Below the pieces are notes generated by a model that searched no databases, was not told the DNA's origin, and saw only the letters and a list, made by a program, of their open reading frames with translations. A program made the position numbers and the translations under genes. This document shows positions 1 to 64,000 of a stretch of 64,000 nucleotides of DNA, piece after piece (within the stretch, counting starts at the first letter, position 1; each line of letters opens with the position of its first letter). This DNA is from Methanogenium organophilum (lineage in GTDB: Archaea > Halobacteriota > Methanomicrobia > Methanomicrobiales > Methanomicrobiaceae): the NCBI RefSeq assembly GCF_026684035.1, contig NZ_CP113361.1, positions 1,240,001 to 1,304,000 on the forward strand, in the 5' to 3' direction.

Positions 1-100
1 AATTGAGTGGTGAAGGGATAATGGTTGGTGGCGGGGCAATTTCGCGCGGCCTGCAGATGCAGTACAGAAGGTGGTGTGGACGTCATCCCGTTCTGACCAC

Positions 101-116
101 AATAAATATATAATTT
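101..116 (+). promoter_or_regulatory. TATA box of the betaine transporter operon
   Basis: An AT-rich run with an aaatatata core lies about 120 bases before the first transporter gene. It fits an archaeal TATA box and would leave a 5' leader of roughly 95 bases. The first 230 bases of the window hold no convincing gene. Inference from position and composition only. Confidence 0.5.
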
Positions 117-232
117 TTACACAAAAGGTGGCCCAATATCCGGAACCCAACCATTCATGTAACTGTGGGACAAAAAGTTTTATGTATTCGGGCTCGATCT
201 AAAAATCCCGTATATCCCGGAGTTGCCATCTC

Positions 233-1453
233 ATGGAAGAAACCCAGGAAGAAGAAAAATATCATACTATCAAAGTCAGTGTCAGAAATCTGACGAAAAT
301 TTTTGGGAAACATCCTGAAGATGCCCTGAAACTTATCCAGCAGGGAAAGAAGAAGCAGGAAATTTTTGAGAAGACCGAGCAGAATGTTGCGCTTCGGTCC
401 ATTTCTTTTGACGTCTATGAGGGCGAGTTGTTTGTTCTGATGGGGCTTTCCGGCTGTGGAAAGTCGACCCTTCTGCGGTGCATCAACCGGCTTATCGAAC
501 CGACGAGCGGAAATATCGAAATCGACGGAACAGATATCGTTACGATGAGCGAGGACGAACTGCGGCAGATGCGGCGTACGAAGATCGGGATGATCTTCCA
601 GAACTTTGCCCTCCTCCCCCACCGTACTATTCTGGAGAATGTTGCGTTCGGACTTGAGATACAGAACACTCCTGTTGAAGAGCGGGAACAAAAAGCACGG
701 GAAGCAATTGATCTTGTCGGTCTTTCAGGCTATGAGGAGAGTTATCCCTCCGGCCTTTCCGGAGGTATGCAACAGCGGGTCGGCCTCGCACGTGCACTGG
801 CAAGTGATGCGGACATCCTCCTGATGGATGAGGCATTCAGTGCCCTTGATCCTCTTATCCGTCGTGATATGCAGGATGAACTCATTGAACTGCAGGCCAG
901 GCTGAACAAGACAATCATCTTTGTGAGCCATGATCTGGATGAGGCCCTCAAACTCGGGGACCGTATTGCCCTGATGAAGGACGGAGAGATTGCGCAGTTA
1001 GGGACCGCCGAAGACCTTCTTCAGAATCCCCGCTGTGATTATGTGGAGCGGTTTGTCGAAGATGTCAACCTCTCCCGTGTACTGGTTGCAAAGGACGTAA
1101 TGAAACGTCCCGAGCCGCTCCTACCCCCGGATTCGGGGCCGAGAAATGCCCTCCGCCTGATGGAGGAGTACGGTATTTCCAGTATATTTGTTGCAGGAAA
1201 GGACCGGAAATTCCGTGGTCTTGTAACGGTAGACGGGGCTGTCGAGGCTAAGAAACGTGATATCCCTCTGAGAGAACTGATGATCACTGACACCCCTACG
1301 GTTGAAATGGATACCCCTGCGCAGGAACTGATGCCGATTATGGCCGAAACCGCCTATCCGGTGGCAGTTCTTGACAGTGACGGGAAAATTAAAGGGCTTA
1401 TCGTGCGGGGTTCACTGCTTGCAGGTCTGGCCCGGCTGGAGGTTGAGGTATAA
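233..1453 (+). CDS. proV: Glycine betaine/proline-type ABC transporter, ATP-binding subunit
   Basis: This is the cytoplasmic ATPase of an osmoprotectant uptake system (ProV/OpuAA family). Walker A is GLSGCGKST at residues 71-79, the signature LSGGMQQR is near 174, and a Walker B run ending LLMDEAFSALDP follows. The N-terminal NVALRSISFD region and the length of 406 residues match ProV-type ATPases. Residues about 285-400 look like a pair of CBS domains, which in this family sense ionic strength. It overlaps the permease start by one base, so the two are translationally coupled. The substrate is most likely glycine betaine or a related compound; the sequence alone cannot separate these. Confidence 0.93.
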   Translation: MEETQEEEKYHTIKVSVRNLTKIFGKHPEDALKLIQQGKKKQEIFEKTEQNVALRSISFDVYEGELFVLMGLSGCGKSTLLRCINRLIEPTSGNIEIDGTDIVTMSEDELRQMRRTKIGMIFQNFALLPHRTILENVAFGLEIQNTPVEEREQKAREAIDLVGLSGYEESYPSGLSGGMQQRVGLARALASDADILLMDEAFSALDPLIRRDMQDELIELQARLNKTIIFVSHDLDEALKLGDRIALMKDGEIAQLGTAEDLLQNPRCDYVERFVEDVNLSRVLVAKDVMKRPEPLLPPDSGPRNALRLMEEYGISSIFVAGKDRKFRGLVTVDGAVEAKKRDIPLRELMITDTPTVEMDTPAQELMPIMAETAYPVAVLDSDGKIKGLIVRGSLLAGLARLEVEV

Positions 1454-2295
1454 TGTCGGACATTCTGCCGGTCGGTGAAGCAGTTGAGGTGGTTGTTGAT
1501 TGGATCGATGAGACCTTCGGGTGGCTGCTGGACGGGATCACCGCTATCATGGATATGCTGGTGAGCGGATTCCAAGATGGGATGGCGGCCGTCCCTCCGC
1601 TTCTTCTCATCGTAATATTTGCGCTTATTGCCTGGATTTTAACAAAAAAGAACCTCAAAATCGGTCTTTTGACACTCTTTGGGCTGCTCTTCATTTATCT
1701 CCTGGACCTCTGGTCTGAGACCATCCTGACGCTTGCCCTTGTCATTACGTCAGCAGTGGTGACGCTTGCGATCGCAATTCCTTTGGGAATTCTTGCTTCA
1801 CGCTCGCAAACGGTTGATACCGCACTGCGTCCCATCCTTGACCTGATGCAGACGATGCCGTCCTTTGTCTACCTGATTCCTGCGGTCATCTTCTTTGGTC
1901 TCGGGAATGTGCCGGGCATGATCGCAACGATCATCTTTGCGATGCCGCCTGCAATCCGGCTCACAAACCTCGGTATCCGGCAGGTGCCAGTCGAACTCAT
2001 TGAGGTCTCCGAGGCGTTCGGGGCGACACAGTGGCAGAAGCTTGTCAAGGTTCAGTTGCCGGTGGCGATGCCGACGATCATGGCGGGCGTGAACCAGTGT
2101 ATCATGCTTGCTCTCTCGATGACGGTCATCGCGGCAATGATCGGTGCTGCGGGTCTGGGTCTGAACGTCCTGATGGGTATCCAGCGGGTCGATATCGGCG
2201 GGGGGTTCGAGGCAGGCCTCTGCATCGTCATCATCGCCATCATTCTCGACCGGATCACACAGAACGTGATCAGCACCGGCAATGACCAAAAGTGA
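1453..2295 (+). CDS. proW: Glycine betaine-type ABC transporter permease
   Basis: Integral membrane permease of 280 residues with about six or seven hydrophobic segments. The binding-protein-dependent transport signature region, with its EAFGAT loop that docks on the ATPase, lies near residues 185-200. Its start codon overlaps the stop region of the ATPase gene (taATGtc), and the substrate-binding gene follows within 70-90 bases, so ATPase, permease and binding protein form one operon. Family and order match ProVWX/OpuA systems. Confidence in the role is high; the exact ligand is inferred. Confidence 0.93.
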   Translation: MSDILPVGEAVEVVVDWIDETFGWLLDGITAIMDMLVSGFQDGMAAVPPLLLIVIFALIAWILTKKNLKIGLLTLFGLLFIYLLDLWSETILTLALVITSAVVTLAIAIPLGILASRSQTVDTALRPILDLMQTMPSFVYLIPAVIFFGLGNVPGMIATIIFAMPPAIRLTNLGIRQVPVELIEVSEAFGATQWQKLVKVQLPVAMPTIMAGVNQCIMLALSMTVIAAMIGAAGLGLNVLMGIQRVDIGGGFEAGLCIVIIAIILDRITQNVISTGNDQK

Positions 2296-2379
2296 TATAT
2301 AGAAACCCCGATCAATTTTTTAAATACGTCAGTTTGAGCCGTATTTTCCGGTTTTTACTGATTGAATGGATGTGTTTTT

Positions 2380-3273
2380 GTGCTAAATCTGAACTCAAAA
2401 AATTTGTTTATTGTATTAATTGTGTTATTTGGTATCATTTTTGTTGCCGGTTGCACGGATTCGGCCGGTACCGCGGCGGCACCGGAGACCGGAACCGATG
2501 CCGCAAAAGAAGTCTCCATCGGCTATGTGCTCTGGGACTCGGAGATCGCGAGCACCAATGTGCTCAAGACGGTCTATGAACAGGCCGGCTACGATGTCGA
2601 GCTCAAGGCAGTCGACGCAGGCCCGCTCTACCAGGCGCTTGCAGACGGTCAGGTCGATATGAGTGTCTCCGCATGGCTGCCCGCTACCCACGCTGCCTAC
2701 ATGGACACCTATGGTGACGACATCATGCTGGTCGGGAAGAACCTCGAGGGCGCAAAGGTCGGTCTCGTGGTCCCCCAGTACGTGACGATTGACTCCATCG
2801 ACGAGATGAACGATGTCGCTGACCAGTTCGACGGCAAGATCATCGGTATTGAACCGGGTGCAGGTATCATGGCGATGACCGAGACTGCTATTGAGAACTA
2901 CAGTCTTGACTACACGCTTGTGCCGTCATCGAGTGCAGCGATGGCAGCCCAGCTCAGTGACGCCTATGAGAACGAAGAGTGGGTCGTCGTTACCGGCTGG
3001 ACACCACACTGGAAGTTCGTTCGCTTTGACCTGAAGTACCTGGACGACCCTGAGGGCGTATACGGCGGCGAGGAGTATATCGCAAGCCTTGCCCGCACAG
3101 GATTTGTAGATGAGAATCCCGAAGCCTTTGCCATTCTTGAGCGCTTCTCCTGGGAGCCGTCAGACATGGAATCCGTGATGCTCGCCGTTGAGGAAGGGGC
3201 AACACCTGAAGATGCCGCACAGGCATGGGTGGACGAACACCTCGATCAGGTCCAGTCCTGGATCAACGGATAA
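2380..3273 (+). CDS. proX: Glycine betaine-type ABC substrate-binding lipoprotein, copy 1
   Basis: Extracellular binding protein (OpuAC/ProX family), tethered by a lipobox ending VAGC after a hydrophobic leader. The mature part begins with SIGYVLWDSEIAS and contains VTGWTPHW, typical of this family. The start is uncertain: an in-frame TTG at 2362 and this GTG at 2380 both precede the signal, and neither has a good ribosome binding site. It is followed by a close paralogue, and a 74-base block starting at 2512 is identical to the block starting at 3588. That implies recent duplication or gene conversion. Confidence 0.9.
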   Translation: MLNLNSKNLFIVLIVLFGIIFVAGCTDSAGTAAAPETGTDAAKEVSIGYVLWDSEIASTNVLKTVYEQAGYDVELKAVDAGPLYQALADGQVDMSVSAWLPATHAAYMDTYGDDIMLVGKNLEGAKVGLVVPQYVTIDSIDEMNDVADQFDGKIIGIEPGAGIMAMTETAIENYSLDYTLVPSSSAAMAAQLSDAYENEEWVVVTGWTPHWKFVRFDLKYLDDPEGVYGGEEYIASLARTGFVDENPEAFAILERFSWEPSDMESVMLAVEEGATPEDAAQAWVDEHLDQVQSWING

Positions 3274-3292
3274 TCCCCTTTCTTTTTTTCAG
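3274..3292 (+). terminator. T-rich terminator after first binding-protein gene
   Basis: A run of pyrimidines dominated by T begins directly at the stop codon. Archaeal transcription commonly ends at such tracts, and the next gene starts about 160 bases further on. It could reduce rather than abolish readthrough into copy 2. Confidence 0.4.
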
Positions 3293-3437
3293 GCGCCCGC
3301 GCCCGGTACGGTTTCCTGCCCGCAGGATGTTGTATTACCGGTGGTGTTCTCTATATAGGATGTCATGGTATGTTCCAGTACGTCAGGTTCTGGCTGTACC
3401 CCCGGCGGTTGGATACTGACCGGAGGATGTGATAGAT

Positions 3438-4349
3438 ATGATATCTGCACAGCAGACAGGAACACTCTGTATTCTGATCCTCGTCGTAGCCGGGGTCTTC
3501 ATCGCCGGCTGTACGGACGAGACGGGTCCCGCCCCGACGACGGAACCGACCGCGACACCCACGGCAACGGTGATGCCGGCAGGTGAGGTCTCCATCGGCT
3601 ATGTGCTCTGGGACTCGGAGATCGCGAGCACCAATGTGCTCAAGACGGTCTATGAACAGGCAGGCTACGATGTCGAGCTCAAGGCTGTTGACGCAGGCCC
3701 GCTCTATCAGGCACTTGCAGACGGTCAGGTCGATATGAGTGTTTCGTCATGGATGCCCACGACGCATGACGCGTACTGGGACACCTATGGCGATGACATC
3801 GATATGGTCGGGACGAACCTCGAGGGTGCAAAGATTGGCCTCGTGGTCCCCCGGTATGTGAAGATTGACTCCATCGAGGAGCTGAATAACGTCACCGACC
3901 AGTTCGACGGGAAGATCATCGGTATCGAACCGGGTGCGGGCATCATGGCCGCGACCGAGCGGGCGATAGAGGAGTACGGCCTCGACTACACGCTCGTCCC
4001 TTCGTCCAGTGCAGCGATGGCGGCCCAGCTCACCGATGCCTATGAAAATTATGAGTGGATCGTCGTCACCGGCTGGACGCCGCACTGGAAGTTTGTCCGT
4101 TTCGATTTGAAGTACCTCGACGACCCGAAGGGTGTCTACGGCGGCGAGGAGTATATTGCGAGCCTTGCCCGGCAGGGCTTCAGTGAGGATAACCCCGAGG
4201 CATACGCGATTCTAGAGCGCTTTGGCTGGGAGTCTTCGGATATGGAAGAGGTGATGCTTGCAATCGAAGACGGTGCGACCCCGGAGGACGCAGCACAGGC
4301 ATGGGTGGACGCGAACCAGGACCGGGTTATCTATTGGATCAATAGGTAA
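3438..4349 (+). CDS. proX: Glycine betaine-type ABC substrate-binding lipoprotein, copy 2
   Basis: Paralogue of the preceding lipoprotein, about 304 residues. A GGAGG at 3422-3426 sits 11 bases before this ATG but only 2 before an in-frame GTG at 3429, so the ATG is preferred. The leader ends in the lipobox IAGC, followed by a Thr/Pro-rich linker (PTTEPTATPTATV) absent from copy 1. From SIGYVLWDSEIAS onward the two proteins are nearly the same, while signal and linker differ. Two binding proteins may serve one permease with different ligand affinity or under different induction. No second permease is present nearby. Confidence 0.9.
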   Translation: MISAQQTGTLCILILVVAGVFIAGCTDETGPAPTTEPTATPTATVMPAGEVSIGYVLWDSEIASTNVLKTVYEQAGYDVELKAVDAGPLYQALADGQVDMSVSSWMPTTHDAYWDTYGDDIDMVGTNLEGAKIGLVVPRYVKIDSIEELNNVTDQFDGKIIGIEPGAGIMAATERAIEEYGLDYTLVPSSSAAMAAQLTDAYENYEWIVVTGWTPHWKFVRFDLKYLDDPKGVYGGEEYIASLARQGFSEDNPEAYAILERFGWESSDMEEVMLAIEDGATPEDAAQAWVDANQDRVIYWINR

Positions 4350-4350
4350 T

Positions 4351-4382
4351 TCCCACCGTTTTTTCTATTTTACTTCTCTTTG
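4351..4382 (+). terminator. T-rich terminator ending the transporter operon
   Basis: Two T-rich runs follow the stop codon of the second binding-protein gene, before the convergent minus-strand operon whose last gene ends at 4527. Position and composition suit an archaeal terminator. Confidence 0.45.
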
Positions 4383-4526
4383 AACTGACTGATCCGGTGC
4401 CATTTACTACAGGATCAGGAACGCGGAACAATGTATGGTGATACGAAACAGGTGGCGTATGTTGGTGCGTTCCCGGGAGAAGAAAAGTGATGTTCATCCT
4501 CCCTTCTTGGAAGGAAAAGAATGCAT

Positions 4527-5963
4527 TCAGCGCCGCTGATGTTTCCTGAATGCATACCAGACACCGCCGCAGACCCCCACAAGGAGCAGCAGACCAAGGA
4601 TGGTGACAAATGAACTTTCCTTAACGACCATACGGAAATCATCGCTCGTCTCGGTCTGGTCGGATGTGACCTTCAGAGTAACCTTGTATTCGCTTGCGGC
4701 AATGTTCGAGGGCGGGATGACGGTGACCGAGATGGTCTTGCTCTCACCGGGCTCGAGACTTGCTAGAGTCTTGGGTGATATGGTCGCGGTCCAGCCGTCC
4801 GGTGCGGAGATCTCCGGTCTGATGTTCGTCAGTGAACCCGCACTTCCCGTGTTTTTCAGTATGACATCAAAGGTGACCTTGTCACCCTTCCCCAGTTCAT
4901 ACCGGTATTTATCCGGGTATGCCTTCAGGCGGTACTCACCGCGGAGGGTGATGTCGAGTCCCTCTTCATAGGTGTCGCCGTCAGGAGAGGTCACAACAGA
5001 GGTTATAGAATAGTCACCTATTTCAGTCCCGTATGCAGGAATTACTTCGAGATAGAGTGTTTTCTCCTCTCCTGCATAGAGGAATATCTCTGAGAGGCTC
5101 TCCCCAGAATTCTCCGATTCCTTGAATCGGGTAAACCAGTCCTCCGGCATCCCGGTTGCATCCAGGCTGAAGATGCTGTCCGCCCGCCCGATATTTTTCA
5201 GGTTCATCACAAAGACCGGATTTTTGTCGAGTGATGTGGTGATGGAGAGGGTCTTGTACGATACCTCCACTGCGGTGTTCATCTTTTCAAGCAGGATATT
5301 CCCGGCATCCGTCTCGAGGCCGGAATTCACTTCGACCGCCACCGGGAGGGCACTGTGATACCCGTCCTTCGTGATCAAAAGCGTATAGTCGCCGTGCGGG
5401 AGCTCGCTTCTGATTTTTCCGTCTGTGGACGTCTGGATGGTCATGACCGGTTCTGAGGATCTGTCATCCATGACGGCAACGGTTGCACCCTTAACCGCCT
5501 CGCCCAGTTCATTGACCGTCGAGAGTTTCAGGACCCCGCGCTCTCCCGCATGGGTCTTTGAGATGGTGATATAGAGCCAGCAGAATCCGTTTCCGATGTG
5601 CACCTTTACATGGTATTCGCCCACTGGCGTGTCAGAGGAGGTCTTGACGGTAAAGCCGATGTTCTGGGCGGAACCCGTGGGAATGGCGGCTCTTGTGATC
5701 TCGGTATCTCCGTTCAGGAAATGATACTCCCAGTCGGACGATTCCCCGAAGGTCTCCACCCAGAATTTTTTGGGGTTGTCGTTTCCGTTGTTGGTCAGCG
5801 TGAGTGCGAATTCATTACTCTCCCCCGCTTCCAGAACAATACCCGGAAAGGTGCAGTGTATCTGGACGTCGCGGCCGTCCGCACTCTCCTCTGCCGCAAC
5901 AGGTATCGGGAGAGCCGCCGTGAAGAGGAGGAGAATGAGTATGAGATATGGTATCTGTTTCAT
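4527..5963 (-). CDS. NEW3-domain membrane protein of an ABC exporter operon
   Basis: A 478-residue protein with a signal peptide (about 1-24), a long extracytoplasmic part and one C-terminal membrane helix (about 450-470) ending in basic residues. The external part reads as Ig-like NEW3/COG1470 domains (about 30-130, 235-340 and 350-445), each with patterns like LTLTNNGND or VILKNTGSAG, and a carboxypeptidase-regulatory-like segment near 145-225 (KGATVAV). It begins 9 bases after the permease stop, so it is the third gene of the ABC operon. It may be an envelope-side partner of the exporter. The cargo is unknown. Confidence 0.8.
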   Translation of the reverse strand: MKQIPYLILILLLFTAALPIPVAAEESADGRDVQIHCTFPGIVLEAGESNEFALTLTNNGNDNPKKFWVETFGESSDWEYHFLNGDTEITRAAIPTGSAQNIGFTVKTSSDTPVGEYHVKVHIGNGFCWLYITISKTHAGERGVLKLSTVNELGEAVKGATVAVMDDRSSEPVMTIQTSTDGKIRSELPHGDYTLLITKDGYHSALPVAVEVNSGLETDAGNILLEKMNTAVEVSYKTLSITTSLDKNPVFVMNLKNIGRADSIFSLDATGMPEDWFTRFKESENSGESLSEIFLYAGEEKTLYLEVIPAYGTEIGDYSITSVVTSPDGDTYEEGLDITLRGEYRLKAYPDKYRYELGKGDKVTFDVILKNTGSAGSLTNIRPEISAPDGWTATISPKTLASLEPGESKTISVTVIPPSNIAASEYKVTLKVTSDQTETSDDFRMVVKESSFVTILGLLLLVGVCGGVWYAFRKHQRR

Positions 5964-5972
5964 CGTCGCCTC

Positions 5973-7055
5973 CTATCTGATATCCATCCGCATGAACCGC
6001 ACATAGGCACATCCCAGAAAGAGTGCCGGGAAGGCAAGGAGTGCGATGATGTTCTGGATAATCTTTCCGAAAACATCGGTATCCTCAAGTTCATAGTCAT
6101 CACTCGCCCTGAACGAAATGGATGACATCATTGCTGCATAATCCGGTATCAGCAGGTTGTATGAAACTGTTTGCAGGTTCTGTGTCGGAGAGATCAGGGT
6201 GACGATGTCGGTCACCGATTGGCGTTTCTTCCAGTATTCATCAAATTCCTGTTCGTATTCTTTCCATATCGGGTCGGGTTCTTCGATTGCCTTCTCTCCC
6301 GTTTCCGTTGCGGATGACACCGCTACGACGCTGAATGCTCCGTCAGAGATAAACGCGTCCTGGGGGTATTCCGGGGGGTCGCCAATGATCATATTCATCA
6401 CCGACCCGTTGATGAGCATGGGCAGGCTCATGAGGGCGACAAAGACGATGAGGGTGTAAACAAGGGCCTTGCCACTATCGCTTGCGATGGTGGACATAAA
6501 CAGCGAGAGCGCGAAGTACGAGAGGATCATCAGGAATACCGCTCCGCCGTAGACGAGGATCTTTGCAAGTTCATCACCGGCGGGGACGATTCCCGCGATG
6601 AGCAGGATGGCAAAGGTGGCGATGAACGTAATAGCGAGCGCGATGGCAAGTGCCATCAGGCCCCCGAGTGCCTTTCCGTTTATCACTTCATCGCGGTAAA
6701 CAGGGTGCGAGAGCAGGATCTTCAGGGATTTCGTCTCTTTTTCCTTTGAGATCAGGTCAAATCCCATTGCAATCCCGAGGACGGCACCAAGCGTGACGAT
6801 AAGTGAGCTGACACCGAGATAGATGGTCACGATGGAGGGTTTGCCCCATCCGAATCCGCCAGGGTATATCTCATCGTCTGCAACCGACTGACGGTCATTG
6901 TAGTCCTGGAGGTTTTGTGCATACTCTGCGACCCCGCTTGCCATGCCGATGATCGTGATGATCAGGAATATCCCGAATATCAGCAGGAATTTTTTGCTTT
7001 TGAAGTGATCGCGCAGTTCTTTTTGCGCGATCACCGGTAATCCGTGTGACTTCAT
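5973..7055 (-). CDS. ABC-2 type transporter permease
   Basis: A 360-residue membrane protein with about six helices and a large external loop between the first two, as in ABC-2 permeases of the COG1277 type. The N-terminus KELRDHFKSKKFLLIFGIFL and the later SKEKETKSLKILLSHPV segment are typical of this family. Its ATG overlaps the ATPase stop as ATGA, indicating translational coupling. Together they would form an exporter or envelope-maintenance ABC system of unknown substrate. Confidence 0.85.
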   Translation of the reverse strand: MKSHGLPVIAQKELRDHFKSKKFLLIFGIFLIITIIGMASGVAEYAQNLQDYNDRQSVADDEIYPGGFGWGKPSIVTIYLGVSSLIVTLGAVLGIAMGFDLISKEKETKSLKILLSHPVYRDEVINGKALGGLMALAIALAITFIATFAILLIAGIVPAGDELAKILVYGGAVFLMILSYFALSLFMSTIASDSGKALVYTLIVFVALMSLPMLINGSVMNMIIGDPPEYPQDAFISDGAFSVVAVSSATETGEKAIEEPDPIWKEYEQEFDEYWKKRQSVTDIVTLISPTQNLQTVSYNLLIPDYAAMMSSISFRASDDYELEDTDVFGKIIQNIIALLAFPALFLGCAYVRFMRMDIR

Positions 7056-7978
7056 GCCTGTTCTTCTCCTGTGTTGTAATACGAGAGGACACTCTCCTCG
7101 ATGGTTGCGCGGTCAAAGGAAAGCTGGCGGATCATCACACCTTCATCCCGGAGGGTCTCTGCAATTGCATCCCTGATGTCGGAGCGAGCGGTGATGACGG
7201 CTTCACGGTTGTCATTGGTGTATTCCGCCGCAATCAGATCGGGATGGCTGAATTTGGGCATGGCATCGCGGGTTTCGACCAGGATCTTCACCTGTTCGAG
7301 CCGGGTTGCATCAAAAGTCTGGGTCAGTTCTTTCCACGTGCCCCGTGCCACCAGCCTTCCCTGGGACAATACGCCGATGGAAGAGCAGACCAGACTGACT
7401 TCTGAGAGGATGTGGGACGAGACGAGTATGGTCTTTCCGTCTACCGCCATCTGTTTGATTATTTTACGGTAATCAGCGACTCCTTGGGGATCCAGGTTTG
7501 CTGTTGGTTCGTCCAGGATGATTACGGCCGGGTCATTCAGGAGTGCCTTGGCAATTCCAAGGCGCTGACGCATGCCTTTTGAGTAGCCCCCGACCAGTTT
7601 CTCCACGCCGTCGAGGTTCACGAGCGACAGCAGTTCATCGATGCGGGAATTCCGTGCGGCGGCGTCCATGCCATAGAGACGGGCGAAAAAGTCGAGGTTT
7701 TCTCCGGCGGTGAGGTTTGTGTAGAAGCCGACGTCTTCCGGCATATAGCCGATGCGGTGCTTCACCTCGATGGGGTTTTTTGCAACCTCGATGCCGTCTA
7801 TCAGGCATCTTCCCGCCGTCGGTTCGATAAGGCCCGTGAGCATCAGGATGGTGGTGCTTTTCCCGGCGCCATTTGGTCCCAGGAGGCCGAATATCTCGCC
7901 GTCCGGGATCTCAAAGGTGAGATCATCGACGGCATAGACACCGTTATATGCTTTTGAGAGGTGGTCAAAGGTGATCAT
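7052..7978 (-). CDS. ABC-2 type transporter ATP-binding protein
   Basis: Cytoplasmic ATPase of 308 residues. Walker A is GPNGAGKST (about 34-42), the signature is the variant YSKGMRQR, and Walker B plus D-loop read LDEPTANLDP. The C-terminal 80 residues form the extension typical of drug- or polymer-export ATPases (CcmA family). It is the first gene of the minus-strand operon with its permease and NEW3 protein. Substrate cannot be told from sequence. Confidence 0.92.
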   Translation of the reverse strand: MITFDHLSKAYNGVYAVDDLTFEIPDGEIFGLLGPNGAGKSTTILMLTGLIEPTAGRCLIDGIEVAKNPIEVKHRIGYMPEDVGFYTNLTAGENLDFFARLYGMDAAARNSRIDELLSLVNLDGVEKLVGGYSKGMRQRLGIAKALLNDPAVIILDEPTANLDPQGVADYRKIIKQMAVDGKTILVSSHILSEVSLVCSSIGVLSQGRLVARGTWKELTQTFDATRLEQVKILVETRDAMPKFSHPDLIAAEYTNDNREAVITARSDIRDAIAETLRDEGVMIRQLSFDRATIEESVLSYYNTGEEQA

Positions 7979-8325
7979 GGTTTCACTATCCCGGTAGAGG
8001 AATGCAGAAATATGGTCTGCGAATGGTTATTAGAGTTGTCGCACAGTTGTGAACATATCGGAAATAGTAAATGATTGTTCGATAACAACGATATCCAGGA
8101 CGAATGTCTGGGTATCCTGTTTTGGGTTCGGGGGGCGTCACGAAGGAGAGGGGAGCGCCCTCTCCGGGGAAAGGAGGACCACGGGATTAGCTGGTGGGAG
8201 ACGGGACTGGTATATTGGATGGCAGATTCAGAGAGAGGAATGGGGAGGTACGAATGTTCGGCGGGGCCGGTTAGGAAGACGATTGTGCCATATTATTCAT
8301 ATCTGTTACCATCAAACGTAGTGCA
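7979..8325. other. Intergenic region between divergent genes
   Basis: About 350 bases separate the ABC operon (minus) from a secreted-protein gene (plus). Reading frames of 84-90 codons exist on the plus strand, but their residue composition looks random. A TATA-like stretch at about 8289-8303 lies 25-35 bases before the next ATG, which suggests a very short leader. Nothing else is recognised. Confidence 0.5.
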
Positions 8326-9213
8326 ATGACGCATCGGGTTTTCATCCTATTTCTGATGATGATAGTACTGGTCCTTCCTGCCGGTGCTGCCGGGGACCGG
8401 AATGACCTGAATTACCATGCCGATGCGGACAATGTGCCGGTGATATACATCACTGATACCGGAGAATATACCTCTTCTCTGACATTCATCCCCCTGATCA
8501 AAGCACAGCCGTATGTCAGGGCTGAAGATCATGATGAATGGGATGGTGACGATGTTATTACCCTGATTGCCCTTGACTCCGACGATCTTCGTTACCTGTA
8601 TGCGAACGAAGCATTGTTCGCCTATGACGGCAGTGATGGTGACCGTGGCGCGTTTATTATAAAAAATGAAGAAAATGGCTATGAAGCGCTTGTATCTGGC
8701 GGCAGTGGCGGTGGCTCCGGGTATCCTGAGGATGTTCGCGGTTCTGAGATGGAGGTTTGCTGCGCAGAGACGAAGCAAAAAGAGGTTTATCTCCCGGACC
8801 TGCTCCAGGGGGTTCTGTTTTCGGTGACCGATCTCTGGATGTCTTTTAACAATCCGCCGTACTATCTGGTAGATCTGGGTCAGAAGCCGGTCGAGCCCAT
8901 GGATTTTTCGCCGGCCAATAATTTTGTGTCATCCGGCAGCACGGATCATCACTTTCAGCTGTATGTTCCCCGGGAAAAACGCCATCTCTGGGTCGATCTC
9001 ACATGGGCCGGACCCGAGACGGGGTATCAGCTGACCATATATCCGCCTGACTCCGTCATCGGACCGTTTGAAGATGCTGCCGACGGGGAGATAAATCAAC
9101 GCATCTATCTGGATATCTCTGCGTCGCCGCAGCTGACTCCCGGGATGTGGTATTACACCGTGACCAACCTGAACGGCGGAAACAGCAACTTTAATTTCAC
9201 GAATTATTACTGA
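8326..9213 (+). CDS. Secreted protein of unknown function
   Basis: A 295-residue protein that I do not recognise. It has a clear signal peptide (residues 1-22, ending AGAAG) and no other membrane helix, so it should be exported. A Gly/Ser-rich loop (SGGSGGGSGYP) near 125-135 separates two parts. Two nearby cysteines (EVCCAE) may pair. The C-terminal half, with YVPREKRHLWVDLTWAGPETG, is beta-rich and resembles a jelly-roll or pre-peptidase-type fold, but this is only an impression. It is followed after 13 bases by a membrane-anchored regulator, so the pair are probably cotranscribed. Confidence 0.65.
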   Translation: MTHRVFILFLMMIVLVLPAGAAGDRNDLNYHADADNVPVIYITDTGEYTSSLTFIPLIKAQPYVRAEDHDEWDGDDVITLIALDSDDLRYLYANEALFAYDGSDGDRGAFIIKNEENGYEALVSGGSGGGSGYPEDVRGSEMEVCCAETKQKEVYLPDLLQGVLFSVTDLWMSFNNPPYYLVDLGQKPVEPMDFSPANNFVSSGSTDHHFQLYVPREKRHLWVDLTWAGPETGYQLTIYPPDSVIGPFEDAADGEINQRIYLDISASPQLTPGMWYYTVTNLNGGNSNFNFTNYY

Positions 9214-9226
9214 TGGGGAGAGCGGA

Positions 9227-9949
9227 ATGAAGAGGGTCTGGTATCTGGTAATGGTCATTGCGATCCTCGGCCTCTGTATGACGGGGGCCTCTGCGAACCA
9301 CTATGTTGTGCAGTCGGGCTACGATCACCCGGCTGAAGGGACGATGGTCTCCCCGCAGCCCGTCTCGTTCTGGGAGCTGCCCCTCTGGATCATTCTTCTC
9401 CAGTGTGCCTGTCTGCCAGCAGAGATCTTTGGAGTGGTACAATGGTGGGGGCTCCTTGGTCTCTACCAGATACGCGGAGACGATCTGCTCGCAAATGAGA
9501 CCCGCCGGAAGATCTACGACTGCATCCGGAAAAACCCGGGGATCCATCTGCGGGGCATCGGAAAAGAGACCGATATTACGCTGGGTACCCTTCGCTATCA
9601 CATCGACCAACTGCGGCGCAGCCACGCCATTGCAGTATGTGAAGACCGGGGCTATACGCACTACTTTGAGAACAGCGGTACCTATTCCACCTCGCAACAG
9701 GCGGTACTGAAGCATATGCGGAATGAAACGACGCGGGAGATTCTTGCGGTTCTTGCCGAAGATCGGTTTGCCTCGAGAAAAGATATTGCCGAATCGCTCG
9801 GGATTGCCGGTTCCACCGTGACCTGGCATATGAAGCGTCTGGAAGATGACGGGGTGATCGATGTCCGCACGGAAGGACGGTTTGTGTCATACATCATCCG
9901 CGATGATGCCGAATCCGTGATCCGGGATTGCCGGTATCTTTCGGGTTGA
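9227..9949 (+). CDS. Membrane-anchored double winged-helix regulator
   Basis: A 240-residue protein with a hydrophobic N-terminus (signal-like helix at 4-22, another at about 52-78) followed by two winged helix-turn-helix modules (about 84-150 and 160-238). The modules read KNPGIHLRGIGKETDITLGTLRYHIDQL and ASRKDIAESLGIAGSTVTWHMKRL style helices. Such membrane-bound ArsR/MarR-like proteins are common in methanogens and probably sense an envelope signal and bind DNA directly. A GGGGAGAG site precedes the ATG, and it lies 13 bases after the secreted-protein gene. Targets are unknown; the neighbouring gene is an obvious candidate. Confidence 0.8.
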   Translation: MKRVWYLVMVIAILGLCMTGASANHYVVQSGYDHPAEGTMVSPQPVSFWELPLWIILLQCACLPAEIFGVVQWWGLLGLYQIRGDDLLANETRRKIYDCIRKNPGIHLRGIGKETDITLGTLRYHIDQLRRSHAIAVCEDRGYTHYFENSGTYSTSQQAVLKHMRNETTREILAVLAEDRFASRKDIAESLGIAGSTVTWHMKRLEDDGVIDVRTEGRFVSYIIRDDAESVIRDCRYLSG

Positions 9950-10038
9950 AAACCCGTGTAATCTTCGCGGCGTCCGCGGGTTTTCTATTATATGTAAATT
10001 GGGCTTTTGACAGAAGCCGGCACTATCGCCGGAACCCC

Positions 10039-10821
10039 TCAGATCTCCATCCGGTGTTCACCCACAATATCACGGAAGAGCTCTTCTTCATCCCGCACCG
10101 TGCAGCGGTTCGCAAAATACCGGTTGATATTCTTGATGTCCCGCACAAGAAACGCAATCGCCTTTGGGTGGTTGGGGGTCACTGCCTGTCCGATGTCGAT
10201 GATGATCGGGTGCTCTCCATCCCAGAGAATATTGAACTCCGAGAGGTCAGCGTGGACGAGTTCCGCCTCATTAAAGAGGGTTTTCATCGCGGCAGTAATT
10301 TCGTCATAGACCGCCTGGTAGTCATCCGGCCGGGAGAGACGCAGCTGGGGATAGGCGACCTCATCTTCGCCCATGAACTCCATTAAAAGGATATTGCGGT
10401 CAAAGTGTACCGGACGGGGCACCCGGATGCCTGCGTCATGGGCACGGGCCAGATTGGAATACTCCTTTTTGGTCCAGGCGAATATCAGGTCCTTTTTGGC
10501 CCGTTTCACCGAGGAGAAACGAGGGTCACCGACAATATACTCGCTCATCGACCGGAAGTTTGCCGACTGGATTCGGTATATTTTGATGGCAATCGGCATC
10601 TCCTCACCAACGCCATAGAAGACGTTTGCCTCCTTTCCGGTGGAGATGGGGCCGCCGATCTCCTGGATCTTCTTCTTATGCACCAGCCGGTAGAGGGAGA
10701 GGAGGGTGATGTCATCGAAGACATTCTCTGATACCTTCATTTGGTCGGCGTCGCGTATTCGAACTCCCATCCGCTCGGTTTCGCGGTCAAAACGTTCGAT
10801 GAGTGCGTCTCTCTTTCCCAT
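10039..10821 (-). CDS. rio1: RIO1-type atypical serine protein kinase
   Basis: Archaeal RIO1 kinase, linked to small ribosomal subunit maturation. Numbered from an in-frame GTG at 10875, the phosphate-binding loop STGKEA is at 78-83, the catalytic loop HADLSEFN at 208-215 and the metal-binding DIGQ at 227-230. STGKEA and the lack of a RIO2 winged helix place it in RIO1. Two starts are possible. GTG 10875 overlaps the tyrS stop as GTGA. ATG 10821 has a GGGAG site about 10 bases upstream and gives 260 residues, close to characterised archaeal RIO1 proteins, so it is preferred. It lies directly downstream of tyrS in a translation-related pair. Confidence 0.92.
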   Translation of the reverse strand: MGKRDALIERFDRETERMGVRIRDADQMKVSENVFDDITLLSLYRLVHKKKIQEIGGPISTGKEANVFYGVGEEMPIAIKIYRIQSANFRSMSEYIVGDPRFSSVKRAKKDLIFAWTKKEYSNLARAHDAGIRVPRPVHFDRNILLMEFMGEDEVAYPQLRLSRPDDYQAVYDEITAAMKTLFNEAELVHADLSEFNILWDGEHPIIIDIGQAVTPNHPKAIAFLVRDIKNINRYFANRCTVRDEEELFRDIVGEHRMEI

Positions 10822-10871
10822 GGTCTGTGCTCTCCCGATTAATTGTATCAATTTATTCTGTGAGAATCTGC

Positions 10872-11819
10872 TCACTCGCTGTTCATGAACGCCCGGGCAT
10901 CTGCAAGCGCCTCGATGAGTCCCGCGGAAACAGCGCCTTTCAGGTCAGCCGGGTGGATGTTCCCTGCGCCATATGCCGCTTCCATCTCCTCGTATGAGGC
11001 ATAGGTGACGTCGCCGCCGAACTTCTCCGGGCGGTGCAGGGTGACCGTCCCGAGGCGGGGGAAGACATGGTACTTCAGTGTCTGGAGTACCGGGTTTTCC
11101 TCGATCTCCGGGGGGCAGAAGGCCTTCTTCATCTTCTTTGTGATGGTCTCTTCTGAGTCTGCGACCGAGATATAGTTCCCGGAAGAGGAAGCCATCTTCT
11201 TGCCATCCAGACCGTTAAGGATAGGGGTGTGGATGCACAAGGGTGCCTTAATCCCGATGGACGGGAGGTGTTCACGGGCGAGCATATGGATCTTGCGCTG
11301 GTCAATACCGCCGACTGCCGCATCTACATTGAGACGGGCGATATCAACCATCTGCATGATGGGGTAGACCATCTGGGAGACGGTCGGGTTCTCCATCTGG
11401 CGTCCGACCTCGTTCATCGAGCGTGTGGCCCGGTTGAGCGTGATGCGCTGGGAGAGCATCAGTACATCGAGCTGATACTCGGGGGAAAGCTGGAAGTCAC
11501 TGCCCATCACGAACTCTGCGTCCGTGAGACCGACAGCCTCGAAACAGCGGCGGTTATAGTCCGCAAGTTCCCTGACCTCTTCCATGGTGCCCTTGCGGTT
11601 CAGATATGCGTGGAGGTCTGCAAGGAGCACAACGACCTCGAACCCTGCGTTCTGCAGGTCAATCAGTTTATTGATGGTAACAAGGTGGCCAAGATGAATC
11701 TCGCCGGACGGTTCATATCCTGCGTAAACCCGTTTTTTGTCCTGTGAAAGGACGGAACGGAGTTCTTCATCGGTCACGACTTCTACCGTATTTCGCGTTG
11801 CTAGCGCGTATGAGTCCAT
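10872..11819 (-). CDS. tyrS: Tyrosyl-tRNA synthetase, archaeal type
   Basis: Class I synthetase charging tRNA-Tyr. From this start it is 315 residues, the usual archaeal/eukaryotic-core length, with YAGYEPSGEIHLGHL (HIGH-equivalent HLGH at 42-45) and KMASSSG (KMSKS-equivalent) near 208. A reading frame extends upstream to 12017 but would overlap the divergent neighbour, and its extra 66 residues look non-coding, so MDSYALATRN is taken as the N-terminus. A TATA-like run (ttaatgca on the minus strand, about 11845-11855) lies some 30 bases upstream. It lacks the bacterial S4-like C-terminal domain. Confidence 0.93.
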   Translation of the reverse strand: MDSYALATRNTVEVVTDEELRSVLSQDKKRVYAGYEPSGEIHLGHLVTINKLIDLQNAGFEVVVLLADLHAYLNRKGTMEEVRELADYNRRCFEAVGLTDAEFVMGSDFQLSPEYQLDVLMLSQRITLNRATRSMNEVGRQMENPTVSQMVYPIMQMVDIARLNVDAAVGGIDQRKIHMLAREHLPSIGIKAPLCIHTPILNGLDGKKMASSSGNYISVADSEETITKKMKKAFCPPEIEENPVLQTLKYHVFPRLGTVTLHRPEKFGGDVTYASYEEMEAAYGAGNIHPADLKGAVSAGLIEALADARAFMNSE

Positions 11820-11952
11820 TAGTAATACTGGGCGCGGAAATGCATTAAGGGTTGCTTCGGCAGTACGGTGGGTGATGCAGGTGCGTGCAGCCCAATAGTC
11901 TTCAGGTGGGACGAAGGGGATGATATTATTGTTCGAAGGGAGATGAATATGT

Positions 11953-13212
11953 ATGTCTCTCAATGACCGCTCTATAGGTGCTGAGTTATCAGGTGTTGAG
12001 AGGGAACTTGCCTGCAATCCGCAATATGAGGATGTTGGTTTTGTGAAATATTACCGCAATGACCCGCGGTATTTCTATCTGCATCCATCCCCGTTTCTGA
12101 AGAGCGGATTCCCGGTGCTGTACTGTGCCGACCCGGACGTCATGCCACAGGGACCGCCCCCCGAACACCGGTTCGTGGAGGTGAGGGTCGTTGATGAAGT
12201 GAGAAAGCCACTGGATTCCCGTGGGGAGGAGTGGCTGACGATAAAAGACATCGGCGGATGGAAAGAGTTTGATGTCGCCCGTCTTGCCCGGCAGCGCAAG
12301 ATCATGGACTATCAGGAGGTGATTGAGTATTTCACCTACCCGTATGACGGCGAAGCGGAGAGCATCGAGGAGATAGCCGGCTGCTCGGCGCTCTTTTCCT
12401 TCTCTTCCCCGGCCGCTCACGATGAATCCGGCGGGATACGGTCGGCCGTCTTTGGGAAAAAATACCACTGGGACCTCTTCCGCCGCCCATTTGACCTAAT
12501 CCCGGCGGAATTTCGGCGGGTCAATTCCTATTACTATTACAAATTCTCACAAACCGAAGGATGGATGACAAAGACGGATGGGGAAGTCAACCTCGCCGTC
12601 CTCCGGCCCCAGCAGCTGGTCACGGATATTCCTGTTGCGATGGACAAAGAATCGGTGAAATCCCTCTCCGCCGAATTTCGTGGCATTCTCAAAGAGGAGT
12701 CCGCCATCGTCCGCGGCCAGTTAATCGACGGCCTTCTCATCACACCACAGTCCACGGATGCCATTGAAAAGGAGATGCAGGAGGCTGCCTATGCACTGCG
12801 CTCGGAGTACCTGACCGCCGGCCAGCGGCCCTTCCGCCAGAACATCTCGGGTGCCATCCCGCACCTCGCGGCGTCGTATGCCCGCCTGCAGTCGAACGAC
12901 ACCATCCACAAAGACGGCATCCGGTATGTGATGGACCTCTGGCTCACGATGATGAAGAAGACTGAACGGATTCAGTCCTCCCCCCTGAAGGTGAAAGACG
13001 CGTTCTCGCTCACGGGGGATGCCCGTGTGCTGTATTATCGCCTGTACGATGTATTTGGGGCCGACTCCCCGATTCCCTACAAAGAGGCCCTCCGGACCGC
13101 CCGCATGGACCCCGTGGACTTCCGGCTTTCCTGTGAATCGCTGGAAGAACGGGGCTATTGTCTCATGGGCACGAACGCCCTGACGCTTCTCGAACCGTAT
13201 GGGAAGGGGTGA
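11953..13212 (+). CDS. Uncharacterised protein with winged-helix-like C-terminus
   Basis: A 419-residue soluble protein that I do not recognise. The start is supported by GGGAG at 11938-11942, ten bases upstream. The N-terminal 230 residues are rich in aromatic residues (YYRNDPRYFYLHPSPFL, NSYYYYKFSQTEGW). The middle (about 235-330) is helical and contains ASYARLQSNDTIHKDGI. The last 80 residues (ARVLYYRLYDVFGADSPIPY to MGTNALTLL) look like a winged helix. This order of a helical segment with a terminal winged helix recalls the C-terminal part of MCM or ORC-type proteins, but no Walker motif is present. It stands alone, divergent from tyrS. Confidence 0.6.
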   Translation: MSLNDRSIGAELSGVERELACNPQYEDVGFVKYYRNDPRYFYLHPSPFLKSGFPVLYCADPDVMPQGPPPEHRFVEVRVVDEVRKPLDSRGEEWLTIKDIGGWKEFDVARLARQRKIMDYQEVIEYFTYPYDGEAESIEEIAGCSALFSFSSPAAHDESGGIRSAVFGKKYHWDLFRRPFDLIPAEFRRVNSYYYYKFSQTEGWMTKTDGEVNLAVLRPQQLVTDIPVAMDKESVKSLSAEFRGILKEESAIVRGQLIDGLLITPQSTDAIEKEMQEAAYALRSEYLTAGQRPFRQNISGAIPHLAASYARLQSNDTIHKDGIRYVMDLWLTMMKKTERIQSSPLKVKDAFSLTGDARVLYYRLYDVFGADSPIPYKEALRTARMDPVDFRLSCESLEERGYCLMGTNALTLLEPYGKG

Positions 13213-13588
13213 TAGGTGGCAGTGTGGTATAACCCCCTGACTGTAATGCCTTCTGTACTATTTCGTTCTCATCAACCCCTTCGCCCGCACGGCTGCGCCG
13301 TGTTCATCCTGCCCCTTCCCCCTCTGGGGGAGGCAATCAGTGTGATAGGGGGGGTTGTACGGGCCGGTGAACAAAACTTTGAACGAATCACGATTTTCCC
13401 TGTCTCACCCGTACACTACGCATCACTCTGCATGAGCCCACTCCTTGTGTGAAGTCCTCCCTGACTGTTGAAACCATGCATTGCACAATTGGTGATGCTC
13501 AATTCTTAGATACCTCATCCCGTCTCTCCCCAATTTTCCCGCTAATGCCGGACATATTCTTAAATGCCTTGAAAGAAATCAACACGCC
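13213..13588. other. Intergenic region with repeat copy A and leaderless-type promoter
   Basis: No credible gene lies in these 376 bases. The stretch contains one copy of a dispersed repeat (13316-13413, listed separately). A TATA-like attcttaaat at about 13556-13565 lies 25-30 bases before the first ATG of the tubulin-like operon, which would give a leaderless or nearly leaderless transcript. Confidence 0.5.
13316..13413 (+). repeat. Dispersed intergenic repeat, copy A
   Basis: The element opens with a G/C hairpin (TCCCCC at 13317-13322, loop TCT, GGGGGA at 13326-13331). It continues through aggcaatcag and ggttgtac (13353-13360) and ends in attttccctgtctcacccgta. Copy B at 61416-61512 has the same parts in the same order, with 40 bases from ggttgtac to the attttcc block in both. 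Function and mobility are unknown. Confidence 0.6.
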
Positions 13589-14383
13589 ATGCAAGAAAGG
13601 AATGGGGTGTCCTTTTGCATACCGTTGGGGGTGCTTTTCTTTGTCATGGTGCTCTGCGTGCCGGCGGCTGCCGTCATTGTGGAGCTCACGGAGGGGAATC
13701 TGACGGACACCCGGTATGAGGGGGATCTGGTTGAGTATACCATCGCCGTGAGCGGCGTCCCGAAACAGGCGCAGTATATCGAGATGAACACGGATGTAAC
13801 ACCCGTCCCGGACGTGCCGCTCTGGCAGCCGGAGAGAGACGGCGTGACGGTCACCGGCGGGGACGAAGCACTCAATGACCATACCATCACGCTCGAAACC
13901 GATGAAACAGGAGCGTTCACAGAGCCCGTCATGGTCACCGTCACCGGCAGGGCGCCGGTCCTGACCACGGTCACCGTGACAGACGGCGTGGTGGTCACGA
14001 AGCGCAATACCCAGACCACCGGGTATGTCTACTACCGCATCGAGGCCCGCGATGAGAACCGCGACCTCATCGGGAGCGGAACGACCAGGACGTTCTCTGT
14101 CCTCGTCCCGGACGAAGAGGCCTTCCGGGCCCGCCTGGACGCAGTCGGCGACCCGGAGCTGCGCTATCTTATAGACGATCTCTACTCGCGGGGGCTCCGC
14201 GACGAGGCGGGTGACCTGCTTGTCTATGCCGAGACTCCCGAAGAGCCTGTTGTCTCCGTCACGACGGCCGTTCTTCTGGGCGTGGTGCTGCTCATCGTCG
14301 GGTTTGCCGGCGGCATGGTCTTCGGGAAGATTCGTGCGAAAAACATCCAGGAATTTCAGAGAGAATATGGGGGGAATGAATAA
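13589..14383 (+). CDS. Membrane-anchored exoprotein, first gene of tubulin-like operon
   Basis: A 264-residue protein with a signal peptide (about 1-24), an extracytoplasmic beta-rich domain (VELTEGNLTDTRYEGDLVEYTIAVSG style) and one C-terminal membrane helix (about 230-252) followed by a short charged tail (GKIRAKNIQEFQREYG). A helical segment (EEAFRARLDAVGDPELRYLI) precedes the membrane helix. I do not recognise the domain family. Its stop is two bases before the tubulin-like gene, so the two are certainly cotranscribed. Its short cytoplasmic tail could dock on the tubulin-like protein; that is inference. Confidence 0.75.
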   Translation: MQERNGVSFCIPLGVLFFVMVLCVPAAAVIVELTEGNLTDTRYEGDLVEYTIAVSGVPKQAQYIEMNTDVTPVPDVPLWQPERDGVTVTGGDEALNDHTITLETDETGAFTEPVMVTVTGRAPVLTTVTVTDGVVVTKRNTQTTGYVYYRIEARDENRDLIGSGTTRTFSVLVPDEEAFRARLDAVGDPELRYLIDDLYSRGLRDEAGDLLVYAETPEEPVVSVTTAVLLGVVLLIVGFAGGMVFGKIRAKNIQEFQREYGGNE

Positions 14384-14385
14384 CA

Positions 14386-17300
14386 ATGGCCCATGATGAC
14401 ATCATCGAAGGGAAGGCCTTCCAGATGCCCGACGAACTGACCGTTGTCGCCATCGGGGGGTGCGGAAAGAAGCTCGTATCACATCTCTACGAGCATGAAT
14501 GGTTCTTTCGCCATTATCTGGCGGATGGAAAACGGCTCACGCTCTACACGATAGACACCGACTCGAACCAACGGGCGGACGACATCGCCCGCACCGAACG
14601 AGTGCGGGGAACGGTCGCCCGGCTGCAGCAGACACAGACCGGGATGGGGGGCACCGTGAAGTGCTCCCACTATCACCTGCCCGACCTCGCGAACGTCGAG
14701 CGGGTCTCTTCGCTTACCGCACAGGATATTGCCCGCCAGATCAAGACCCGGCGGGAGCGCCCGCTCGTGGACGTCTGGTGGATGAACGACCCCGATTACG
14801 GGTTCGACTACGCGATGCTCAAGAAAATCGACAAGAACATCGTCGACGACTTCGGCGGCGGGGTGCACCGTAGGCGTGCCATCTCGAAGGCGGTCTTCTA
14901 CAAGGCGATCACCCAGGGCGGCGAGCAGTTCCCGTCGTTCCAGGGCCACGGCCCCGTCGCCTTAATCATCGGCCTTGGGGGCGGGACCGGGTCGGGGATG
15001 TTCATCGATCTCGCCCGCTACATCAAAGAGAAACGCGGGCAGGAGTCAAAGATCTGGCTCTTTGTGGTCCTCCCCGCCGCAAGCGAGGGGGAAAAGGAGC
15101 AGCTCAACGCCGCCATTGCCCTCTCGGAGATTGAATACCTCAACATGAAGGACGACAAGCTCTTCAACTACATCATCGTCTCATCCCTCTCCCCGACGGG
15201 CTACGTGGACGGCGGGGACCGCAAGCAGGAGGTAGTCGAGTTCGACGCGGCGTTCCCGTATCTCTTCATCAACTCCTTTTACCTGCCGACAGCAGACATC
15301 TCCGCCATCGTCGATGCCAAGAAGGACTATTCCGGCTTCATCTTCGCCGATTCGCATGTAATAGAGTATCCGGTCGAGACACTCCGGTCCCTGAAGACGG
15401 GGTTCGATACCGTCATCGACCTCCTTGCGGAGAACGCACAGCACCGGACACGAATCCAGAAGGAGGTCTCCGACTTCCTCGCGACGAATGCCTCCCTCTA
15501 CCCGGAGGAGTTCGCCAAGGCGGACACAGAGATCACCCACGACGATGTGAACCTCTACCGCCGGGAGATCGAACGGATAAAAAAGGTCTGGGAGAACGAG
15601 ATCACCGACCTCCTCAACTTCCGGACGCAGTCCATCATCGAGTCCGCGGTCATAAACAACATGCCTGAAGAGCTCCGCGACATCACCGTCGTGAAGGACT
15701 TTGACGGTCTCGCGGAGTATGTCTCGCGCCTGCGGACGTCCCTTGAAAACGAGTCAAAACCGCATGAAAACGCAAAGGACCAGGAACTCTACGACGTCGT
15801 CAAGACCCATCTCCGGCTCCTCGAAGAACAGGCGGCTCTCCGGAAACAGACGCTCTCCGTAAGTGAGACGCCCGCACGGGTGGCCCTTGCCGCTGTCCTC
15901 CGCGGGGAAGAGAACTTCGGGAAAATAACGGGTGATATCACGGCCCGGCGTGCCACACTCAAGGCGGGCATCAGCGAGGCGGATACCCGGGTGCAGAAGA
16001 AGCGCACCGACCGCGATTCGATCACGGCAGATCAGACCACCATGCTCGACCGCATCCGTGCCGAGGTAAACGCCCTTGCAAAACCGGTCGATGACTATGT
16101 GTCCCTCGGGCAGGGCGGCGAAGCCGGGACGGAGACTGTCGAAGGGGCGGAACGGGCGTTTCTCGAGACCTTCTCGGCGCTCCTCCTTGCCATGCAGGAG
16201 AACCTGAACCGGGCGGAGAAGAAATCCCCCAAACCTGTCAAGCGCGATGCGTGGCTCGCATCGCTCCCGCTCAAAGACATTCGCAATGCTATCGACCGGC
16301 TGGAGACGGCGACGGGCAGCGACTTCTCGTACCTCTCCGACCTTGCCGAATCGGTCGCGCTCTATGACTACAACGAGTACATGCTCCGGGTCGCCAAGAA
16401 GCAGGGCATCGGCGACAGCATTCTCGGGCGTAAACTCGACGCCGGCATTTACCGCAGCGAGAAGGCGACAAAAGAGGAGCGTATCCGCAAAATTGCTCAG
16501 CTCCATCCCGGAAAGATCGCGATTCACGACCCCTTCGAGGTCACCGTGCAGGACCGGTTCCTGAGCCGCGAGATGGACACCCGTCTGCGCTCGCTGCGGG
16601 AGGCGACCATCGCCCCGCTCGTATCGGAGTTCAATCTTGATTCCGAAGAGAGGGCAAGGCTCATCGGTGCGTTTGCAGGCAGCGATACGGCGGCGATTCT
16701 CACGAGTGTCCGGGAAACCCTCACGGAGATCATCAACAGACGGGAAGGCTATCCCGCCAAGATCGCCGCTGTTACCGATGAAATCGATCAGCTCATCCTC
16801 TCACAGAAGCGGATGCAGCAGCAGGTCGAGTTCCTCCAGAAGACCGATGACCTCGTGAGCGCCACCTTCGATCCACGAAAGAAAGTCACGGCGGGAGTGG
16901 AGGCATACGAGGCAGGTCTGCGGGCCATCGATGAGCGGCGCCGGAGCGGTACCGCCACTGTCGAGGGGATGTACCGCACCTGGTTCGGGGAGATTAACCC
17001 GACCATTCTCTCCCTCCTGAAAGACGATTCAGACCTCTCGGTCCTTGACTACGACGATGACGGCCGCTCTGAGATCGAAAAGCTCTACCAGATTGTCCAG
17101 TGGAAATACAAGGAGCTCGTCGATGCCCACAAGCTCGGGCTCTCCAACATCTCCATCGGCTACGGCAGCGGCGGGACCGAGCGCTGGAGCTTCGACAAGG
17201 CGGCCCTCGTCGCCGCCTCGCCCTCGCGGTGGCTCTCGCAGCTCATCGACAACAAGGCAGGCGACTTCCGACGCACGCTCGTGAAGTCACTTGACTTAAA

Positions 17301-17640
17301 GGGCGTCGACAGCGCGAAGGTGAACGCTCACACCTACACCCGGCCCTGGGAGATATCGCTCACCTTCTATGCCGCAGCAGGATTCCTCGACAACATCTCG
17401 CCCCTGACCACCGGCGGGGGCTACTGGGAGAAGTACGTGAAAGCGCAGGACAACATCCTTCACCACGCCCTCTACCTGCACGAGGGGCGGTACGTGGTCC
17501 GGGACCACACGCTCCTTTTGACCGACGCGGCCGAGATCGCCGACCTCGAATCCGGCGACCGTGACCAGGTGGCGGCGGCAAAAGAACGGGTACTTGCGCT
17601 CTATAGCATCAGGGATATTAAAGAGGCCCTTGGGGAATGA
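14386..17640 (+). CDS. Tubulin/FtsZ-like GTPase with long coiled-coil extension
   Basis: A 1084-residue cytoplasmic protein whose first about 350 residues have the tubulin-superfamily pattern. The first glycine loop is IGGCGKK at 23-29, IDTDSNQ is at 56-62 (compare the INTD strand of FtsZ), and the signature GGGTGSG is at 198-204 followed by FIDLARYI. A FVVLPAASEGEKEQLNAA segment (227-244) matches the region after the signature in FtsZ. The rest is largely charged heptad-like helix (about 370-1000) with a globular end. Size and signature fit the divergent tubulin-like (Tubulin_2) family, not FtsZ or CetZ. A T7 catalytic loop is not obvious. It overlaps the GTPase gene by four bases. Confidence 0.85.
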   Translation: MAHDDIIEGKAFQMPDELTVVAIGGCGKKLVSHLYEHEWFFRHYLADGKRLTLYTIDTDSNQRADDIARTERVRGTVARLQQTQTGMGGTVKCSHYHLPDLANVERVSSLTAQDIARQIKTRRERPLVDVWWMNDPDYGFDYAMLKKIDKNIVDDFGGGVHRRRAISKAVFYKAITQGGEQFPSFQGHGPVALIIGLGGGTGSGMFIDLARYIKEKRGQESKIWLFVVLPAASEGEKEQLNAAIALSEIEYLNMKDDKLFNYIIVSSLSPTGYVDGGDRKQEVVEFDAAFPYLFINSFYLPTADISAIVDAKKDYSGFIFADSHVIEYPVETLRSLKTGFDTVIDLLAENAQHRTRIQKEVSDFLATNASLYPEEFAKADTEITHDDVNLYRREIERIKKVWENEITDLLNFRTQSIIESAVINNMPEELRDITVVKDFDGLAEYVSRLRTSLENESKPHENAKDQELYDVVKTHLRLLEEQAALRKQTLSVSETPARVALAAVLRGEENFGKITGDITARRATLKAGISEADTRVQKKRTDRDSITADQTTMLDRIRAEVNALAKPVDDYVSLGQGGEAGTETVEGAERAFLETFSALLLAMQENLNRAEKKSPKPVKRDAWLASLPLKDIRNAIDRLETATGSDFSYLSDLAESVALYDYNEYMLRVAKKQGIGDSILGRKLDAGIYRSEKATKEERIRKIAQLHPGKIAIHDPFEVTVQDRFLSREMDTRLRSLREATIAPLVSEFNLDSEERARLIGAFAGSDTAAILTSVRETLTEIINRREGYPAKIAAVTDEIDQLILSQKRMQQQVEFLQKTDDLVSATFDPRKKVTAGVEAYEAGLRAIDERRRSGTATVEGMYRTWFGEINPTILSLLKDDSDLSVLDYDDDGRSEIEKLYQIVQWKYKELVDAHKLGLSNISIGYGSGGTERWSFDKAALVAASPSRWLSQLIDNKAGDFRRTLVKSLDLKGVDSAKVNAHTYTRPWEISLTFYAAAGFLDNISPLTTGGGYWEKYVKAQDNILHHALYLHEGRYVVRDHTLLLTDAAEIADLESGDRDQVAAAKERVLALYSIRDIKEALGE

Positions 17641-19202
17641 TCATCAACACGCAGCGGCGGCGGACCTACCTCCTCGTGGCCCTTCCCATCAGCCTGCTCG
17701 TTGCCTGGGTCTTCACCGCGGTCGCCCCGGTCTTCAAGATTCACCCACCCTCTTTTGCCCTCACGGTGGCTGTCGAGTTCCTCTGCGGGCTCTTTCTGGC
17801 GGTTGCCGTGGGGATGATCTTCAACGAGGATTCCCGGATAAATGGCATTGTCTATGCGGGCATCTTCGCAGCACTGCCGGTCTTCTACGTGATGACGTCC
17901 CCGTGGGCGAACGTGGATCTCCTCACCCTCACCTACACGGCGGGCATCGTCTGCGGTGGGGCGTTCGTCATCCGGGTGGTCACGACCAACCGCTACGACC
18001 ACCTGGCCCGTGGCGCAAAGGGCCTTTTCACCATCTTCTTCGCCCTCATCATCGGGTTTCTCGCGTACGAGATGTACATCTCCGCCTTCACCCCGGATGC
18101 GACGGTGAGCGAGGCGTATGCGGCGCAGTACATCTTCTTTTTCGGGACGGGAATCGTGCTCTCGGTGGTCCTGTACTGGCTTACCATCCGGATCACCGTC
18201 GGGGTGCGGGCCTCGGAGATATTCATCTTCGGCCCCCGGTCGTCGGGGAAGACCTACTTCGTCCTCGGCCTCTGGAGCTACATTTCCCAGCACTTCGAGA
18301 AGGGCCACTCGAACGAAGGGGTGGTTCTCTCGGGAGACCCAACGGACACGGGCGACGACCTGCGGATATCGAATATGTACGCGAAGATCCTCGATGGCAA
18401 GATCCTCTCGCGCACCTACCGGTACCAGATGGTGATGTACCAGCTGACGGGAATGAAGTACGGCATTATCCCGGTCAAGTGGACGGTGGTGGACTATGCC
18501 GGCGAATACTACGACGAACTGAACGAGGAGACCTTCCGCCGGGCGGTTGCCCTCATCGGCGAATGGACCGGCATCCCAACAGCAGACATCCGGCGTCGTG
18601 CGGGAACGATTGAGTTCGTCCGGTTCATCCGGGAGACCTATCCGGAGGCGCTCACCGACCCCGCCTTCACGAGGAGTGTCATCATCACGACGATGTACGG
18701 CAACTTCCTCCGGGCGGGCAAGGTGATCTTCCTCATCGACGGCGAGAAGGTAACGGACGACCGGAAGGGGCATGCCCAGCTTGCGCGGGAGTTCGGGGGC
18801 TACATGAAGACCCTTATCGACCTCGAAGGGGGGCGTTATCTGGGCCTCTTCCGGCCGAACAAGAAGTTCGCGCTCGTCGTCACGAAAGCGGATCTCGTCT
18901 GCTGGAAGAACCGGGAGATCCGCAATCTGCTCCGTACCATGAACGTGGCCAAACTCTCCGAAGTCCCGGAGACCTCAAAGGAGGCCCTGACCATCGAGAC
19001 ACGGCTCTACGAGATCCTCGGCACGAACCAGGTCTTCCGGAACCTTGTCAATATGATGAACGACATCTCGATGTACTTCGTGGCGGTATCGGTCGATGCA
19101 ACGGCGGAACCCTTCCCCACGGAGGAGGGGTTCGAGGAGGAGATCTGGCCGGCGTCGCTTGCGCCGTGGCGGTTTACGGAGATATTCCGGTTCGGCCTGT
19201 AG
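17637..19202 (+). CDS. Polytopic membrane protein with cytoplasmic GTPase domain
   Basis: A 521-residue protein. Six hydrophobic helices (about 11-31, 42-62, 71-87, 97-115, 129-147, 163-183) precede a P-loop GTPase. Its motifs are GPRSSGKT at 199-206, the switch II-like DYAGEYYD at 286-293, and TKAD at 416-419 as the base-specifying motif. VIFLIDGEKV (363-372) is a core strand. The domain belongs with TRAFAC-class GTPases of unknown role. It overlaps the tubulin-like gene as ATGA, a strong sign of stoichiometric partnership. A distinct GTPase next to an FtsZ/tubulin-like gene is a known predicted membrane-remodelling pairing. Membrane fusion of the GTPase is notable. Confidence 0.85.
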   Translation: MIINTQRRRTYLLVALPISLLVAWVFTAVAPVFKIHPPSFALTVAVEFLCGLFLAVAVGMIFNEDSRINGIVYAGIFAALPVFYVMTSPWANVDLLTLTYTAGIVCGGAFVIRVVTTNRYDHLARGAKGLFTIFFALIIGFLAYEMYISAFTPDATVSEAYAAQYIFFFGTGIVLSVVLYWLTIRITVGVRASEIFIFGPRSSGKTYFVLGLWSYISQHFEKGHSNEGVVLSGDPTDTGDDLRISNMYAKILDGKILSRTYRYQMVMYQLTGMKYGIIPVKWTVVDYAGEYYDELNEETFRRAVALIGEWTGIPTADIRRRAGTIEFVRFIRETYPEALTDPAFTRSVIITTMYGNFLRAGKVIFLIDGEKVTDDRKGHAQLAREFGGYMKTLIDLEGGRYLGLFRPNKKFALVVTKADLVCWKNREIRNLLRTMNVAKLSEVPETSKEALTIETRLYEILGTNQVFRNLVNMMNDISMYFVAVSVDATAEPFPTEEGFEEEIWPASLAPWRFTEIFRFGL

Positions 19203-19223
19203 GCCGCCGGAGGGGGGAGAGAA

Positions 19224-20633
19224 ATGCACGACGCATACGGTATATTTACACCGGACGGCGAAGCACTGGGAGGAACCCTTACAGACGAGTACGCCCTCCG
19301 GCTCGCTGAACGGCTCGACGAAAGTTCGGCGTCGCTTTATATCAGCACGAAACACGGCGTCCTTCTGATGGGCACCGCGGTGAACGTCCAGAAACAGGGG
19401 CGGCGGCCCGACACGGTGATTTATCTCGAACGGACCGTCTGGGAGGGCGGGCCGGTGCCGGCGGTCGATCGCTCGGCCGTACATGCCTTCTTTGAACGCG
19501 TCGAACGGCGTCTCGCGGCGATGGAGTACGCCCTGCGGGACGTGGGCCCGGAGATCGGGGCGGGGGCAGGCCTGGTGGGGGCCCGCACGACCGACTATGC
19601 CCTCGGGCGGCTCCTTCTGGGGCGGCCCGTCGTCTGTACCGCAGGCATCCCCTCCCGGTCGTATGCCTTCTTTTTCGCGGTTCTGAACGCACTGCAGCCC
19701 CTTCTCTCCACCGGATTCACTTTTGTCATCGCGAAACGTATCGTCCCCGATATCGACCTCGTGGTGGCGGAGACTGCCGCCGGGCGGGTGCAGGTAGACC
19801 TTGCCACGGAAACGGTGACGAACGATGCCTGGGAGGAGATGTACCGCGACATCGGGCGCTTCTCCCGCAACCCGGTTCTCCGGCAGATTCTCGCAGGGGC
19901 GTCGTCCCACCCCGCCCTCACGGGAAGCCTCCTTGCCGAGTACACCCATGCAAACCGCGTTCCCCCGGGCGGAAAGAACCGTTTTGCGGCATTTCTTGCA
20001 GAAGAGGGCATTCCCCGTGCCCCGAAACCACCGGAGGGAGGCACCCCCGGCATCGCCCGGCCGCCCGAAGAACGACCGGCCCGACCGGATGAGGCCGATT
20101 ATGCGAAACCGCCTCCCCGGCCGGCGGCAGACCGGCTGGAGCAGGAGTATGCGGTGCATATGGAACAAAAGCGGACGGCCCGGCGGCGCCTTGCAATCGG
20201 GGTGGGGGTGGTGCTTGTTCTTATGGTGGCCATCCTTGTGCTTTTTCTCGTTTCGCCGGGACTCCTTCCTCTGCCCCTGAATGGCACCCCCGCTCCGCAC
20301 ATCACCCCGTCGGCGCCGATCACGCCGGAGCAGGCGACTGTTCTCATAACGCGGCTGAACACGACGCCGGGGAATATCCCCGCAGACCTGCAGGGGGTGG
20401 GGAGTGCGTACGATATCACGGTCGCGGCGCCGCAGAACGTGACGCTGGAGCTGACAGCAGACATCTCAACGGAGCGATTCTACAGCCTGATGCGCTACAA
20501 CGCATCCGGGGCAATCTGGGAGCCGGTCGAAACCCCGCTCGTCGTCACGAACAAAACGGTTGTTGCATCTATCCCCACGTCGGGCATCTATCGCGTCTTC
20601 ACCAACCGGACCCCCCCGCAGCCGCAGGGGTAG
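19224..20633 (+). CDS. Bitopic membrane protein of tubulin-like operon
   Basis: A 469-residue protein of unknown family. Residues 1-250 form a soluble, presumably cytoplasmic domain starting MHDAYGIFTPDGEALGG. A Pro-rich linker (about 264-305) and one membrane helix (about 322-344, after the basic KRTARRR) follow. The last 120 residues would be outside, with Pro/Thr-rich stretches, several NxT sites and a beta-rich end. The N-terminal domain may be the cytosolic partner of the adjacent GTPase (for example a regulator), but no motif proves this. It begins 21 bases after the GTPase stop behind a GGAGGGGGGA site. Confidence 0.75.
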   Translation: MHDAYGIFTPDGEALGGTLTDEYALRLAERLDESSASLYISTKHGVLLMGTAVNVQKQGRRPDTVIYLERTVWEGGPVPAVDRSAVHAFFERVERRLAAMEYALRDVGPEIGAGAGLVGARTTDYALGRLLLGRPVVCTAGIPSRSYAFFFAVLNALQPLLSTGFTFVIAKRIVPDIDLVVAETAAGRVQVDLATETVTNDAWEEMYRDIGRFSRNPVLRQILAGASSHPALTGSLLAEYTHANRVPPGGKNRFAAFLAEEGIPRAPKPPEGGTPGIARPPEERPARPDEADYAKPPPRPAADRLEQEYAVHMEQKRTARRRLAIGVGVVLVLMVAILVLFLVSPGLLPLPLNGTPAPHITPSAPITPEQATVLITRLNTTPGNIPADLQGVGSAYDITVAAPQNVTLELTADISTERFYSLMRYNASGAIWEPVETPLVVTNKTVVASIPTSGIYRVFTNRTPPQPQG

Positions 20634-20679
20634 CGGTGGGGACAGCGGTCCGGACGGGAGAACAGGGGAGGTGTCTTGC

Positions 20680-22323
20680 ATGAAATCGGATCCTGCGCCA
20701 CTCTGTGTTCTTGTGATAATTATCTGCCTTACGCTCCTTGTGACCGTCTATCCGGCGGCGGCGCAGGTCCGGGGGACGATTGCGGTCTCATCCGAACCGG
20801 AGGGGGCGTCCATCTTCCTGAACGACGAAGACCTCGGTCTGCAGACGAACACGTTCATCGAGGATGTCTTCCCCGGCATTCACTACATCCGGCTGGAACT
20901 GCCGGGCTACCGTACGTGGGAGACATTCTTCGAGGTGGACGAGGGGAAAGTAACCTACATCAGCCACGAGATGGAGCCGATCGTCGGTGGCCCCTTCTCG
21001 GTGGCGACGACACCGCCGGGTGCAGCGGTCTATATCGACGGCACGTTCATGGGGACCTCCGATACCGTTCTCTATGATCTCCCGGCAGGACAGCACCGTA
21101 TCCTGCTCACCCTCGACGGCTACGCTGACTATGCAGCGACGATCACCATCCCGGAGGATATGGCTCAGTCGCTCGTCCATACATTTGAACCACCTTCATC
21201 GACGGGACGGATCACCGTCTCATCCGCCCCAACGAATGCCGCCATATATTTGGGCGGCGTGTACCAGGGTACCACCCCGCTGACGCTCGACGAGGTACAG
21301 CCGGGGACCTATCCAATCGTTCTGACCCGGACAGGGTACGAGAACTGGACGGGCAGCGTGGAAGTGGCGGCTGGCCGGATATCCGAAATATCTGCTGTCC
21401 TCGTACGGTCCCCGGTCCTCCTCGCGGTTGCAAGCATCCCCCCCGGTGCGGAGGTCTTTGTTGACGGCACCCTTCGCGGCACCACCCCGCTCTCCATCTC
21501 CATCGAACAGGGCATGCACACCGTCAGAATCGAGAAATTCGGCTATGAACCGCAGGAAGAGACGGTTGACGCCGGTCCCGACGGCGTATCTGTCTCCGTC
21601 CCGCTCGTCTCGACGGTGCCGCAGGCGCTTGACGCTGCTGAAGAGGCAATCCGGCAAAACGAGGCGTATGGCCCGGACAGGGCCGTGGCCGCCATCAAAT
21701 CCGCATATCTCCAATACGAGGTGGGCGACGCGGAAGGGGCGGTCCGGTATGCGGCAGACGCAGTCGCCCTCGCAGAAGACGTGGACCGGGACGGTGTCAC
21801 CAATGCCCGTGACATCAGTCCCCGCCTGCACAACGCCGTGATCTATGTGTTGCCGGTGTTGCTCTGCATCCTCGCAGCGGCCCTCTTCGTCCGTGATGTT
21901 GCTCTCCACCGGGTGCTCCCCGTTCTGGGCGTCGACCTGCCCGCGACCGTCAGGGAGGATGATATGCTTGCCCGGGCCGGGATCACAGCGGACGCCGCCG
22001 GCGGGCCGTACCGGGGATTCGTCTGCACCGTTACAATAGACGGGGCCACGGTGGAGCACTTCACGATCCCGGGGCGGTACCGGGTGATGCTCGGCGGCCG
22101 GGGGCGGGGCGTTCACCGGCTCCGGGTGCACCTGCAGGTGGTGCAGGAGCGCTACGGAACGGTGGAGCGTTCAGAGGAATGGTCATTCATCGTCGAACCG
22201 GCGGAGCGGGCGGCTGGCGGCGGGGGAGAGATCATCGATGCGGAAGAGCCCGTGGGGGATCTGGCAGCTCTCTATGAGGAGGAACGCGATGATGGCGGGA
22301 CCAAAGCCGAAGCAGGGACGTAG
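20680..22323 (+). CDS. PEGA-repeat membrane protein, last gene of tubulin-like operon
   Basis: A 547-residue protein. A GGGGAGG at 20665-20671 lies 8 bases before this ATG; an open frame from 20560 overlaps the previous gene and is rejected as start. After a signal helix (about 8-29) come four PEGA domains (about 31-98, 101-170, 172-240 and 241-310), each with a VSSEPEGASIFLND-like or SIPPGAEVFVDGTLRGTTPL-like core. Then follow a helical region, a DVDRDGVTNARD calcium-loop-like motif near 367, a membrane helix (about 387-410) and a 135-residue beta-rich tail. PEGA domains are thought to bind surface layers or glycans, so this protein could anchor the complex to the cell wall. Confidence 0.88.
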   Translation: MKSDPAPLCVLVIIICLTLLVTVYPAAAQVRGTIAVSSEPEGASIFLNDEDLGLQTNTFIEDVFPGIHYIRLELPGYRTWETFFEVDEGKVTYISHEMEPIVGGPFSVATTPPGAAVYIDGTFMGTSDTVLYDLPAGQHRILLTLDGYADYAATITIPEDMAQSLVHTFEPPSSTGRITVSSAPTNAAIYLGGVYQGTTPLTLDEVQPGTYPIVLTRTGYENWTGSVEVAAGRISEISAVLVRSPVLLAVASIPPGAEVFVDGTLRGTTPLSISIEQGMHTVRIEKFGYEPQEETVDAGPDGVSVSVPLVSTVPQALDAAEEAIRQNEAYGPDRAVAAIKSAYLQYEVGDAEGAVRYAADAVALAEDVDRDGVTNARDISPRLHNAVIYVLPVLLCILAAALFVRDVALHRVLPVLGVDLPATVREDDMLARAGITADAAGGPYRGFVCTVTIDGATVEHFTIPGRYRVMLGGRGRGVHRLRVHLQVVQERYGTVERSEEWSFIVEPAERAAGGGGEIIDAEEPVGDLAALYEEERDDGGTKAEAGT

Positions 22324-22453
22324 GGGATGGGGGCGACAGAAGAAGACCTGCCGGAAGGTTCGTCCGGCTCTCCGGCAGAAGGACTTTGCTGACGGTACGA
22401 ATACTGGCGGGAGTGCTCAGGCAGTTGCGTGCCGGTAAAAAAGGATATGAGAA

Positions 22454-23476
22454 TTATATCGCACTGAACCCGAGCGCCTCGTTCGTCATCTTTATGGACT
22501 CTTCAGCGGTGTCTGCCGCCTTCATCATCGCACGGATGGCGTCCACATTCTCGACGACTACATCCGCTTCCTGGTGGATGGCCTGGAAGAGATAGAGTTC
22601 ATTATTCGTACCGACAGAGACTGAGTCCTCGTAGACACAGGACTCCCAGAGGTCACCACGGGGGCGGTTCATATCGGACGCCAGCTCCCGGAGTTCAGCA
22701 GTTGATGTGATCCCGGAAGCACCTTTTACGATACCGATTCTCGGGTGCTTACGAATGAGATCGAGGACGCCATCGCGGGATGCCTCGCGGGCAAGCTCCA
22801 TCCGGATCACATGCATATGCATGAAGGTGGTTGGCACGATCATCGCGGTTGTCACGATATCGATGGTGGGGAGCACGGTGTTTACATCTGGACCGTGATG
22901 TGATGGGATGGTGACCGGATTGAGGACGATCGCGTCCACTGGCCCTTTTTTGATACCGCCGGGGTCAGATCCGCGGCGCACCATCGTTGAAAAGACGGAT
23001 TTTACCCCATACGCCTCGTCAGCGAGATGGATAATACGGCACAGACCGGTTGTGTTGCATGAGACCACGCGGACAAAGTCCGCGCCATAGGCGTCTTCGT
23101 AATTGCAGGATGAATTAAACGAGATACCCGCCACCTCATGCTTCTCTCCGCCCTGCCAGATAGCCTTTACATTGAAGAGTTCATAGATTGCTTTATTTGC
23201 CTTTCCCACCCCGCCGGGGGTGGCGTCCACGACAATATCGCACTTCTTGAGCATCTCCTCCACATCGCCTGCGACGGCAATGCCAGCCTGCTCAAAGACT
23301 GGTTTTTTCTCGATATCTGCGATATATAGGGGATATCCCCGCTCGTTTGCGATATACGCCTCACCGGATGGCCGAGTCTTTGAGACTCCGACAACTTCCA
23401 TGTCCGGCTGGGCGGCCACCGCATCTGCCACACGTTTGCCAATAGTTCCGTATCCGTTAATTGCCACTTTGATCAT
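22454..23476 (-). CDS. gap: Glyceraldehyde-3-phosphate dehydrogenase, archaeal type II
   Basis: Reversible phosphorylating dehydrogenase of glycolysis and gluconeogenesis, 340 residues, as usual for archaeal enzymes. The nucleotide-binding loop INGYGTIGKR is at 6-15 and the catalytic cysteine is Cys140 in SCNTTGLCR. The start has an AAGGTG site about 8 bases upstream on the minus strand. It stands alone. In a methanogen it most likely serves gluconeogenesis. Confidence 0.96.
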   Translation of the reverse strand: MIKVAINGYGTIGKRVADAVAAQPDMEVVGVSKTRPSGEAYIANERGYPLYIADIEKKPVFEQAGIAVAGDVEEMLKKCDIVVDATPGGVGKANKAIYELFNVKAIWQGGEKHEVAGISFNSSCNYEDAYGADFVRVVSCNTTGLCRIIHLADEAYGVKSVFSTMVRRGSDPGGIKKGPVDAIVLNPVTIPSHHGPDVNTVLPTIDIVTTAMIVPTTFMHMHVIRMELAREASRDGVLDLIRKHPRIGIVKGASGITSTAELRELASDMNRPRGDLWESCVYEDSVSVGTNNELYLFQAIHQEADVVVENVDAIRAMMKAADTAEESIKMTNEALGFSAI

Positions 23477-23924
23477 AACTGCACACCTTCAGATGGTACT
23501 CGCGGTGTCGGCCCTCCTATTCGTTCCGGCAAGAAATACCGGCACCGTTCAGTCCCTCTCACCTGATTATTCAATTGATACAGTGGGAATACAATAAAAG
23601 GGTTCTCTTTGAATGAGCCATATGGGTGCATGGCAATAATAATATTGAAATGTCGTGTGGTCCTAGTAATGCTCTGATTTGGCGGGAGTGTGAGAATGGA
23701 ACAGAAATTCTTTCTGCAATGCCGTGAACAGACGGTGTTCATCTCAGCACATCTTCAGAAATGATCCGCGACTCCGCCTTGTCGCTGGTTCATTGATCTG
23801 ACATGGGGGGAACCTGTTAGAGTGTACTATGGTGTCATCTCAGGCGATGGTGCAAAAATACATAATACCATGCGCATCTGAAGGGAAGAAATATTAAACT
23901 CGTGGTGAAAGGAGGCATGAGACA
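23477..23924. other. Intergenic region between divergent gap and DnaJ-like gene
   Basis: These 448 bases hold promoters for both flanking genes. For gap, a tttattgt stretch (minus strand, near 23590) is a possible TATA element. For the plus-strand gene, aaatatta at about 23889-23896 lies 30 bases before the start. A 22-codon frame (23696-23764, MEQKFFLQCREQ...) has a GGGAGTG site, but it is too short to call. No other structure is evident. Confidence 0.45.
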
Positions 23925-24437
23925 ATGGGTGGAGATCTTGACCGTGAATATGCAATCTGGGTAACCCAGGATGAACTTGGCAAAAAAAAGGAGATTCATC
24001 TCGAAGGAAGCATAGTCACCTTTGTGGTTCCTACACATATTGATGGGCATGTGGTCCTTCGCCTGAAAGGCCTCGGCTATCGTCGTGGGTCAGAGAAGGG
24101 CAACCTGCTTGTCAGAATCAATCTCATGGAAGAGAGCCGCAGCGCAGAGTGGTCATCGTTCCGCCGTGACCGACAGCGGACCTCGGGTGGCGGTTTTGGA
24201 CCATTTTCATGGATGCAGTCTCCGCGGGATTATGAGGAAGGTACTACAGGGCCGGCCGGTCCCTTTGCACAGAAAGAGGCGGTACAGGACCCGATGCAGA
24301 TGCGGCGGGCAGGTTATCTCATCATTGGTGCGGGTCTGATACTGATCTCCGGTGGATTCCTGGGAATTCTGCCCATATCTGCCTGGGTAGGCAGTGTTAT
24401 TGTTGTGGGTGGTATTATTGTGGCGTTCTTTGCCTGA
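23925..24437 (+). CDS. DnaJ C-domain-like protein with two membrane helices
   Basis: A 170-residue protein. Residues about 15-70 (DELGKKKEIHLEGSIVTFVV, LRLKGLGYRRGSEKGNLLVR) closely recall the C-terminal substrate-binding domain of DnaJ, whose hallmark is a LRLKGKG...GDLLVR stretch. No J domain or zinc-binding repeats are present. After a flexible middle come two hydrophobic helices (about 128-147 and 149-169). A GGAGG at 23911-23915 sits 9 bases before the ATG. It may present or bind unfolded polypeptide at the membrane; that role is inferred from the domain only. Confidence 0.65.
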   Translation: MGGDLDREYAIWVTQDELGKKKEIHLEGSIVTFVVPTHIDGHVVLRLKGLGYRRGSEKGNLLVRINLMEESRSAEWSSFRRDRQRTSGGGFGPFSWMQSPRDYEEGTTGPAGPFAQKEAVQDPMQMRRAGYLIIGAGLILISGGFLGILPISAWVGSVIVVGGIIVAFFA

Positions 24438-24584
24438 ATATTCTGTTAACTCTTGAAATTCGTGAAGTAATTGTCAATATATCCCTGTTTTTGTATCCGG
24501 TTGCGTTCTTTCTGGTCACGGATGAGGTGCAGCCCTGTTGTCTGGACGGCGGGGCAGAAGGCGAAGGGTACTTCATCTGCATGG

Positions 24585-24914
24585 TCACGCACCGGGCAGT
24601 AGAAAATCGCCCGTCTTCCTTTCAAAGTTCACCATCATCAGGCGCAGACTCTCCTGTGGATATTCCCTTACATGGCCAGCGAGAAGAGAAATAAGTGCTT
24701 CCTTATCCCGGGCCACAGCTGCTTTTCTCCAGAATGTCCGGACCCGGAAGAGGTTCTCATGAAATTCCGGGCGCACCTCCCAGGACGGAGTGGTGGTCCG
24801 ACAGGCCCCTGATGCGGTATCAACGATACAATCAATCTTCGGCTGATAGGTGCGCTCCCCAGTTCTGCTGTCACCGGATGCCCATCTTCGTATCCGTGAG
24901 AAAATCCCTGGCAT
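24585..24914 (-). CDS. Small hypothetical protein
   Basis: A 109-codon frame in an otherwise empty stretch (24438-25035). The C-terminal two thirds (EFHENLFRVRTFWRKAAVARD, LISLLAGHVREYPQESLRLM) have a believable helical composition, unlike the competing frames on the plus strand. There is no clear ribosome binding site, and an in-frame stop lies three codons upstream, so the start is fixed if the gene is real. I do not recognise it. It could also be a decayed gene. Confidence 0.35.
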   Translation of the reverse strand: MPGIFSRIRRWASGDSRTGERTYQPKIDCIVDTASGACRTTTPSWEVRPEFHENLFRVRTFWRKAAVARDKEALISLLAGHVREYPQESLRLMMVNFERKTGDFLLPGA

Positions 24915-25035
24915 ATCGTCTATTCTGCATCGGGCGTCATGAGTGCTTTGTTTCCGGTAGGATGGTTCATTCGTCGTGACCGGAAAGGGAAGCAGGAGGC
25001 AACGCTCATATCACATGATATCAGAGAGGTTATTC

Positions 25036-25665
25036 ATGTCTGTTGAGATTGACGTTCCATTTACTCCTGATCCCTCCTTCCGGTCATACCTGATCGTCGT
25101 GACCGCATTGAGTATGCTGGTTCCCGTGTTCTTCTTTGGATTCATGGCTGTTGTCATGATGGAAGACGGCGGCGTCGCCCTTGCAGTGATGGCAGGGATT
25201 TTTCTGGTGCTGGCTCTCGCGGGAGGCATCTGGGCCTACCTCTTTTACGATACCGTACGCTACCTGCTGACAACAACGGAAATGACCTGGGGTCGGGGGA
25301 TTCTCTGGAAACAGACGGGTATTGTTCCCTACAACCGGATCACGAACGTTGATATTATCCAGGGGCCCCTGATGCGGCTCTTTGGCATCTCCAACCTGCG
25401 GATTCAGACCGCCGGGTACTCGGCAAACCAGCTTGCAGAGATCAAACTCCAGGGCATTCGTGACCCCGAACCTCTCCGTGGCGTTATCATGGACTTTGTA
25501 CGTTCCGGTTACCCGGTAGCGGCGGTCACCGGAGCGGAGATGCCTGCAGGCCCTGCGTCTACTGTTCCTCTACCATCCGGAGGAATGGCGGCAGATGCGG
25601 CAGTACTGCAGGAGCTTCGTGATATTGAAGCTGTTTTGAAGAGAATTGAAGAGAAGATGCAGTAA
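25036..25665 (+). CDS. bPH2 (DUF304/YdbT-like) membrane protein
   Basis: Taken from the ATG with GAGAGGT six bases upstream, this gives 209 residues; in-frame starts at 24976 and 25015 are possible but less well placed. Two adjacent membrane helices (about 20-46 and 52-74) are followed by a bacterial-type PH domain (YLLTTTEMTWGRGILWKQTGIVPYNRITNVDI) ending near 165. After a linker, the last 30 residues form an amphipathic helix (LQELRDIEAVLKRIEEKMQ). This matches the two-helix plus bPH2 plan of YdbT-like proteins, whose role is unknown. Confidence 0.82.
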   Translation: MSVEIDVPFTPDPSFRSYLIVVTALSMLVPVFFFGFMAVVMMEDGGVALAVMAGIFLVLALAGGIWAYLFYDTVRYLLTTTEMTWGRGILWKQTGIVPYNRITNVDIIQGPLMRLFGISNLRIQTAGYSANQLAEIKLQGIRDPEPLRGVIMDFVRSGYPVAAVTGAEMPAGPASTVPLPSGGMAADAAVLQELRDIEAVLKRIEEKMQ

Positions 25666-25848
25666 GGGTGCGCATCCTCTCTGTATTTTTTTGACGTATT
25701 TTTTCCTGCCCTCCCTTGTCATAACTCCCCGTTATTCCCACATGGCTTCTCATCCCTCTCCGGGGCGAACAAACGGGGTGTTCCGGTTGGGTGGTAGCGG
25801 CGCGAAAGGGAGAATACTATTAACGAGGGGCAGACAACCATTCTCATA

Positions 25849-26991
25849 ATGAGTATGAATGTGAGAGGACTACTGCTGTTCTGCATGGCCCTGTTCCTGA
25901 TGTGTGGGGCTGCTACAGCCATTCAGCCGCCTGATCTAAACCAAACGGTTGTGATTGATGGTGCAAAAGAGATTGCAGCCTTCATCGAATCTCCTGCTGC
26001 CACCGGATATATTGCAGCCGGTGCCACGGACAAAGGCCCCTCCCTCTGGTATGTTTCAGAAAACGGCACTGTCACCGGCAATATGACGCTCTCTCTTGGG
26101 AATGCTTCTGTAATCCAGTATGTCCAGGAGGATCAGAACGGCTACACAGTCTTTACCGACACGCATGACTTTTTCGGGGTCAGTTTGGAGGGGGAGACGC
26201 TTTGGACGTGGCATGTGCCCTACGGTGAGGTGGCATCGGTGGACGCGGCCCCCGGAGGTGGCATCATTGCGACTACAAACTATCTCCATCCGATTGTCTA
26301 CCGGCTGGGCGCAGACGGAACCCCTCTCTGGAACCAGACATATGCTGATGCTTCAGGCGCCGGTATTGCACGGTTCCAGTCGGTGAAAGCCGTCAACGAT
26401 GGTTTTATTATTGCCGGCTATGCCACCCCGATCATTGCATCCACAGACCCCGCGGGGCTCGTAATGTATCTGGACGATAACGGCACAGTGGTCTGGGAAG
26501 AACGGTATGGCGATGATGGTATCGGCTATGTCGTGAATATTAATCCGCTCCCCAACGGGGGATATATTGCTCCAGCTCTCACCACGTCAGATGAGGCCGC
26601 CGTTCTCATTCTCAATGAGACGGGGAAAGCAGTTGAGGTATTCTCCTATCCCAAACGTACAGAAATGGTCTATTACGCAGAGGTGGCTCCCGGCGGCGGC
26701 TACTATCTGCTGGGTTATGATGCCGATCTGGTGAACGGGAAACCCCGTTATCTGGTGCTGGGTGTTTCGTCGGAGGGGGGAGAGGAATGGATGCACTGGT
26801 TTGGCGACACTGGCATTCGGGCATTTGTTCCTGTGGATGACGGGTTTATTGCTGCCGGAGGGAACGGAGAGGTCTCTTTCTTCACATTCAATGAATCGGG
26901 GAAGGAGACAGATCTTTCCGACGCGTGGATGTTCATCTTCGTCATTCTTGCAGGATTCGGCGCTGGCTACCTCATATATCGGCGGCACTAA
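25849..26991 (+). CDS. Surface propeller-like protein with C-terminal membrane anchor
   Basis: A 380-residue protein with a signal peptide (about 1-25), a long external part and a C-terminal membrane helix (about 357-376) ending YRRH. The external part has repeated units with a hydrophobic strand, a Gly-Gly turn and a Trp (for example GTPLWNQTY, GTVVWEERYGDDG, GGEEWMHWFGDTG), spaced about 45-50 residues. This suggests a beta-propeller of PQQ/Kelch-like blades. Several NxT/NxS sites could be glycosylated. A TATA-like aatactattaac at 25813-25824 lies about 30 bases upstream. Ligand and role are unknown. Confidence 0.75.
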   Translation: MSMNVRGLLLFCMALFLMCGAATAIQPPDLNQTVVIDGAKEIAAFIESPAATGYIAAGATDKGPSLWYVSENGTVTGNMTLSLGNASVIQYVQEDQNGYTVFTDTHDFFGVSLEGETLWTWHVPYGEVASVDAAPGGGIIATTNYLHPIVYRLGADGTPLWNQTYADASGAGIARFQSVKAVNDGFIIAGYATPIIASTDPAGLVMYLDDNGTVVWEERYGDDGIGYVVNINPLPNGGYIAPALTTSDEAAVLILNETGKAVEVFSYPKRTEMVYYAEVAPGGGYYLLGYDADLVNGKPRYLVLGVSSEGGEEWMHWFGDTGIRAFVPVDDGFIAAGGNGEVSFFTFNESGKETDLSDAWMFIFVILAGFGAGYLIYRRH

Positions 26992-27015
26992 GCCCCCTTT
27001 GTTTTATTTTTTGCA
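26992..27015 (+). terminator. T-rich terminator after propeller-like gene
   Basis: A T-rich run directly follows the stop codon and is suited to archaeal termination before the chemoreceptor promoter. Confidence 0.4.
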
Positions 27016-27195
27016 GATGTTCCTGCGGGCTATTGTTATGCAATGTCTACTGTTTTTTCGGAACAGATAACAGACTATCGTTGACGCTTATGGTGTTTTT
27101 CTTCATTTATTTCTGAATTCTCGATGTGTTTCGAAATTTTCGTTCTTCTAACCTGTTGGCATCCATGGAAGGCTTTTTGAAGGATTGGGGGAGAG

Positions 27196-27207
27196 GTTAT
27201 ATATACT
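27196..27207 (+). promoter_or_regulatory. TATA box of chemoreceptor-cheW operon
   Basis: A ttatatata core within an A/T run lies about 85 bases before the receptor ATG at 27289. It is among the clearest TATA-like sites in the window. The 280-base gap before the receptor holds nothing else that I recognise. Confidence 0.55.
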
Positions 27208-27288
27208 CTATTGTATCTGTATGAGCCCGGTGGATGTTGGTTTCCTTGTGCTTCATACAGATATTGATCAGTAATCTAAGTGATTTCC

Positions 27289-29925
27289 ATGTCTTTACAA
27301 TTAATAGAAGATGCACTGCGGCGTGCGCTGGAAGGGGATTTTACTGCCTCCCTCGATCAGGCTGCAGCAGACCCTGAGATGCAGGAACTGGCAGGGCTCG
27401 TGGATAATGCCATCGGAAAGATGAAGAAGTCAGTTGAGTACCAGGAGATGCTCCGGGGAGTGGATGAATTCATTGCAAACTACCCATATCCCTTGGCCAT
27501 CTATGGTGCAGACGGTGCCTGCCTGATGCTCAATGACCATTACTGTACTTTATTCCGTGATTCCTGTGATGCGTTGATGAAAAAGTCATTTTCAGACTTT
27601 GATATCACTATTCTTGGCGGAGATAGTTTGTTTGCCTCTCATGACACCAAGAAGAACTCAGAGACTGAACTGATGGTCGCATGGGATGACGGGAGCGAAA
27701 ACTACCTCAAGCTCTTCCAGGTACCCATCAGCGATGGTGAGGGCGATATTAGTGTGGTCTATCACATATATTTTGATCAGACCGAGATTGTCAAAGAGCA
27801 AAAAGAGCTGCACAAACTGCAGAAGCGTGCGGACGCATTCCTCCTGGAGAACCCGCAGGGTATCACCATGCTTGCGGCAGATAAGCATCGCCTCGACCTG
27901 AACGAGGAGTATCAGCGTATCTGGCGGGGCGGGTATGACGAGCTGATGGCGAAGAAACTCTACGACTTTAATATCAACATCGTCGGCGGTGACGATTTCT
28001 ATGCCTCATACGAGACAAAGAAGAAAGCGATCACCGACATGGAGATCGATTGGGATAACGGGGAAAAATCCTATCTGCGCCTCTTCCAGACACCGATTCT
28101 CGATGATGATGGTGAAATTGACGTCAATTATTACATTTATCAGGACCTCACCGAGCACCATGAGGAGATGGAGGAGATTAAAACCCTGCAGAGACGTGCG
28201 GATGCATTCCTGCAGCAGAATCCGCAGGGTATCACTGTGCTTGCGGCAGACAAGCACCGCCTTGACCTGAATAAGGAATATGAGCGGATCTGGCGCGGCG
28301 GCTATGAAGAGCTGATGGCAAAGAAGCTCTATGACTTCAATATCAATATCGTCGGTGGCGACGACTTCTATGCTTCATACGAAACGAAGAGAAAGGCCAT
28401 CACCGATATGGAGATATCTTGGGAGAATGGAGAGAATTCATACCTGCGGCTCTTCCAGACGCCGATTCTCGATGAGAACGGTGAAATTGACGTTAACTAC
28501 TATATCTACCAAGACCTCACCCCGGAACGCACGCTCTCGCAGTTCCTTGATGAGGAGATTGAACGGCAGGAGGCGAATCTCGACCGCCTCGCCCGTGGAG
28601 ATTCACGTGGACTTGACCTGACCGTCGGGGTGACAAACCAGTATACTGCTGAGGCGGGCGCTCTTTTCGAAGACATGAATCACCATCTTGTAGCCGTACA
28701 GAAGTCAATTAAAGAAATGGTCGATGACTTCGTTGCCACCATGCACGCAATGCAGGGTGGAGACAGCACCGCACGGGCACATCCGGACCAGTTCGAAGGT
28801 TTTTATATGGTTCTTATGAAAGGGCTCAATGATATCCTGGATACAATATTTTCCCCGGTGAATGAATCGTATCGTGTCGTGAAGGCATATGCAGACAAGG
28901 ACTTTTCGAGGCGGTTCTCTGCATCTATGGATGTCAAGGGTGATTTCCTCAAACTGAAGACCGCCATCGACAATGTGGGAGTCAATATGGGCAACGCCCT
29001 GAGTGATGTGAAAATTGCAGTCGACAACGTTGACGCCAACATGGCGGACGCCTCCCGCGGCGTCGAGGAGATCGCAAAGGCGATGGAGGATGTGGCCGTC
29101 TCGAGTCAGCAGTCCTCCGAGGCCTTCCGCCGGCAGCTGGAGGCGGTCGAAGTCGTCGCACGGGAGATTTCAGACCTCTCCGCATCCATCGAGGAAATAG
29201 CCTCCACCTCGCAGGAGGTCAAGGAGCAGGCGGATCACGTCTCCCGGATGGGTAACGAGGCCTCCACTCTCGGTCGTGAGGCAAACGACAAGATGAACGC
29301 AGTCGAGAAAATCGCCGAGGAGAGTGTCACCCAGATTGAGCAGCTCAACCAGAAGATGGCGGAGATCTCCAAGATCGTGAAACTCATCAATGACATTTCC
29401 AGCCAGACGAATCTCCTCGCCCTGAACGCCGCCATCGAGGCCGCACGGGCGGGAGAACACGGCCGTGGGTTTGCGGTCGTCGCAGGCGAGGTACGCAACC
29501 TCGCTGCCGAGTCCAAGGCGGCGACGGACTCCATCGAGGAGCTCATCGAGGGCATCCAGCGAGATTCGAACACCACCGCCGCGTCCATGAAGTCCGCCTA
29601 CGCCGAGATCGAGAGCAGTCTCGAGAGTGTCCACCAGGCGATAACGTCCCTCAATGGGATTGTCTCGGGTGCACATGAGGCCTCCGAAGGTATCCGCGAG
29701 ATTGCCCGGGCCACCGACGATCAGGCGAACGCCACGAACCGCGTCATGGAGAAGATGGAGGAGACAACCACGCTCACCAAGGAGAATATGTCCCGTATCG
29801 ACGATGTTGCAGCAGTCACCGAAGAAGTGGCGGCATCGACAGAGGAGGTCGGAAGCGGCACTTACGAAGTAACACGGATGACCGAGAAACTGCGGGCAAT
29901 GGTCGAAGTCTTCCGTACTGAGTGA
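27289..29925 (+). CDS. Soluble methyl-accepting chemotaxis protein with three PAS domains
   Basis: A cytoplasmic chemoreceptor of 878 residues from this ATG (an in-frame GTG at 27280 is the alternative). No membrane helix is visible. The order is a short HAMP-like N-terminus, then PAS-like domains at about 60-175, 180-300 and 303-420, then HAMP-like helices to about 590, then the signalling coiled coil. The conserved hairpin tip [20 protein letters not shown] is near residue 703. PAS 2 and PAS 3 are near-identical tandem copies (period 369 bases). The downstream cheW gene starts 13 bases later. The stimulus is unknown; PAS domains suggest redox or a small ligand. Confidence 0.94.
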
Positions 29926-29938
29926 GAGGAGGCAGCGA

Positions 29939-30400
29939 ATGTCAAAGCTCACGGATGTCGTGGAATTCAGGATTGCGAACGGGTATTATGCAATCGATGT
30001 CCAGATTGCACGGGAGATCGTCGAAATGATGGCGATCACCCCCATTCCCCGGGCACCGGACTATATTACCGGAGTGATCAATCTCAGGGGAGAGGTGACA
30101 AACATCATCAATCTCAGCAGGTTGATCGGACTGCCCGAATCGGAAGCATCTGATTCCCAGAAGATCATCGTTCTCATGCCTGACGCATCGCAGGGATCAA
30201 ATGTCGGCATCATTGTCGATGATGTCAACAGTGTGATGCAGGTGGAGGAAAAGGATGTGGAGGCGCTTGGTGAAGGCCTTTCCAGTGATGTTACCGAGTA
30301 TGTAAAGGGTATCATCAAGGTGAAAGAGGATGCCTCGGATGCGATGCGTCTGATTATCTGGGTGGATATGCATAAGGTGCTTTCCCAGATTATTGCCTGA
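29939..30400 (+). CDS. cheW: Chemotaxis coupling protein CheW
   Basis: A 153-residue CheW-fold adaptor linking chemoreceptors to the CheA kinase. The family core includes YAIDVQIAREIVEM, ITPIPRAPDYITGVINLRGEV and VGIIVDDVNSVMQV. It begins 13 bases after the receptor gene behind GAGAGGAGG, so receptor and adaptor are made together. No cheA, cheY, cheB or cheR is in the window. Confidence 0.95.
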   Translation: MSKLTDVVEFRIANGYYAIDVQIAREIVEMMAITPIPRAPDYITGVINLRGEVTNIINLSRLIGLPESEASDSQKIIVLMPDASQGSNVGIIVDDVNSVMQVEEKDVEALGEGLSSDVTEYVKGIIKVKEDASDAMRLIIWVDMHKVLSQIIA

Positions 30401-30428
30401 TTCTTTTATTTTTTTGTATTTCTTTCCG
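30401..30428 (+). terminator. T-rich terminator after cheW
   Basis: A long T-rich stretch starts at the cheW stop codon. About 240 bases without a gene follow before the MsrA-like gene; an antisense frame there is not credible. Confidence 0.45.
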
Positions 30429-30666
30429 GAATGGCGTAATAAATACTTATATGAATGAATATGCTAAGATTGCACCGCTGATCATACCACTGAAACGAAG
30501 GGACGGGGCACCTGTTTTCTGTCCATGACGTTTCATGCGGGCGGTGGACCCCCTCGTTGTGTCTTGTCCGGTATCCGTGTGATGACCCGATGGCTGAAAC
30601 TGATCCGGCCCCATTCCGGCACGTGATCGCTATTCTTTTGTGGGGCAGGTCCCAACCTATCGGTAT

Positions 30667-31176
30667 ATGGAGACGAATGCTGGCACAGAAGAGATGGAGA
30701 TCTGCCAGATTACCCTCGCAGGGGGATGTTTCCGGGAGATTGAAGCAGGTCTTCGCAAAATTCCCGGCATCCTTGCGACTGTGGTCGGATATACCGGGGG
30801 GGGAGAAGAAAACCCGGACTATATACGGGTCAGCACCGGCGAGACCGGTCATGTGGAGGCGGTCCGTATCGCCTATGACCCTACAGTGATTCCCCTGTCA
30901 GACATTCTTGACCGTTTTTTTTGTTTGTATGATCCGACGGTGAAGGAGCCGGAAACCGGGTCCGAGGGGTCCCAGTACCGGTCCGCTGTATTCTGTCACA
31001 CCGAAGAAGATTGCCGGACAACACGGGCATTCATCCATGCAGAGGAGAAATCCGGGAATTATTGTGGGCCTATAGTGACTGAGGTACGCACTGCCGCTAC
31101 ATTCTGGCCAGCCGAGGACTGCCACCAGCAGTATTACGAGAAGATGGCAAACCGGTATCGCAAACCCCTCTTCTGA
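30667..31176 (+). CDS. msrA: Peptide methionine sulfoxide reductase MsrA-like protein
   Basis: A 169-residue MsrA-family protein that repairs oxidised methionine (S-sulfoxide). The active-site cysteine is Cys21 in AGGCFREIEAG, and the following GYTGGGEENPDY and PAEDCHQQYYEKM are family landmarks. The usual motif is GCFWG or GCFWC-like; here the Trp that shapes the methyl-binding pocket is Arg. The conserved Tyr in the usual PAEDYHQ is Cys. Starts at GTG 30640 or ATG 30694 are also possible. It is either a divergent reductase or one with altered substrate use. Confidence 0.82.
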   Translation: METNAGTEEMEICQITLAGGCFREIEAGLRKIPGILATVVGYTGGGEENPDYIRVSTGETGHVEAVRIAYDPTVIPLSDILDRFFCLYDPTVKEPETGSEGSQYRSAVFCHTEEDCRTTRAFIHAEEKSGNYCGPIVTEVRTAATFWPAEDCHQQYYEKMANRYRKPLF

Positions 31177-31332
31177 GAATGAAACAGGAAGGGGGAATAC
31201 TCGTCTTCCCGTTTCCCCGTTTTCTCAGATATGTGCCGTATGATTTCCATGGATTTCAGCGAAATGATTCAATCCTCTTTTTAGCTCGTATTCTTCCTGT
31301 ATACAAATGTTTTGCCCATTTGTGGCCGGAAA

Positions 31333-31346
31333 TTGCATATATTTAT
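31333..31346 (+). promoter_or_regulatory. TATA box of sensor kinase gene
   Basis: A gcatatattta core. Transcription starting about 25 bases downstream would begin after the ATG at 31350 but before those at 31407 and 31410, which supports the later starts for the kinase. Confidence 0.45.
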
Positions 31347-31406
31347 CCAATGGGAGTACATAGGTATTCGTTAGTTCGCCCGAAAAGGAATAACAGGTGT
31401 TTGTTG

Positions 31407-32489
31407 ATGATGGTAAAGAGTCCGGTCCCGGTATTGTATGTCGCAGATGATCTCCGTGCATGCGAAGGAGCCTATCATTTTCTGCAGAAATCCGGGGAGA
31501 TGTCTCTTGATTTTGCCTTCTCTCCAGAAGAGGCGACGGAGATGCTCTACAGAAATGAATACCATGTTGTTGTCTGTGAATATCGTCTGAAAGGGACAGA
31601 CGGGCTTTCATTTCTGGATGATCTCCGTTCACAGGGAGAGCGTGTTCCGTTCATAATTGTCGGGGATGACACCGAAGGGGTGATCATTGAGGCCATTAAC
31701 CGTGGTGCTGATTTCTTTTTGAATCGAGGGGAGAACCGATTTCAGTTCTACGTTGAGCTCAATCTTACAATCAAGAGAGCTGCCAGGAAGTACGAGGCAT
31801 CTGCCCGTGAGCGACAGGAAGAGGGCAATAGACGATGCCATACGACAATTGTCCATTCCGCAAAGGGGGAACCTGATGAAAAAGACATTCTCATTCAGGA
31901 GGTGCATCACCGGGTCAAGAACAATCTCCAGTTGATCTCAAGCATTCTTAAAATGCACAGCTATCGGACAACAGATTCCGAGACACGGGAAATTCTGGAG
32001 GACTGCAGAAACCGTATTGCCTCAATGGCCCTCATTCATGAATATCTCTACCGTTCCGATAATCTTGTGAGCATACGGATGGCTGACTATGTGCCCCGCA
32101 TTGCGGAAAATCTATCCGCACAAAAGCCATATGGCATGGAGAAGGTGGAGATAATCACCCACTGTGACCCCACTATCAGTCTGGATATTGATACCTGTAT
32201 TCCCTGTGGAATTATCATCAATGAACTCATCACAAATGCTCTGAAATATGGGTTTGTCAAGGGTGAGAAGGGAGAGATTGTCATAGACATTGATCAGTAC
32301 CGGCGGGGATTTGCACGTCTGCGCGTGTCAGAGAGCGGGTCTGCGACAAAATCGTCTGTTAATCTGGAGAATGGGGAGACACTGGGGATGCAACTGGTGA
32401 AAAACCTGACCACACAGATTGACGGAACCCTCTCTGTCTCGGATGGGGGCCCCCTCAGCATCTCAATTGTCTTTCCGTATACTGAATAA
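31407..32489 (+). CDS. Hybrid sensor kinase: degenerate receiver plus HisKA_2-type kinase
   Basis: From this ATG the protein has 360 residues; an open frame back to 31179 is not supported by the promoter position. Residues 6-125 are receiver-like (VLYVADD acidic pair at 14-15), but the expected phosphoacceptor Asp is Glu58 in VVVCEYRLKGTDG, so it should not be phosphorylated normally. The kinase has an EVHHRVKNNLQLISS box (His167/168) typical of HisKA_2/HWE kinases, then an INELITNALKYGF N-box and a LGMQLVKNL G-box region. No membrane helix is seen, so it is cytosolic. The partner regulator is not adjacent. Confidence 0.88.
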   Translation: MMVKSPVPVLYVADDLRACEGAYHFLQKSGEMSLDFAFSPEEATEMLYRNEYHVVVCEYRLKGTDGLSFLDDLRSQGERVPFIIVGDDTEGVIIEAINRGADFFLNRGENRFQFYVELNLTIKRAARKYEASARERQEEGNRRCHTTIVHSAKGEPDEKDILIQEVHHRVKNNLQLISSILKMHSYRTTDSETREILEDCRNRIASMALIHEYLYRSDNLVSIRMADYVPRIAENLSAQKPYGMEKVEIITHCDPTISLDIDTCIPCGIIINELITNALKYGFVKGEKGEIVIDIDQYRRGFARLRVSESGSATKSSVNLENGETLGMQLVKNLTTQIDGTLSVSDGGPLSISIVFPYTE

Positions 32490-32623
32490 ATACAAAAGAG
32501 ATATGGACTCTCTCCTGCACCATTAATTAAGAGAATCAGGGGCGCCAAAGTGCGGTTCCCCGTCAAAACAGTGCCTGAACGAATGTTTCACGCCTGTTTT
32601 ACTGACATTATCGGGATTATATC

Positions 32624-34558
32624 ATGCTTTCAGGACTCAGGCGCCGTATCCCTGCGGGGATTGCAGAAACACTCTTTTTCATTGGCCCCGGCCTGATCCT
32701 CGCGATTGAAGCGTCCGGTGAGAGCGGTATTACAGAACTCCTTGCAGCAGGGCTTGAGTATGGTTTTTCTCTCTTCTGGGTCATTGGAGCAGCACTGATA
32801 TTCAAGTTTGCATTTACAAACGGTATTGCCCGCTATACGGTTGCAACCGGGACCTCTATCTTTGACGGGTTGCGCACCATTCCCGGACCAAAGAACTGGG
32901 AGGTAACGTTTATTTCGATCATTTACTTCTTTGAAATGGTGGGGTTCGGCGGTGTCGCTCTCTTTGCAGGTAGCATGCTTGCAGAAGTCGTCCCGGCAGC
33001 GGTGCCTGCGGCATATGCGTTTGCCCTCCTAATTTTTACACTCCTTGTGCTCTGGAAGGATTCCTATGAACGTCTCGAGCATGTGGTCATTCTCCTCTCG
33101 GTTGTGATGTTTGCAGGTCTTGCAGTCATTATCTTTGCACTGCCATTTCCTCTGGCACAAATTGCGCAGGGCTGTGTGCCTTCTGTTCCGGATGGCGCCC
33201 TCATCGAGACGATGGCCCTCCTCGGTGTCGTGGGGTCCGGCCTGAATATTCTCCTCTACTCGGTGTGGCTGCATGAGAAGGTGGGGGACCGGCACGGTGA
33301 GAAGTACTTCTCCTCTCATATGAAGAGTGTAAATATTGACCTAGTCCTCGCGTTCCTGCTGGTTGGGGTTGTTGCCCTAATCTTTATGACTCTTGGGTTC
33401 TGGGGGTTTGTGGCGGAGCATTTGACCGGCGCCAGTGCGGCGGCAGTAACAGAGAGTCTTCATGCATCGCTCGATAAGGTGCCCGGCGGACTGCATACCA
33501 TCCTTTTTGTAGCAGTTGTCATCCTCGCCGGGGCGCTCATATCGGGTATGGACGGGCGTGCGAGGGCGGTCTCTTCGGTGGTCTCACGTGTGTCTCCCAC
33601 TCGTTTTGAAGAGCGGACACTCTACCGTATGGTGCTTCTAATCTTTGCGGGCATCATCACGCTGGGTATTCTATCGGGTGAGACCACGTCACTTATCCGG
33701 ACGGTTGCCGCCGTCTCGTCGGTGATGTTTGGCCTTCTCGGGTTCATGCTCATCTATCTTGATCGTCGTCTTCCTGCCTATGCGAGGGGTTCACCTCTCT
33801 GGCTCTTAACAGTCGGGTGCGGGAGTGTACTCTTTCTTGCGATAGCCCTCATGACCGAACAGTCCCTCGTCACCTTCGGTCTGCCACTGATGGAGCGGGT
33901 GGCGGTTGTCGTAATCCTCCTCTATGCTTTCACCAAGACGGGTCTCTTTGAACGTCTTGTCACCGGCAGGGGGACGCTGGAAGACCGGGGTTGGATGATT
34001 CTCACCTTTGGCGTTCTTTCACTTTACGGAATCTACCGTGGGATTCTCTATAACGGGGTCATCGTTGATTTCGCTGACCTCGGGCCAATGGTGGCAGGCA
34101 TTCTGGGGGGGCCGGTTGTCGGTGGGTGTGTCGGCCTCATTGCTGCAGCATTCCGTCTGACAGAAGGGGGTATCGGTGCGATCGGCAGTGCTGTATCCGC
34201 CGTCTTTTCCGGTATAATTGCCGCATACGCCGCCCGGATGTTTCGGAATCATCTCACCTACTGGCGGCTGATTCTTCTGGCCATTGGGATTGAATTTCTG
34301 CATGTATTCGTTCTCATCCCGCTCTTTTCCGGTGGATGGGATTCTCTTGCGATGTGGCATATCATCCGCGAGACTTATCTTCCGATGGCTGCTGCAAATG
34401 CCCTTGGGCTGGTTCTCTTCCTTTCCATTCTCCGCGAACGTGGTTACGAGATGATGGAGCATACAGAATACCTCTCGCTGAAGCGGCGGGGAGGAAGAAG
34501 AGAAGAGGAGGTTTTGTCTGACGGTGCTGGTGGTGACAGTCCGGTGGATGAAACCTGA
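32624..34558 (+). CDS. Nramp-like transporter fused to LytS-type 5TM domain
   Basis: A 644-residue polytopic membrane protein. Residues 1-420 resemble the Nramp fold (GPGLILAIEASGESGITELLAAGLEYG in helix 1), but the canonical DPGN metal motif reads EASGESG, and the helix 6 MPHN-type motif is absent (VVGSGLNILLYSVW). Residues about 455-620 match the 5TM-5TMR_LYT receptor module (ADLGPMVAGILGGPVVGGCVG, FRLTEGGIGAIGSAVSAVFSG). Transport of divalent metal is therefore doubtful. It may be a transporter-sensor in which the LytS-like part binds a ligand. It stands alone behind an A/T-rich region and has a charged, probably cytoplasmic tail. Confidence 0.75.
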   Translation: MLSGLRRRIPAGIAETLFFIGPGLILAIEASGESGITELLAAGLEYGFSLFWVIGAALIFKFAFTNGIARYTVATGTSIFDGLRTIPGPKNWEVTFISIIYFFEMVGFGGVALFAGSMLAEVVPAAVPAAYAFALLIFTLLVLWKDSYERLEHVVILLSVVMFAGLAVIIFALPFPLAQIAQGCVPSVPDGALIETMALLGVVGSGLNILLYSVWLHEKVGDRHGEKYFSSHMKSVNIDLVLAFLLVGVVALIFMTLGFWGFVAEHLTGASAAAVTESLHASLDKVPGGLHTILFVAVVILAGALISGMDGRARAVSSVVSRVSPTRFEERTLYRMVLLIFAGIITLGILSGETTSLIRTVAAVSSVMFGLLGFMLIYLDRRLPAYARGSPLWLLTVGCGSVLFLAIALMTEQSLVTFGLPLMERVAVVVILLYAFTKTGLFERLVTGRGTLEDRGWMILTFGVLSLYGIYRGILYNGVIVDFADLGPMVAGILGGPVVGGCVGLIAAAFRLTEGGIGAIGSAVSAVFSGIIAAYAARMFRNHLTYWRLILLAIGIEFLHVFVLIPLFSGGWDSLAMWHIIRETYLPMAAANALGLVLFLSILRERGYEMMEHTEYLSLKRRGGRREEEVLSDGAGGDSPVDET

Positions 34559-34743
34559 AATCTGCGTGAGTGAGTAAAGACATAAAATATGCTGTATTGA
34601 GTCACCGGAGTCAGGGGTAACTTCGCCCCCCGAATGGGATGCACCCTGTACGTGAATTGAGGTGTATTGGTGTGTCCCGTTCGCCCCACGCCATATTCAG
34701 ACCGTCTTTCTTCTCAACCGGTCATCCTGCTGCCCACCGTAAC

Positions 34744-35355
34744 CTATCTTCCCCTCTGGAAAAATACCCCGGAGAGCACCTCCCGGGGATATCGTGTGCC
34801 GCGGACCCGCATCTCCCAGCGTTCAGGCACAACGGTTCCCTTCCACTGTTCGCTGGGGAAGAGCCCCTCCACTTCGTCCGTGGTGAAGTAATGTGTCATC
34901 ACCCCGTCGCCGCGAAGAAAGGTGTGCTCTTCTGTAGCCTGTCCCTTCCCGCAGCGAAAATCGCCGACGGAGAATTCGCGAAAGAAAAGGATGCCCCCCG
35001 GCAGGAGCACCCGTGCATACTCTGCTGCCGCCCGCCTGCGGTCTGCCTCCCGGAGGGCGCCTGTCACGTGGACGGCAACGACTGCGTTGAATGTGTGGTC
35101 ATGAAACGGAAGGGAACGGACATCAGCCTGCACGAGGCTGGCCCCACGGGCGGTACGGCGTGCAAGCCGGAGGGCCGATGCAGCGATATCGCAACCGGTG
35201 ACGTGGCAGCCGTTTTGGGAGAGGGCGGCGAGTGTTTTACCATTGCCACATCCTGCCTCCAGCACCCGGGTAGTGGGAGGGAATGACGGGATGCCGGTGG
35301 CCGCTCCCTGCCAGAGAGCGCCTCTCTTTTGGTAATTCTGCTCCCATGCGTTCAT
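34744..35355 (-). CDS. Class I SAM-dependent methyltransferase
   Basis: A 203-residue cytoplasmic enzyme. The SAM-binding motif I is VLEAGCGNGKTLAAL (about 31-45), the acidic end of strand 2 is TGCDIAASAL, and motif IV is FNAVVAVHV. LLPGGILFFREFS is the later core strand. The start MNAWEQNYQKRG is the common N-terminus of small methyltransferases. The substrate cannot be predicted, and no obvious pathway neighbour exists. Confidence 0.88.
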   Translation of the reverse strand: MNAWEQNYQKRGALWQGAATGIPSFPPTTRVLEAGCGNGKTLAALSQNGCHVTGCDIAASALRLARRTARGASLVQADVRSLPFHDHTFNAVVAVHVTGALREADRRRAAAEYARVLLPGGILFFREFSVGDFRCGKGQATEEHTFLRGDGVMTHYFTTDEVEGLFPSEQWKGTVVPERWEMRVRGTRYPREVLSGVFFQRGR

Positions 35356-35870
35356 GTGAATCCGTTCAGACGTTCTGATCTGCTGGTGATTGTGATAGAA
35401 ATCATCTGGTAGAGGGTATTATTCTTACCTCATATTCGTGTTGCGGGGTATTGGGGTTATGGAATCTCTCTTGAGACGTATTCTCTCCTATTTTGGGTAG
35501 GAATGTATATGTATGCCAAACCCGATGGAGAGACATCCATGGGGGAGAACCGGAGGATAGGAACAGAGATGATGAGGGCTTTGATCGCAGAGGTGCCTTT
35601 CAGTTCTTGTATATGATTTGGTTGCTGGTCGTGGTTTCTGCGAATGATTATGGAATAATCTCTGTATCTAAATGGATGGTGCTGATTCTCATGGTAATTG
35701 TCCCTTTTGGGTTTGTTTTCTTTCGGAATGGATAATAGCTGTTTTCTATCCTGATTCGGGAGAAAAAAATTGTTCTGAAGACAATTTATTCTCCGGTCGG
35801 TGATTTTCATTATACCATTTTCCTGTCCCGACAGGTTCTATACCTACGAGCAGCTAATGAGAATGCAGCT
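35356..35870. other. Sparse region with one possible small membrane protein
   Basis: Between the methyltransferase start and the 2TM gene lie about 515 AT-rich bases. Only one weak small coding frame (35493-35735, listed separately) is seen. T-rich runs near 35766-35795 and the A/T-rich segment at 35800-35825 may contain the promoter of the 2TM gene. Confidence 0.4.
35493..35735 (+). CDS. Possible small two-helix membrane protein
   Basis: An 80-codon frame from a TTG. After a charged 34-residue N-terminus come two hydrophobic segments (FLYMIWLLVVVSA, WMVLILMVIVPFGFVFF), the same plan as the 2TM protein encoded 136 bases downstream. There is no ATG upstream of the first helix and no clear ribosome binding site, so it may be a decayed paralogue or not translated. 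Confidence 0.3.
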   Translation: MGRNVYVCQTRWRDIHGGEPEDRNRDDEGFDRRGAFQFLYMIWLLVVVSANDYGIISVSKWMVLILMVIVPFGFVFFRNG

Positions 35871-36125
35871 ATGCAGAACGAGAAGGATTTTGATGACCGG
35901 GACGGCAACGACGAAAATTCCGGCGGCCTCCTCGCAGACCCGCCTGTCCGGGGACTGGTGTACCATGCTGTGCTCTACCTTGGGGTGGTGCTTGTGCTCC
36001 TTGCAGTGAATCTCAGGATTACCCCGGATATTCTCTGGGTACAGTGGATCGCCCTTCTCTGGGGAATTCTCCTTGTTTGGAATGGTTGGAAGGTTTTTTG
36101 GCCCGGTGACAGGCATCAGAGATAA
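35871..36125 (+). CDS. Small 2TM-domain membrane protein
   Basis: An 84-residue protein with an acidic N-terminus (NEKDFDDRDGNDEN), then two membrane helices separated by a short turn (LVYHAVLYLGVVLVLLAVNL and WIALLWGILLVWNGWKVF). This matches the 2TM domain family, in which an aromatic-His motif starts helix 1 and a WG...HG-like motif closes helix 2. Function is unknown. The last 10 bases overlap the convergent tsr3 gene. Confidence 0.7.
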   Translation: MQNEKDFDDRDGNDENSGGLLADPPVRGLVYHAVLYLGVVLVLLAVNLRITPDILWVQWIALLWGILLVWNGWKVFWPGDRHQR

Positions 36126-36607
36126 CAGGACTGAATCTCAACAACCTCTGCAGAGTCTTTTGCAGCGGCATATTCGGTGAGGGGATCATGGTTCACCTCG
36201 AGAAACCGGATGCCCCAGCTGAAGGCCGAGAGGATCTCTTCTGCCTGCTCCTGTTCTCCCAGAATAACAAGGGCCGCTGCAAACGCCTCAACCGAGTTGA
36301 GCATAAACGGCCGGCCGAAGTGACCGGGGTTTGCTGCTACAAGAAATGGAAGGGCCCGGCGCAGGGGCCAGCGGGCGACCTGGATCTTTTCAAATACTTC
36401 CCATGAACAGTCGAGAGCAGTGATGGATTTTGGCGTACGGTCGGCAGGCGAGAGCGCCTGCTGCGCTGACGGGTCGAGAATGAGGCTGGAGCGGGGTATT
36501 TTATCCACCCGTGCAAAGACCCGCACGCATCCGCGTCGCTCGAGTTTTTTGACAGAACACCGCCGTGGATCGCAGGAATTGTCGCGGTAGGCAAAGAGGG
36601 GAATCAT
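36116..36607 (-). CDS. tsr3: 18S/16S rRNA aminocarboxypropyltransferase Tsr3
   Basis: A 163-residue archaeal Tsr3 (DUF367) enzyme. It transfers the aminocarboxypropyl group of SAM to a hypermodified uridine-derived base of small-subunit rRNA. Family landmarks are CDPRRCSVKKLERRG at the N-terminus, LDPSAQQALSPAD, ALDCSWE, RALPFLVAANPGHFGRPF and VEAFAAALVILGEQEQAEEIL. The protein is typical in length. It overlaps the 2TM gene tail to tail. No operon partner is seen. Confidence 0.92.
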   Translation of the reverse strand: MIPLFAYRDNSCDPRRCSVKKLERRGCVRVFARVDKIPRSSLILDPSAQQALSPADRTPKSITALDCSWEVFEKIQVARWPLRRALPFLVAANPGHFGRPFMLNSVEAFAAALVILGEQEQAEEILSAFSWGIRFLEVNHDPLTEYAAAKDSAEVVEIQSCYL

Positions 36608-36643
36608 CCTTTATCTAATGGTTGTCCCCATAGTGAATAATCA

Positions 36644-37507
36644 ATGTATGTACTCATGTGCCCCTGTATTGCATCACCGTCACTCCGTGCGGTAGGCATC
36701 ACGAAAGATGCTGATCTTCGGGCCTTCTTTCGTGCGCAGGAGCGTTGTCGGGCATTCGACATCGATGCCGTAATGATGCCCTGCTCCGAGACCGAATTCC
36801 TGGGCCCGGACCATCCGCCGGGGCCGTATGAAGGTCGGCTCGATTCCCCGGAATTTGCTGCCGTTTTGGACCGTTCGGAAAAGGCAGTGCGGGAGATCAT
36901 CAGGGAGCGGGGTGCTCCCCTCTGCATCGTGGGGGTGGACTCATCCCCCGTATGTGGGGTGAACCGGTGGTACCGGACTGGAGAGCGCCACCCCGGTAGG
37001 GGTGTCTTCCTTTCCCGGTTCCCTGAGATTCCAGCACTGGATGTGTATGACTTCGCCCGGTACCGGGTATATCTCGCAGCACCGCTCTTTTCTGAGGCGG
37101 AACGGGCATACAACCGCTCTGTTGTCGCTCTGTTGCGTGAGCATCTCTTTTCGGTGCACCTGCCGCAGGAATGCGGGGACTCTTCGGCTGAACGTTCAGC
37201 AGCCCACACAAACGACATCTTCACGGAGAATCTGGCTGCCCTCAGTGAGGCAGATCTGGTGGTCGCTGTAATCGACGGAGCGGACGCAGACTCGGGCACC
37301 GCATGGGAAATGGGATATGCCTATGCACAGGGCACACCGGTTGTTGCCCTGCGCACCGATTTCCGGCAGGTTGGTGCCACAGAAAAGGTAAACCTGATGC
37401 TTGAGGGAGCCGCCTGTGTGACAGACAACGTGGATATGCTGCCCCGTATTCTTGCCTCCCCGCGTATCTGCCCACCGCGGGATGATATTGGTGCAGCTGA
37501 AATCTAA
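36644..37507 (+). CDS. DUF523-like plus nucleoside 2-deoxyribosyltransferase-like fusion
   Basis: A 287-residue cytoplasmic protein in two parts. Residues 1-145 recall DUF523/TudS-type proteins: a CPC near the start, a further Cys in MMPCSETEFLG, and CIVGVDSSPVCGV (compare the family SPSCG). Residues about 146-280 have the deoxyribosyltransferase fold: RVYLAAPLFSEAERAYN, ALSEADLVVAVIDGADADSGTAWEMGYAYAQGTPVVA. The acidic DSGTAWE motif carries the likely nucleophile. The pairing suggests processing or salvage of a modified base or nucleoside, perhaps a thiolated one. That pathway is inference. Confidence 0.7.
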   Translation: MYVLMCPCIASPSLRAVGITKDADLRAFFRAQERCRAFDIDAVMMPCSETEFLGPDHPPGPYEGRLDSPEFAAVLDRSEKAVREIIRERGAPLCIVGVDSSPVCGVNRWYRTGERHPGRGVFLSRFPEIPALDVYDFARYRVYLAAPLFSEAERAYNRSVVALLREHLFSVHLPQECGDSSAERSAAHTNDIFTENLAALSEADLVVAVIDGADADSGTAWEMGYAYAQGTPVVALRTDFRQVGATEKVNLMLEGAACVTDNVDMLPRILASPRICPPRDDIGAAEI

Positions 37508-37591
37508 TGCCAATTATTATTTCCCCCGTAAACGACAGTTCAGATATAGATGGGGTCGGCAGCATGTCTGGCATAGCCCCGGGAATATGAG

Positions 37592-38968
37592 ATGGGTCAG
37601 CGACGGATTCTGATAGTGGAAGATGAAGCGATCATTGCAATGGAGCTCAGGGAGACCCTTGAACATCTGGGATATGCGGTTGTCGGGAATGAACTCCGGG
37701 GTGAAGAGGCGCTTCTTGCGGCGGGGAAGCTTCGGCCTGATGTTGTGCTGATGGATATCCACCTGAAAGGAAAGATGGATGGTATTGAGGCAGCTGATCG
37801 CATCGGTCGGCGCTATGACATTCCGGTCATTTACACGACCGCCCATTCTGATCGGGAAACGTTGTCACGGGCCATTCGCAGTCAGCCTTACGGCTATATC
37901 ATAAAACCATTCGATGAGCGGGAGCTTTATTCCAATATAGAGATGGCGCTGCACAAACACCGGGTAAAGAGTCGTCTTGAGGGGAGTCCCGAAATGGTTG
38001 ATTCTGCCCTGAATATGCTCGCAGGAGCGGTTGTGATAACTGACGCAGACGGTCGTATCGAGCGTCTCAATCTGGAGGCCGAACGGGTGACCGGATACCG
38101 ACTCACAGATGTTCACGGTCTTCCTTTTTTTACTGCCTTTGGGATATCGGTGCCCGGTCGTGATGCTCTAATGGAGAAACTACTGGTCTCTTCGGACTAT
38201 GCCGCAGGCTCCATGCTCTCGTTTCCATCAACGATACGGGCCGGCATGAAATCCGGTGGATATATCCTTGCTCATCTGAGCACAGTCATAATACAGGAGA
38301 AGGATAATGCGCGGATTCACAAGATTGCTTTTCTTATCGAACCCTATACTCCCGGCACAGAGGTCGAATCTGATAATTTGCCCGGTCCTGCTGCCCTTGT
38401 GGAGGCGATGCCCGAGCCCTTTGCCTGTGTAGCAGAAGATGGGTCTGTCTTTCTGTATAATGAAGCGTTCTCATCGCTTTGTGAGCGATTTGGGAGTGAT
38501 ATTCACGGGTTGATCCCTCATCTGACTGGGGCACTGCCGGAGTCGTTTATCGGGGGGCCGGTCCTTTTTCATGAGGTGTTGGCGAGCAATCAGATGGTAA
38601 GGCGGGAAAAAGTGGTAAAATTCTCGACCGGCAGTATGGTCTATGCCATTCAATATCTCCCGGTAACCGAAGGAACTGACGGAACGCCGCGGTGTGTGGG
38701 ACTGTATATCCGCGATGTCACAGGAGAGACCGTTGCGCTACAGCAGTGCGAGAGAACGCTGGAAGGGACCCAAAACACTGATGACGCAATTGCGGGGGTG
38801 GGGGAACTCTGTGGAGCACTCAAGGAAGCGGTTTATGCGATGTCATGGGCATATGAGAAGGGACCTGCCTTTCGCGATGCAGCAAAAGAACAGCAAGAGG
38901 AAGTGAACCGAATTCTTGGTTCGATTGACCTCAGGCTGATTGAGATTGAAAAGAATCGTCCTGTCTGA
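37592..38968 (+). CDS. Response regulator with two PAS-like domains
   Basis: A 458-residue cytoplasmic protein. Residues 5-122 are a complete receiver: acidic pair EDE at 10-12, phosphoacceptor Asp55 in LMDIHLKG, and YIIKPF with the conserved Lys. Two PAS-like segments follow (about 133-250 and 268-385; AGAVVITDADGRIERLNLEA, EPFACVAEDGSVFLYNEAF). The C-terminus is helical with no kinase, methyltransferase or DNA-binding motif. The output is therefore probably protein-protein contact. An A/T-rich stretch at 37510-37522 may be its TATA box. Confidence 0.88.
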   Translation: MGQRRILIVEDEAIIAMELRETLEHLGYAVVGNELRGEEALLAAGKLRPDVVLMDIHLKGKMDGIEAADRIGRRYDIPVIYTTAHSDRETLSRAIRSQPYGYIIKPFDERELYSNIEMALHKHRVKSRLEGSPEMVDSALNMLAGAVVITDADGRIERLNLEAERVTGYRLTDVHGLPFFTAFGISVPGRDALMEKLLVSSDYAAGSMLSFPSTIRAGMKSGGYILAHLSTVIIQEKDNARIHKIAFLIEPYTPGTEVESDNLPGPAALVEAMPEPFACVAEDGSVFLYNEAFSSLCERFGSDIHGLIPHLTGALPESFIGGPVLFHEVLASNQMVRREKVVKFSTGSMVYAIQYLPVTEGTDGTPRCVGLYIRDVTGETVALQQCERTLEGTQNTDDAIAGVGELCGALKEAVYAMSWAYEKGPAFRDAAKEQQEEVNRILGSIDLRLIEIEKNRPV

Positions 38969-39142
38969 TGCTATTGATCCGTATTCGTGAGATTGATTCT
39001 GCAAAAAATTGCATGGGGTTAAATTTTCGGTTTATATTTGCTTATCTCCCCTAAATTCAGTTTTCAAGGATATTATTCTCAGTTCATATTGGTTTGTCGG
39101 GGAAGTTTTTTTATGGAATGACGTCATAGGAGCACGCAACCC

Positions 39143-39499
39143 ATGGGGGGTGCTCAGATGACAGAGAGTGAACAAATACACAGGGATAGTACTCGTGCAG
39201 TTTTTCTTGAACAGGCGCGTGCCCGGTTGGATGAAGTCCGGGAGCTAGATGAACAGATTCGCGCACGTATTGCTGATGCGCCGGATACGGTTCAGGCAGA
39301 TGTCGTGGCCTGCAATGTGGATGTGGGAATGTACGTCAGTCTTGCCGAGGTTGAAATTGATCTCTTGGAGAATGCAGAAGAGGATGAGTGGATAAGGCTG
39401 CGCAGCAGGGTTGACACGGCGATTGGGAAGGCAATGGGGGAACTGGAACGCTGCGATGCAATCCTCGACCGTCCACCAGAGCATGTGCAGTGGAAGTGA
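39143..39499 (+). CDS. Small helical protein of unknown function
   Basis: A 118-residue acidic, mostly helical protein. An AGGAG at 39128-39132 lies ten bases before this ATG, which supports it over the later Met (39158). The sequence ARARLDEVRELDEQIRARIAD and the later DEWIRLRSRVDTAIGKAMGELERCD have heptad character and may form a small helical bundle. I do not recognise a family and see no membrane helix. It stands between a response regulator and a PAS regulator. Confidence 0.6.
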   Translation: MGGAQMTESEQIHRDSTRAVFLEQARARLDEVRELDEQIRARIADAPDTVQADVVACNVDVGMYVSLAEVEIDLLENAEEDEWIRLRSRVDTAIGKAMGELERCDAILDRPPEHVQWK

Positions 39500-40142
39500 G
39501 TCCGGAGGGGCGGGGGCACTTGTTCCCTGACCTTTTTTCAATTTTTTGAAGCTGTGTCTGTTGGAATCGTAATGATGGTGTCAGGATATCGCGTTCGTTT
39601 CAGTGATTGTTGCAGATACTGCTGAAACTGCTGAATAAATTGTCACCAAAAGAGCTCAAAAACATTTCATATGGTGAATTATTTCCTGATTTATAAATTA
39701 GTGAGTTTGCAGATTCATAGATGTTTTCATAAAATGAATCACTCAAAAACAGATGCCTGAGGATTGGTATCAGGGGGCGCGTATGTGGTATCGGTTTGTT
39801 CGTGGTACGTGTGTTGAGAGGTGTGTAAGGTTTTGGTGTGGTGCGCCCCCTCTTCCCTGGTATCTTCTGGTTTTCCCTGGCGAATGTACCATGCCCCCTT
39901 CCGGTATCCCTGTTCGGATGAGGCAGGATGCAGTCGCTGTGGTTCTCTGGTGAAAGACCACTGCGGGGATTGGTATATTGGTTCCCAGTCTGTGCCAAAC
40001 TGGTACTAATTACATATTCTCATCACTCGCATATATATGTTGCGCCTAATGCCAAGCATTGAAGTATGCGTTGGGTGGTTGCATTGGGCCATGCATTAGC
40101 GAAACCTATAATATCTGAACCGGAGTAAATTTTAATTCATAC
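39500..40142. other. Long intergenic region before HTH-PAS gene
   Basis: These 643 bases contain no frame with convincing protein composition. Short Cys/Trp-rich frames at 39753-40009 shift between reading phases, as a decayed gene might, but this is weak. T-rich runs follow the upstream gene at 39530-39546. A TATA-like catatatatg at 40030-40040 and ctataatat at about 40106-40114 are candidate promoters for the gene at 40143. Between them gcatt recurs three times (40056, 40081, 40093). Confidence 0.4.
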
Positions 40143-41843
40143 ATGCATGGTGTCTTTCCACAAGAATTAACCCGTATCTGTGACGTTCTCAGGGAGAATC
40201 CAAAGGGCATGGCAGTCCGCGACATCGCTGATGCCATCGGGATGAACCGAAATACGGCATCGCGCTATCTCGACATGCTGCGCGTAGCCGGACAGGTGGA
40301 GATGAAGACGTACGGCAAGGCAAAGGTTTTCTACATCTCCCAGCGGATGCCCATCTCCGCGATGATGGACTGTGCGGTTGACATGGTCTTCGTGGTGGAT
40401 TCAACGCTGACAGTCGTCGAAGCGAACGACACCATATGCACCTTTCTGGGGGGATGCCGCGATGAGATCCTGGGCCACCCGATGCGTGAATCGCCCCTCG
40501 GTGCGTTTGACCATCCCCTGATCGTCGGGCGCATCGGGGATGCGATGGAAGGAAAGAGTTCCACCGATGAACTCCGGTATATGCGGGTGGACGGAGAGAT
40601 ATTTTTCCGGGTGAAGACCATCCCCACGGTACTCAACTCCGGTCTGCCGGGTGTCGCGGTTGTCATGGAGGACATCACCGGGCAGAAGGTGGCAGAGGAG
40701 GCGTTGCGGGAGAGTGAACTGAAGTTTCGCACACTTGTCGAAGACGTGAGTGATGCCATCTGGATCATCGGGGATGACTGGACCTTCTCCTATGTGAGTC
40801 CGCGCACAGAAGAGATCCTCGGTTACCTGCCTGAACGAATGGAAGAAAAGTCGTTATTCAGTTTCATCCCGGAAACGGGACGCGCAGCGACGAGGGAAGC
40901 CATTGCAGCTTCCCGTGACAGTCCACGGCGGGGTGCGGTTGTCTCACTTTCCATGCGGCACGCAGACGGTCATCCGGTCGAAGTGGAGGTGAGCGCCTCC
41001 CCGCGCTATGACCTTCTGGGGAGTTTTACCGGGTATCGTATGGTCTGCCGTGATGTCAGTGAACGGCGGGTGCAGGAACAGAGACTCCTGCAGTGGAAGT
41101 CATTTCTCTTCTCGATTGTCCAGAATATTCCTGCAAAGGTCCTCGTCACGAACGTGGACGACCGTTCGCTCGTCTTTGCGAACCGTTCCTTTGAGGAGAT
41201 GTTCGGTGTCTCCTCCGATACCGTGGTAGGAAAACAGTGCACAGATATTTTCACCCCCGATCTCTGCCGGGTATTGCTCTGCCGTGACGAAGAGATTCTG
41301 CAGTCAGGTATTGAAGTGGACGTACCGGAGGTTGTGACGGATGTGCCCGGCATTGGGGAGCGGGTGCTCTGGATCAAGAAGATACCCATCTTCTCCGACA
41401 AAGGCGACCTCCGCTATATCCTCGGCATCTACCGTGACGTGACCGATACGGTCCGCAACGAACAGCGCATCCGTGCGGAGCGCGACCAGGCGCAGCAGTC
41501 ACTCGATGCCGCCGGTGCCCTGATCGCGGTTGTCGCCCCGGATGGCACCATCCGGACGATGAACCGGCGGGGCAGCGAGATGCTCGGCTACCCTGCAGAC
41601 GGCCTCATTGGTCGCAACTGGTTTGACACCGTTGTCCCACCGCATTCACGCGAAGTTCTGCGCCGGCGGTTCTTTGCGGTGCTCCAGAACGGCAGTTTCC
41701 CGGCAGTCTCCGAGAGCGGGCATCTCCTCAGTGCCGACGGCAGACTCGTTGCCGTTGCCTGGCAGAATGCAATGCTGCCGGGCGAGGACGGGACACCTGC
41801 AGGCGTCGTCACCTCCGCCCAACCGCTTCCTGACGGCGTCTGA
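40143..41843 (+). CDS. One-component regulator: N-terminal HTH and four PAS domains
   Basis: A 566-residue soluble protein. Residues 1-65 form an IclR/wHTH-type DNA-binding module (RDIADAIGMNRNTASRYLDML recognition region). Four PAS domains follow (about 75-180, 195-310, 325-440 and 450-560), separated by helical linkers such as EEALRESELKFRTLVEDVSDA. No kinase, cyclase or phosphodiesterase domain is present. It is best read as a transcription regulator that senses small ligands or redox state through PAS. The promoter region with repeated gcatt motifs could be its own operator. This architecture is frequent in Methanomicrobiales. Confidence 0.88.
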   Translation: MHGVFPQELTRICDVLRENPKGMAVRDIADAIGMNRNTASRYLDMLRVAGQVEMKTYGKAKVFYISQRMPISAMMDCAVDMVFVVDSTLTVVEANDTICTFLGGCRDEILGHPMRESPLGAFDHPLIVGRIGDAMEGKSSTDELRYMRVDGEIFFRVKTIPTVLNSGLPGVAVVMEDITGQKVAEEALRESELKFRTLVEDVSDAIWIIGDDWTFSYVSPRTEEILGYLPERMEEKSLFSFIPETGRAATREAIAASRDSPRRGAVVSLSMRHADGHPVEVEVSASPRYDLLGSFTGYRMVCRDVSERRVQEQRLLQWKSFLFSIVQNIPAKVLVTNVDDRSLVFANRSFEEMFGVSSDTVVGKQCTDIFTPDLCRVLLCRDEEILQSGIEVDVPEVVTDVPGIGERVLWIKKIPIFSDKGDLRYILGIYRDVTDTVRNEQRIRAERDQAQQSLDAAGALIAVVAPDGTIRTMNRRGSEMLGYPADGLIGRNWFDTVVPPHSREVLRRRFFAVLQNGSFPAVSESGHLLSADGRLVAVAWQNAMLPGEDGTPAGVVTSAQPLPDGV

Positions 41844-41865
41844 GGACGCGGTATATTCTCCCCGT

Positions 41866-41880
41866 CCGTCTGTTTTTTTT
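41866..41880 (+). terminator. T-rich terminator after HTH-PAS gene
   Basis: An uninterrupted run of eight T residues lies about 30 bases after the stop codon. Confidence 0.4.
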
Positions 41881-41974
41881 GAATGTTTGGATCCTGTCAT
41901 CCGCTGCCTCCGTACAGGCAGTTATATCTGGTTCGTAACGGAAATTTTACCCGAACACAAACGGGGTATTTTCT

Positions 41975-43438
41975 GTGGTTATTCTTCTGTCCGGTATTGA
42001 TATCGTAGGTTACAGCCTTCTGGGCATTCTTTTGGTTGCCAATTTTTCCATCGCCATCACGGTGGTGTTTGTGGAACGAAAAAAGCCCTCTACGGCCCTG
42101 TTATGGGTGGCGGTGCTCTTCTTTTTGCCCATCTTCGGGTTCCTTCTGTACCTCGTCTTCGGGCAGAACATCTACAAGGAGCGGATATTCCGGCTGAAAG
42201 AAGAGGACGACCATATCGCAAAGACGCTGATCGCGTCTCAGGAAGAGCGTCTTTCCCGTATCCATGTACCGTTCGAAGACAAGGCCGGCGATTACCTCAA
42301 TATGGTCACGATGCTCCTTCGTAACGATGGGGCCGTCCTCTCAAACGACAACACCATGGAGGTGTATACCAATGGGTACGCGAAGTTCGAAGCTCTCATG
42401 GAGGCAATCGCCGGTGCAGAGGACTTTATCCACCTGGAATACTACATCATTCGAAACGACACTCTCTCCCGGCAGATCACTTCAGCCCTTGTTGCAAAGG
42501 CACGGGAAGGAGTGACGGTCCGCGTGCTGGGGGATGCCGTCGGGTGTCACGGTCTCCCCAGGAACTTCTTTTCCGAACTGATGGATGCAGGCGGTGAGGT
42601 TGCCTTCTTTTTCCGCTCAAAGTACCTTCACATTAATATGCGGGTCAACTACCGCAACCACCGCAAGATCGCCATCATTGATGGGAAGACCGGTTTTATC
42701 GGCGGGTATAATATCGGCGACGAATACCTCGGAAAAGGCCCGCTCGGAAACTGGCGCGACACCCACCTGAAGATCACCGGCACTGCCGTGCATTCCCTAC
42801 AGGTGCGCTTCTTCATGGACTGGAATCATGCCGCAGGGGCGGACCTTGGATTTGACGAACGCTACTTCCCGGTGATGGAGGAACGGGAGGGGGCGCTCGT
42901 GCAGATCGTCGCGAGCGGGCCGGATTCACGCGGTGAAGCAATAAAGAAGGGCTACCTGAGCCTGATACACAACGCACGCGAGAGCGTCTGGATCCAGACT
43001 CCCTACTTCATCCCGGACGCGAGTATCATGGACGCCCTTACAATTGCAGCGGAATCGGGGGTGGACGTGCGTATCATGGTCCCCTGCAAACCGGACCACC
43101 CGTTCGTCTACTGGGCCGGTTTCTCCTATCTCTGGGAACTGATGGAGTCCGGCGTGCGGGTCTATACCTATGATGATGGGTTTATTCACGCAAAGACGGT
43201 CACGGTCGATGGTATTGCGGCCTCCGTCGGGAGTGCCAACTGGGATATCCGGAGTTTTTCACTGAACTTTGAGGCGAACGCATTCCTGTACAGGGGGGGT
43301 GTCCCGGCCACCCTGAAACAGATATTTGCCGACGACATTGCCTCATGCACAGAAGTGACGCCGGAGATGTACGGGCAGCGCACCCATCTCATGCGCTTCA
43401 AGGAATCGTTCTCCCGTCTTTTTTCCGGGATACTGTGA
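41975..43438 (+). CDS. cls: Cardiolipin synthase-type phospholipase D protein
   Basis: A 487-residue membrane enzyme. Two N-terminal helices (about 6-28 and 37-57) precede a PLDc_N-like segment and two HKD motifs: NHRKIAIIDGKTGFIGG near 228 and HAKTVTVDGIAASVGSANWD near 405. This is the plan of bacterial ClsA-type synthases, which condense phospholipids. In an archaeon the substrates would be archaetidylglycerol-type ether lipids, giving archaeal cardiolipin analogues. The GTG start is 35-45 bases after a ttatatct TATA-like run (41932-41939). Confidence 0.93.
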   Translation: MVILLSGIDIVGYSLLGILLVANFSIAITVVFVERKKPSTALLWVAVLFFLPIFGFLLYLVFGQNIYKERIFRLKEEDDHIAKTLIASQEERLSRIHVPFEDKAGDYLNMVTMLLRNDGAVLSNDNTMEVYTNGYAKFEALMEAIAGAEDFIHLEYYIIRNDTLSRQITSALVAKAREGVTVRVLGDAVGCHGLPRNFFSELMDAGGEVAFFFRSKYLHINMRVNYRNHRKIAIIDGKTGFIGGYNIGDEYLGKGPLGNWRDTHLKITGTAVHSLQVRFFMDWNHAAGADLGFDERYFPVMEEREGALVQIVASGPDSRGEAIKKGYLSLIHNARESVWIQTPYFIPDASIMDALTIAAESGVDVRIMVPCKPDHPFVYWAGFSYLWELMESGVRVYTYDDGFIHAKTVTVDGIAASVGSANWDIRSFSLNFEANAFLYRGGVPATLKQIFADDIASCTEVTPEMYGQRTHLMRFKESFSRLFSGIL

Positions 43439-43493
43439 TCTGTCCGCCGATTGTGTTGTCCTGCTATTCCCGGAAAGACTGAGGAGAGAGAGG

Positions 43494-44381
43494 TTATTTG
43501 TTTCCGTTTTTTTTCTGCTGTCGGTCGAGAAAATGTTTGATACGCGGGAGGTTCTGGCGGTAGTGAACCGCGAGGGACGGCACGGTATAAGGCAGGTACT
43601 GCGGCAGCATGGCTGACGCCATTACACCCTTTTCGAGCAGGTTCTTCTCCCGCCCGATGACGCAGTTCTTCCGGTGCAGCACGGCCTCGAGAAACTCTTC
43701 TGTCGTCTCCGCTTGGGCACAGGTGAGGACATGCCCGAGGTCATACAGGAGATGGCCGTCCGTCCCGCCGGTATAGCACATTCCGCGTCGTTCTGCCACG
43801 CCTGCGGCTTTCTCGTTGAGCGGCCGCGTCATCCCTCCGCAGATCACCTCTAGCCCGTCGAAGCGGCTATAGGTCCAGGGGGAGAGATAGCGCCGTTCGA
43901 TACACTTGCAGAGCCCCTTGTTGAAGAGCAGGTAGCCGAAGGGATGGGCGGCGACCACGACGCACGGATAGTCTTCGGCCACGGCGGCGATCTCCGATGT
44001 CGTGAGGGAGGTCGCAAGGCAGGGACTCCTGCTCTTTTTTGGGGCGATATGGGTCTCGTAGCATTCAACGAGATCACGGGAGGAGAAGAAGTAGAGGAGG
44101 ATATGGGGCCCGTCCCAGGCGCTCACTTCGATGCCGGGGATCAGGAGAACGGACGCGTCTCTCCGTTCCGCCTCGGCGACACCGCTCACGGCGTTGTGGT
44201 CGGTAATCGCAAGGCCGATGCCCTTTTGTTTTGCAAGGGCGAGAGCGTCGCGGACACGCGTGGGAGAATCGGAATGGTTTGTATGAAAGTGCATATCCAC
44301 GCCACTGCAGCCCTGCCTTCGGAGTGCCGGTATGTCGGGTCGGGCGAAGATGACCCGTCTGTCTCTGCGTCTCTGGTTCAT
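43494..44381 (-). CDS. PHP-domain metal-dependent phosphoesterase
   Basis: A 295-residue protein of the PHP family. Metal-binding motifs are visible in order: DMHFHTNHSDSP, ITDHNAVSG, PGIEVSA, AAHPFGY and a late TDGH. These residues build the trinuclear metal site of PHP phosphoesterases (for example YciV/TrpH-like). Substrate is unknown; related enzymes act on nucleotide or sugar phosphates. There is no strong ribosome binding site at the first ATG, so the true start may be a little downstream. It is convergent with the cardiolipin synthase gene and divergent from the giant surface protein. Confidence 0.88.
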   Translation of the reverse strand: MNQRRRDRRVIFARPDIPALRRQGCSGVDMHFHTNHSDSPTRVRDALALAKQKGIGLAITDHNAVSGVAEAERRDASVLLIPGIEVSAWDGPHILLYFFSSRDLVECYETHIAPKKSRSPCLATSLTTSEIAAVAEDYPCVVVAAHPFGYLLFNKGLCKCIERRYLSPWTYSRFDGLEVICGGMTRPLNEKAAGVAERRGMCYTGGTDGHLLYDLGHVLTCAQAETTEEFLEAVLHRKNCVIGREKNLLEKGVMASAMLPQYLPYTVPSLAVHYRQNLPRIKHFLDRQQKKNGNK

Positions 44382-44510
44382 GCCGGTCTGTTCATTACCG
44401 GTTGGTCGGACTCCTATTTACTGGTCACGAACCGGGCGTTCCCGTCGGGATACCCGGCGGGCGGCACCGGATGGATGAATGTAATATTTTTGACCCATTC
44501 GTTTGACAAT

Positions 44511-44523
44511 TCAATATATAATG
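44511..44523 (+). promoter_or_regulatory. TATA box of giant surface-protein gene
   Basis: A caatatataat core lies about 85-95 bases before the preferred ATG. It is a strong TATA-like match, as would be expected for an abundant surface protein. Confidence 0.55.
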
Positions 44524-44605
44524 TTTTTTTATGGAGTATTGGAATAATGGTAACTTATATGAGTGTACTTCGAAAGGAGTCCTCCTAAGACAGAGGTGGA
44601 ATTGG

Positions 44606-47600
44606 ATGACAAGGATGCGGACCGGCAGGCTCGTGGTACTCGTGGCACTCTGTGCCGTGGTGTGCCTCGCAGCACCGGCAATGGCCGCCACATGGGTGGT
44701 GAATCCCGACGGAACGGGCGATTTCACGACCGTGCAGGCGGCACTGGACAGTGACTGGACAAGTGGTGACACGATAGAGATCGCCTACGCAGTGTATAAA
44801 GAACCGGTCGCGGTGGACGCGGCCGGCCGGGAACTCACGATTATGGGCATCCCCTCGCCGGCGGGTGACCTGCCGGTCATCGACGGCATGGGCGGCACGA
44901 TCGAGCTGCCGCCCCTTGATCCCGACGGCTGGTATGGGTGTGGGGAGTGTTCGATGTTTCTCTACAACGGTGATTTCGCCGTATCGTCTATTTGTGTGAC
45001 GAACGCTTCGCATAACGGCCTTGTTGCACGGGCCGGTGTCTCCGGACGGACGGTCGCCCTCACGGATGTCGTGGCGACAGAGAACGGCTGGCACGGCATC
45101 AATATCATCTACTATGACGAGGCCGTGCTGACCGAAGTTGATGCAATCGAGAACGGGTGGGCCGGCATTCATGTGGTCAGTACCACATTCACCGAAGGAA
45201 CGGAGCTTCTCTGTCAGGATAACGGCGATGACGGACTGCAGATCCGCGGCGGTGAGGCCGTGCTCACGTCTGTCCTTGCCACCGGGAACGGGTATCGTGG
45301 AGTCGACGTTATCCTGGAAGACTTGTGGGTCATACCCGTGGATGGGGAGGAATGCTCCTCTGCTCTTCTCACGGATATTGTTGCCACGGGCAATGCACGA
45401 GACGGCCTCTTCGTCAAGGGGTCCGGGACCTCCGTTGCGGAGATATCCGAGGTGGAGTCGACCGGAAACGGTGATGACGGTGTCGTCCTGAACGGCTTTG
45501 CCGACTTCGCGGTCTCCGACGTGACGACCGGCGGAAACGGGGCGGAGATAGATATCCCTGTCGTCCCCCCCATTGTGGGCAGCGATGACGGTCTGTCCCG
45601 TGCCTGTGCCCTCTGCCGGGATGACGACCTCCTGTTCACTGCAGATGCTGATCTGGCAGCGGGTGCAGACAGCATCGTTCATGACCTTCGCCATGCGGGG
45701 AACGGTCTTTTTGTGGTGCAGAGCATAAACGGCACCATTGAGAGCGTGGACGCGACAGACAACATGGGCGCGGGTATCCTGACGGATACCACCGGCGATG
45801 TGGTCATCACCGACTGCAGTGCGGATGCAAACGAGTATCTCGGGATTCTCACCATCTCGGTATCCGACGACTATCCCGTTCTCTCGGGTCTGGTCTCGGA
45901 TATCGGTCTTGAGAGTGACACCGATGCGATGGCAGATGCACTCGATACGGCATTCACTGAAATGACGGCGTCTGTGGCAAACGCCACGGTCGTCTCCGAA
46001 GATGAATTCATTCTCGGGGAGGGCGTCGTTGTCTTTGTCGAAAATGTCACGGAAAACGGCCCGAATGTGATGTTGTCATCCGTTTCGGCGAATGATAACG
46101 GGTATACCGGCATCGGGGTCATTGCCCCGTACGTTGTTGCATCGGATATTGCCGCAGGTGAAAACGGCGTGTGCCCGACCGACGTTGCAGGCACGCTCAG
46201 CGGTGCCGGTATTGTCGGTGCATCCTTCGTCGGCGAATACTCCGGGGTTGATGCAGCGGACAACGGTGGTGCCGGTATGGCTGCCGCCTCTCTTGTCCTG
46301 GCGATTGAGAATGCGACACTCACCGGAAACGGTGCCGAAGCCTACAGCGACATTCACGGTCCGCTCTTCCAGACCGGGCTTCTCTCCGTTTCGCTCGTAA
46401 ACGAATTCCTCGGTGTTCATTCGGATCAGAATGCCGGTTCCGGTATTCTCATGACGTCTGTGATGACGGGATGTTACGAATGTACGGCATCAGGGAATGA
46501 CTATGGCGGTATCGTTGCCATGGACCCCCTGAGTCTGGGTATTGCTGCACTCCTGGTGCACTCCGACCTGTCCGTTGTTCTGGATTCCGCGGGCATCTCT
46601 GAAGAGGACCGATTCTATCTGGAGAGTCTCTCATCGCCTGCCATGCAGGATGTCATGACCTGCTACGGTGAGACCGATGCCTTTGCTGCGTCCGCCACAG
46701 CAGACATTGAAACGGACGACGTCACGGAAGAGGATGTGGCGGTCCTCATTGAACTGATACACCAGTATATGGCCCTGTCCGGGTGCTATATGATGGAATC
46801 CGGTGCGGATGAGAACGGGCTCTTTGGCATGGCCGTGGTATATCCGAATGTTGCGGCATACGGGTTTTCGGCAGATGGCAACGGGTATGACGGCGGCAGC
46901 ACGCTTGAGGCCCTTCTCGGGACAGGTATTTTTGGTCTGTATCTCACCGGTGATTTCTTTGATATTTCGGTATCGGAGAATTCCGGAGCAGGGATGGTCA
47001 CTGTTGGTGTCGTATCTGAGTATGAGAAAGTCACGGCAGACGACAACGGATACGCGGGTATCGTCACCATCGACCCCGTGACCCTTGCTGCTGCGGTGCT
47101 CGGCTACTTCGTGGTGCTGGACGGCGACGGGCTCCCCATTGCGTTGGCGGCTGACGACACGGCCGACCTTGCGATGCACGCGGATATCACGGAGAGTGCT
47201 GTTGCGCAGGAGATCGTTGCCACCTACTACACCGGAGCTCCTGCCGGAGAGGTGACCATCAATAAGGCCACCCTGCTGACGGAGGACCCGATGGAAATTC
47301 TTCTTGAGCATATCGAGTTCTACTTCGAATACGCTGGTGTCTATGCCGAAGATGTCTCCGCATCCGGCAACGGCTATCCGGGATTCGTCGCAATCGGCCC
47401 GAACGTGGTGATGAACGGCGTCATAGCGGATGACAACGGTGCTGCAAACGATGACGAAAGCGATATCATCGGCCTTGCCGCAGGCAGCGGTGTCATCGGT
47501 CTCTCCATTGTGGGCGAATACATCGATATCGCGGCATCCGGCAACACCGGCGCCGGTATTGCCACGGCGGGTGTCCTTACCGATATGGCCGCCTGTGAGG

Positions 47601-49336
47601 CAGACGGGAACGGCGTGGGCGTCGTCTCCCTCTTTGTTACCAGTCACCACACGGAGATCGGTGCGGATGAAAACAGTATCTCCGGTATCGTCCTTGCGGG
47701 TATCAACGGCACACTCACGGATGCCGCCGCGGACCAGAACGCTGGACCGGGTATTGTCTGTGTCGACCCGGTGGCAGCGGTCCTCATGTACTTCAGCTTC
47801 TCCCCGGATGTTCTTCCGTCTGCGACGGCGGATGACGCGACCGTCCCCTCCCCGGAGACGATGGCACTCGTCTGTCAGCTCACCGGTGACGCAGATGCGG
47901 CATCTGCCGGGTCGGATGACCGGGAGACGGCATGGGATCTCATCGTGTGGGCAATGGAGTATATCTCCTCGTATGAGGGCGACATCACCGACCTGAATGA
48001 GACGGAAATCATGGACCTCATTCTCACCCATTACCTGATGGGTGCGGAACTGTCGGTCTCCGGCGTCTCGACGGACGATAACGGCTGGCAGGGCATCGTT
48101 GTGCTCTCCCCGTCCATCGTTGTCGAAGATGTCTCCGCATCCGGCAACGGGTATCACGGAATTGCGCTGATCAGCCCGTGGAAGGCGGTCGACGCGAGCG
48201 GCTTCGTGCACCCGGCAGAACCCGTCGGAGCCGAACGTCTGAGTGTTCGGGGAGTTTATTCCGTGGGTAACGGCGGCGCAGGTCTCTCTGTCGCCGGAGC
48301 AAACGAAGGAGATGTGATGAATATCTACGGCTCCGAAAACCTCGTGGGCTTACTCCTTGGTGATTCTGATAATCTCATGGTTTCGGATGGTACCTGGGAA
48401 GCAAACTGGGCTGCTTCGGTCGTGTGCGGCGGCAGTCGGGTCAATAATCTCATTCCGACTGGTGAATTCCTGCCGGACGGGGCACTCACTGACCCGACCG
48501 GTTCCTGCGACAACGTCTTTGCCTGCACCTATGTGGACGGGGGGATAGTTGTCCTTTCGAACTCCATCGGGAATACATTTGATGAGACATTCTTTGACGA
48601 AGCGCAGGATATTTCAGCAGATATCTCCGGAAACGGTCCTTATGTGCTCTACAGCACGTGCGGTTCCTGGGCCCCGCCGCTGCCCTCTCCAGAACCATGG
48701 GTTCATCTGGGCGGATGTGGCATCGGTGTCGTCGGCGTGGGCGGATGTAACACGACCGTGAACATCACGTATGACTACAACCACGGGTTCCCTGAGGGGA
48801 CCGGAAAAACCCTGTATCCCCAGTGGGCACCCAATTCCACGACATCATGGGATTTATGGCGGTTCAATCCGGTCGTGAATGACCCGGTCACGATGACCAT
48901 CGGACCCATGGAGGTGCCGGTGACCTGCCCTGCGGATGTTGCGGATGGTGAATTCTTCGACGTGATGTTCATTGCCCCCTTCTGGGCGGAAGAGCGAAGC
49001 AACGATAATCCGGGGTATTATATTTTCATGCAGTCGCTCTCTCACAATGCGACCGAGTTCACCGGTCCCGGCACGGTCCCGTCTGTGACGCCGGAAGCAA
49101 TCCCTAAGGCTCCGGTGACGGGTCCGCTCGATGGATCGGATGATGGTTCCGACAGTCCGGGAGCGAATCCGCAGTCCGGTGCCGACAGCGATTTCCCCTC
49201 CTCCGCGTCGTCCCCGGCTGGTGTGACGGCCACGGCGACCACCACCCCGGTGCCCACCACGACGCCAGCAGGAATTATACCGGTTGCAGGAGCAATCGGT
49301 ATTCTTAGTGCCGTCGCGGTGCTCCGCCGCCGGTAA
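44606..49336 (+). CDS. Giant beta-helix surface protein with C-terminal sorting tail
   Basis: A 1576-residue acidic exported protein. An AGAGGTGG site 5' of this ATG makes it preferable to the in-frame start at 44531. After a signal peptide (about 1-30, ending AMAATW) comes a right-handed parallel beta-helix built of short turns ending in NG (SGNGYPGFVAIGPN, DDNGYAGIVTIDP, DENGLFGMAVVYP). A larger repeat of about 190-240 residues recurs at least four times. The C-terminus has a Ser/Thr/Pro-rich stalk, then TPAGIIPVAGAIGIL and a final RRR. That resembles archaeosortase-processed CTERM tails (a PGF-CTERM-like variant). It is probably an S-layer or adhesion protein. Confidence 0.85.
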   Translation: MTRMRTGRLVVLVALCAVVCLAAPAMAATWVVNPDGTGDFTTVQAALDSDWTSGDTIEIAYAVYKEPVAVDAAGRELTIMGIPSPAGDLPVIDGMGGTIELPPLDPDGWYGCGECSMFLYNGDFAVSSICVTNASHNGLVARAGVSGRTVALTDVVATENGWHGINIIYYDEAVLTEVDAIENGWAGIHVVSTTFTEGTELLCQDNGDDGLQIRGGEAVLTSVLATGNGYRGVDVILEDLWVIPVDGEECSSALLTDIVATGNARDGLFVKGSGTSVAEISEVESTGNGDDGVVLNGFADFAVSDVTTGGNGAEIDIPVVPPIVGSDDGLSRACALCRDDDLLFTADADLAAGADSIVHDLRHAGNGLFVVQSINGTIESVDATDNMGAGILTDTTGDVVITDCSADANEYLGILTISVSDDYPVLSGLVSDIGLESDTDAMADALDTAFTEMTASVANATVVSEDEFILGEGVVVFVENVTENGPNVMLSSVSANDNGYTGIGVIAPYVVASDIAAGENGVCPTDVAGTLSGAGIVGASFVGEYSGVDAADNGGAGMAAASLVLAIENATLTGNGAEAYSDIHGPLFQTGLLSVSLVNEFLGVHSDQNAGSGILMTSVMTGCYECTASGNDYGGIVAMDPLSLGIAALLVHSDLSVVLDSAGISEEDRFYLESLSSPAMQDVMTCYGETDAFAASATADIETDDVTEEDVAVLIELIHQYMALSGCYMMESGADENGLFGMAVVYPNVAAYGFSADGNGYDGGSTLEALLGTGIFGLYLTGDFFDISVSENSGAGMVTVGVVSEYEKVTADDNGYAGIVTIDPVTLAAAVLGYFVVLDGDGLPIALAADDTADLAMHADITESAVAQEIVATYYTGAPAGEVTINKATLLTEDPMEILLEHIEFYFEYAGVYAEDVSASGNGYPGFVAIGPNVVMNGVIADDNGAANDDESDIIGLAAGSGVIGLSIVGEYIDIAASGNTGAGIATAGVLTDMAACEADGNGVGVVSLFVTSHHTEIGADENSISGIVLAGINGTLTDAAADQNAGPGIVCVDPVAAVLMYFSFSPDVLPSATADDATVPSPETMALVCQLTGDADAASAGSDDRETAWDLIVWAMEYISSYEGDITDLNETEIMDLILTHYLMGAELSVSGVSTDDNGWQGIVVLSPSIVVEDVSASGNGYHGIALISPWKAVDASGFVHPAEPVGAERLSVRGVYSVGNGGAGLSVAGANEGDVMNIYGSENLVGLLLGDSDNLMVSDGTWEANWAASVVCGGSRVNNLIPTGEFLPDGALTDPTGSCDNVFACTYVDGGIVVLSNSIGNTFDETFFDEAQDISADISGNGPYVLYSTCGSWAPPLPSPEPWVHLGGCGIGVVGVGGCNTTVNITYDYNHGFPEGTGKTLYPQWAPNSTTSWDLWRFNPVVNDPVTMTIGPMEVPVTCPADVADGEFFDVMFIAPFWAEERSNDNPGYYIFMQSLSHNATEFTGPGTVPSVTPEAIPKAPVTGPLDGSDDGSDSPGANPQSGADSDFPSSASSPAGVTATATTTPVPTTTPAGIIPVAGAIGILSAVAVLRRR

Positions 49337-49358
49337 TCTCCCCCATTTTTTTCTTTGG
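49337..49358 (+). terminator. T-rich terminator after giant surface-protein gene
   Basis: A run of seven T and a further T-rich stretch immediately follow the stop codon. Confidence 0.45.
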
Positions 49359-49394
49359 TAGTTCTGTATATGTGTGGTAAGAGTACAACAATGT

Positions 49395-49422
49395 ATATAT
49401 GTGTGCAATGACACACATATAT
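49395..49422. promoter_or_regulatory. Palindrome before trpB2, candidate operator or hairpin
   Basis: Two perfect 11-base inverted arms (49395-49405 and 49412-49422) with a six-base spacer end only three bases before the trpB2 ATG. A related half-site, tgtatatgtgtgg, lies upstream at 49365-49377. The position would let a bound regulator or an mRNA hairpin block transcription or translation initiation. Confidence 0.6.
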
Positions 49423-49425
49423 TCT

Positions 49426-50790
49426 ATGGAAACCAAGTATATTCTCGATGAGAATGACCTGCCACGGCAATGGTATAACATCCAGGCAGATCTCCCGGTG
49501 CCCCTCTCACCGGCCTACAACCCACAGACAAAGGAGCCCATCGGCCCGGAGGATCTCGCCCCGATCTTCGCTTCAGAACTGATCCGCCAGGAGGTGTCGA
49601 CCGAGCGCTACATCGACATCCCCGCAGAGGTGCGTGACATCCTCACCCTCTGGAGGCCCTCCCCTCTCTATCGTGCCCGCCGACTGGAGAAATTCCTGAA
49701 GACCCCTGCAAAGATCTTCTACAAGTATGAGGGAGTGAGTCCACCCGGGTCTCACAAACCGAATACGGCCATCGCCCAGGCCTACTATAATATGAAGGAC
49801 GGCATCGAGCGTATCTCAACCGAGACCGGTGCGGGCCAGTGGGGCTCGTCCCTTGCCTTTGCAACCCAGCTCTTCGATATGGAGTGCAAGGTCTACATGG
49901 TCCGGGGCAGTTATGACCAGAAACCCTACCGCAAGATGATGATGCAGTGCTGGGGAGCGGACTGCGTGGCCTCGCCCTCGCCGGACACCAATGCCGGCCG
50001 GACCCTTTTGGAGCAGGACCCGGATACCTCGGGCTCGCTCGGGATGGCGATATCTGAAGCGGTCGAAGACGCGGCAGGAAACTCCAACACGAACTACGCT
50101 CTTGGGTCGGTCTTAAACCACGTCTGCCTGCACCAGTCGGTGATCGGTCTGGAAACGCTGGAACAGCTTAAAATGGCGGGCGAGGAGACGGCAGACGTCA
50201 TCATCGGGTGTGCCGGGGGCGGTTCGAACTTTGCGGGTCTTGCCTTCCCGTTTATCCGGGAGAAGCTGGCCGGGCGGATGCCTGACTGCCAGATGATCGC
50301 AACCGAACCTGCCGCCTGCCCGACGCTCACGAAGGGACTGTATGCCTATGACTACGGGGATGTCTCCGGCTATACGCCGATCATGCAGATGTACACCCTT
50401 GGCCACGGGTTTGTCCCCCCCTCCATTCATGCGGGCGGACTGCGGTATCACGGGATGGCGCCCTTAGTCTCCCTGCTGCACCATGAAGGGCTCATCGACT
50501 CGGTCTCCAGTCACCAGAACGAGGTATTTAAGGCAGCGGTGGACTTCTGCCGCTCGGAGGGTATCATCGTCGCACCGGAGTCGGCGCATGCCATCAAGAC
50601 CGTGATAGATGTGGCGGAGGAATGCCGGCGCACCGGTGAAGAAAAGACCATCGTCTTCAACTGCTCGGGCCACGGCCACTTCGACCTCTCGTCATATGAG
50701 GCCTACTTCACAGGCGGTCTGCCGGACTATGAGTATCCCGCAGAGCTTATTGCCGCATCCCTCAAAGAACTGCCCGTGATCTCGCAATGA
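49426..50790 (+). CDS. trpB2: Tryptophan synthase beta chain, TrpB2 type
   Basis: PLP enzyme of 454 residues that makes tryptophan from indole and serine. It belongs to the longer TrpB2 class: it carries the extra N-terminal segment ([20 protein letters not shown]), and the PLP lysine is Lys111 in [10 protein letters not shown], where TrpB1 enzymes have a different context. [12 protein letters not shown] binds the phosphate. Earlier in-frame ATGs at 49399 and 49408 fall inside a palindrome, so [10 protein letters not shown] is taken as the start. No trpA or other trp gene is adjacent, so this copy may scavenge free indole. Its stop overlaps the next start as ATGA. Confidence 0.94.
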
Positions 50791-51884
50791 AAATCGGTGT
50801 GGTGGTCAACCCGGTCGCGGGGATGGGCGGTGCAGTCGGACTGAAGGGAACGGACGGGCAGGTCGCAGAGGCGATCCACCGGGGGGCAGTCCCGGTCGCA
50901 CCGGACCGTGCCTCCCGGCTGCTCTCCCTGATCCGACCGGGAGTCCACACCTTTCTCACCGCAGGCGGCCCGATGGGGGAGGGCCTGCTGGCACAAGTCG
51001 GCATCCCGGCAGAGACGGTATATCAGCCGAAGGCGACAGAGACGACCGCGGAAGACACCCGCCGGGCCTGCCGGACATTTTGCGACCGGGGGGTGGAGCT
51101 CATCCTCTTCTGCGGGGGGGACGGGACCGCCCGTGATGTCTTTGCGGTAGTTGGTGACACCATCCCCATCCTCGGCGTCCCCTCCGGCGTGAAGATGTAT
51201 TCCGGTGTCTTTGCCCCGACCCCTGCAGCGGCGGCCGAATGCGTGAACCGGCTGGATGAGGCGGTGATGACCGATGCAGAGGTGATGGATATCGACGAGG
51301 AGGCCTACCGGGAGGGCCGTTTGTCGGTGCGTCTTGCAGGTATTGCCCGCTCGCCCGCCCTGACCGGCCACCTGCCATCATCCAAATGGGCAACGGATGC
51401 ACGCCATGAGGCCCGGGCGCAGGCAGATATTGCACGGTTTATCGGAGATATCATGCGTGATGACACCCTGTACCTCATCGGTGCCGGGAGCACGACCGCC
51501 GCTGTTATCCATGCACTCGGGGAGGAGGGCACCCTCCTCGGCATCGACGCCGTTTATGATGGGGATGTCATCGCCCGTGACCTCAATGAAGAGGGGATTC
51601 TCCGTCTGCTGGACGAGTATCCTCTCGTGCAGGCCATAATCTCGCCTATCGGGGCACAGGGGTTTGTGCTGGGCCGGGGGACCCAGCAGGTATCCCCTGC
51701 TGTTGTCCGTCGAATTGGGCCGGAGAACTTCATTATCATCGCAACCGAGGCCAAACTCTCCCGCACACCCACCCTCTATCTGGACACCGGTGACCCGGAT
51801 CAAAACCAGCGGTTCCCTGATTTCGTGCAGGTGGTCTGTGGGTATGCCATGGCCCGCCGCATGCCATTACTACACGAATCCTGA
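50787..51884 (+). CDS. ATP-NAD kinase-like (AcoX/COG3199) protein
   Basis: A 365-residue cytoplasmic protein of the NAD/diacylglycerol kinase superfamily. It starts [15 protein letters not shown], has the nucleotide motif [12 protein letters not shown] (about 111-122) and [13 protein letters not shown], and later GAGSTTAAV. This is the COG3199/AcoX-like subgroup rather than canonical NadK. Its phosphate acceptor is not established. The ATGA overlap with trpB2 shows tight coupling, although no link between this family and tryptophan is obvious. Confidence 0.85.
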
Positions 51885-51887
51885 TCT

Positions 51888-51906
51888 GCGATTTCGTTTT
51901 TTTTGA
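51888..51906 (+). terminator. T-rich terminator after kinase-like gene
   Basis: A run of eight T residues follows the stop codon closely and ends the trpB2 operon. Confidence 0.45.
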
Positions 51907-51995
51907 GATGTTCTGTTTCAGGTGATCGGTCGGGCCTGTTCTGAAAGTTTCTTCATCCCCGTTACCTTTTTTCTGTCAGGAAATCATTCCATTTG

Positions 51996-52547
51996 ATGAG
52001 AGACAGGTTTATCTGGGATGCTCTCCAGGAAGTGGGTATGGAGAATTCGCGGATTGGCACTGTGATTATGGTCCTCCCACTGGTGATTCTCATTCTGGCT
52101 CTTGTGATTGCTCTCTATAATGTGGGATTTGATGTGAATGCGGCAACCCTTCCGGAAAACCCTGTAGGGCCGCTGAATGAGACTCTGTCGTCACTTCTGC
52201 AGGCAGATGGGCCGCTTGTTAGTGGTGATGCGGTGGAAGGTGATCCTGCTGCAGGCACCGTCACTATGACGGGTAGAGTACAGAATCCGACCGCATATCC
52301 GCTGAGCGTGCAGAGCATCGAATACCGGGTAATTTCGGAAGACGGGAATGTTTCCGCCTTTCTTGCGGCGCCGGTGACGATCCCTCCCGAAGGGAGTGTG
52401 CCGGTTGTTCTGACGGGTCCGGCTTCACCTGATACAGTCCGTGACCTGAAATCAGGGAGTGTGGAAGGGACACTCTATTCTGAAATTGAGATAATGGGTA
52501 TCCGTATAACAACCGCGATGACCCGGCCGTGGAGTGTGGGGCCATGA
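51996..52547 (+). CDS. Membrane-anchored exoprotein, possibly LEA/WHy-like
   Basis: A 183-residue protein with one N-terminal membrane helix (about 25-48) and an external beta-sandwich-like domain. The pattern TVTMTGRVQNPTAYPLSVQSIEYRV followed by VTIPPEGSVPVVL recalls the LEA_2/WHy fold, but I cannot confirm it. An in-frame TTG precedes the ATG, and Met at 52038 (with AGGAAGTG upstream) is another possible start. Its stop overlaps the following membrane-protein gene as ATGA, so the two probably act together. Confidence 0.65.
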   Translation: MRDRFIWDALQEVGMENSRIGTVIMVLPLVILILALVIALYNVGFDVNAATLPENPVGPLNETLSSLLQADGPLVSGDAVEGDPAAGTVTMTGRVQNPTAYPLSVQSIEYRVISEDGNVSAFLAAPVTIPPEGSVPVVLTGPASPDTVRDLKSGSVEGTLYSEIEIMGIRITTAMTRPWSVGP

Positions 52548-53203
52548 TAGAGAAGAGACAGAAGTGGACCGTTGCAGACTGTAATATTCCCGGTGTGTTG
52601 GCGGGTATTGGCCTGATGGCACTCCCGTTTTTGGGATACTGGTGGTCGGTGCGGTTTGGTAACGGTGCCTTTATGCTGGAGGTTTCTCCGTTTATGCTGG
52701 GGATGTACGGGTTTGGGCAGGAGTTCTTCTCGCCTCTGATAGCGGCAGTGAATACCGCAATTATTATCATTATTGTCTTCTATGGAGCCCTTCTCCTCGT
52801 CGGGTCCGTCTTCCGGTGCAGCCGACAGTACCGTCAGCTCTCTGACCAGTTGGTAGGGATAGGAGCAAAAAAACCGATATGGCTGGTGCTGTTTTTTATG
52901 GTCACAATTGTTATCACTGGATTTGGCATTGAGTATTCCCTTCAGGAAACAGGTATTGAAATCTCTATGCCCATGATCATGGGGGATACGGTGGGAACCA
53001 TCACGACATTCGGCACAACGGTGCAGATACCGGTATCACTTTCCCTGAATTCAGCCTTTTGGTATGCATTGGTATTCGGTATCATTGCTGCATCTGCCGG
53101 AATATATCAGAAGAGACGGTACTATGGAGAGTCTGAAGATAACACAGCTGAGATACCAGCCGGTGATGCGCCCACAACGCCGGAGGGAGAAAAGCAACTT
53201 TGA
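52544..53203 (+). CDS. Polytopic membrane protein of unknown function
   Basis: A 219-residue protein with about four or five hydrophobic segments (roughly residues 14-35, 60-85, 110-130 and 165-188). It has a charged, probably cytoplasmic C-terminus rich in Glu and Pro. The start is set by the ATGA overlap with the previous gene. I see no transporter or enzyme motif. The pair with the LEA-like exoprotein may form a small envelope complex. Confidence 0.65.
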   Translation: MIEKRQKWTVADCNIPGVLAGIGLMALPFLGYWWSVRFGNGAFMLEVSPFMLGMYGFGQEFFSPLIAAVNTAIIIIIVFYGALLLVGSVFRCSRQYRQLSDQLVGIGAKKPIWLVLFFMVTIVITGFGIEYSLQETGIEISMPMIMGDTVGTITTFGTTVQIPVSLSLNSAFWYALVFGIIAASAGIYQKRRYYGESEDNTAEIPAGDAPTTPEGEKQL

Positions 53204-53210
53204 AACTGGT

Positions 53211-53239
53211 ATATATTTTTAAAAATTGTCTCTTTTTTT
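53211..53239 (+). terminator. T-rich terminator after membrane-protein pair
   Basis: Two T runs separated by an A-rich segment follow the stop codon. The first part also contains a tatatatt run that could act as a TATA element for the kinase gene downstream. Both readings are possible. Confidence 0.35.
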
Positions 53240-53485
53240 GTGTTCCAGTATGATATTGGGAACTTATATCGTGAGGAGGTTCGTCGGTGTTCATGGTGAC
53301 TTTTCCAGCCCTCTTCCGAACCGGTGAAAGGTATATGTATTATGTCCACCTTGTAATGTCCGCCAGACCTGAACGGGGGTTATGGTTTCTGGCATTGTTG
53401 TACCCTGCGGGTGGAATGGTTTTCCCGGTCCAAAGTCCGGAAAACCTGAAGTGTCTTTGCAGGGCAGAGGGGGTTTGGATAGATC

Positions 53486-54856
53486 ATGGGGGATCCTGTA
53501 CCGGATTACCGGGCGGCATTTCTGAACAATGCTGTACCAATGTGTATTATTGATGAAAACGGATATCTCTGCTCGGTAAACCGGGCGGCAACAGACTATT
53601 TCCGGAATACTCCTCCCGATCCGGATGAGATATCCCGGCTTTTTTCCTCCGGTGTCGGCGGAAGATCCATTTCTGATGGCAATGGGCCGGTGCTGGATGC
53701 AGCAGATGCAGTGCCGGTTTCCTGGCATGGAGAGGGTGCCCATCTTCTCGCAGCTGTGGATGTTACCCGTCATGCGAATGAGTCTGCCCGGTTGCGCAGC
53801 GTACTGGACCATATTCTGGTGGCAGAAGAGGGGGCGGGTATCGGGTTCTGGGATACCTATTTGCAGGAAAATACCCTGTCCGTTGACAGTGGGTGGGCGC
53901 ATCTTATTGGGTATGAAGTGGAGGAACTGGGGAAATCGGTGGATGAAATATTCATAAACCGGATTCATCCGAAAGACCGGGCTGGTGTGCAGGCATTCAT
54001 TGGACGCCTTGAAAAAGGCGCCACGCCTTCAGCGAGAGCAGAGTTTCGGATGCGTCACCGGGACGGCCGGTGGATTTGGGTTCGGTCAGTCTGCCGCGTA
54101 GTTGCCGATGACGGACGTGGTGTCCCTACGCGGGTGGCGGGTATTCATATGGATATTACACAGGAGCATGAAGTACTGGAGGCGCTTACGGAGGCAAAAA
54201 AGAAGATTCAGCTGCTATCGTCTGTCACCCGGCATGATATCCTCAATCAGGTATCGATCATTCTGATGTGTGATGAACTGGTACGGGGTGATATCGGAGC
54301 AGCATCGTTGCCACCGGAGAAAGCCGACCACTACTGGGATATGATGAATGCCGCAGCCCACACTATCGAACGGGTGATCTCCTTTACGCGTGACTATGAC
54401 TCCCTTGGGATGGAACCTCCCCGCTGGCAGAGCCTTGCAACCGTGGTACGAAATGCAGAGATTTTGCTTCATGGAACGGGTGTACCGGTCACCCTCTCCT
54501 GCGGGGATATGGAAGTCTTCGCCGACCCCCTCTTTGAGAAAGTGATCTATAATCTGCTGGAGAATGTGGGGCGTCACGCTGACGAGGCGGAGCATATTTG
54601 GATTGACTGTGAAGAGTACGAAGAGGGATGCGTGCTCATGCTCTCCGACGACGGAAAAGGAGTTCCTGTGGAGATGAAAGAGCGGATATTTGAGCGTGGA
54701 TATGGTTCCAACACGGGATTGGGCCTTTTTCTCTGTCGTGAAATGCTCGGAATCACCGGGATTACCATCACGGAATGCGGGACACCAGGGGAGGGAGCCG
54801 TTTTTCGGATGGTGTTCCCTCGGCACCATATCCGCGGGAGTGTTGACCCGTTATGA
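53486..54856 (+). CDS. PAS-domain sensor histidine kinase
   Basis: A 456-residue cytoplasmic kinase. A first PAS-like domain (about 8-105; MCIIDENGYLCSVNRAATDYF) and a second PAS-PAC unit (about 110-232; RMRHRDGRWIWVRSVCRVV) are followed by a methanogen-type phosphoacceptor helix SSVTRHDILNQVSII, with the likely His near residue 249. A HATPase_c domain then carries an IYNLLENVGRHAD N-box, LSDDGKGVP and a GLGLFLC G-box. No membrane helix is present. No response regulator is adjacent. Confidence 0.92.
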   Translation: MGDPVPDYRAAFLNNAVPMCIIDENGYLCSVNRAATDYFRNTPPDPDEISRLFSSGVGGRSISDGNGPVLDAADAVPVSWHGEGAHLLAAVDVTRHANESARLRSVLDHILVAEEGAGIGFWDTYLQENTLSVDSGWAHLIGYEVEELGKSVDEIFINRIHPKDRAGVQAFIGRLEKGATPSARAEFRMRHRDGRWIWVRSVCRVVADDGRGVPTRVAGIHMDITQEHEVLEALTEAKKKIQLLSSVTRHDILNQVSIILMCDELVRGDIGAASLPPEKADHYWDMMNAAAHTIERVISFTRDYDSLGMEPPRWQSLATVVRNAEILLHGTGVPVTLSCGDMEVFADPLFEKVIYNLLENVGRHADEAEHIWIDCEEYEEGCVLMLSDDGKGVPVEMKERIFERGYGSNTGLGLFLCREMLGITGITITECGTPGEGAVFRMVFPRHHIRGSVDPL

Positions 54857-54874
54857 TCTTTGGTTTTTTATGTG

Positions 54875-56287
54875 TTATTTCTGAAAGTCTATTACTTTCG
54901 GCTCCATGGTTTGCAGGTCGACGATGATGGCACGTGCCGGTGTCGGCTGGATGTTCATCTGTTTCTGAAATGCGGTCTGCGACTGCCATGTACCGGCATT
55001 TAATGCGAGCACTCCGCGATATTTGGCTATGCCAGAGATATGCACATGACCGGTATGGAGAATTTCGGGGATTGGATCTATCACAAGCCGATCCTCGCGG
55101 GACGCATAGATGGGAGTACGTTCCCCGTAGGTGCAGGTGAGATGACGGCGTTTGAGCATCTCCACCATTACCTCCTCCGGGTGTGTATAGGAGGCACCTG
55201 GGATGAGACCAATCATATCGTCAAAAGACCGGCCATGATACATAAGAACCGAAACACCCTGCAGTTTCACGACAGCCGGGTTTTCCACCATGGTGACATT
55301 CTCCGGGAGATTTGTACAGAACTGGGGGGGCAGAGCGGGCTGAGGTTCGGCGCCCCTGACGGCATCGTGGTTGCCGGGGGAGACCACGATCTGGATGTGG
55401 GAAGGCAGTTTCCGGAGCATATCAGCAAAGACCTCATACTGGCCGTAGATATTCTGGATGGTGAGCTCCTTGTCTTGATCAGGATAGATGCCGATACCGT
55501 CCACCACATCCCCTGCGATCATAAGATAACCTATATCTGGCTGTTCGTGCAGCCAGGCGGAGAACTTCTCCCACGCCTCCCCGAGGAATGTGTCGGAGCC
55601 CACATGGACGTCAGAGATGAACGCCGCCTTTCCCGGCGTCTCGCTCAGGTAGGGGGCATGGTTCACCGGTATATCCGGACGTGCAAGGGAGTTTGCAAAG
55701 AAGAGGTTACCGTCATTGGAGAGCTGCCCCGTGACTGCAATGACTTCGTCGGGGATGAGTCGCTCAGCTTCTGCAAAGTCCTCACGGTCTTTATTGAAGA
55801 GAACATTGATCATGCCAGTCGGGTCTTCGAGCATCGCCATCCGGTGGCCCTTGGTGGTATTTCTGACCTCCATCACCATGCCGATGAGGACGATCTCCAT
55901 ATTGTAGTAGCGGCTGTTTCTGGCAATCCCCCCGATCGGCATGGCGCCTGCGTAACTCTTTCTCGTCCGCAGGATTCCTGCGAGGCGATTGAAGCGGTCG
56001 CGAAAATAGTGGATGAAGTCCCTGAAGTCGACGCCGTTATTTTCCTGAGTGCCGACACCATATATGACATCGACGTTTGCTTCGGTGAGAAATCGCATTC
56101 CATCGCGTTCCCGGGTGAATCCGGGAATATGTTCGGGGAGAACAACGGTTGCATGCGGCGGCACAGCATCGACAATGGCAGGAATGAGCGAGAGGTCTCC
56201 CTGTTCGGAGATATATGAGACCACATCGGGGTGGACCTGCATCCCGCGATCCAGAAACCCGAGCACGATCTCCTGTGGACGCTGCAT
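54875..56287 (-). CDS. polB: DNA polymerase D small subunit DP1 (calcineurin-like exonuclease)
   Basis: Small subunit of archaeal family D polymerase, a replicative enzyme with 3'-5' proofreading activity in this chain. The middle carries an OB-fold-like region (GMVMEVRNTTKGHRMAMLEDPTG). The C-terminal half is a Mre11-like phosphoesterase with SDVHVGSD, GDVVDG, PGNHDA, MYHGRSFDD and HTGHVHISG metal-binding motifs. The frame extends to ATG 56353, but MQRPQEIVLGF at 56287 is preferred, giving about 470 residues and leaving 95 bases for divergent promoters. The large subunit DP2 is not in the window. Confidence 0.94.
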   Translation of the reverse strand: MQRPQEIVLGFLDRGMQVHPDVVSYISEQGDLSLIPAIVDAVPPHATVVLPEHIPGFTRERDGMRFLTEANVDVIYGVGTQENNGVDFRDFIHYFRDRFNRLAGILRTRKSYAGAMPIGGIARNSRYYNMEIVLIGMVMEVRNTTKGHRMAMLEDPTGMINVLFNKDREDFAEAERLIPDEVIAVTGQLSNDGNLFFANSLARPDIPVNHAPYLSETPGKAAFISDVHVGSDTFLGEAWEKFSAWLHEQPDIGYLMIAGDVVDGIGIYPDQDKELTIQNIYGQYEVFADMLRKLPSHIQIVVSPGNHDAVRGAEPQPALPPQFCTNLPENVTMVENPAVVKLQGVSVLMYHGRSFDDMIGLIPGASYTHPEEVMVEMLKRRHLTCTYGERTPIYASREDRLVIDPIPEILHTGHVHISGIAKYRGVLALNAGTWQSQTAFQKQMNIQPTPARAIIVDLQTMEPKVIDFQK

Positions 56288-56382
56288 GAAAATAGGTTGG
56301 GGTTCAGGGGGTAAAAACCCATATGAAGTGATGGTTTTTCCCTCACCTTTCATATGTTCTGAGGGGGTAATGGTACTCTATT

Positions 56383-57135
56383 ATGAAGGAACAGCGCCGG
56401 AGCCTTGGGGTGGCAACCCGGGTGCAGCGATTTTTGAAAAGCGATGACCCGAAGGCAGGTATGGCCCGCGACATTCTCTGGGTGTTGGGGGTTGTCGGCG
56501 GGGTCGCACTCCTCCTCTTTCTCGTTTCCGGCACCTGGCCTGCGGTTGTCGCGGTAGAATCAGGGAGCATGGTTCCGAATATGAATGTGGGAGACCTTGT
56601 CTTTGTCGCGGCAGCTGACCGGTATGGGCCCCTGACCTCGTGGGCGGAGGGACAAGAGGCCGGGTATGCAAAGTTTGCGACATATCCGGATCTTCAGGGA
56701 AACCAAGTCTATGGGGATGTCATTATCTACAAACCAAATGGCGATACATCGGTGAACCCGATTATCCACCGGGCGGTGGTCTGGTATGATAACACGACAA
56801 CACCCGGCTACATCACTAAGGGGGATAATAACCCGACCGTTGATCAGGATGCCTACTACCAGGACATTGGGTATATCCAGCCGGTGAAAAAAGAGTGGAT
56901 TGTTGGAAAGGCACTCTTTGCGATACCGCTGGTTGGGTATCTGCCCCTGCATATTATCGAGTTTGCGGCGGTTATTATTGTCCTTCTTATAATCTGGGAG
57001 TGGTATTCGCGGAGACGCGAGGAGAAGGAAGGAGATGGAAACGACAGGACTAAATCGGCCCCTTCCGGAAGGAACGCTGGCAAAACGGGCGTAAAGACCA
57101 AAAAAGATACGAAAAACACCGGAAAAAAGCGCTGA
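56383..57135 (+). CDS. Signal peptidase I, archaeal Sec11-like
   Basis: Membrane protease of 250 residues that removes signal peptides after export. An N-terminal helix (about 32-55) leads into the catalytic motif VESGSMVPNMNVGD with nucleophile Ser62. His129 in NPIIHRAVVW replaces the bacterial Lys, as in archaeal and eukaryotic (S26B) enzymes. An Asp lies in ITKGDNN (148). A second helix (about 178-202) and a strongly basic tail follow. It starts close to, and divergent from, the DP1 gene. The window encodes many secreted proteins that would be substrates. Confidence 0.93.
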   Translation: MKEQRRSLGVATRVQRFLKSDDPKAGMARDILWVLGVVGGVALLLFLVSGTWPAVVAVESGSMVPNMNVGDLVFVAAADRYGPLTSWAEGQEAGYAKFATYPDLQGNQVYGDVIIYKPNGDTSVNPIIHRAVVWYDNTTTPGYITKGDNNPTVDQDAYYQDIGYIQPVKKEWIVGKALFAIPLVGYLPLHIIEFAAVIIVLLIIWEWYSRRREEKEGDGNDRTKSAPSGRNAGKTGVKTKKDTKNTGKKR

Positions 57136-57223
57136 ACACTTTGATGTGGACGTTTGTTGCGAGGGTCCATTCACAACTCTTTTGTACCTCGACGCTCACA
57201 CCTCATGACAGGAATTGATCCAG

Positions 57224-58303
57224 ATGAAAGAGCTCTTAGATGATGTCCTTGAAGGACACCGGCTCACTCCTGCCGAGGCGGCGGGGCTTCTGAAGGCACG
57301 CGGATCTGATGTATGGGATATTACAACAGCGGCAGACATCCTCCGCGAACAGACCGTAGGTGATGTGGTCACCTATGTGCGCAACCAGAATGTCCATATC
57401 ACCAATATCTGCCGGAACCTCTGTCGGTTCTGTGCATTCGGGAGGCCGCCGGGGGCGCCGGACGCCTATGATGCAGGCGATGAGGGTATCCGGGCACAAG
57501 TCACTCTCGCAAAGGAACGCGGTGTCACCGAACTCTGTTATCTCTCCGGGGTCCATCCCGACTTCAGTGCCGAGCGCTATGCGGAGATGATCGGCATCGG
57601 GCACGAGATCATCCCGGATGCGGATATTCACACGATGAGTCCGGACGAGATTACGTGGGCCGCAGAGAAGAGCGGGATGACGACTAAGGAGGTGCTTGAG
57701 ATGCTGCGTGATGCGGGTCTCGGGACCGTGCAGGGGACGGGAGCAGAGATTCTCGTGGACTCGGTGCGGAGGCAGATCTGCCCGAACAAAATTCCAACTG
57801 CTGAATGGTCCCGTATCATCAAAGAAGCGCACCAATTGGGTATGAAGTCCACCGCAACGATCATGTACGGCTCGTTGGATACGGCGACCGACCGGGCCGA
57901 GCACTTCGGCGTGATTCGGGACATACAGGATGAAACCGGTGGGTTCACGGAGTTTATTCCCATGGGGTTCATTCACGAGAACACCCCTCTGCAGAGGGCG
58001 GGGCTGGTCACCGGCGGCTCGCTGGGGCGGGTGGATATCCTCACCTTTGCGGTTGCCCGGCTCTTCTTAGATAATATCCCGAACATTCAGATATCGTGGG
58101 GGAAAGTCGGTTTCCGGATGGCCTCTCTTGGACTTATGGCCGGCGGCAATGACTTCGGCGGGACGATGTTTACCGACGAGGTATCGGGGGATGCGGGTGC
58201 GGTTGCAGCCGATTATTTCGATCCGGTGGAGATGCGGCGGATTACTGATGACTTGGGACGGGTGCTGCGGCGCCGTTCAACGGTCTATGAACTTCTCGAT
58301 TAA
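57224..58303 (+). CDS. cofH: FO synthase subunit 2 (radical SAM)
   Basis: Radical-SAM enzyme of coenzyme F420 biosynthesis. It couples tyrosine-derived 4-hydroxybenzyl to 5-amino-6-ribitylaminouracil, and CofG then closes the deazaflavin ring. From this ATG it is 359 residues, with the 4Fe-4S cysteines at 63, 67 and 70 (NICRNLCRFCAFGR). PMGFIHENTPL and GGNDFGGTMFTDEVS are typical of CofH and its MqnC relatives. An in-frame TTG at 57215 is an unlikely start. In a methanogen CofH is the natural reading, but cofG is not adjacent. Fe-S assembly genes follow directly. Confidence 0.92.
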   Translation: MKELLDDVLEGHRLTPAEAAGLLKARGSDVWDITTAADILREQTVGDVVTYVRNQNVHITNICRNLCRFCAFGRPPGAPDAYDAGDEGIRAQVTLAKERGVTELCYLSGVHPDFSAERYAEMIGIGHEIIPDADIHTMSPDEITWAAEKSGMTTKEVLEMLRDAGLGTVQGTGAEILVDSVRRQICPNKIPTAEWSRIIKEAHQLGMKSTATIMYGSLDTATDRAEHFGVIRDIQDETGGFTEFIPMGFIHENTPLQRAGLVTGGSLGRVDILTFAVARLFLDNIPNIQISWGKVGFRMASLGLMAGGNDFGGTMFTDEVSGDAGAVAADYFDPVEMRRITDDLGRVLRRRSTVYELLD

Positions 58304-58409
58304 GGGTTGCAGGAACGCATTCTCTCTTTTTCCGGTGTGACGGTTGCATATGTTTATTGTATCTGACAGGTACATTCCGTCTGGAGATTTTTCCCGGAAG
58401 GAATACGAT

Positions 58410-59606
58410 ATGAATACAGAAAAACGCCTCGTGTACATGGACCATGCAGCGACGACTGCCACCCGTCCGGAAGTGGCGGCGGCAATGGTCCCCTATATGA
58501 CTGGACATTTTGGCAATCCGTCTTCCCTCTATGACCTCGCACGGGTCTCCCGGGAGGCCGTCGCTGCGGCACGAGAACAGGTGGCGGCTGCCATTGGGGC
58601 GGAACCAAAGCAGATCTATTTCACGAGCGGCGGGACGGAGTCTGACAACTGGGCGCTCAAAGGGGTGGCTTTTGCCCGGAAAGCGAAGGGAAATCACATC
58701 ATCACGTCAGCGGTGGAGCACCATGCTATCTCCCATACCTGTGTGTGGCTCGAGAAGCAGGGTTTCTCGGTGACCTATCTCCCGGTGGACCGCTACGGGA
58801 TGGTCGACCCCGCAGCGGTGGAGGCCGCGATCACACCGGAGACGATTCTCGTGAGTGTGATGATGGCGAACAATGAGATCGGGACGATCATGCCGGTGGC
58901 AGAGATCGGTGCCGTTGCACGAAAGCACGGCGTCCTCTTCCACACGGACGCGGTGCAGGCGGTGGGGCATATCCCGATTGATGTGCGGGCGCAGAATATT
59001 GATTTACTATCGCTCTCGGGCCACAAGTTCCGGGGCCCGAAGGGGACAGGGGCACTCTATATCGGGCCGGGTGTACGGCTCGACCCCCTGATGCACGGTG
59101 GTGCACAAGAGCGGGGGCGGCGTGCGGGAACCGAGAATGTTCCCGGCATCGTCGGGATGGGGATGGCGCTCGAACTCGCGACGGCGGAGATGGAGGAGAA
59201 CACACGCCGCATCACAGCGCTTCGCGACCGGCTGACGGCAGGGCTTCTTTCCATTCCGGAGACCTACCTGAACGGCCACCCGGAGCGGCGCCTCCCGAAC
59301 AATGTGAATGTGGTCTTCGCGTATATCGAGGGCGAGTCGATTCTCCTGATGCTGAACCGGCGGGGGATCGCGGCATCGACGGGGAGCGCCTGCAGTACCA
59401 CCTCCCTCGAGCCGTCCCACGTGCTGATGGCCTGCGGCCTGCCACACGAGGTGGTGCACGGCTCGTTGCGCCTGACTCTCGGGGAGCAGACGACGGAAGC
59501 AGACGTTGATTATGTGATTTCGGCGGTGATGGAGATCGTGCAGCGGCTGCGGGATATGTCTCCCCTGACACCCGCAGAGCTCAGGAGCCGCCCCGAATCA
59601 GGATAA
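58410..59606 (+). CDS. nifS: Cysteine desulfurase NifS/IscS type
   Basis: PLP enzyme of 398 residues that delivers sulfur from cysteine to the Fe-S scaffold. The PLP Lys206 is in SLSGHKFRGPKG and the persulfide Cys328 in TGSACSTTSLEPSH. EHHAISHT (104-111) is the cofactor-stacking histidine region. A GGAAGG site 7 bases upstream picks this ATG over the in-frame start at 58344. The scaffold gene nifU follows after 24 bases, giving a two-gene Fe-S operon as in many archaea. Confidence 0.95.
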   Translation: MNTEKRLVYMDHAATTATRPEVAAAMVPYMTGHFGNPSSLYDLARVSREAVAAAREQVAAAIGAEPKQIYFTSGGTESDNWALKGVAFARKAKGNHIITSAVEHHAISHTCVWLEKQGFSVTYLPVDRYGMVDPAAVEAAITPETILVSVMMANNEIGTIMPVAEIGAVARKHGVLFHTDAVQAVGHIPIDVRAQNIDLLSLSGHKFRGPKGTGALYIGPGVRLDPLMHGGAQERGRRAGTENVPGIVGMGMALELATAEMEENTRRITALRDRLTAGLLSIPETYLNGHPERRLPNNVNVVFAYIEGESILLMLNRRGIAASTGSACSTTSLEPSHVLMACGLPHEVVHGSLRLTLGEQTTEADVDYVISAVMEIVQRLRDMSPLTPAELRSRPESG

Positions 59607-59630
59607 CTGGCATACAGGAGGAGAAAAGAG

Positions 59631-60047
59631 ATGTACAACGAGACAGTGATGGACCATTTTGAGCACCCGCGAAACCAGGGTGCGATTGAGGACGCAGACG
59701 GCGAGGGCGAGGTCGGCAACGCCCAGTGTGGGGATATCATGAAGATATACCTGAAGGTGGAGGACGATACAATAGCAGACGTCCGGTTCCAGACCTTCGG
59801 GTGCGGGGCGGCGATTGCCTCCAGCAGCATGGCAACGGAGCTCATCCGTGGAAAGACGGTGGAGGAGGCATGGGACCTCACGAACAAGGCGGTCGTCGAG
59901 GCCCTCGCGGGTCTCCCCCCGCAGAAGGTGCACTGCTCGCTTCTCGCTGAAGAGGCGATTCACGCGGCGATTAATGATTATCGTGTGAAACAGGGCCTGG
60001 AGCCCTGGGAAGAGACGGGCGGCCACAGGGAAGGGCACGAGCACTGA
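59631..60047 (+). CDS. nifU: Fe-S cluster scaffold, IscU/NifU N-domain type
   Basis: A 138-residue scaffold on which Fe-S clusters are built with sulfur from NifS. The three ligand cysteines are present: Cys33 (GNAQCGD), Cys58 (FGCGAAIASSS) and Cys102 (VHCSLLAEEA). It lacks the ferredoxin-like and Nfu domains of full NifU. The C-terminus is His/Glu-rich (GGHREGHEH). An AGGAGG site precedes the ATG and nifS lies 24 bases upstream. Confidence 0.95.
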   Translation: MYNETVMDHFEHPRNQGAIEDADGEGEVGNAQCGDIMKIYLKVEDDTIADVRFQTFGCGAAIASSSMATELIRGKTVEEAWDLTNKAVVEALAGLPPQKVHCSLLAEEAIHAAINDYRVKQGLEPWEETGGHREGHEH

Positions 60048-60083
60048 GTTTCCCGGATATTTTCTTTTTTGGTTGAATTCCCT

Positions 60084-60130
60084 CGGTTGTACTGGTCAGG
60101 TGTACGAATTTTTCCTTCACTCTCCCGTAT
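60084..60130 (+). repeat. Dispersed intergenic repeat, partial copy C
   Basis: A shortened copy of the element also found at 13316 and 61416. It keeps ggttgtactggtcaggtgta and the tttccttcactctcccgtat end, but lacks the 5' hairpin and has about 17 fewer bases between the two blocks. Copies B and C share the ggtcaggtgtacg stretch exactly. Confidence 0.6.
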
Positions 60131-60158
60131 AGGGTGCATCCCATGGAGGGGGGCTGTC

Positions 60159-60175
60159 GGGGGATGAAATCCCCC
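60159..60175. terminator. GC hairpin between convergent genes
   Basis: GGGGGAT (60159-60165), a GAA loop and ATCCCCC (60169-60175) form a perfect seven-base stem between nifU and the convergent acyltransferase gene. No T tract follows on either strand, so a role in mRNA end protection is as likely as termination. Confidence 0.35.
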
Positions 60176-60264
60176 TGAATGTGTGACTATTCTCACTAAT
60201 GTTTGAAGATTGAAGACCATCCCTCCCCGTCTGGCCATCTCAAGGGCGATAGAATAGGGCGTGA

Positions 60265-61272
60265 TTATTCATCCTGAAACGCCCCGTGGGCGAGCCATAT
60301 GTGGTTGAGGGCCGGCCCTCTCTTCCCTTCCGTCATCCGCTCTCTGATTGCTTTTGCAGGGACGCCGGCTACAAGGGTCCATGGGGGAACGTCCTTTGTT
60401 ACGACAGCGCCACCTCCCACGATCGCCCCTTCACCGATTGTTACTCCCGGCAGGATCATTGCGTTGGTGTAGATCTTTGCATAGGGTTCTATGGTAACCG
60501 GCGCATAGGTCCGCTCTGCGTGATTCGCCTCGCCGTGACTGTGGGTAAAGATCCGCACGAATTCTCCGATCCCGACGGCATTTCCGATGGTGACCCCGCC
60601 TTTTGTGTCGATGAAGAGGCCGCGGTTGATGAATACGTCGTCCCCAACGGTTAGGGTATGGCCGAAGTTGAAACGCATCTCACATTCGGCACAGAAGTTT
60701 TTTCCACAGGCACTGAAGAGTTGACGGGCGATCATGCGACGAAAGGGGAACGCGAAGTTGACGGCAAGGGAGAGCGGGGAGCGGTCGAAGGCGTCCCAGA
60801 GAAGATGGAGGTGACGTTTTTCCGGTGTGATTATCAGTTCTTCGCTCTTCGGGAGGTAATCGCTGTAAATTCGGGCGTCATAGAGCAGGTTATTGCCCGG
60901 CATCGGCACACCTATTAACCGGAGAATTTCATCGGTCGCTTCTTCGTCCGGCCCTCTGCTGAGGAGATCCCTGATATCATTGAGCAATCCGGTGACGGCG
61001 TTTTCATGGGGGTACATACGCGTGTGAATGGTGGGTTCGGTAATAATGCTGCCGGTTATCGCCGTGAATATTCCAAAGACATATACCTGGATTCCGGCCC
61101 CTCTCTCGACTAAAAGGAGCGTTTTTCTTCCCTGGGTTTTATCACCCTGGCCGTCCGGGTTTTCAGGCACATCTTTAAAAGGCCCACCTGCACCACTCCC
61201 ATCGATCTCTACCACAAGGGAGGTGATACGGGTTATCCCGAATGCTCCATACAAATCCCGCGGGTGCTCCAT
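60265..61272 (-). CDS. Hexapeptide-repeat acyltransferase with extra N-terminal domain
   Basis: From ATG 61272 the protein has 335 residues; the frame extends to 61299. The C-terminal 160 residues are a left-handed beta-helix acetyltransferase of the maltose/galactoside/NodL type: FGHTLTVGDDVFINRGLFID, HSHGE, VTIGEGAIVGGGAVVTKDVPPWTLVAGVPAK. The N-terminal 150 residues (SLVVEIDGSGAGG, RKTLLLVERGAGIQVYVFG) are an unrecognised domain not usual in such enzymes. The acceptor sugar or other substrate is unknown. Its start abuts the thiM pseudogene fragment on the other strand. Confidence 0.82.
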   Translation of the reverse strand: MEHPRDLYGAFGITRITSLVVEIDGSGAGGPFKDVPENPDGQGDKTQGRKTLLLVERGAGIQVYVFGIFTAITGSIITEPTIHTRMYPHENAVTGLLNDIRDLLSRGPDEEATDEILRLIGVPMPGNNLLYDARIYSDYLPKSEELIITPEKRHLHLLWDAFDRSPLSLAVNFAFPFRRMIARQLFSACGKNFCAECEMRFNFGHTLTVGDDVFINRGLFIDTKGGVTIGNAVGIGEFVRIFTHSHGEANHAERTYAPVTIEPYAKIYTNAMILPGVTIGEGAIVGGGAVVTKDVPPWTLVAGVPAKAIRERMTEGKRGPALNHIWLAHGAFQDE

Positions 61273-61274
61273 AG

Positions 61275-61406
61275 GTTGCCCCGGTGATGGCAGCGGCACC
61301 GGAAGAAGCAGACGAGATGGTGGTGATGGCGAACGCCGTTGTGCTAAATATCAGGACGCTGTCTCTCTCGTAGATGGAGCCGATGCTTATCGCCGGCCGG
61401 CTTACG
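61275..61406 (+). pseudogene. Decayed thiM fragment
   Basis: Read on the plus strand, this stretch aligns without gaps to bases 62391-62522 of the intact thiM gene 1.1 kb downstream. About 30 of 44 codons give the same residue (APVMAAAPEEA, AVVLNI, MLIAGR). An in-frame TAG lies at 61371-61373, and neither a start codon region nor the rest of thiM is present. It must be a relic of a partial duplication or of an older thiM copy. Confidence 0.8.
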
Positions 61407-61415
61407 TCGTCGTCC

Positions 61416-61512
61416 TCCCCCTGTGGGGGGGTGGCAGTCATTAGGATAGCGGGTTGTACCGGTCAGGTGTACGGAACGTATGGCAAACAATATTTTCCTT
61501 CACTCGCCTGTA
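61416..61512 (+). repeat. Dispersed intergenic repeat, copy B
   Basis: Starts with hairpin TCCCCC-TGT-GGGGGG (61416-61430), then gtggcagtcattaggatag, gggttgtaccggtcaggtgt and the tattttccttcactcgcctgta end. It matches copy A at 13316 in order and spacing. Its 3' end runs into the last codons of the minus-strand membrane-protein gene, and it lies just after the thiM relic. Confidence 0.6.
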
Positions 61513-62114
61513 TCCGCGAGCCGGGAGCGTATCTCGCCGCTCATCCGTGAACCCATGATGAGACCACAGACCGTCAGGGGCGGTATGCCAAAAAACCCGA
61601 TGAAAATGAGCGTGATAAATCCATAGGTGACATCGGTGACGATGGCGCCGTCCCCGGAGAAGAAGGCATATGAGAGCGTTTCATAGAGAGGGACAAGCAG
61701 GAGAACGCTGATGCACGCCGCAATGAAAACCGGAATTTTCATGATTGTCCTGAATTCCGGCGTCATCGCGGCATAGAAGAGAAGTGAGGCCGGGATGATG
61801 AGATAATAGAGTGTTGCCTCCAGTCTTGCCGGTGTCATCCCGTCTGCGACCTGGAGGAACAGGTAGGGATCTGCAAGGGAGATGATTTCGGTGATGATGA
61901 TCAGGACGAGCAGGAGGGGATAGAGCATTCCCACCCACCAGAAGCGACTCGCTTTCTTCACGTAATCCAGCAGGAGAATTGCGCCCAGTGCTGCTGCTCC
62001 TGCCAGTGCAATCGCGATGTACGGCCCGCCAAGCACGGTATATATGAGCGGGTAGCCCAGAATTGCCAGTACCGGCGAGTATATTGTCAGGGTGGTATGC
62101 AGGTTGCCGGTCAT
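61500..62114 (-). CDS. Integral membrane protein of unknown function
   Basis: A 204-residue protein made almost wholly of six hydrophobic helices (about 11-28, 32-49, 58-78, 103-118, 126-146 and 162-190), with a short hydrophilic C-terminus. No catalytic or transport motif is recognised. It lies between the thiM relic and thiM on the opposite strand, so a role in thiamine precursor handling cannot be excluded, but the orientation argues against cotranscription. Confidence 0.7.
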   Translation of the reverse strand: MTGNLHTTLTIYSPVLAILGYPLIYTVLGGPYIAIALAGAAALGAILLLDYVKKASRFWWVGMLYPLLLVLIIITEIISLADPYLFLQVADGMTPARLEATLYYLIIPASLLFYAAMTPEFRTIMKIPVFIAACISVLLLVPLYETLSYAFFSGDGAIVTDVTYGFITLIFIGFFGIPPLTVCGLIMGSRMSGEIRSRLADTGE

Positions 62115-62270
62115 CAGAACATGTTCCCTGTCGATCCATATCGCGGGAAGGGCAATAAGGATTCTGTCGGCCGCCGGATACTGACATCGATCTGTTCCCG
62201 GATTGCCCCGGTGAAAACCCTTCTTACCTTGGGAGACGAATAGATACTAACATACAACCGGTGACAACAA

Positions 62271-63080
62271 ATGGACCCGAAATCAATCGCAGATGCACTC
62301 ACGGCTGTCCGACACTCCCGGCCGCTGGTGCACCATATCACGAATACCGTGACGACAAACGACTGTGCGAATATCACGCTCTGTACCGGGGCTGCACCGG
62401 TGATGGCGGCGGCACCGGAGGAAGCCGGAGAGATGGCGGCACTCGCAGGGGCGGTCGTACTCAATATCGGGACGCTCTCGGCAGCACAGGTGGAGTCGAT
62501 GCTTATTGCCGGGCGTGCGGCAAACGAGCGGGGCATCCCGGTCATCCTCGACCCGGTGGGGGCCGGGGCGACTGCGATGCGGACCGAAGCGTGCGAACGA
62601 CTCCTCGCAGAGCTCGATATCGCGGTTCTGAAGGGCAATGCAGGTGAGATTGGCGTTCTCGCCGGTGCCGGTGGAGAGGTCCGGGGAGTGGACTCGGCGG
62701 GTCTTGCCGGCGACCCTGCGGCGGTTGCGGCCTCCTGTGCCCGGACGTACGGGACGGTTGTCGTGATGACCGGCCCGGAGGACTATATATCAGACGGGGA
62801 ACGGACGCTTGTCGTCGGAAACGGCAATCCCCTGATGGGCTGTCTCTCGGGGACGGGGTGCATGACGGCCTCGGTCGTTGGGGCGTTTGTTGCGGCAGGA
62901 GACGATGCGGTGGTCGCGGCTGCTGCGGCCTGTGCGTCTTTCAGCCGGGCCGGGGAACGGGCGGCTGAGCTGGCACGGGGACCGTATTCCTTCCGCACAG
63001 CGCTTTTTGACGAGATGGCGAACCTCACAGAGGACGACCTCGCGGCCCACGCCGACGTGCGGGATGCAGGTGCGGCCTGA
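62271..63080 (+). CDS. thiM: Hydroxyethylthiazole kinase
   Basis: Salvage enzyme of thiamine synthesis that phosphorylates 4-methyl-5-hydroxyethylthiazole, 269 residues. It shows the ribokinase-like ThiM pattern: PLVHHITNTVTTNDCANITL, APVMAAAPEEA, VILDPVGAGATAMR, LKGNAGEIGVLAG and GTGCMTASVVGAF with the catalytic Cys. The thiE gene starts 28 bases after its stop, so the two thiamine genes form an operon. No TPP riboswitch consensus is visible in the leader. A decayed second copy of part of this gene lies upstream. Confidence 0.95.
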   Translation: MDPKSIADALTAVRHSRPLVHHITNTVTTNDCANITLCTGAAPVMAAAPEEAGEMAALAGAVVLNIGTLSAAQVESMLIAGRAANERGIPVILDPVGAGATAMRTEACERLLAELDIAVLKGNAGEIGVLAGAGGEVRGVDSAGLAGDPAAVAASCARTYGTVVVMTGPEDYISDGERTLVVGNGNPLMGCLSGTGCMTASVVGAFVAAGDDAVVAAAAACASFSRAGERAAELARGPYSFRTALFDEMANLTEDDLAAHADVRDAGAA

Positions 63081-63108
63081 AACAGCCTCCTGCAAAAAAC
63101 CACGGATA

Positions 63109-63816
63109 ATGAAACCCATGAATGCATACTTTACGGAAGACCGGCTCTCCGGCCTTCCACCGCTCTATGTCGTGACTGATACCGGTATCGGCCGGGGCAG
63201 GTCCCACGCGGCTCTTGCGGCCCTTTCTGCAGCAGGCGGGGCCGGCGTCATCCAGCTCCGCGACAAGGAGCTTTCGGGGAGTGATCTTTTGAAAGAGGCC
63301 ATCGCGGTCCGGGAGGCGCTTGCCGGACAGAATGCCATCTTTATCGTGAACGACTCGCTTGCGGTGGCCCTTGCCTCCGGGGCGGACGGAGTGCACCTCG
63401 GCCAGGGTGACGGCTCGGTTCAGGAGGCACGGACTGAAGCAGACCGGGTGGTCGCCGTGAGAAACAAGAGCAGGGACGGCCCGGACCGCCGGTTTATCAT
63501 CGGTGTCTCGGTGGGTTCCGTTGCAGAGGCCCGCCGGGCGATCCACGAGGGGGCGGACTATGTGGCCTTAGGCCCGGTCTATGCGACGACATCGAAGGCG
63601 GATGCGGGTGCAGTCTGCGGCCTCGGCCTCCTGCAGGAGATCCGCGAGGCGGTCTCCGTGCCGGTCGTAGGCATCGGCGGCATCGGCATGCACAACGTGC
63701 AGGACGTCTTTCGTGCCGGGGCGGACTCGGCCGCCGTGATCTCGGCGGTTGTCGCAGAAGAGGATGTCACGGCTGCCGCACGGGCGATGTGCGGGATGAT
63801 TGACGGGGTGCGGTGA
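63109..63816 (+). CDS. thiE: Thiamine-phosphate synthase
   Basis: Joins hydroxymethylpyrimidine diphosphate and thiazole phosphate to thiamine phosphate. From this ATG it is 235 residues, the usual ThiE length; the longer open frame back to 62878 only shadows thiM. Landmarks are LYVVTDTGIGRG, GGAGVIQLRDKELSG, IFIVNDSLAVALASGADGVHLGQGD, YVALGPVYATTSKAD and VGIGGIGMHNV. It follows thiM in an operon. There is no fused ThiN domain. Confidence 0.95.
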   Translation: MKPMNAYFTEDRLSGLPPLYVVTDTGIGRGRSHAALAALSAAGGAGVIQLRDKELSGSDLLKEAIAVREALAGQNAIFIVNDSLAVALASGADGVHLGQGDGSVQEARTEADRVVAVRNKSRDGPDRRFIIGVSVGSVAEARRAIHEGADYVALGPVYATTSKADAGAVCGLGLLQEIREAVSVPVVGIGGIGMHNVQDVFRAGADSAAVISAVVAEEDVTAAARAMCGMIDGVR

Positions 63817-63856
63817 ACCCGTCAGTACATCTCTTTCCTATCCGAATGGGATTTTT

Positions 63857-63883
63857 ATTCATCTGAATCATTCTCAGATGAAT
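63857..63883. promoter_or_regulatory. Ten-base-arm hairpin or operator after thiE
   Basis: Perfect inverted arms attcatctga (63857-63866) and tcagatgaat (63874-63883) flank a seven-base loop about 40 bases after the thiE stop. A tttt run lies on each side, so it could act as a bidirectional terminator; it could equally be an operator for a gene beyond the window. Nothing else is identified in the last 180 bases. Confidence 0.45.
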
Positions 63884-64000
63884 GAAATATTTTGCCCCGG
63901 TGGCGTTCTCCTCTTTTCCTCAGGCGACGGGTTCGTCCCGCGTTTCATACATCATGGTTAATTTCCGTGGGATGGTTATCCTCAGGGTCGAAATGGCAAT

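Follow-up and report, generated by a model that had tools for sequence, protein, structure and literature searches.

The window, the whole stretch of 64,000 nucleotides analysed here, spans positions 1,240,001–1,304,000 of the 2.65 Mb Methanogenium genome (order Methanomicrobiales). Five tightly spaced ORFs, named A to E, occupy positions 13589–22323 of its forward strand and are separated by 2, -4, 21 and 46 bases in the ORF list, all of them as laid out in an earlier note made on this DNA. They code for a protein with a beta-rich outer domain (A, 264 aa, 13589..14383), a tubulin relative (B, 1084 aa, 14386..17640), a membrane GTPase (C, 521 aa, 17637..19202), a bitopic protein (D, 469 aa, 19224..20633) and a PEGA-domain protein (E, 547 aa, 20680..22323). 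Note that the 46-base spacing between D and E presumes that ATG 20680, found just 3' of GGAGGTG, is the start of E, whose longest ORF begins at TTG 20560 within D.

The neighbouring genes look like ordinary housekeeping functions. Upstream are found a RIO kinase gene, which is on the opposite strand and outside the operon, a class I tRNA synthetase gene and a gene for a 419-aa protein, while a GAPDH-type dehydrogenase is coded downstream. The tRNA synthetase, 419-aa and dehydrogenase genes recur as flanks in the same genus only. The 419-aa gene (11953–13212, forward strand), directly upstream of A and without known family, likewise adjoins A–E only there. Elsewhere in the window the forward strand codes, at 32624–34558, for an unusual fusion of an NRAMP-like transporter with a 5TMR-LYT sensor domain, located beside a histidine kinase gene, and, at 44531–49336, for a 1601-aa protein whose sole match is a right-handed beta-helix and which is probably a large surface protein.

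Protein B and other tubulin relatives of the host

Profile searches reveal similarity of B to Tubulin_2 (PF13809; E 8.9e-12, 45.4 bits for a cut-off of 27) and to Tubulin (PF00091; E 6.5e-9, 36.8 bits for a cut-off of 33). Its score of 14.9 bits against the FtsZ equivalog TIGR00065, whose cut-off is 295.2, indicates that it is not a canonical FtsZ. The protein features an amino-terminal tubulin-type GTP domain, a long helical/coiled-coil middle and a conserved carboxyl-terminal domain. The GGCGKK start, the GTP loop GGGTGSG, the GVHRRRA motif and a carboxyl-terminal stretch from W988 to R1039 are kept across diverse archaea. The GGGTGSG nucleotide loop (T4), which the earlier note had placed correctly at residues 198–204 (14977..14997, forward strand), shows little or no variation among 14 homologues from diverse archaea, and alignment of B to FtsZ/CetZ by hhalign (E 5.7e-9) runs over 187–250. 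By its sequence, B corresponds to FtsZl1 of Makarova and Koonin 2010.

The AlphaFold2 model of B, built from a ten-row alignment, is of low confidence (pLDDT 67, pTM 0.41). Its amino-terminal strands and helices run in tubulin order, long helices extend over residues 330–869 and the carboxyl-terminal part is largely helical at pLDDT <50. Tubulin/FtsZ structures make up most of the best matches of this model in the PDB, the top one being CetZ2 (4b45; E 1.1e-3, probability 1.0). No match goes past E 0.001 and the fold evidence alone is consequently supportive, not strong. The tubulin fold, for which the earlier note had proposed a structure prediction, is not contradicted by this low-confidence model, and the assignment of B to the tubulin superfamily made there can be considered secure once the sequence evidence (PF13809/PF00091 and hhalign) joins the PDB matches of the model. 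The T6-H7-T7 elements, which support FtsZ filaments, could not be identified with confidence in the hhalign alignment of B, an outcome shared by the 2010 authors for FtsZl1 (PMC2875224). Helix 281–297 could be H7 in the model, its adjoining segment 301–329 being at pLDDT <50. The FAD stretch at ~319–321, FtsZ-like by eye, was considered for the T7 catalytic Asp and rejected for lack of alignment support. A PADLOC match of B to the CARF_HEPN model (E 3e-4) was also dropped as a coiled-coil artefact, because it falls in the helical middle of the protein.

The host genome additionally encodes two FtsZ, one CetZ-like protein (405 aa) and one FtsZ-like protein of 761 aa, the FtsZ and CetZ labels being assigned by size and score. 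The presence of two FtsZ and of the CetZ-like gene elsewhere in the genome makes a role of B in division unlikely. The 761-aa protein (frame at G000:C1:613863-614351; L102, ORF from 1498) is divergent; it contains repeats, PNDSALMGKK among them, along with a long acidic tail. Its gene adjoins a mer-like gene, and akin frames of 600–920 aa are present in nearly all sampled relatives. It is possibly the Methanoculleus 'CetZ' coded near mer/mtd that was reported as shaking-induced (PMC12008871). The operon of that 'CetZ' was rejected as a counterpart of the B system, since it probably codes for a different tubulin relative.

Membrane GTPase C and the surface-facing proteins A, D and E

The orientation of the A–E proteins was deduced from signal-like amino termini and from where the positive residues lie, these marking the cytoplasmic side. 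In C, about six membrane helices precede a cytoplasmic P-loop GTPase domain, as judged from the hydropathy of C and 25 homologues. The GTPase motifs are intact and kept in the C alignment: the G1/P-loop GPRSSGKT (18231..18254), the G3 motif DYAGE (18492..18506) and the G4 motif TKAD (18882..18893), all on the forward strand. The six-helix P-loop GTPase of the earlier note thus holds for its GTPase motifs, while six helices rise above the hydropathy threshold in many orthologues and five in the window protein. DO-GTPase2 (PF19993) is matched weakly by 12 of 14 members of the C family (best E 1.2e-4), the window protein reaching 16 bits for a cut-off of 27, and C appears distantly similar to the DO-GTPase2 and double-GTPase proteins. 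The haloarchaeal C is still recognizable by profile comparison (E 2e-22).

Protein A has a signal-like amino-terminal helix (residues 13–31), a beta-rich outer domain to which no Pfam family could be matched, one carboxyl-terminal membrane helix (221–239) and a short basic cytoplasmic tail. This tail was considered as a conserved docking site and rejected, as it is kept within the nearest family only. The conservation profile and the model of D, the latter built from a nine-row alignment, delimit a conserved amino-terminal cytoplasmic alpha/beta domain, one membrane helix (residues 325–343, positions 20196–20252, forward strand) and a variable outer beta domain. Hydropathy detects one main helix in nearly all D homologues. 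The best PDB matches of the D model have E 0.06 or worse and none is meaningful, with a weak beta-sandwich likeness only. The possibility that D is a GAP1 protein was discarded, the D homologues scanned having no match to this family. A bitopic gene of haloarchaea agrees with D in position and topology, D not being recognizable there by profile comparison (hhalign probability 27). Protein E is composed of a signal-like helix, four PEGA domains (PF08308, E 4.3e-62), one membrane helix at ~386–404 and a carboxyl-terminal domain that ends in a variable acidic tail. The bitopic nature of D and the four PEGA domains of E are as the earlier note had read them, and the surface-facing parts that it suggested are borne out by the outer domains of A, D and E predicted from their helices.

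Conservation and inheritance of the gene cluster

The full set A-B-C-D-E is found, complete and in this order but with differing flanks, at 18 loci from four archaeal families. This is the conservation across Methanomicrobiales that the earlier note had put forward for verification. The recurrence of the same order of homologues in many genomes with different flanks indicates that it did not arise by chance. Pairwise distances of the A–E proteins correlate over the 18 loci (r 0.85–0.99), a correlation that owes partly to shared genome descent and that is also followed by divergent loci of other families. Such co-conservation shows functional linkage of A–E, not physical contact.

A true long B homologue was identified in 33 of the 199 genomes of the order, a count from which were left out the matches over ~57 residues to canonical FtsZ/CetZ that represent most tubulin matches in the order. 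In the family to which the window belongs, 19 of 28 genomes are carriers (6/7, 2/2, 1/1, 6/6, 3/3 and 1/2 by genus, and 0 in three further genera). The B gene is chromosomal and single copy, and its presence is steady by genus. The B system was not found in the viral contigs searched and a mobile or viral origin of the operon was discarded on this basis. Genes of PF01917 tend to be more numerous in carrier than in non-carrier genera, in the window's family only. A link to archaellins or pilins was dropped because the trend does not hold for the order as a whole and descent is a confounding factor.

The inner parts of the system (B, C and the amino-terminal domain of D) change slowly while the outer parts change fast. 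Conservation of whole proteins is highest for B and C (~76% within the genus) and lowest for D (45–50%). A homologue of A is found immediately upstream of B at 26 order-level loci and at 11 of 11 loci in Methanosarcinales. In these 11 loci A and C invariably flank B, D comes next in 10 and the PEGA gene is absent. In haloarchaea and some uncultured archaea, a C that is detectable or positional usually follows B, and the bitopic gene is often next. The PEGA gene is restricted to part of the Methanomicrobiales. From these comparisons A-B-C-D is considered the archaeal core and PEGA a lineage-specific addition; of the five-gene PEGA system described in the earlier note, the four-gene core is retained and PEGA as a core part is not. 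The B tree features two main Methanomicrobiales/Methanosarcinales types, and its topology points to probable transfers of B into families f3 and f4.

Some loci depart from this organization. Genome G027 codes for a second, very divergent FtsZl1 (L049:14071-17361; ~29% identity, very long branch) right downstream of its A–E cluster, possibly a partner subunit. Genes for vWA-domain and Hsp70 proteins are located near B-C at the haloarchaeal plasmid loci L003 and L004, as in bacterial systems and unlike in the window. At L003 the protein in the C position has degenerate-looking GTPase motifs.

Proposed function and relation to described systems

The organization above is compatible with a system in which B, a GTP-binding scaffold of the tubulin superfamily with a long coiled coil, probably self-assembles at the cytoplasmic face of the membrane. 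C would hold B at the membrane and would probably switch its assembly or pass its state across the membrane. The conserved cytoplasmic domain of D would serve to anchor or read B/C, and D would extend outside, where the outer part, touching the S-layer or other surface polymers, would be made up of A, joined in this lineage by the PEGA protein E. Assembled in this way, possibly as one complex, A–E would link the cell surface to a cytoskeletal element in the cytoplasm and organize the envelope or surface structures, for example pili. The slow change of B and C together with the fast change of the outer parts is in keeping with an inner machine and a variable surface opposite it. Evidence for a role in surface organization also comes from the Synechocystis Tubulin_2 protein sll0445, whose mutant is impaired in phototaxis and which co-fractionates or is in complexes with pilus proteins, a parallel to be read with the altered photosystem II fluorescence of the same mutant (PMC9880817). 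Taken together, the chances are about even that A–E organize the envelope or surface structures by means of a tubulin scaffold in the cytoplasm that is regulated by GTP, tethered to the membrane and linked to surface proteins. More tentatively, the A-B-C-D core may be an ancient cytoskeletal machine of archaea that spans the envelope: a tubulin relative without a role in division, controlled by a membrane GTPase of its own, would shape or move the envelope via surface proteins, with PEGA as a lineage-specific outer module.

The proteins associated with B are all membrane proteins, which would also suit a tubulin polymer and GTPase that bend the membrane directly. Such remodelling or vesicle budding, predicted from the gene context of FtsZl1 (PMC2875224), is nevertheless rather unlikely: the outer domains would be superfluous for pure bending from inside, no vesicle data were found for the FtsZl1 family, and the vesicles of Haloferax need a different small GTPase, their yield being unchanged in CetZ knockouts (PMC10927574). 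The distant DO-GTPase2 likeness of C brings in a second reading, a defence or programmed-death role like that of double-GTPase/GAP1 systems with tubulins, where C would sense a threshold and B assemble as the effector. The neighbourhoods of double-GTPases and tubulins were predicted as conflict systems by Kaur et al. 2020 (PMC7159879), and two haloarchaeal plasmids have vWA and Hsp70 genes in the vicinity of the homologue. That published role is, however, itself a prediction, the operon has no GAP1, vWA, Hsp70 or effector gene and no convincing PADLOC match, and its presence is stable by genus, among housekeeping flanks and with none found in viral contigs; a defence role for A–E is accordingly less likely. 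A transport or secretion apparatus, with C forming or gating a membrane complex on a cytoplasmic scaffold of B, is very doubtful in spite of the ~six helices of C and of the transport or signalling role that a reviewer of the 2010 paper suggested from gene context (PMC2875224), as profile searches link none of A–E to a known family of transporters or secretion proteins and the cluster has no conserved cargo gene. Envelope and surface organization is favoured over membrane remodelling, conflict and transport; the roles in cell shape, surface anchoring or vesicle formation that the earlier note had suggested are candidate ones. What is at stake is whether prokaryotes employ tubulin relatives for a further purpose besides division and shape, one exerted on the surface from across the membrane. 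Methanosarcina includes genetically tractable species, and the presence of the core genes in this genus makes their function testable. A Tubulin_2 match is present in the laboratory strain Methanosarcina acetivorans.

When compared with the DO-GTPase/GAP1 systems (PMC7159879), the cluster has in common a GTPase beside a tubulin-coiled-coil protein, membrane-associated parts and the weak DO-GTPase2 match of C. It differs by its stable chromosomal distribution and by the lack of vWA, Hsp70, FNIII and GAP1, the latter having no match in A–E. The Synechocystis cluster sll0445-sll0447 shares the Tubulin_2 protein but is a different cluster, whose partners are described as FtsA-like and DivIC-like proteins and not as a membrane GTPase (PMC9880817). 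The sll0445 mutant provides the sole functional data found for a Tubulin_2 relative; the literature searched yielded no experiment or functional study on archaeal FtsZl1 members or clusters and no mechanistic study of FtsZl1/Tubulin_2. Borg proteins with tandem repeats include Tubulin_2 and PEGA proteins, as separate entries. CetZ proteins, archaeal members of the tubulin superfamily tied to shape and surface, include in CetZ2 the best structural match of B. They have ~400 aa and no coiled coil, unlike B, and the separate 405-aa gene of the host is of that size class.

The closest system is that of FtsZl1. Its association in operons with a divergent GTPase, one that in archaea is bound up with the membrane, was published in 2010 together with the membrane-remodelling hypothesis (PMC2875224). 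The tubulin-like family beside a distinct GTPase, with a predicted role in membrane remodelling, to which the earlier note had referred matches this work, and the machine can therefore not be called undescribed, as had been proposed there. Both systems have a PF13809-matching protein with the GGGTGSG loop, a coiled-coil middle and a helical carboxyl-terminal domain, an adjoining divergent, membrane-associated GTPase and a canonical FtsZ coded in the same genome. Most FtsZl1 operons hold a vWA-domain protein, and several genomes an OmpA-like protein or a protein kinase (PMC2875224). None of these is coded in A–E, nor is vWA found in the flanking genes scanned, and A, D and the PEGA protein are present instead. 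Genes A and D may correspond to the associated families A1 and A2 that are marked in a figure of that paper. The analysis adds to that description the absence of vWA/OmpA partners, a defined A-B-C-D core, a lineage-specific PEGA protein and a distant link of C to the double-GTPases.

Follow-up and report, generated by a model that had tools for sequence, protein, structure and literature searches.

An archaeal FtsZ-like 1 protein encoded beside a membrane GTPase, with a tubulin fold that may be split by a helical arm

What kind of protein carries a tubulin-like domain at its N-terminus and several hundred mostly helical residues behind it? The question is raised by a gene in a stretch of 64,000 nucleotides (hereafter the window) from an archaeal genome of 2.65 Mb. 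Its product, Z, had been described in the original prediction as a tubulin-like domain with a coiled-coil extension of about 700 residues and a globular end. The gene is a single uninterrupted frame with an ATG start (Table 1). Full-length relatives show 67-77% identity within the same family and 38-44% within the same order, indicating that the frame is under selection, and the many intact orthologues rule out a pseudogene or a sequencing artefact. Z matches the Pfam profiles Tubulin_2 (PF13809; E 8.9e-12, 45.4 bits for a cut-off of 27, residues 191-256) and Tubulin (PF00091; E 6.5e-9, above its cut-off, residues 191-249), and this nucleotide-binding signature bears out the tubulin-like N-terminal domain. 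The Tubulin_2 profile is also matched by all 27 aligned family members (E 0.01). Z is a real protein of the described FtsZ-like 1 family (FtsZl1; Pfam Tubulin_2). The same genome additionally encodes FtsZ1, FtsZ2 and CetZ, as we named these paralogues in this analysis; a search of that genome at E 10 gave no match of the FtsZ_C (PF12327) and CetZ_C (PF21011) profiles to Z. Strong matches to Z (E <1e-100, a few of them in broken assemblies) were found in 18/27 genomes from its own genus or family and in 6/32 of the remaining genomes of the order. In a sample taken across the phylum, 48 of 392 genomes had a match at E 1e-15 or better, some of these over the N-terminal part only.

Table 1. Positions in the window of the genes around Z and of the parts of Z discussed in the text
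Feature	Position	Strand	Basis
Protein A, 264 aa	13589..14383	+	hydropathy, operon survey
Protein Z, 1084 aa, FtsZ-like 1 / Tubulin_2 family	14386..17640	+	open frame, Pfam, orthologues
Z residues 15-329, first tubulin-fold part (nucleotide-binding domain, H7, T7, S7)	14428..15372	+	Pfam, model, VIA-align, conservation
Loop T4, Z residues 196-204, GLGGGTGSG	14971..14997	+	glycines in 63/63 sequences
D304, possible catalytic acid of T7, as placed by the model	15295..15297	+	D/E in 60/63
Z residues 330 to about 924, inserted helical arm between S7 and last strands	15373..17157	+	model, conservation, partial heptads
Z residues about 925-1000, predicted second tubulin-fold part (strands 936-944, 977-982, 989-998)	17158..17385	+	model, VIA-align
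Z residues 1001-1084, conserved C-terminal family segment	17386..17637	+	63-sequence alignment
Protein G, 521 aa, membrane P-loop GTPase	17637..19202	+	hydropathy, motifs, profile
Protein B, 469 aa	19224..20633	+	operon survey, hydropathy
PEGA-repeat surface protein	20560..22323	+	PEGA in four stretches (E 6.2e-62); the given start may be too far upstream

The architecture noticed in the original prediction was largely right, yet it has been in print since 2010. Makarova and Koonin (PMC2875224) described FtsZl1 proteins as an N-terminal FtsZ-like domain followed by an extended coiled coil and a mostly helical C-terminal domain, encoded in operons with vWA proteins, kinases and P-loop GTPases that are membrane-associated in archaea. 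A member from Methanospirillum hungatei, of the Methanomicrobiales, is named in a figure legend of that paper. The authors could not align the family beyond helix H5 and left filament formation undecided (PMC2875224). Z resembles their FtsZl1 in size, N-terminal domain, the motif GGGTG(S/T)G, the helical middle, the helical C-terminal domain and the archaeal membrane GTPase partner. It differs in two respects: no vWA protein was recognised beside Z, and the C-terminal part is proposed here to complete the tubulin fold, which was not found in PMC2875224. More widely, the open-licence literature that we searched held no description of a split tubulin fold for FtsZl1/Tubulin_2. A phylogeny of 2023 put the FtsZl1 group aside as divergent (PMC9871819). 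FtsZl1 occurs in archaea and in diverse bacteria, and the literature since 2010 that we searched offers neither a structure nor a tested function. The family and its layout being known already, what is added here is the prediction of a split fold, a strict A-Z-G gene module in methanogens and conservation at both ends of the protein.

We then asked how far the middle of Z is a coiled coil. AlphaFold2, given an alignment of 27 sequences, returned a model of Z (mean pLDDT 80.5, pTM 0.59) in which helix makes up 77% and strand 2% of residues 330-911, with mixed alpha/beta regions at 15-329 and 912-1084. Of 37 windows of 56 residues each, five (309-364, 505-560, 533-588, 561-616 and 813-868) surpassed shuffled sequences in heptad periodicity (3.5) at z >=3, and the longest model helices span 512-562 and 789-826 plus 828-854. 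Since the heptads are local and the helices limited in length, the middle of Z is better described as an arm of helices that is coiled coil in places than as a coiled coil of 700 residues. The long helical region announced by the original prediction therefore stands, without the continuous heptads. Its contrast with the short tails of FtsZ and CetZ also holds. In the model, however, the arm seems to be an insertion and not an appendage, and the supposed globular end (about 912-1084) carries strands that finish the tubulin fold, so it is probably no domain of its own. A compact enzyme domain at the C-terminus, the outcome that would have spoken against an arm, was not found: Pfam gave no match there, and the 50 VIA-align rows listed for the window model seem without exception to be chains of FtsZ, CetZ or tubulin, a list whose lack of other folds is no evidence against such folds.

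The case for an inserted arm comes from structural comparison. The best Foldseek matches to the model were CetZ2 (4b45_A, E 1e-4) and FtsZ (1w5e). VIA-align superposed the model on CetZ 3zid_A over 319 of its 360 residues (Z-score 19.9, rmsd 4.2, model 15..1023) and on FtsZ 5mn5_B over 280/286 residues (Z-score 18.0, rmsd 4.0, model 17..999). As the alignments run through the solved chains nearly to their ends and the last aligned model residue lies at about 1000, the C-terminal strands would come from beyond the arm. Strands 936-944, 977-982 and 989-998 are candidates for the late tubulin strands, VIA-align reporting ranges and not residue pairs. From this one model we hold, with moderate confidence, that the tubulin fold of Z is complete, its two parts being separated by an insertion of about 600 residues. 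Extended to the family, it appears reasonably likely that FtsZl1 proteins are complete tubulins, with a GTPase head interrupted at or near the M-loop site (S7-H9) by some 600 residues that form an antiparallel helical arm. Z would share its nucleotide-binding loops with CetZ and FtsZ, and in the model their entire fold as well, and differ from them by the inserted residues and by a C-terminal domain that their profiles do not recognise in sequence. If the split-head reading is true, every protofilament subunit would bear a long lateral arm, forming an SMC-like head on a tubulin fold. The likeness to SMC and Rad50 is an analogy of topology only, that of a nucleotide-binding head interrupted by an inserted helical arm; the folds are different and we do not claim homology. 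SMC and Rad50 ATPases bind DNA, which is not known of Z.

A second model, of an orthologue from Methanolobus (15 sequences, none from the family of the window's own organism), reached pLDDT 67.9 and pTM 0.42. Its C-terminal half was unassembled, largely below 50 pLDDT, and the split fold was not reproduced. VIA-align placed 177-208 of its residues (Z-scores 13.3-15.7), and 46 of the 50 listed rows stayed within model 2..315; roughly the last hundred aligned residues of the window model therefore stem from its later parts. We regard this as a failed replication of the split fold, weakly informative at such confidence. Profile comparisons gave no signal for the C-terminal part either. With hhalign, whole Z profiles aligned significantly only over T4-H5 (about residues 176-252), and a profile with the arm excised gave no C-terminal signal against FtsZ and CetZ. 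Sliding slices of Z compared with FtsZ/CetZ C-terminal slices yielded nothing above background: one slice near 931 ranked first (P 0.07), a result not repeated with a deeper alignment, and slices starting at 868-892 came 27th and 78th among 80 in one comparison, while in none of six did they rank better than 17/80. Searches of solved structures with the Z sequence returned weak FtsZ/tubulin matches and generic helical matches, nothing else.

These results bear on the picture of 2010, in which the tubulin part of the protein is limited to the nucleotide-binding half and leads into a coiled coil and then an unrelated C-terminal domain made of helices; such a Z would not polymerise in the manner of FtsZ and would act instead as a GTP-regulated scaffold. 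That similarity ends after H5 in our comparisons, as it did for Makarova and Koonin (PMC2875224), agrees with this picture, and so does the Methanolobus model, which aligns by its N-terminal part only. The better model, however, places late strands at the C-terminal domain of FtsZ and CetZ over nearly the whole length, and we consider the 2010 picture unlikely. Should a complete fold in two parts be confirmed, the main objection to filaments, the doubt of 2010 about lacking parts, falls. The arm would then also be a testable module, removable with the head kept, and the system as a whole a clean target for cryo-EM and genetics.

Conservation was followed in two alignments. One of 63 sequences takes in divergent haloarchaeal and methanogen members; the other, of 27 sequences, was used for the window model and contains the window protein and 26 of 33 loci, leaving out L044, L063 and L067 for frame breaks, L046, L061 and L068 for contig ends, and L056 for a shorter match. 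In the 63 sequences the T4 glycines G198, G199, G200, G202 and G204 are invariant, position 201 is always T or S, and G24, G27, D57, G159, K168, E234 and N241 are equally invariant. D287 is retained in 61/63. Position 304 is acidic in all but three of the 63, and so not universal; D304 sits between model helix 280-297 and strand 318-327, which makes its site a candidate for the T7 position of FtsZ, as placed by the model. In the 27-sequence alignment, invariant positions amount to 83/315 (26%) in residues 15-329, 19/582 (3.3%) in residues 330-911, the least conserved part, with zero in residues 506-610, and 23/173 (13%) in residues 912-1084. The far C-terminus is invariant too at W988, N1003, G1012, H1027, G1034 and R1039 (63/63). 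Because of this, the family signature, as read from the alignments, is carried by both ends of Z and not by the arm.

The neighbouring genes place Z in a membrane context. Among 33 loci surveyed, A lies directly upstream of Z in all 31 with more than 300 bases upstream and G directly downstream in all 30 with more than 600 bases downstream; the short-flank loci omitted were 2/33 for A and 3/33 for G. L052, omitted from the A count for this reason, does show A. A relative of B was present in 21/29 loci and one of the PEGA protein in 11/24 loci with enough downstream sequence. Protein A is predicted to have an N-terminal hydrophobic segment (13-31), an extracytoplasmic part, a C-terminal transmembrane segment (221-239) and a short tail, and it has no match in Pfam (E 0.1). 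B, with no informative Pfam match, is predicted to have a long N-terminal region, one transmembrane segment (325-343) and an extracytoplasmic end. By their sequences, A and the PEGA protein resemble surface proteins with a membrane anchor. For G we predict five transmembrane segments followed by a P-loop GTPase domain with the motifs GPRSSGKT and TKAD, so the GTPase that the original prediction had linked with Z is truly a membrane GTPase encoded by the adjoining gene, and the arms of Z might, as that prediction supposed, extend to the membrane or to this GTPase. In these archaea, Z is always accompanied by it. The gene, its family membership, the intact nucleotide-binding signature and the conserved A-Z-G order are established for Z. 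One contig with the same operon (L042, 47% identity) is labelled as a Bacteroidota bacterium; its layout is much like that of the archaeal Methanoculleus locus L043, and it is probably a mis-binned contig rather than a case of gene transfer.

We lean towards Z being the archaeal FtsZl1 of a membrane-linked GTPase module, a GTP-switched, possibly filament-forming scaffold acting at the membrane with G. In the model, the arm would exit and re-enter the GTPase head, with S1-S7 before it and the last strands after it. Z would bind GTP, and its subunits could associate head to tail by an interface close to that of normal tubulins, to which D304 would supply the candidate T7 acid. Such assemblies would display their arms sideways, and G together with the surface proteins A and B may recruit Z to the cell membrane or switch it there. 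Once there, the assembly might scaffold either the shaping of the membrane or signalling. The first of these, a machine for membrane remodelling or vesicles, was already proposed in 2010 (PMC2875224), and the predicted membrane segments of all recognised partners (A, G, B and the PEGA protein) are consistent with it; a reviewer within the same paper favoured transport or signalling, and we hold the remodelling machine only tentatively. In a syntrophy study of 2025 (PMC12008871), motion was reported to upregulate a Methanoculleus operon in which vWA-like hypothetical proteins accompany a gene annotated as CetZ.

Alternatively, the module may be a defence-like switch in biological conflict, in which a DO-GTPase is paired with a tubulin effector, the latter assembling once an invader is sensed. 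Kaur et al. (2020, PMC7159879) assigned tubulin-coiled-coil proteins to GTPase-centred conflict systems that also include vWA and HSP70 proteins, and located the tubulin theme in firmicutes and actinobacteria. The Z module shares with those systems the tubulin-coiled-coil fusion and membrane segments, and its partner G may be DO-GTPase-like as well. The G of the window scores 16.0 bits against DO-GTPase2, under the cut-off of 27, and 11 of 16 relatives of G match that profile at E 0.01 or better (best 3.6e-6). Hsp70 and VWA genes lie near the tubulin gene on one haloarchaeal plasmid (L100), Hsp70 and GrpE genes on another (L101), and the patchy distribution of Z in the phylum sample would also suit such a role. 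Unlike those systems, the Z locus shows no recognisable GAP1, vWA or HSP70: Pfam recognised none of these genes, nor any effector, among the eight window proteins scanned, and 14 relatives of B had no GAP1 match (Pfam, E 1), with a coverage of GAP1 types that may be partial. PADLOC gave no convincing match for the five proteins scanned; the best, a CARF-HEPN match to Z (3.1e-4, 17.8 bits, residues 348-516), lies on the helical arm and is read as a coiled-coil artefact. As a separate account we find a conflict switch rather unlikely, and the membrane-shaping and defence readings of the module are nearly even.

Several relatives deserve mention in their own right. Divergent family members lie on archaeal plasmids of 117-225 kb (L099, NC_014254.1; L100, NZ_CP034691.1; L101, NZ_CP031147.1), where a hypothetical gene adjoins the tubulin gene downstream, in L099 a weakly DO-GTPase2-like one (E 0.026). 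A Borg element likewise encodes a Tubulin_2 protein (PMC9879509). One relative genome, G049, has three near-full-length Z-like copies (G049:C1:715794-719021, G049:C1:724121-727348 and G049:C2:529789-532935), the two on C1 in the same orientation and about 5 kb apart. The window's own genome encodes a further tubulin paralogue (L004/L102; G000:C1:613863-614351, + strand; PF00091 E 1e-14, CetZ_C 156.9 bits) in a frame of 761 residues, with GLGGSVID in the T4 loop in place of GGGTGSG and a long charged tail in which PxDSxxMG-like motifs recur; it looks like a CetZ with a degenerate GTPase and a disordered repeat tail. Two genomes of the same order (L103 and L104) share this layout, with T4 loops GLGGSVID and GLGGRHAD, and an acidic stretch and a W-I motif form the end of all of these proteins.
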